Shown: one piece after another, positions 1 to 17,479 of the stretch | Layout of the letters: each line of letters opens with the position of its first letter | Numbering within the stretch: position 1 is the first letter of the stretch | From: Nitrospirae bacterium CG2_30_53_67 | GTDB lineage: Bacteria > CG2-30-53-67 | DNA: 17,479 nucleotides | Direction: 5' to 3' | NCBI GenBank assembly: GCA_001873285.1 | Contig: MNYV01000112.1 | Span: 1 to 17,479, forward strand | Program-made: the position numbers and the translations under genes | The notes under the pieces: model-generated | Database searches by the model: none | Told to the model about the DNA's origin: nothing | What the model saw: only the letters and a program-made list of their open reading frames with translations

Positions 1-63
1 ACGGACCTCCGGCGCCCGGATATCCTGATTCACCCGCTCTTTCTGGTTGTCTCTTTTTTTTAT
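1..63 (-). CDS. infC: translation initiation factor IF-3, N-terminal part (runs off the window)
   Basis: The last 63 bases, read on the minus strand, encode a 21-residue N-terminus containing RVNQDIRAPEVR, which matches the highly conserved IF-3 start (RVN.DIRA.EVR). IF-3 binds the 30S subunit and checks start-codon and initiator-tRNA pairing. The gene lies downstream of thrS on the same strand, the classic thrS-infC order. The only plausible start is ATA at 63-61, 7 nt after a strong Shine-Dalgarno (AAGGAGGTG, 77-69). An in-frame TAA stands at 87-85, and no ATG, GTG or TTG lies between that stop and the conserved motif; the first in-frame GTG is Val11, inside the motif. A rare start codon in infC is the established basis of IF-3 autoregulation. 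The gene continues beyond base 1, so the rest of the protein cannot be checked. Confidence 0.93.
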   Translation of the reverse strand, partial: MKKRDNQKERVNQDIRAPEVR

Positions 64-132
64 ACAATCACCTCCTTCAATAAATTAAGGTTCTTCTCCT
101 CTACGAGCCCTCGGCCATATAGTGGGTAAGAA

Positions 133-324
133 GGGGTCAAGGATTCCAGGGGTCAAGGGGTCAAGTGAGATACTGAAATGCAATCAAAATCTCCAGAAAA
201 AAACACTGGAACCCTTGACCCTTGATGTTTTCAGCACTTCACTTGACCCCTTGAATCCTTGACCCCTCGGACCCTCAAGTCTTGAAAAGCACTTCACTTG
301 ACCCCTTGAACCCTTATGTTTTCA
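133..324. repeat. degenerate CTTGACCC direct and inverted repeat cluster in the thrS-infC gap
   Basis: The 314-base gap between thrS and infC holds no gene. It is filled by iterations of GGGGTCAAGG and its complement. The left arm (133-168) is repeated in inverted orientation at 239-267; the left arm carries one extra 8-bp GGGGTCAA unit. A 23-bp exact direct repeat occurs at 233-255 and 288-310, and both copies lie close to an ATGTTTTCA segment (225-233 and 316-324). RNA read from the minus strand could fold into a long hairpin between the two arms. This looks like a dispersed intergenic repeat that expanded locally. There is no spacer regularity and no cas gene, so it is not a CRISPR array. 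Confidence 0.8.
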
Positions 325-377
325 CCCGCTCTTTTGGAGATGACCCACCGGCAATATCCCATTCCCGGACAAAAAGA

Positions 378-2324
378 TCACACCCGCTCGACGGTCTCTT
401 CCGGTATGCGCTTCTCTTCTATTTCCTTCCGGATGTCTTGAATAGAAGATTCGATGTCCTTTGTCCCCAGATCTCCCCGGTCCCTGGATCGTAGTGAGAT
501 CTTCGATGCCTCCATCTCCCGTTCCCCTACAATGATCATGTAGGGGACTTTCTGGACCTGCGCCTCCCGGATTTTGTATCCCATCTTCTCATTTCTCGCG
601 TCCAGATCGGTGCGGATCCCGGCCTTGACGAATTTCTCTTTGACCTCGGCGGCGTAAGGGAGATGTTTGTCCGTGATATTGATCACCACAGCCTGTACCG
701 GCGCCAGCCAGACAGGAAACCTTCCTGCATAATGTTCGATGAGCACGGCCATGAAACGTTCCAGCGATCCCAGAATCACCCGGTGGAGCATGACCGGCCT
801 GTGTTCCGTGCCGTCCTGCCCCGCATAACGGAGTTTGAATCGTTCAGGAAGGGTGAAATCACACTGGATCGTGGCGCATTGCCAGCTCCGTCCGATCGCG
901 TCTTTGATCTTGACATCAATCTTGGGACCGTAGAATGCCCCGTCTCCCTCATTGATCGTGTAGGCAAGCCGGCGCTCTTTCAGCGCATCCATGAGCGCCC
1001 GGGTGGCCCGCTCCCAGTCCTCGTCGGATCCGATGGATTTTTCCGGACGGGTGCTGATCTCCAGGGTGTACTCGAATCCGAAAATCTTCATGACGTCCCG
1101 CACGAAATCCATGATTCCGATGATCTCGCCGGTCATCTGTTCGGGGAGACAAAAGATATGGGCATCGTCCTGGGTAAACCCTCTGACCCTGAGCAGACCG
1201 TGCAGCACACCGGTCTTTTCATGCCGGTGGACCATCCCGAGTTCGAAGAACCGGATCGGGAGGTCACGGTAACTTCGTGTCTTGGACTTGAAAATCATCA
1301 TGTGGGCCGGGCAGTTCATGGGTTTGATCCCATATTCTTTCCCCTCGATCTCAGTGAAATACATGTTTTCCTTGTAGTAGTCATAGTGGCCTGAGATCCG
1401 CCATACATCGCTCTTTAAGATCTGAGGCCCGATGACCGGCAAATAACCTCTCTTCAGGTGTTCGGACTTCTCAAAATCCTCCAGGATCCACCGGAGCATG
1501 GCCCCTTTCGGATGGTACAGGATCAGGCCGGCCCCGACGGTCTCGTTGATCTCGAAAAGATCGAGTTCCCGGCCAAGCCGCCGGTGGTCTCTCTTTTCGG
1601 CCTCCTCGATCATTTTCAAGTGGTTCCGGAGTCTTTCCTCCCGTGCAAAAGAGGTTCCGTAAATCCGCTGGAGCATGGGGTTCCTCTCGTCTCCTCTCCA
1701 ATACGCTCCGGCCACATTCAAGAGCTTGAAGTGCTTCAGCATGGACGTATTGGGAAGATGAGGCCCGCGGCAGAGGTCCACGAAATCCCCTTGGGCATAG
1801 AGCGAGACCGTGGATTCATTCATCAGATTCCGAATCAGCTCCACCTTGTAGGGTTCGCGCCTCTTCTCAAAAAACGAGATGGCTTCACCCGGGGTCATTT
1901 CCATCCTGACCACCGGATAGGCCCTTCGTATGATCTCCTGCATCCGTTCCGTGATTTTATCCAAATCCTCCGGGGTGAACGGCTTTGCCGTATCGAAATC
2001 ATAATAGAACCCGTTCTCTATGGTGGGGCCGATGGCGAGCCGGGTATCCGGAAAGAGCTCTTTCACGGACTGGGCCATGATATGCGACGAGGTATGCCTC
2101 AATATCTCCTCACCCTCCGGAGATTCCATAAGAATGGTCTCTATTTCACAGGGCTCTGAGATCCGAACACAAAGATCCGCCGCTTTCCCGTTGCATATCA
2201 CGGCCGCGGTATTTTTCTTGACGTCAGGATCCAATCGCTCCAGAACCTTTGAGATCTCTGTTCCCGCATCCACTTCCATGCCGTCCATGTTGCCGATACG
2301 AACTCTGACTTTCTCTTTTCCCAT
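378..2324 (-). CDS. thrS: threonine--tRNA ligase (ThrRS)
   Basis: ThrRS joins threonine to tRNA-Thr in the cytosol. The 648-residue protein has the complete family layout: TGS domain (about 5-65), N2 editing domain with HTSSH (77-81) and CRGPH (185-189), class II catalytic core, and C-terminal anticodon-binding domain. The three zinc ligands can be placed at Cys338 (in MNCP), His389 (in DDAH) and His514 (in MLHR), close to the E. coli positions. ATG at 2324 was chosen because the TGS domain begins a few residues later and the length then matches the family (about 640). Its ribosome site is weak (GTGGAA). In-frame ATGs at 2360 and 2399 fall inside or before a terminator hairpin and are less likely. 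The gene ends TGA, then a repeat-filled gap, then infC. Confidence 0.96.
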   Translation of the reverse strand: MGKEKVRVRIGNMDGMEVDAGTEISKVLERLDPDVKKNTAAVICNGKAADLCVRISEPCEIETILMESPEGEEILRHTSSHIMAQSVKELFPDTRLAIGPTIENGFYYDFDTAKPFTPEDLDKITERMQEIIRRAYPVVRMEMTPGEAISFFEKRREPYKVELIRNLMNESTVSLYAQGDFVDLCRGPHLPNTSMLKHFKLLNVAGAYWRGDERNPMLQRIYGTSFAREERLRNHLKMIEEAEKRDHRRLGRELDLFEINETVGAGLILYHPKGAMLRWILEDFEKSEHLKRGYLPVIGPQILKSDVWRISGHYDYYKENMYFTEIEGKEYGIKPMNCPAHMMIFKSKTRSYRDLPIRFFELGMVHRHEKTGVLHGLLRVRGFTQDDAHIFCLPEQMTGEIIGIMDFVRDVMKIFGFEYTLEISTRPEKSIGSDEDWERATRALMDALKERRLAYTINEGDGAFYGPKIDVKIKDAIGRSWQCATIQCDFTLPERFKLRYAGQDGTEHRPVMLHRVILGSLERFMAVLIEHYAGRFPVWLAPVQAVVINITDKHLPYAAEVKEKFVKAGIRTDLDARNEKMGYKIREAQVQKVPYMIIVGEREMEASKISLRSRDRGDLGTKDIESSIQDIRKEIEEKRIPEETVERV

Positions 2325-2340
2325 CGTATGTTCCACAGGA

Positions 2341-2390
2341 TAGAAATAGAAAAAGGGCATCACATCCAAGTACGATCCGTTGTGACGCCC
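2341..2390 (-). terminator. intrinsic terminator hairpin between tRNA-Val and thrS
   Basis: On the minus strand GGGCGTCAC (2390-2382) can pair with GTGATGCCC (2363-2355). This gives 9 pairs, one of them G-U, with an 18-nt loop, followed at once by TTTTTCTATTT. That is a textbook Rho-independent terminator. It lies about 50 nt after the tRNA-Val 3' end and 16 nt before the chosen thrS start. It may simply end the tRNA transcript or act as an attenuator in the thrS leader, since no clear promoter was seen between it and thrS. Confidence 0.65.
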
Positions 2391-2440
2391 CCCTATCATG
2401 ATTATTTCACAAATATTCCCCGGATTTGATTCATTCCTTA

Positions 2441-2517
2441 TGGTAGGCGGTACTGGAGTTGAACCAGCGACCTCCACGATGTCAACGTGGCGCTCTAACC
2501 AACTGAGCTAACCGCCT
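2441..2517 (-). tRNA. tRNA-Val (anticodon GAC)
   Basis: Read on the minus strand, this 77-nt segment folds as a full cloverleaf. The acceptor stem AGGCGGT pairs with ACCGCCT, the D arm is GCTC/GAGC, the anticodon stem CCACG/CGTGG carries the loop TTGACAT, and the T stem GCTGG/CCAGT carries the loop TTCAACT. A73 and CCA are encoded. The anticodon GAC reads valine GUC/GUU codons. A sigma70-like promoter lies directly upstream. Confidence 0.96.
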
Positions 2518-2539
2518 TTATGATCTTTTTATCAAGGTA

Positions 2540-2568
2540 ATTTAATTGATTTTACAAGATTTTGTCAA
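2540..2568 (-). promoter_or_regulatory. sigma70-type promoter of tRNA-Val
   Basis: The minus strand carries TTGACA (2568-2563), a 17-bp spacer and TTAAAT (2545-2540). The predicted transcription start is near 2533, about 16 nt before the tRNA 5' end. It may also serve thrS by readthrough. Confidence 0.7.
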
Positions 2569-2571
2569 GAC

Positions 2572-2594
2572 AAAAATAATGCGTTCTCACGCAC
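2572..2594 (-). terminator. likely terminator of the HU gene
   Basis: The minus strand carries GTGCGT-GAGA-ACGCAT followed by TATTTTTG: a 6-bp stem with a tetraloop and a T-rich tail. It sits about 90 nt after the hup stop and just before the tRNA-Val promoter, so it separates the two units. Confidence 0.5.
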
Positions 2595-2684
2595 TTTCCA
2601 CGTGAAATGAGGGTCAAAATGACTCCCGAGCCCTTTGAATCGGTCTGATCCGACCATTAAAAGGTCTGCTTTCGGGCTGCAGCC

Positions 2685-2954
2685 TCAGATGGATTCACGC
2701 AGTTCCTTGCCCGGCGAGAACTTAGCGACTTTTCTTGCTTTAATCTTGATCATCTCACCGGTCCTCGGATTTCTCCCGTCACGCGCCTTTCTCTTGGCCA
2801 CTGAAAAGGTGCCGAATCCCATGAGCGTCACCTTTTCACCCTTTTTAAGGGCCTTGGATATATTCGTGATCAGGGAATCCAGACTCTTCCCGGCTGAGGT
2901 CTTGCTGACATTCGCGTCGGCGGCCATCGCTTCAATCAATTCTGCTTTAGTCAT
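2685..2954 (-). CDS. hup: HU family DNA-binding protein
   Basis: This 89-residue protein begins MTKAELIEAMA and has the single-domain HU/IHF layout: an N-terminal helical dimer region, the GFGTF turn, a DNA-binding arm with RDGRNPRTG, and the C-terminal KVAKFSPGKEL segment. Proteins of this family bend DNA and compact the nucleoid. The sequence KVAKFSPGKELRE fits HU better than IHF. ATG at 2954 follows a strong GGGGGAGG Shine-Dalgarno and gives the usual length; upstream in-frame codons would overlap ntrC and do not look like the family. It has its own strong promoter and is likely monocistronic. A second, IHF-beta-like paralogue lies at 11670-11948. Confidence 0.95.
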   Translation of the reverse strand: MTKAELIEAMAADANVSKTSAGKSLDSLITNISKALKKGEKVTLMGFGTFSVAKRKARDGRNPRTGEMIKIKARKVAKFSPGKELRESI

Positions 2955-3033
2955 TTGTTCTCCTCCCCCTTGAAATTTAAAAAATATATTTTTAAGATGA
3001 ACATCACTTGCAAGGCGGTAAAAAATGCAGTAT

Positions 3034-3062
3034 AATATAACAACCCGCCATGAACTTGTCAA
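3034..3062 (-). promoter_or_regulatory. strong sigma70-type promoter of the HU gene
   Basis: The minus strand carries consensus TTGACA (3062-3057), a 17-bp spacer and TATATT (3039-3034). The predicted start near 3027 leaves a 5' untranslated region of about 70 nt. It lies within 30 nt of the ntrC stop codon. Confidence 0.8.
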
Positions 3063-3090
3063 GGGAAAACAGATTGCCATGCAGGGATGG

Positions 3091-4542
3091 TCATCCTCTG
3101 CCGCTCTTATGGTCTCTGATATGAATATCATATGCCTTGATCTTCTTGCGCAATGTGTTCCGGTTGATCCCGAGTATCCGTGAGGCCTTGATCTGGTTTC
3201 CCCCGACCTCTTTCAATACCATCTCAAGCATCGGCGTCTCAATGCGCTCCATCACCTGTTTGAGTATTCCTTCTGCATCGGCCTGAATCATCCGATGGAC
3301 AAACTCATGAAGGTTGTTCTGGATACAAAGATCGAAGCTCTTCCTCAGATCCTGCTCCGCGCCGGATGGATCCGGGATAAGAGATGGGAATGAATCCGGG
3401 GTCAGATTCTTGCCGCTGGTCATCACCAAAGCCCGTTTCACCATGTTTTCAAGTTCCCGGACGTTGCCGGGCCAGTCGTAATCAATCAGGCCATTCAAGG
3501 TATCCTCGGCGTATCCGGTCACCTGAGACCCCAGTTCCTTTCTCCCTCTCTCCATAAAAAACTTCAGCAGGAGCGGGATATCCTCTTTGTGTTCCCTGAG
3601 TGGAGGGATATGGATGGGGACCACGTTCAAACGGAAGAAGAGGTCATCACGGAAAAGCCCTTCCTTGACTCTTTTCTCAAGGTTGCTGTTTGTGGCTGCC
3701 AGGATTCTGACGTCCACGGGGATCGGACCGCTCCCTCCGACCCGCTCGATCTCCTTCTCCTGAAGAACACGGAGAAGTTTGGTCTGCAGATTTTTCTCTA
3801 AATCGCCGATTTCATCAAGGAAGATGGTCCCTCCGTGCGCCTGTTCAAACTTACCTGTTTTCTGCGCAACCGCTCCGGTAAAAGCCCCTTTCTCATGGCC
3901 GAAAAGTTCAGACTCGAGAAGATTTCCAGGGATGGCCGCAAGATTCACGGGGATGAACGGCTTTCCGAAACGGCGGCTGTTATAATGAAGCGCCCTGGCA
4001 ATCACTTCCTTGCCTGTGCCGCTTTCTCCGGTCAGCAGGACCGTGACATCCCGTTCGGCAATCCGTCCGATGGTCTTGAAGATCTCCTGCATCTTCGCGC
4101 TCTCCCCTACCACGGTTACGGACTCGAATTTTTCACGAATCTCTTCTTTCAGGACCTGCAATTCATCATTCAACTCAAGGACCCGCCATGCCTTTGAAAC
4201 GATGATGTTTAATGCCTCCATATCGAAGGGCTTGGTCAGGTAATCAAAGGCGCCCTGCTTCATGGCCTCAATGGCGTTCTGCATGGTCGCCTGGGCCGTC
4301 ATGACGATGGCGAGTGATTTCGCATCCCTCCGGCGGATCTCCTTGAGGCATTCCAGTCCGCTCATGCCGGGCATCAGGATGTCCAGGATCACGAGGGGGA
4401 ATTTCTCCTTGTCCAGCCGCTTCATCCCCTCCTCTGCATTCGATGAAACGTCGGCCTGGTATCCTTCCTTTTCCAGGGCCTTTTTGATCACCCAGCGCAT
4501 GCTTTCATCATCGTCGATCACCAGAATCTTTTTTTCAATCAT
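3091..4542 (-). CDS. ntrC: NtrC-type sigma54-dependent response regulator
   Basis: This 483-residue protein has three domains in order. The N-terminal receiver domain carries acidic residues DDD at 10-12 and phospho-acceptor Asp54 in ILDILMPGM. The central AAA+ domain has Walker A GESGTGKE at 172-179, the sigma54-contact loop GAFTGA at 219-224 and Walker B GGTIFLDE at 237-244. The C-terminal Fis-type helix-turn-helix is at about 449-473. Such proteins, when phosphorylated, use ATP hydrolysis to open sigma54 promoters, classically for nitrogen assimilation. The gene starts 51 nt after the ntrB stop in the dusB-ntrB-ntrC operon. The start is preceded by GAAAGG. The nitrogen role is inferred from operon order and domain similarity; another NtrC-family signal is possible. 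Confidence 0.92.
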   Translation of the reverse strand: MIEKKILVIDDDESMRWVIKKALEKEGYQADVSSNAEEGMKRLDKEKFPLVILDILMPGMSGLECLKEIRRRDAKSLAIVMTAQATMQNAIEAMKQGAFDYLTKPFDMEALNIIVSKAWRVLELNDELQVLKEEIREKFESVTVVGESAKMQEIFKTIGRIAERDVTVLLTGESGTGKEVIARALHYNSRRFGKPFIPVNLAAIPGNLLESELFGHEKGAFTGAVAQKTGKFEQAHGGTIFLDEIGDLEKNLQTKLLRVLQEKEIERVGGSGPIPVDVRILAATNSNLEKRVKEGLFRDDLFFRLNVVPIHIPPLREHKEDIPLLLKFFMERGRKELGSQVTGYAEDTLNGLIDYDWPGNVRELENMVKRALVMTSGKNLTPDSFPSLIPDPSGAEQDLRKSFDLCIQNNLHEFVHRMIQADAEGILKQVMERIETPMLEMVLKEVGGNQIKASRILGINRNTLRKKIKAYDIHIRDHKSGRG

Positions 4543-4593
4543 AAGCGCCTTTCTTTACCGCGTTCAGAGCAGATCCTGAAAGATCGGACCCGG

Positions 4594-5733
4594 TCACCCG
4601 TCCTTCATCGGGATGACGACCGGCAGACAGACATGGAAACACGTCCCCTTGCCCGGAGCGCTCGTGACCTCAATCTTGCCTCCATGTTCCTCGATGATCC
4701 TATGGCTGATCGAAAGTCCCAGGCCCACGCCTCCGGCCTTGCGGGTATAAAAAGGATCGAATATCTTCTCGATCTCCTCCGGGCCGATCCCGCATCCTCT
4801 ATCCTCGATATCCACGGAGATCATCCCCTTTTTTTCATGCCCTCCATCCTGCATCCGGTATCCGGGGAGCATCCGTGTGGTGAGAGAAAGGACGCCCTCC
4901 CCTCCCATGGCATCGATCCCGTTTTTAAACAAGTTCAGAAAGACCTGGCTTAAGGGGTCAGGGTCCGCCTTGATAAGGGGGAGACTCGGATCAAAGCGCC
5001 GGACAATACCGACCTTTCCGGATGGGGATTCCATCTGAACCAGGGATGCGACCCGTTCCAGGACCTGATGGAGATTCGTGGGACGAAGCCTTAACTCAGT
5101 CGGTCTTGAAAAATCGAGCAGTCCCTGTACGATCTTATTCAATCGATCCGCCTCCCGGATGATCACATCCGTGTACTCCTGCAGGAGATGTCCTTCACCC
5201 ATCTCTTTGCAAAGGAGCTGAGCGGCCCCCCGGATTCCGCCCAGAGGATTCTTGATCTCATGCGCCATGCCGGCGGCGAGGATGCCGAGAGAGGCCAGGC
5301 GTTCACCCTTTCGAAGGCGTTCTTCCAGTGACTTGACCTGTGAGAGGTCCCTGAAGACAATCACCACGCCGATCGACGCGCCCTTGTAATCGATCAGCGG
5401 AGACGTGGCCAATCCGATATCACGGCGATCGCCGAAATATCCGTGTATGGAAAAATTGGAGTCTGAATAACTCCTCCCCGTCAGGATGGTTTTCCTGGCC
5501 AGGGTATGGATTCCGGATTCCTCTTCGAAGATTTCCGAGAGCCTCTTTCCTTGAACGGATCCGGTCTGGATTCCCGTCATCTGCTCCGCGGTTGCGCTGA
5601 ATGTCGTGATACAAAAATCCTGGTCCACCACAACGATCCCGTCGATCAGACTGGAGAGGATATTGTCATAATACTCCTGAACCTGCCGTGCCGGACGGCT
5701 GAACCCGTCCGGTCTTTTCTCCTTTTTATTCAT
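4594..5733 (-). CDS. ntrB: NtrB-type PAS-domain sensor histidine kinase
   Basis: This 379-residue protein has no membrane segment, so it should be cytosolic. A PAS domain (about 20-130) is followed by the HisKA dimerisation domain with His158 in AAGMAHEIKNPLGG. The HATPase domain has an N box (QVFLNLFKNGIDAM), a G1 box (DIEDRGCGIG), an F box (FDPFYT) and a G2 box (GGVGLGLS). In nitrogen regulation NtrB phosphorylates NtrC and is controlled by PII proteins; no PII gene lies in this window. Its ATG overlaps the dusB stop by 4 nt (ATGA), with no good Shine-Dalgarno, so translation is probably coupled to dusB. The partner regulator lies just downstream. Confidence 0.92.
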   Translation of the reverse strand: MNKKEKRPDGFSRPARQVQEYYDNILSSLIDGIVVVDQDFCITTFSATAEQMTGIQTGSVQGKRLSEIFEEESGIHTLARKTILTGRSYSDSNFSIHGYFGDRRDIGLATSPLIDYKGASIGVVIVFRDLSQVKSLEERLRKGERLASLGILAAGMAHEIKNPLGGIRGAAQLLCKEMGEGHLLQEYTDVIIREADRLNKIVQGLLDFSRPTELRLRPTNLHQVLERVASLVQMESPSGKVGIVRRFDPSLPLIKADPDPLSQVFLNLFKNGIDAMGGEGVLSLTTRMLPGYRMQDGGHEKKGMISVDIEDRGCGIGPEEIEKIFDPFYTRKAGGVGLGLSISHRIIEEHGGKIEVTSAPGKGTCFHVCLPVVIPMKDG

Positions 5734-6722
5734 GGAGCGGCCCGATCAGCCCATATCCTATTCTTCACGGAATCAAAATATTCTTTAACCAGCCTGCGGA
5801 ATTCCTCATCATGTTCCACGCGATGGATCCGGTTCCGAAATTCGGCCGACCCGGGAAGTCCTCTTGAATACCAGCCCGCAAACTTTCTCATGTAGGGAAC
5901 GCCTTTTCCCCCTTTGAGTTCCACTTCCATTTTGAGATGCATGAGCAGGGTCTGTTTAATGGTTTCCGGATCAGGACGCGGGTCCGCCTTTCCGTATAGA
6001 AGGAGTGAACGCAGGCTGCTGAAGATCCATGGATTTCCCATGGCCGCACGCCCGATCATGATTCCGTCGCAATGGGTCTCCCTGAACATCCTCTCACCAT
6101 CCTCCGGGACCTTGATATCCCCGTTGCCTATCACCGGAATTTTCAAGGACGCCTTGACCTTCCGGATGATCTCCCAATCGGAACGGCCGCAGAACGCCTG
6201 GGATTTTGTCCTGGGGTGGAGGGTCAATGCCGCGGCGCCCGCATCCTCTGCGGCAAGGGCAAGATCCACGGCACACAGGCTCTCCTGGTCCCAGCCTGAA
6301 CGAGTCTTGACGGTCACCGGCAGATGGGTGGCATGAACCACGGCATGGATCACCTTCCATGCCTGACGGATGTCCCGCAGCAGGGCTGACCCGGCGCCTG
6401 AACGGATCACCTTCCTTACGGGACAGCCGATATTAATATCGATCAGATCAAAACCTTTCTCTGAAAGTATCGAAGCGGCGCGGGCCATCTCATCCGGATC
6501 CGCCCCGAAGATCTGCGCCGCAACCGGCCTTTCCTCATCATCGGTCATGATATGCCGTGCATTCAGGCCGGGATTCCGGGTCAGGGACGCGGATGAAATC
6601 ATCTCGGTAAAAACCAGATCTGCGCCGTTTCGTCTTGCTAAAAGACGAAAGGCAAGGTCACTCACCCCTGCTATCGGCGCCGCCGCCAACCCTAACCCCA
6701 GATCAAGATCTTTAATTTTCAT
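5730..6722 (-). CDS. dusB: tRNA-dihydrouridine synthase, DusB/NifR3 family
   Basis: This FMN-dependent enzyme reduces uridine to dihydrouridine in tRNA D loops. The 330-residue protein has the TIM-barrel start AAPIAGVSDLAFR, the active-site Cys100 in DINIGCPVRKV, and the flavin and phosphate-binding motifs VIGNGDI and IMIGRAAMGNPWIF. Length and motifs are normal for the family. It overlaps ntrB by 4 nt and heads dusB-ntrB-ntrC, the same order as nifR3-ntrB-ntrC known from alphaproteobacteria. No Shine-Dalgarno precedes the ATG, and the likely promoter places the transcription start almost at the start codon, so the message may be leaderless. Confidence 0.95.
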   Translation of the reverse strand: MKIKDLDLGLGLAAAPIAGVSDLAFRLLARRNGADLVFTEMISSASLTRNPGLNARHIMTDDEERPVAAQIFGADPDEMARAASILSEKGFDLIDINIGCPVRKVIRSGAGSALLRDIRQAWKVIHAVVHATHLPVTVKTRSGWDQESLCAVDLALAAEDAGAAALTLHPRTKSQAFCGRSDWEIIRKVKASLKIPVIGNGDIKVPEDGERMFRETHCDGIMIGRAAMGNPWIFSSLRSLLLYGKADPRPDPETIKQTLLMHLKMEVELKGGKGVPYMRKFAGWYSRGLPGSAEFRNRIHRVEHDEEFRRLVKEYFDSVKNRIWADRAAP

Positions 6723-6729
6723 TTTCGAT

Positions 6730-6759
6730 AGTGTACGTTGAAAATGCGCTCCCTGTCAA
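6730..6759 (-). promoter_or_regulatory. promoter of dusB-ntrB-ntrC, overlapping the tsaD stop
   Basis: The minus strand carries TTGACA (6759-6754), an 18-bp spacer and TACACT (6735-6730). The TGA stop of tsaD is inside the -35 element. The expected start, 6-8 nt after the -10 box, falls at about 6722-6724, at or within 2 nt of the dusB ATG. Confidence 0.6.
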
Positions 6760-7808
6760 CTCCTCGTATCCTCTGAGTCTGAAACATGCCCGAGGGAGAG
6801 GCCGGCTGATGCATTCAAGTCCAGACCGTCCTTATGGCCCATTTTGAAGGACTGGGCGGCAGCCGAGGCAATCATCGCCGCATTATCCGTGCAGAGAATC
6901 GGAGAGGGGACAAAAAACCCGGCGCCCCTCTTTTCCAACTCCTGTTTCAACCGTTCTCTTAGACGGCGGTTGGATGCCACACCACCGGAGAGGACCATGC
7001 GCTCAAATCCATACGTCTCAAGGGCCGTCATCGCCTTGTCAACCAGGACCTGAACCGCCGCCTCCTGAAAAGAGGCTGCGATGTCCGATAGGCGCTCCTG
7101 CAGCCCGGCGGCTTCCTCCCCTTCGGGGCCCCACCCGTTTTTTAAGAGAAAGTTTAAAACCGCGGTCTTAAGACCGCTGAAGCTGAAATCCAAGGACCCG
7201 GGAGAGAGCATGGATCTTGGAAATTCCACAAAATGGGGATTCCCTTTCTCGGCCAGGGCATCGAGGACCGGCCCGCCGGGGTAACCCAGTCCCATGATTT
7301 TAGCTGTCTTGTCGAATGCCTCGCCTACGGCATCATCCCTTGTTTTTCCCAAGAGGGTATAATCGCCGAATTCCCTGACATGGATCAGTTCGGTATGACC
7401 GCCGGAAACCACCAGGCTGAGAAAAGGATAGGGGACCTCGGCCTCGAGAGAGACGGCATGGATGTGACCCTGGATGTGGTTCACGCCGACCAAGGGGATC
7501 CCGCAGGCAAAGGCCATGGCCTTTGCAAAAGAGAGCCCCACCAACAGGGCGCCCACCAGACCGGGCCCGTAGGTTACCCCGATCAGGTCGATTTGATTCA
7601 GCTTGGCGCCGGACTCTTCAAGAGCAAGGTCCACCACCTGCGAGATCTGTTCCACATGATGTCTGGACGCGATTTCCGGGACCACGCCGCCATATTTTCC
7701 GTGTATCTCCGTCTGTGAGGCGATGATGTTGGACCGGATCTTCCTTCCATCCTCGACCACGGCTGCCGAGGTCTCATCGCAGGATGTCTCTATACCGAGG
7801 CAAAGCAT
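6756..7808 (-). CDS. tsaD: tRNA N6-adenosine threonylcarbamoyltransferase TsaD
   Basis: TsaD transfers the threonylcarbamoyl group onto A37 of ANN-decoding tRNAs (t6A). The 350-residue protein starts MLCLGIETSCDETS, has the metal-binding HIQGH motif (His111 and His115), GGHTEL, and the C-terminal CTDNAAMIA motif, all typical of the ASKHA-fold Kae1/TsaD family. ATG at 7808 was chosen because the family starts with this motif and GAAAGG lies 9 nt upstream. An in-frame GTG at 7832 would overlap the preceding gene. It is the last gene of murJ-yibQ-tsaD, 13 nt after yibQ. The partner genes tsaB, tsaE and tsaC are not in the window. Confidence 0.96.
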   Translation of the reverse strand: MLCLGIETSCDETSAAVVEDGRKIRSNIIASQTEIHGKYGGVVPEIASRHHVEQISQVVDLALEESGAKLNQIDLIGVTYGPGLVGALLVGLSFAKAMAFACGIPLVGVNHIQGHIHAVSLEAEVPYPFLSLVVSGGHTELIHVREFGDYTLLGKTRDDAVGEAFDKTAKIMGLGYPGGPVLDALAEKGNPHFVEFPRSMLSPGSLDFSFSGLKTAVLNFLLKNGWGPEGEEAAGLQERLSDIAASFQEAAVQVLVDKAMTALETYGFERMVLSGGVASNRRLRERLKQELEKRGAGFFVPSPILCTDNAAMIASAAAQSFKMGHKDGLDLNASAGLSLGHVSDSEDTRS

Positions 7809-7821
7809 CTGATGAACCCTT

Positions 7822-9048
7822 TCAGGAAACACCGATCAGTTCGGAGACCGGCACGATTTCGACTCCCTGAGAACGGAACTTTTCCATGGAATCCTTCAGC
7901 GCCTTGATGGTGCTCTCCTTGGGATGACAAATGGCAATGGCATAACCCCTGCGTTTAGCCAGCCGGATCAACTGGTCGATCTGTTGGATGACCGATTCTT
8001 CATGATCAAGATTATCGAGGAAGATGTCCCGCCTGCCGGACTTGACGCCGAGACGCAGAGATTCATCATAGGCCGTGGAATTCTTTACGGTCAGACTGTC
8101 TATAAAGAAGAGGTTCCTTTTTTTGAGTTCTTCAAGCACCACGGACATGCGTCCACGATCCTGGGTGAATCGGGATCCCATATGGTTATTCACCCCGGAA
8201 AGATAGGGGACCTCTTGGATCAGTTCACCCACACGTCTCCTGATTTCTTCGGGGTCCATGCTGACCGTAAGCGATCGGTCTCCGGGATTCTTCCGGGGAT
8301 AATTCAAAGGCTCCATGGGAATATGAAGCATGATCTCTCTTTTTTTTTCATGGATCAAGCCGGCGGCATCCAAGGAATGTTGCAGCCCCGGGATGATCGA
8401 GAAGGTGATCGGCTGGTCCAGGGATAACAGCATCTTGACCGGCACAAGGCTGAGGCCGATATCATCAACGATAATGGCCACCCTGAAAGGCGCCGGAGAG
8501 GGAGAGGGTTGGAAGACAGCCTCTCCCTGAGGAATCAGGACTACCTGGCGGATCACCCGTTCCCGCATCCTAAGACTCAGGGTTGTGCGTTCCTCCCCGC
8601 CGGATATCTCCTTCCGGATCAGCATGGTGGCCCCCGGCAGGCTTCCGGCCGCAAGATCCAATGCTCTTTCCAGCTCGGATATTTTATCTTTTACAGTGAT
8701 CCGGACTTCGTAACGTTTGAAAATAAATGTCCCGCCGCCCAGGCCTTCCGGATGCTGCCGGATCATGATGAACTGGGAATCCATCCCCGCTTTTTCAAAA
8801 ACAGACCGGCAATGCTCGTCAAAAAGACGGCCGGCCTTGTCCAGTTCGGAAGCAGCCCTCCCGGGCTCCTCCTTTTCGGGCACGGGGTGGATCCATTGCT
8901 GGAGTCTTTCACGATAAATTTCAAGATAAAGAAGAACCGATATGGCTGAGACCAGAAGCCCCAGAAAAACCCACCAGGATATCCAGAATCGTCCACGATT
9001 TTTTTGAGATCTTCCGGCCGTTCTTTTTGAAGTTCTCTTTCTTTTCAT
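7822..9048 (-). CDS. yibQ: divergent polysaccharide deacetylase (YibQ/DUF610 family), membrane-anchored
   Basis: The protein is 408 residues. A basic N-terminus is followed by one transmembrane helix (about 21-42), then a linker and accessory region, then the divergent polysaccharide deacetylase domain (about 188-405). That domain has the IIVDDIG acidic pair (195-196), HIPMEP, NNHMGSRFT and IDS motifs of a NodB-like barrel. This predicts an inner-membrane-anchored periplasmic enzyme acting on cell-wall or other glycans; the substrate is not known. A C-terminal HPKES motif is also family-like. ATG at 9048 is preceded by an in-frame GTG at 9051, and either could be used. It starts 7 nt after the murJ stop without a clear Shine-Dalgarno, so translational coupling is likely. 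Confidence 0.87.
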   Translation of the reverse strand: MKRKRTSKRTAGRSQKNRGRFWISWWVFLGLLVSAISVLLYLEIYRERLQQWIHPVPEKEEPGRAASELDKAGRLFDEHCRSVFEKAGMDSQFIMIRQHPEGLGGGTFIFKRYEVRITVKDKISELERALDLAAGSLPGATMLIRKEISGGEERTTLSLRMRERVIRQVVLIPQGEAVFQPSPSPAPFRVAIIVDDIGLSLVPVKMLLSLDQPITFSIIPGLQHSLDAAGLIHEKKREIMLHIPMEPLNYPRKNPGDRSLTVSMDPEEIRRRVGELIQEVPYLSGVNNHMGSRFTQDRGRMSVVLEELKKRNLFFIDSLTVKNSTAYDESLRLGVKSGRRDIFLDNLDHEESVIQQIDQLIRLAKRRGYAIAICHPKESTIKALKDSMEKFRSQGVEIVPVSELIGVS

Positions 9049-9055
9049 CACAGGT

Positions 9056-10651
9056 TTATGAGACCTTACTCTTTCCTTCCGCAGGAATCTTGAATATCCA
9101 TTTCCGCATGACTTCGAACTCTTCCACCTTCAAGGCCGTACACAGGATGACATAGGATGCGACACCCATGAGGATTCCCCTTCCCAGGTAAAATATTTTT
9201 TTCAGGGCATGGCCGGATGATAACCACAGGTTTCCCTCCACGCCATGGTAGGCGCCGTAATAGGCAAATATCCCCATCACCAGCGAGGCCGAGAAGATTT
9301 TTATAACGGAACGGAAAATCATCCTCCCTTGAAGAGGTCCGATCCGCCTCCTTAAGATCCAGATCAGCACCGATACATTGAGCATGGAAGAAAGGGAATT
9401 GGCCAGGGCAAGTCCTGAATGCTGAAGATACCTCATCAAAAACAGACTCAGGAGAAGGTTGACCAGGAGCGAAAGGGCCGCTACTTTCATGGGAGTCCAG
9501 GTATCCTGCACGGCGTAGAAGGTCTGTGCGACCATGCGGACCTCGGCAAACGCCCAAAGCCCTAATGAATAAAACATCAAGGCGGATGCCGTCCCCTGAG
9601 TGGCAGCCGCCCCGAAACTCCCCCTTTGAAAGAGGGTATTCACGATCGGCGTCTTCAGGACCAGAAGCCCGATCATGGAGGGGATCATCAGAAAGAGGAC
9701 CATCCTCATGGCTTTTGAAAGGGTTTCCACCATCTCCGGGATATTTTTATTGGAGGCATGAACGGAGAGAGCGGGAAGCATGGCCGTGGCCGCAGAAAAC
9801 CCGAATACGGCGAGTGGAAACTGTACAAGCCGGTCTGCAAAAAAAAGATAGGTGATGCTTCCCGCGGGAAGAAAGGAAGCCAGCAGATTCCCTATGAAGA
9901 GATTAATCTGCAGGACGCTTTGGCCGATGACGCCGGGGACCATTAAGCTGAAAATCTTCCGCATCCCCTGATGGGCAAGATCGAGCCGGTACCTGAACCT
10001 GAACCCCTTTCTGATCAGGAAGGGGACCTGTACCGATATCTGCAGGAGTCCTCCCATCAGGACCCCGATGGCGAGACTCGTGATCGGGACCGGGAGATGC
10101 GGGCTCAGAAAGAGCGCGGATAAGATAATCATGAGGTTGAAAAAAGATGGGGCGATGGCCGGTGATCCGAAGTGGTTCAACGAGTTCAGGATCCCCATGG
10201 ATGCAGCGGAAAGCCCCACAAAAACCGCCACCGGAAAGATGATCCTGGTCAGGAGAACCGTAAGGTTGAACTGCATGGGGTCCTTGGTAAATCCGGGCGT
10301 AATGGCCTTGACCAGGCCTGGTGTGAAGATCATACCGAGGATCACAAACAATGATAGGATGGTGAAGATCACCGTGATCACGACATTCGCCAGATCCCAT
10401 GCATGCTCCCGTCCTTTCCGGTTCAGGGTCTCCGTAAAGACAGGGACGAAGGACGCATTCAGAGTCCCTTCTCCGAAGATCCTGATCAAATAATTCGGAA
10501 TCCGGAAGGCTGCGATATAGGCATCCGTCATCATGCCTGCGCCGAAAAGGCCGCTCATGACCATATCCCGGACGTACCCCATGATCCGGCTCATGAGCGT
10601 AGAGGCGCCGATGATCCCGGCCGCTCTGGCAATTCCCTTATGTCTTCTCAT
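9056..10651 (-). CDS. murJ: lipid II flippase MurJ (MviN)
   Basis: MurJ moves lipid II across the inner membrane for peptidoglycan synthesis. The 531-residue protein is highly hydrophobic with about 14 transmembrane helices, as expected for the MOP exporter superfamily. Key charged residues align with those of E. coli MurJ: SR at 21-22, RD at 28-29, Asp43, and Arg57 in the RIFGEG segment. The motifs DAYIAAFRIPN and ASFVPVF are family signatures. It begins at ATG 10651 with a modest GAAGAG ribosome site. It heads a tight operon with yibQ and tsaD and has its own upstream promoter. Confidence 0.96.
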   Translation of the reverse strand: MRRHKGIARAAGIIGASTLMSRIMGYVRDMVMSGLFGAGMMTDAYIAAFRIPNYLIRIFGEGTLNASFVPVFTETLNRKGREHAWDLANVVITVIFTILSLFVILGMIFTPGLVKAITPGFTKDPMQFNLTVLLTRIIFPVAVFVGLSAASMGILNSLNHFGSPAIAPSFFNLMIILSALFLSPHLPVPITSLAIGVLMGGLLQISVQVPFLIRKGFRFRYRLDLAHQGMRKIFSLMVPGVIGQSVLQINLFIGNLLASFLPAGSITYLFFADRLVQFPLAVFGFSAATAMLPALSVHASNKNIPEMVETLSKAMRMVLFLMIPSMIGLLVLKTPIVNTLFQRGSFGAAATQGTASALMFYSLGLWAFAEVRMVAQTFYAVQDTWTPMKVAALSLLVNLLLSLFLMRYLQHSGLALANSLSSMLNVSVLIWILRRRIGPLQGRMIFRSVIKIFSASLVMGIFAYYGAYHGVEGNLWLSSGHALKKIFYLGRGILMGVASYVILCTALKVEEFEVMRKWIFKIPAEGKSKVS

Positions 10652-10759
10652 GTTGACTCTTCTATTCGAGCTGGATCAGGAAAACGATTGCATGAAACAA
10701 ATATTTAAAAAGATATGCGGACAAGACATACGTCTTCTCTGCTGAAAATAAGAAAAGTT

Positions 10760-10788
10760 ACTATAACATATTGGTCAGGGGTGGACAA
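10760..10788 (-). promoter_or_regulatory. sigma70-type promoter of murJ-yibQ-tsaD
   Basis: The minus strand carries TTGTCC (10788-10783), a 17-bp spacer and TATAGT (10765-10760). The predicted start near 10753 gives an untranslated leader of about 100 nt before murJ. Confidence 0.65.
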
Positions 10789-10838
10789 TAGAATTTGGAA
10801 TGAAGGCCTGATGAAGGGGAAAGCGCTTGGGGCGGCCT

Positions 10839-11120
10839 TTATGGATTCAGGCCGTCGCTCCCGCCCTCAAGGTATTTGAGGATGTTCATCACACTTTTGT
10901 TATTCAGGAAATAACAAATCTGTGAACCCTTTCTTTCGGAATTAAGAATACCCTTGTTCTTCATCAGGATGAGATGCTGAGAAACATTGGCTTGCGGAAG
11001 AGACAAACTCTCCCATATATTTTTAACACACTTGTTCTCGTTTTTTAAGTGCATCAGAATCCTTAACCTGGTTGGATGCCCCATGATCTTGAGCAGCTCC
11101 GCTGCATTCTCGTAGTCCAT
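10839..11120 (-). CDS. ArsR-family winged-helix transcriptional regulator
   Basis: This 93-residue protein has the ArsR/SmtB fold: MGHPTRLRILMHL helix pair, recognition helix LPQANVSQHLILMKNKG, and a beta wing ERKGSQICYFLNN. It should bind operator DNA as a dimer. It lacks the classic ELCVCDL metal site; only two cysteines are present, Cys31 (NKCVKN) and Cys69 (QICYF). Metal sensing by the usual site is therefore unlikely, and thiol or other sensing is possible but not shown. ATG at 11120 was chosen because GGAG lies 7 nt upstream; an in-frame GTG at 11135 is the alternative. It follows trx by 28 nt and is very probably co-transcribed with it. Confidence 0.9.
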   Translation of the reverse strand: MDYENAAELLKIMGHPTRLRILMHLKNENKCVKNIWESLSLPQANVSQHLILMKNKGILNSERKGSQICYFLNNKSVMNILKYLEGGSDGLNP

Positions 11121-11148
11121 TGGATATCTCCTCACTTGGGAAGGAAAC

Positions 11149-11478
11149 CTAAAGCGCCGACTTTATAATCTTGAGCAGATTTTCTTTGGGTTGGGCGCCG
11201 ATCATCTGTTCCACCATCTCACCATCCTTAAAAAGAATCAACGTCGGGATAGACATCACCCCATATTGCGCGGCAATGGTTCGGTTCTGATCGACATTGA
11301 GTTTTCCAATCTTCAGTTTTTCATTATACTCCTCGGCGATCTCCTCCAGCATGGGAGCAATCATCCGGCATGGCGCACACCATTCGGCCCAGAAATCAAC
11401 CAAGATAGGCACTTGGGAGGATTTGATCTCCTCCTTAAAATTTTGATCATTTAAAACGACGATTTTATCTGATCCCAC
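11149..11478 (-). CDS. trxA: thioredoxin
   Basis: This 109-residue protein has the same length as E. coli thioredoxin 1. It has the family order: VLVDFWAEWCAPC-like active site (here Cys34 and Cys37), LNVDQN, and the cis-proline motif SIPTLILFKDG. It reduces protein disulfides in the cytosol. The active site is WCAPC instead of the usual WCGPC, which is a known natural variant and could shift redox potential. GTG at 11478 was chosen: it lies 6 nt after GGGAGG, whereas the ATG at 11484 directly touches the Shine-Dalgarno. It is the first gene of a trx-arsR unit. Confidence 0.95.
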   Translation of the reverse strand: MGSDKIVVLNDQNFKEEIKSSQVPILVDFWAEWCAPCRMIAPMLEEIAEEYNEKLKIGKLNVDQNRTIAAQYGVMSIPTLILFKDGEMVEQMIGAQPKENLLKIIKSAL

Positions 11479-11526
11479 AATCATCCTCCCTGAAAAACAA
11501 AATTCAACTGTATGAAAATTGATCAA

Positions 11527-11555
11527 TTATTAACATGATTATTTTAGGGAGTCAA
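11527..11555 (-). promoter_or_regulatory. sigma70-type promoter of trx-arsR
   Basis: The minus strand carries TTGACT (11555-11550), a 17-bp spacer and TAATAA (11532-11527). It lies in a very AT-rich stretch between the ihfB terminator and trx. Confidence 0.6.
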
Positions 11556-11595
11556 GAAAAAAGAATTCAATATAGAATATTATAATACCATAAAT

Positions 11596-11620
11596 TAAAA
11601 AACCCGATCCATGACCGGGT
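11596..11620 (-). terminator. intrinsic terminator of ihfB
   Basis: The minus strand carries ACCCGGTC-ATG-GATCGGGT followed by TTTTTT: an 8-bp stem (one G-U pair), a tight loop and a U-run. It ends about 50 nt after the ihfB stop codon and before the trx promoter. Confidence 0.85.
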
Positions 11621-11669
11621 CTCTTTGGAGGCTTGTTTAAAATTTGCAAATCTTTTTAATGATTTGGAA

Positions 11670-11948
11670 TCAACTGTCTACACGAACCTTGAGTTCTTTC
11701 CCTGCCTTGAAAAAAGGGACTCTCTTGGAAGGGACTTGGACCAGATCGCCGGTCTTGGGGTTGCGGCCATCCCTGGATCGTCTTTCGCGAATCTTGAAAC
11801 TTCCGAAACCCCTCAGTTCCACTTTGTCGCCGCGTGCCAGGGCGTCTTTTATACTGTCAAATATCGTGTTCACAATGACTTCAGTCTGCTTCTTCGTTAA
11901 ACCATTTATGTTCTCAACGACAGTCTCCACCAGTTCTGCCTTTGTCAT
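11670..11948 (-). CDS. ihfB: integration host factor beta-like DNA-bending protein
   Basis: This 92-residue HU/IHF-family protein reads MTKAELVETV at the start, RGFGSF at the turn, RDGRNPKTGD in the DNA-binding arm and VPFFKAGKELK near the end. The VP-F-AGKEL ending is closer to IHF-beta than to HU; IHF-beta pairs with an alpha subunit to make sharp site-specific DNA bends, often at sigma54 promoters. The alpha subunit is not in the window. ATG at 11948 follows GGAGGG and gives the family length. It is a single gene with its own promoter and terminator. A homodimeric HU-like role cannot be excluded. Confidence 0.88.
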   Translation of the reverse strand: MTKAELVETVVENINGLTKKQTEVIVNTIFDSIKDALARGDKVELRGFGSFKIRERRSRDGRNPKTGDLVQVPSKRVPFFKAGKELKVRVDS

Positions 11949-12041
11949 TTCTCCCTCCAGCATTTTTTCTCGAAGCGGTTTTATCGCCTTACTGAAAATC
12001 AAGTCTTGAAGGATGGAACAGATATTCACTTATTTAATAAT

Positions 12042-12071
12042 AACTTAGCATGGAGCCCTTTCTTCTGTCAA
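12042..12071 (-). promoter_or_regulatory. probable promoter of ihfB
   Basis: The minus strand carries consensus TTGACA (12071-12066), an 18-bp spacer and TAAGTT (12047-12042). The -10 box is weak. The predicted leader is about 85 nt. Confidence 0.5.
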
Positions 12072-12244
12072 GAATAAAATAATATGTTTTCCCAAATAAA
12101 TAGGAAGGTTGTAAGTGCCGGCAGTCCCTTTCTTCCTTGCGCCGTCATTTAGGAAAGCCTATTTCATGCTTGTTTTCGGGTAATTTTCAAAGGCGCCGGG
12201 AACAGCGATTGAACAGGGTTTGCCGCCGGTACACAGAAAGGCCC

Positions 12245-12796
12245 TTAGGGTTGACGATTCGTATTTATTTTAGAAAGGATCTGCTCGAAGACCCCGGTTA
12301 TTTGGGGATCCGTCCAGTCCCGAGGCCCAATGACTTTGTAGAGAAGGGTTCCATCCGGACCGATGAGGAACGTCTCAGGGACACCGGTGGTTCTGTATAG
12401 GGCCGCCGCCTCTTGTCTCTGATCCATAAACATGGGAAAGGTATAACCTCCGAATTTCCGGAAGCCCTCCACCTGGCTCGGATCATCATCAACGCTCGCC
12501 GCCAGGATTTGAAACGGCCGGCCCTGCATGGACCGGTAAAGATCCTCTATGGAAGGCATCTCTTCCCTGCACGGAGGACACCATGTGGCCCAAAAATTCA
12601 GGAAAATGAGTTTGCCCCGAAAATCCGATAGACGCACTGCGTTTCCTTTAAGATCCTTGATCATGAAATCCGGAGCGGATTTGCCCGGTTCTATGCTCAC
12701 CATATCGCTTCCGGGATGTTTCTGCAGCATGAAAATCAGCAACAGGCCGAGCAGAAACAGAATGGGAATAAGTATCTTCTTGCGTAAAGATGACAT
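12245..12796 (-). CDS. TlpA/ResA-like membrane-anchored thiol-disulfide oxidoreductase
   Basis: This 183-residue protein starts with a short basic stretch and one hydrophobic segment (about 5-24), an uncleaved signal anchor or signal peptide. A redoxin domain follows (about 40-175) with the active site WCPPC (Cys73 and Cys76), the APDF entry motif and the VPETFLI cis-proline motif. This places the catalytic domain in the periplasm. Family members reduce disulfides during cytochrome c maturation or other periplasmic folding; the specific substrate is unknown. ATG at 12796 has AGGA 8 nt upstream. It begins 10 nt after the stop of the PEBP-like gene, so the two are co-transcribed. Confidence 0.92.
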   Translation of the reverse strand: MSSLRKKILIPILFLLGLLLIFMLQKHPGSDMVSIEPGKSAPDFMIKDLKGNAVRLSDFRGKLIFLNFWATWCPPCREEMPSIEDLYRSMQGRPFQILAASVDDDPSQVEGFRKFGGYTFPMFMDQRQEAAALYRTTGVPETFLIGPDGTLLYKVIGPRDWTDPQITGVFEQILSKINTNRQP

Positions 12797-12806
12797 GAAA
12801 AAAATC

Positions 12807-13337
12807 CTATTTGCGTTTGTAGCGGCCCATGAGTTGGGCTTCAGCAAGCTGATGGCCTTTCATGGCCTCAAGAAGTTCCTTCTTTGCAGCGTTAGGAGAA
12901 AGGGAGAGGACGGTATCCAGCGCATAAAGCTTGAAGTAGTACCGGTGCGTGCCTCCGGGCGGGCAGGGCCCGCCGTACCCGACCTTCCGGAAATCCGTCA
13001 TTCCCTGAATCGTGCCATCCGGCAGTTTTTCATCCATCGGGAAGCCCTCTTCAAGACCCCGCTTGTCCGGCGGGATATTATAGACAACCCAGTGCACCCA
13101 GGTTCCCATGGGAGCGTCCGGGTCATCGCAGATCAACGCAAACGACCGGGTTCCTTTGGGCGGGTCCGACCAGGTCAGCCCAGGTGAGACATCCTCCCCG
13201 TCGCATGTGAATCCGGATGGGATCATCCCTTCTTGCCGGAACGCCGGACTTTTGATTTCAAATCCCATAGCATCCCCTCCTACATCCATGGTCAAGATAA
13301 AGAGCAGCATTCCTATGCAGGACGTACGCCCTCTCAT
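12807..13337 (-). CDS. exported PEBP/YbhB-like (Raf kinase inhibitor-like) protein
   Basis: This 176-residue protein has a hydrophobic N-terminal stretch (about 8-17) that looks like a signal peptide, followed by a PEBP domain. The domain has the ligand-pocket motifs DDPDAPMGTWVHWV and GGTHRYYF, and the GFTCDGEDVSPGLTW start that is typical of bacterial YbhB proteins. Bacterial members have no settled function. E. coli YbhB is cytosolic, so an exported form points to a periplasmic role. ATG at 13337 follows a strong GGGGAGG site. It heads a two-gene unit with the TlpA-like oxidoreductase, which is also periplasmic. Confidence 0.92.
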   Translation of the reverse strand: MRGRTSCIGMLLFILTMDVGGDAMGFEIKSPAFRQEGMIPSGFTCDGEDVSPGLTWSDPPKGTRSFALICDDPDAPMGTWVHWVVYNIPPDKRGLEEGFPMDEKLPDGTIQGMTDFRKVGYGGPCPPGGTHRYYFKLYALDTVLSLSPNAAKKELLEAMKGHQLAEAQLMGRYKRK

Positions 13338-13378
13338 ATATCCTCCCCTTGGAATACTACCGCATTTTTATGGATGGT

Positions 13379-13407
13379 ATTATACTTTGTGAAGAAAGAA
13401 AATGCAA
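13379..13407 (-). promoter_or_regulatory. strong sigma70-type promoter of the PEBP-tlpA unit
   Basis: The minus strand carries TTGCAT (13407-13402), a 17-bp spacer and perfect TATAAT (13384-13379). It begins about 10 nt after the stop codon of the upstream regulator gene. Confidence 0.8.
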
Positions 13408-13416
13408 GTTCGGGAC

Positions 13417-15324
13417 CTATTGGATACCGATCATCTCTTGTAAGATCTGTTTGATACTCTTTTTCTTGCGCAGGTGGATCAGGCGGATTTCCCTCATCGC
13501 CTCAATATATTTCGGGTCTCTCTCCAGCGCCCGGGAGAACATCTGCTCTGACCGGTCGGTATCGTCCCTGACCTTGTACACGCATCCCAGATAGAAAAAC
13601 GGCCGGGCATCACGGGATGAGAGGTTCATGGCATAGTTAAAGGCGCTCTCCGCCAGATCCAACCGGTCCGGCTGTTCATCCGCGCCTTCCATGAATATCA
13701 GCCCCAGTTGGATATGATATTCGGTCTCTTTGGGATGGACCTGGATGGCTGAAATCAAGGCATTCTGAGCCCCTTCAAGGTCGCCCTGCCGGGAAAGGGC
13801 CATCCCCTTCTCGAAGAAATGCTCTGCCCGGGATATACTTTCATCTTTCGGCGGCTCTCTGAGACACGGATCCGAAGGGGCGGCTTTCAAGGTCTCCTTT
13901 TCTGTTTTTGATATATTCTGAAGGAGTTCCTGATAAACTTGGTTGATCCTCTGGAAGATTACCTTGATATAGTCGTTATATTTATCATCCAGCTTGTGAA
14001 AATAACGGTCCGGATGGTAGGTCTTGGCCATTTTCATGAAGCCCTGTTTGATCAGTTTCTTATCTTTTGTCTTTGAAATTTCAAGGATCTCGTAGGGGTT
14101 CTGTGACTGCACCTGGATATATTTCCTCAGGATGGACGATCTTTGGTCCTCATCCATCAAGGGCTCGGCGCCATGACCGGCCATGAGATCCACATCGTCT
14201 TCTGTCATCTCTTCTGCGCCTTTTTTATGGATGATCCGGCATAAAAAAAGCGCATAGAGGAACTTCCTGACCATAACCGATGGGAGCTGCGCCTGATGGA
14301 CGATCTCCTCCACCGAACGGCTTCCATCCACCAGAGAGAGGATCTTTTCTTCCTTTTCATTCAGTTGGATATTCTGAAAACGGAAACGGGGGTCGGAAGA
14401 GAGGACGAATACGGTATGAATCTCAGGGAAATGGCGTTCCAGCATCTCCGCCGTATAGGTCTTTTGCACTCCTCGGATGATGACCTGTGCAGGAGCCGCT
14501 TTCAGTGTGATATACTCATCATGATCCGTGGACGGGACAAAATCGTAATACCCGGAATTCCAGGTGAAGACGCTGTGAAGGATGTTGGTTAACTGCCTTT
14601 GCAAATACGTCTCCAGCGTGGCGGCATCTATCCTGCCCGATTCGAGCAGGAGCAAACCGAGACGTTTTCCCGTCTCTTTCATGGTCTGAGAGATTTCACT
14701 GTATTGCATAGGCGAGATTTTGTGATCGGATAGAAGGAGTTCTCCGAGGCGCTCCTCTTTCTGGTTGGAGACGGCAAAGGAGATATAACCATCCTTGAAA
14801 TAGATTGATTTCCGTATATTCCCTTTTTCCAGGTAGAGAATTCCGGTTCTGTTCTCACCGTATAGCGTGTGCAGGAGACGTAGAATGGTCCCGTCTTTTA
14901 ATTTTTTGAAGTGAAGCCGGGCCGTGTTGAGTCCTTCACCTGCATCGGCCCGATTCCCCGTCAGATCCTCGATGCGGGTAAAAAGATTCTGGACATTTAG
15001 AGGTTTTTCAAAATAACCGTCAGCGAGATATTCCTTGGAGGACTGCATTCGGTACTTGTGCCCTTTGTAGACGCCGGAGATGAGGAGGATCGGGGTTTCT
15101 TTGCCTTCCGGCATTTCCTTAATCTTCCTGCACAGGTCAAAACCGTGAAGTTTAGGAAGGAGCCCGTCCAGAAGAAGGATGTCCGGCCTTTCCCGGGTAA
15201 AGAGCTGAAAACCCTCCTCCCCGTCCCGTGCGGAAACCACCTCATAGCCGAGGGTCACGGCATATTCACTGAGGGCTTGAACACTCCCCTGATCATCATC
15301 AATAATTCCGATCTTGACTGTCAT
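13417..15324 (-). CDS. response regulator with DUF4388, J-domain and TPR repeats
   Basis: This 635-residue protein joins four recognisable parts. A receiver domain (about 4-120) has acidic DDD at 9-11, Asp53 as the phospho-acceptor and a conserved Lys in EKPL. A DUF4388/PATAN-like region (about 135-260) follows, then a winged-helix-like linker (about 320-370). A J-domain (about 409-475) has an intact HPD at 437-439, expected to stimulate a DnaK-type chaperone. C-terminal TPR repeats (about 498-610) have the HPKETEYHIQLG and DPKYIEAM patterns. No DNA-binding or enzymatic output domain was recognised. ATG at 15324 starts the receiver domain cleanly; in-frame ATGs at 15345 and 15357 are alternatives. 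The gene has its own promoter. DUF4388 proteins with such partners occur in deltaproteobacteria, but their role is not settled. Confidence 0.85.
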   Translation of the reverse strand: MTVKIGIIDDDQGSVQALSEYAVTLGYEVVSARDGEEGFQLFTRERPDILLLDGLLPKLHGFDLCRKIKEMPEGKETPILLISGVYKGHKYRMQSSKEYLADGYFEKPLNVQNLFTRIEDLTGNRADAGEGLNTARLHFKKLKDGTILRLLHTLYGENRTGILYLEKGNIRKSIYFKDGYISFAVSNQKEERLGELLLSDHKISPMQYSEISQTMKETGKRLGLLLLESGRIDAATLETYLQRQLTNILHSVFTWNSGYYDFVPSTDHDEYITLKAAPAQVIIRGVQKTYTAEMLERHFPEIHTVFVLSSDPRFRFQNIQLNEKEEKILSLVDGSRSVEEIVHQAQLPSVMVRKFLYALFLCRIIHKKGAEEMTEDDVDLMAGHGAEPLMDEDQRSSILRKYIQVQSQNPYEILEISKTKDKKLIKQGFMKMAKTYHPDRYFHKLDDKYNDYIKVIFQRINQVYQELLQNISKTEKETLKAAPSDPCLREPPKDESISRAEHFFEKGMALSRQGDLEGAQNALISAIQVHPKETEYHIQLGLIFMEGADEQPDRLDLAESAFNYAMNLSSRDARPFFYLGCVYKVRDDTDRSEQMFSRALERDPKYIEAMREIRLIHLRKKKSIKQILQEMIGIQ

Positions 15325-15435
15325 TTCGTCTCTTGCACCCCTCATTCGGATGAACATCCCCGGGCCATCGCGGTGATAGACGTTTGGAACGTTAAGAACA
15401 GAAGATCATGACCGGATGCGCTTCCTTGTAACTTT

Positions 15436-15465
15436 ATGATACTTCAGCAATAATATTCCTGTCAA
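15436..15465 (-). promoter_or_regulatory. sigma70-type promoter of the DUF4388/J-domain regulator
   Basis: The minus strand carries consensus TTGACA (15465-15460), an 18-bp spacer and TATCAT (15441-15436). The predicted start near 15429 leaves a leader of about 105 nt. No equally clear promoter was found for the divergent NUDIX gene. Confidence 0.7.
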
Positions 15466-15541
15466 TCCATGTTTTTCACCTCCTGATTCCCTGTTGAAAA
15501 AGCGCTTTATTACCGGACCGAAACATGATAGAGTAAAAAAT

Positions 15542-16105
15542 ATGTTACGCGAATGGAAACCGATCCGAAGCGAATGCATCCAGCACTTCCGTATCTTTGA
15601 TCTCATGCGGGAGACCTATATCTCCCCCAGAACCGGGGACCAGTACCCTTTTTATATCCTCCAGACCATGGACTGGGTCAACATCATCCCCCTGACCTCC
15701 GACCATCACGTGGTGATGATCCGTCAATTTCGGGCCGGGATTCGTTCTTTTACCCTTGAGATTCCCGGAGGGCTGGTGGATTCTTCAGACGGCTCCCCGC
15801 TCAAAGCGGCGAGGCGTGAGATGTGTGAGGAGACCGGGTATGACAGCGATGAGATCTTCTCCCTGGGGATGGCTCATCCCAACCCGGCCTTCATGAACAA
15901 CCGGTGCTATACGTTCTTTGCCAGGAACGTCTGCCGGATCGGTGAACAAAAACTGGACATTGGAGAGGATATTGATGTCTGCCTGATCCCATTGGAAAAG
16001 ATTTCCGAACTCATTCAGAATGGGGAGATCACACACAGCTTAGTCTTAAACGCCTTTCAATGGTTTATGAATTCCGAATGCAGGAAAAAGGTCCCCGGTG
16101 AATAA
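15542..16105 (+). CDS. NUDIX hydrolase, ADP-ribose pyrophosphatase-like
   Basis: The protein is 187 residues. A Nudix box lies at about 76-99, with the catalytic metal-binding core REMCEETG (92-99) and the preceding EIPGG strand. The N-terminal half resembles ADP-ribose pyrophosphatases, which cleave ADP-ribose or related nucleoside diphosphates. The box is not canonical: there is one extra residue between the glycine and RE, and the first conserved glutamate is replaced by Asp/Gly (SSDGSP). The catalytic glutamates are intact, so activity is likely, but the substrate is uncertain. ATG at 15542 has only a weak ribosome site; a TTG at 15494 would add 16 residues. It is the first gene on the plus strand, divergent from the DUF4388 regulator. 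Confidence 0.88.
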   Translation: MLREWKPIRSECIQHFRIFDLMRETYISPRTGDQYPFYILQTMDWVNIIPLTSDHHVVMIRQFRAGIRSFTLEIPGGLVDSSDGSPLKAARREMCEETGYDSDEIFSLGMAHPNPAFMNNRCYTFFARNVCRIGEQKLDIGEDIDVCLIPLEKISELIQNGEITHSLVLNAFQWFMNSECRKKVPGE

Positions 16106-16204
16106 AAAGTTCTTTTGATCGTTATTATAGGCATAAGGATAAAGGATAGACAAAAGGGAACAAAAAAGATCTATTTGAAAAAAATAAAAGGAAAGGAGAC
16201 CTTT

Positions 16205-16597
16205 ATGAAAAAATGGATGATTCCCGCTATGCTGATCAGCTTTCTCAGTCTTTCAGTCCTATCACCGGCAGAAGCAGGCGAAAGAAGCCGTCACCGTTGG
16301 CAGGGAATCGCCATCGGAGCCGCCTCCTATATGGTTCTGGACCACCTGTTCAACCGTCCGGCAGGTTACGGATATTCGCAACCGGCCTATGTCTACCCTG
16401 CGCCGACCGTGATTTATGAATACCGGCCTGCCCCCCCACCCTGCTACCCGCCTGAAACCCGACATTATAGAAAACAATACTATTCGGAACGCCAGATGGA
16501 GAGCGGTTACTGGGAATCCGTCTGGATTCCTGGACATTATGACCGTTCCGGCAGGTACATTGATGGTCACTATGAAAGATATTATGTAGAGGATTGA
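16205..16597 (+). CDS. small exported tyrosine-rich protein with WXXGXW/YXXW-like repeats
   Basis: The protein is 130 residues. The first 24 residues form a clear signal peptide (MKKW, hydrophobic core, SPAEA-G cleavage site). A short glycine/alanine hydrophobic segment (AIGAASYMVLDHLF) is followed by a proline and tyrosine-rich stretch (YPAPTVIYEYRPAPPP). The C-terminus has GYWESVWIPGHYDRSGRYI followed by DGHYERYY, which resembles the WXXGXW/YXXW repeats of many small periplasmic or outer-membrane proteins. The start is supported by AAGGAG 6 nt upstream. Function is unknown; a surface or periplasmic structural role is a guess from composition. Confidence 0.82.
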   Translation: MKKWMIPAMLISFLSLSVLSPAEAGERSRHRWQGIAIGAASYMVLDHLFNRPAGYGYSQPAYVYPAPTVIYEYRPAPPPCYPPETRHYRKQYYSERQMESGYWESVWIPGHYDRSGRYIDGHYERYYVED

Positions 16598-16611
16598 CGG
16601 CGCCTCTATAT

Positions 16612-16749
16612 TCAGGAAACTGAATCGCAGGGCAGGATCTTCTCCTTGAGAAGACGAATTCTCTCTTGAGTCATCTCGGACTTGAGCGTCCATGGATCAA
16701 TGGAAGGGTCGTCTTTTTTCTTGATCAGGAGCCATTCGTTTCCCTTTTT
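16612..16749 (-). pseudogene. 5'-truncated remnant resembling a LigD-type 3'-phosphoesterase C-terminus
   Basis: An open stretch of 45 codons on the minus strand ends at TGA (16614-16612) and is closed upstream by an in-frame TGA. It begins KKGNEWLLIKKKDDPSIDPW. The NEWLLIKKKD motif is like the end of the DNA polymerase LigD 3'-phosphoesterase domain (WLLIKKKD). There is no start codon with a ribosome site and no upstream part, so it looks like the last piece of a lost gene. The identification rests on one short motif and my memory of the family. Confidence 0.45.
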
Positions 16750-16768
16750 TCACTCATAAAAAAATTAG

Positions 16769-16797
16769 TTTACAATCATAGGAATTCCATATACAAT
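16769..16797 (+). promoter_or_regulatory. sigma70-type promoter of the TIGR04073-like gene
   Basis: The plus strand carries TTTACA (16769-16774), a 17-bp spacer and TACAAT (16792-16797). The predicted start near 16804 gives a leader of about 40 nt. Confidence 0.7.
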
Positions 16798-16842
16798 AAC
16801 TATGGACTTAATCAACAACCTGATCAATAGGAGGATAACTCT

Positions 16843-17247
16843 ATGAAATGGTTCATGATTTTTTTTTCATGTATGATGATCTCATTTGGGCTTTCCGCTT
16901 CATTGTTTGCAGACGACAATCAGAATGCCGTCACCTTGATTAACAGCAACGATTACCCGCCCAACAACCTGGTGCTTGCCGTTGATAAACTGGGCCGCGG
17001 GGTCCTCAATACCGCCTTCGGTGTGGTGGAGATTCCAAAGCAGTCCATCAAAAGGTCCATTGACACCGACAGTTCCTATGGTTACGTTTCCGGTTTCTTT
17101 ATAGGAATCGGATATTTCGTCCTCAGGGAACTCTCCGGTGTTTATGAGATCGTGACGTTCCCCTTCCCGGTTCCTGCCGGCTATGCGCCTGTGATTGACC
17201 CCATCCTGGGATACAAGCCGAAAATCATACCCAAAATTTCCGACTAA
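16843..17247 (+). CDS. exported TIGR04073-family-like protein (exosortase-system-associated)
   Basis: The protein is 134 residues. A signal peptide (about 1-23, ending SLFA before DDN) is followed by a domain with KLGRGVLNTAFGVVEIPKQ, GFFIGIGYFVLRELSGVYE and VTFPFPVPAGYAPVIDP. This matches my recollection of the TIGR04073 family of small exported proteins often found in genomes with exosortase systems. The biochemical role is not known. No exosortase or PEP-CTERM gene lies in the window. The start is supported by AGGAGG 8 nt upstream. It is a single gene with its own promoter, and the large palindrome begins right after its TAA. Confidence 0.8.
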   Translation: MKWFMIFFSCMMISFGLSASLFADDNQNAVTLINSNDYPPNNLVLAVDKLGRGVLNTAFGVVEIPKQSIKRSIDTDSSYGYVSGFFIGIGYFVLRELSGVYEIVTFPFPVPAGYAPVIDPILGYKPKIIPKISD

Positions 17248-17412
17248 GTGGCCCTATTCGTAAATACGGTCGCATTCGAGTGCCGTAGGGCGGCCTCATC
17301 TGCGTTCCGCTCCTTGCGGCGTACCACAGTGGGTACACCTCAGTCGCGCGCCTTGATGAGACCACCCTACGACCCTCTCGGTACGTTACCATATTTACGA
17401 ACAGGACCACTA
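17248..17412. repeat. ~165-bp imperfect palindrome, MITE-like
   Basis: The left arm (17248-17300) and the right arm (17355-17412) are inverted copies of each other, roughly 80% identical over 55 bp by eye, with matching segments TTCGTAAATA, GTAGGG and CTCATC. The centre contains a small GTACC/GGTAC hairpin. The element starts directly after the stop codon of the TIGR04073-like gene. It has no coding capacity of its own. It resembles a miniature inverted-repeat element or a long REP-type hairpin, and may also shape the 3' end of the transcript. Confidence 0.75.
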
Positions 17413-17433
17413 AGTATGGAAGGTCTCACTCAA

Positions 17434-17475
17434 GTTCACCCCGTTAGAGGCCTTAAGGCCTCTAACGGGGTGAAC
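17434..17475. repeat. perfect 42-bp palindrome at the window end
   Basis: The left half (GTTCACCCCGTTAGAGGCCTT, 17434-17454) is the exact reverse complement of the right half (17455-17475), centred on CCTTAAGG with no spacer. Neither side has a T-run, so it is not a typical intrinsic terminator. It may be a dispersed palindromic repeat, or a fold-back artefact if the sequence ends here. Confidence 0.8.
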
Positions 17476-17479
17476 CGTT

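Follow-up and report, generated by a model that had tools for sequence, protein, structure and literature searches.

Introduction

What might a protein do that joins a response-regulator receiver to a J domain and TPR repeats, with a domain of unknown function, DUF4388, set between them? The question is raised by a gene of Nitrospirae bacterium CG2_30_53_67, carried on a stretch of 17,479 nucleotides (hereafter 'the window') that constitutes a whole contig (MNYV01000112.1; C112); the draft genome measures 2.36 Mb, and our phylum sample comprised eight genomes. An initial annotation proposed a phospho-controlled co-chaperone. Its description of the domains and of the two active-site motifs is correct, but the docking role of DUF4388 was missed, and it is this domain—together with an insertion within it—that suggests where the fusion protein acts. 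The reading that we tentatively prefer, while granting that it may well be wrong, is that of a phospho-gated adaptor or co-chaperone that would place DnaK at a motor of the pilus type or at some related machine.

The Gene and Its Domains

The open reading frame is real. Its receiver, DUF4388, J domain, and TPRs are each matched by at least one Pfam model above the curated cut-off (Table 1); the receiver and the J domain, on which the initial proposal depends, are thus both present. The start codon given here (ATG at 15324) agrees with that of an ortholog in a sister species (L019) better than does an in-frame ATG at 15357. The gene was previously said to have its own promoter and no cognate kinase beside it. 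The promoter is plausible, as a consensus match only, and no histidine kinase adjoins the gene; an NtrB/NtrC-like pair at 3091–5733 of the window lies about 8 kb away, and in the neighbourhoods of distant relatives that were inspected, no pattern of adjacent kinase genes emerged. A YbhB/PEBP-like gene (window 12807–13337) lies between the fusion gene and a TlpA-like gene and is absent from that place in the sister genome (L093). The predicted model of the fusion protein (AlphaFold2 without alignment) has a mean pLDDT of 39.8 and a pTM of 0.24, values too low for the model to be informative.

Table 1. Features of the fusion gene and its upstream region in the window.
Feature	Residues	Position	Strand	Basis
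Promoter-like site		15436..15465	−	TTGACA-18-TATCAT; sigma-70-like, 11/12 matches; consensus match only
Whole fusion gene	635 aa	13417..15324	−	ATG at 15324; coordinates include stop codon
Receiver domain	1–120	14965..15324	−	Pfam PF00072
Codon of phospho-acceptor Asp53	53	15166..15168	−	Sequence
DUF4388 (= PATAN) domain	142–287	14464..14901	−	Pfam PF14332, E 5.4e-18
MshEN_N-like insertion	192–244	14593..14751	−	Two 24-residue motifs, 5-residue spacer; NCBIfam, PDB, hhalign
Winged-helix-like stretch after DUF4388	~318–378	14191..14373	−	Alignment to matching part of cyanobacterial PATAN proteins
J domain	409–469	13918..14100	−	Pfam PF00226, E 1.8e-8, 34.8 bits (cut-off 27.8)
HPD motif	437–439	14008..14016	−	Sequence
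TPR repeats	505–606	13507..13812	−	Pfam TPR families above cut-off (TPR_1, TPR_2, TPR_14)

The Response_reg match covers residues 6–118 (E 1.7e-17), and the residues expected of a receiver are complete: the acid pair D9/D10, the phospho-acceptor D53 (reported intact in the initial annotation, and found so), S83, and K107. With a receiver profile, acid pair, phospho-Asp, Ser/Thr, and Lys in place, the protein ranks by sequence as a response regulator. The same holds farther along the chain, where a J domain above its curated cut-off and the HPD motif, likewise intact as first described, make it by sequence a J protein of the class C type; a profile of the family matches the J domain of Escherichia coli DnaJ (5nro) at E 2.6e-17.

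DUF4388 Is PATAN

That the protein has 'no recognisable output', as was first held, is incorrect: DUF4388 is PATAN, a known docking domain (PF14332). When the DUF4388-winged-helix region of the family was compared with cyanobacterial PATAN, hhalign returned a probability of 97.9% (E 3.5e-13) over 220 columns. PF14332 matches six proteins in one Nostocales genome, five of which have the domain at the N-terminus and a receiver-like part at the C-terminus, which is the PATAN layout (Pfam was run on one of them). Judged by these profiles, DUF4388 and the winged-helix-like stretch that follows it are homologous over their full length to the PATAN of cyanobacteria, and the presence of the domain, an alpha-helical insertion, and the following winged-helix-like part places the window protein among PATAN proteins. 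Cyanobacterial PATAN response regulators (PatA, PixG, PixE, TaxP2, LsiR) likewise combine a receiver with PATAN/DUF4388 and the winged-helix-like stretch, aligned over 220 columns; unlike the window protein, the Nostocales regulators examined have their receiver at the C-terminus, are devoid of J domain and TPRs, and have an insertion without RLG motifs. In Synechocystis, PATAN regulators have the pilus motor PilB as a binding partner (PMC10519157; PMC12288463); outside the cyanobacteria, no PATAN domain is known to bind PilB.

The stretch after DUF4388 weakly resembles winged-helix proteins, for example an ArsR-family regulator (2kko, E 0.049), and one could therefore imagine a transcription regulator that uses it; however, no DNA-binding family of Pfam matches there, the same stretch occurs in PATAN proteins that act on motors, and we hold this function to be highly improbable.

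An MshEN_N-like Insertion

The window's DUF4388 stretch (14418–14919), searched alone, gave ten PDB matches, all to MshE, PilB, or PilF and all over the insertion (5htl among them), and the DUF4388-winged-helix family profile found PilF at E 2.6e-17 and 5htl at E 8.4e-10. In the reverse direction, a profile built solely from six PilB/MshE-type N-termini of the genus of the window's genome matched the window protein at E 3e-4 and nearly every DUF4388 protein fetched, the best at E 9e-14. With hhalign, the comparison with PilB N-termini reached 98.3%, and a negative control with the J domain 0.6%. PF05157, a model of MshEN_C rather than of MshEN_N, accordingly gave no match to the insertion. The helical insertion of DUF4388 has the MshEN_N layout of 24+5+24 residues, and on these alignments it is homologous to this c-di-GMP-binding module of PilB and MshE. 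It shares the layout and the RLG motifs with the MshEN of MshE, PilB, and PilF, but is embedded in DUF4388, whereas theirs stands at the start of an ATPase, and it differs from theirs at three of the six key residues of motif I.

Does the insertion bind c-di-GMP? The NCBIfam model of the c-di-GMP motif (NF053729) aligns at 53 of 53 positions and scores 33.6 bits in the window protein, just below its cut-off of 38, which several relatives and a DUF4388-J-TPR paralog pass. Motif II keeps all key residues; motif I keeps RLG, with the replacements L to Y, L to S, and Q to M, so that the set of ligand residues over the two motifs is incomplete. The glutamine of motif I is absent from all 21 aligned J-family members. 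Because degenerate MshEN domains can lose binding, as in the GSPII-A domain of PilF (PMC12002112), the insertion of the window protein is only a candidate c-di-GMP site. The suggestion that c-di-GMP is the main input, received through the insertion, with the receiver as a second one, draws on the homology, the complete motif II, and the thirteen GGDEF matches in the genome; set against the altered motif I, the missing glutamine, the score below the cut-off, and the PilF precedent, it seems to us very unlikely. Scarcely more probable, and still quite unlikely, is a single polypeptide that would integrate a phosphoryl signal with c-di-GMP and load DnaK onto the motor of a secretion system or pilus, with PATAN/DUF4388 as a motor-docking domain built around the motors' own c-di-GMP module.

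The motif also exceeds the NCBIfam cut-off in other proteins of the genome. An 870-residue DUF4388-TPR-DUF4388-J-TPR paralog (L091, 8750–11362 of G000:C177) has it in its first DUF4388 at 55.8 bits and is, as far as the motif can indicate, a better candidate for ligand binding than the window protein. A DUF4388 protein with a T2SSG-like C-terminal match (L089, 5609–6859 of G000:C3; 50.5 bits) is encoded near a gene for a PilT-like ATPase, which also carries the motif.

A connection between PATAN and MshEN was not found in the open-access papers examined that name both. Wang et al. noted that MshEN occurs fused to receivers and that Bd2402 binds c-di-GMP, and the link may be partly anticipated in the supplementary tables of that work.

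Conservation and Distribution

The ortholog in the sister species is 77% identical and, as in the window, has a TlpA-like gene on one side and a NUDIX-like gene on the other. By codon comparison, dN/dS is 0.11 in the receiver, 0.08 in DUF4388, 0.10 in the J domain, and 0.15 in the TPRs, within a range of 0.08–0.18 over all domains that denotes purifying selection; the amino acid identity of the linkers is lower than that of the domains. All four domains are thus maintained. Searches with the fusion protein gave no close match in the family's four remaining genomes (three yielded long matches to the DUF4388-J-TPR paralog), matches to the receiver region only in a collection of genome contigs, and no matches among plasmids.

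A survey of 386 relatives inside and outside the phylum, with strong matches in sixteen genomes, to which two further phylum searches were added, provided fifty non-redundant proteins with both DUF4388 and a J domain. Thirty-one have a receiver, and twenty-three the exact order receiver-DUF4388-winged helix-J-TPR. In five distant proteins (L051, L053, L056, L057, and L064), receiver, DUF4388, and J domain all exceed the Pfam cut-offs; TPR models do so in L051, L056, and L057, whereas the TPRs of L053 are sub-threshold and L064 has no TPR match. In a further protein (L050), the J match is sub-threshold and the motif reads HPV. One phylum has three or more copies in seven of seven genomes. The combination of receiver, PATAN, J domain, and TPRs is therefore not unique but recurs in several bacterial phyla, and this recurrence, like the syntenic ortholog under purifying selection, speaks against a product of chance. 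No description of this family was found in the open-access literature searched.

On a tree of the DUF4388-J part, the receiver must have been gained or lost five times or more; DUF4388-J-TPR accordingly looks like a core to which the receiver has been an intermittent addition. Receiver-less proteins (the paralog on G000:C177, L055, L061, and others) have the same core order, DUF4388-winged helix-J-TPR; some possess a second DUF4388 and a c-di-GMP motif above the cut-off, as in L091. In another genome, three receiver-bearing genes of the fusion type form a tandem array, and their receivers and J motifs have decayed to varying extents (L102, 3498–9984 of G321:C10).

The HPD motif is intact in only twenty-four of the fifty members (11/31 with a receiver, 13/19 without). 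Going by this motif, a chaperone role does not extend to the family as a whole, and DnaK stimulation by the J domain is not to be taken for granted, about half of the members having lost HPD. Joint loss of receiver and J motifs gave a raw Fisher P of 0.023, which is not evidence, there being at most two phylogenetically independent pairs. The J domain could accordingly be a relic or scaffold, and the protein a PATAN-TPR signalling platform that makes no use of DnaK, the more so as the twenty-six members without HPD include proteins of closely similar architecture (L050, L062, L064, and L065). Yet the window protein and its ortholog retain both HPD and a basic helix II, the J domain is under selection as noted above, and an intact group in another phylum keeps HPD and the receiver residues together; we consider a relic unlikely.

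Motor and Chaperone Context

The genome carries a pilB-pilT-pilC-pilSR cluster (PilB assigned by NCBIfam, the others read by eye) and two DnaK genes. One DUF4388 gene with a weak receiver-like match lies 43 bp from a gene for a PilB-like ATPase, on the same strand (L088, 4858–8280 of G000:C104), the pair being situated inside an XrtA-type exopolysaccharide cluster. The probability that a single such direct adjacency in the genome arises by chance is about 0.08, and a pilus link drawn from it is only suggestive. No pilus genes were seen beside the fusion gene or beside the distant relatives inspected.

In cyanobacteria, a DnaK1/DnaJ3/GrpE system, with TPRs in DnaJ3, works on PilB/Hfq (PMC9239167; PMC12288463). 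Compared by domain make-up, DnaJ3 resembles the window protein in pairing a J domain with TPRs; no receiver or PATAN is reported for DnaJ3, whereas the window protein has all of these in one chain. A separate small J-TPR protein of 222 aa, encoded behind a TPR-only protein (L003, 514–2157 of G000:C81) and with a counterpart in the sister genome (L047), also resembles DnaJ3 in make-up.

An adaptor at a pilus-type motor is preferred because cyanobacterial PATAN regulators and the DnaK1/TPR-DnaJ3 pair both bind PilB, and the union of PATAN and J-TPR in one chain suggests that both act together at one site. According to this proposal, a kinase would phosphorylate Asp53, and the phosphorylated receiver would alter how far PATAN is exposed; PATAN would dock on a PilB/GspE-type motor ATPase or related machine; there, the J domain would recruit DnaK and stimulate its ATPase, and the TPRs might hold a client or a third partner. 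Its basis is the domains, the intact receiver and HPD residues, the PATAN and MshEN_N homologies, and purifying selection; phosphorylation, motor docking, DnaK recruitment, and gating are inferred. The pil cluster, the two DnaK genes, and the DUF4388/PilB-like pair of the genome also speak for it. Arguing against it are the want of adjoining pilus genes, the chance of the adjacency, the HPD count, the restriction of known PilB binding to cyanobacteria, and the poor quality of the predicted model.

The main rival is a regulated co-chaperone of general quality control without a tie to pili, a class C-type J protein that the receiver would switch under stress, with PATAN as a generic docking part. 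Trigger factor, clpX, and lon genes stand upstream of the receiver-DUF4388-J gene of L101, on the same strand (2626–10306 of G294:C202), a neighbourhood that is possibly a quality-control operon; a canonical dnaJ lies beside L094 and a J protein gene beside L095. Such genes, however, occur in only three of fourteen distant neighbourhoods and none adjoins the window gene, the J motif is broken in both L101 (HPE) and L094 (HPV), and the PATAN partners in the published work examined belong to the pilus motor. We therefore rate a general quality-control role as somewhat doubtful and behind the motor adaptor.

Significance

If the motor adaptor is correct, the fusion protein would physically and directly couple two-component signalling to the recruitment of Hsp70, in a family that extends across several phyla. 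Recognition of the DUF4388/PATAN insertion as a homologue of MshEN_N gives a large family of unknown function a testable one, because some DUF4388 proteins keep the c-di-GMP motif above the curated cut-off. Since PilB itself carries the same module, the homology is perhaps also a clue to the association of PATAN proteins with PilB.
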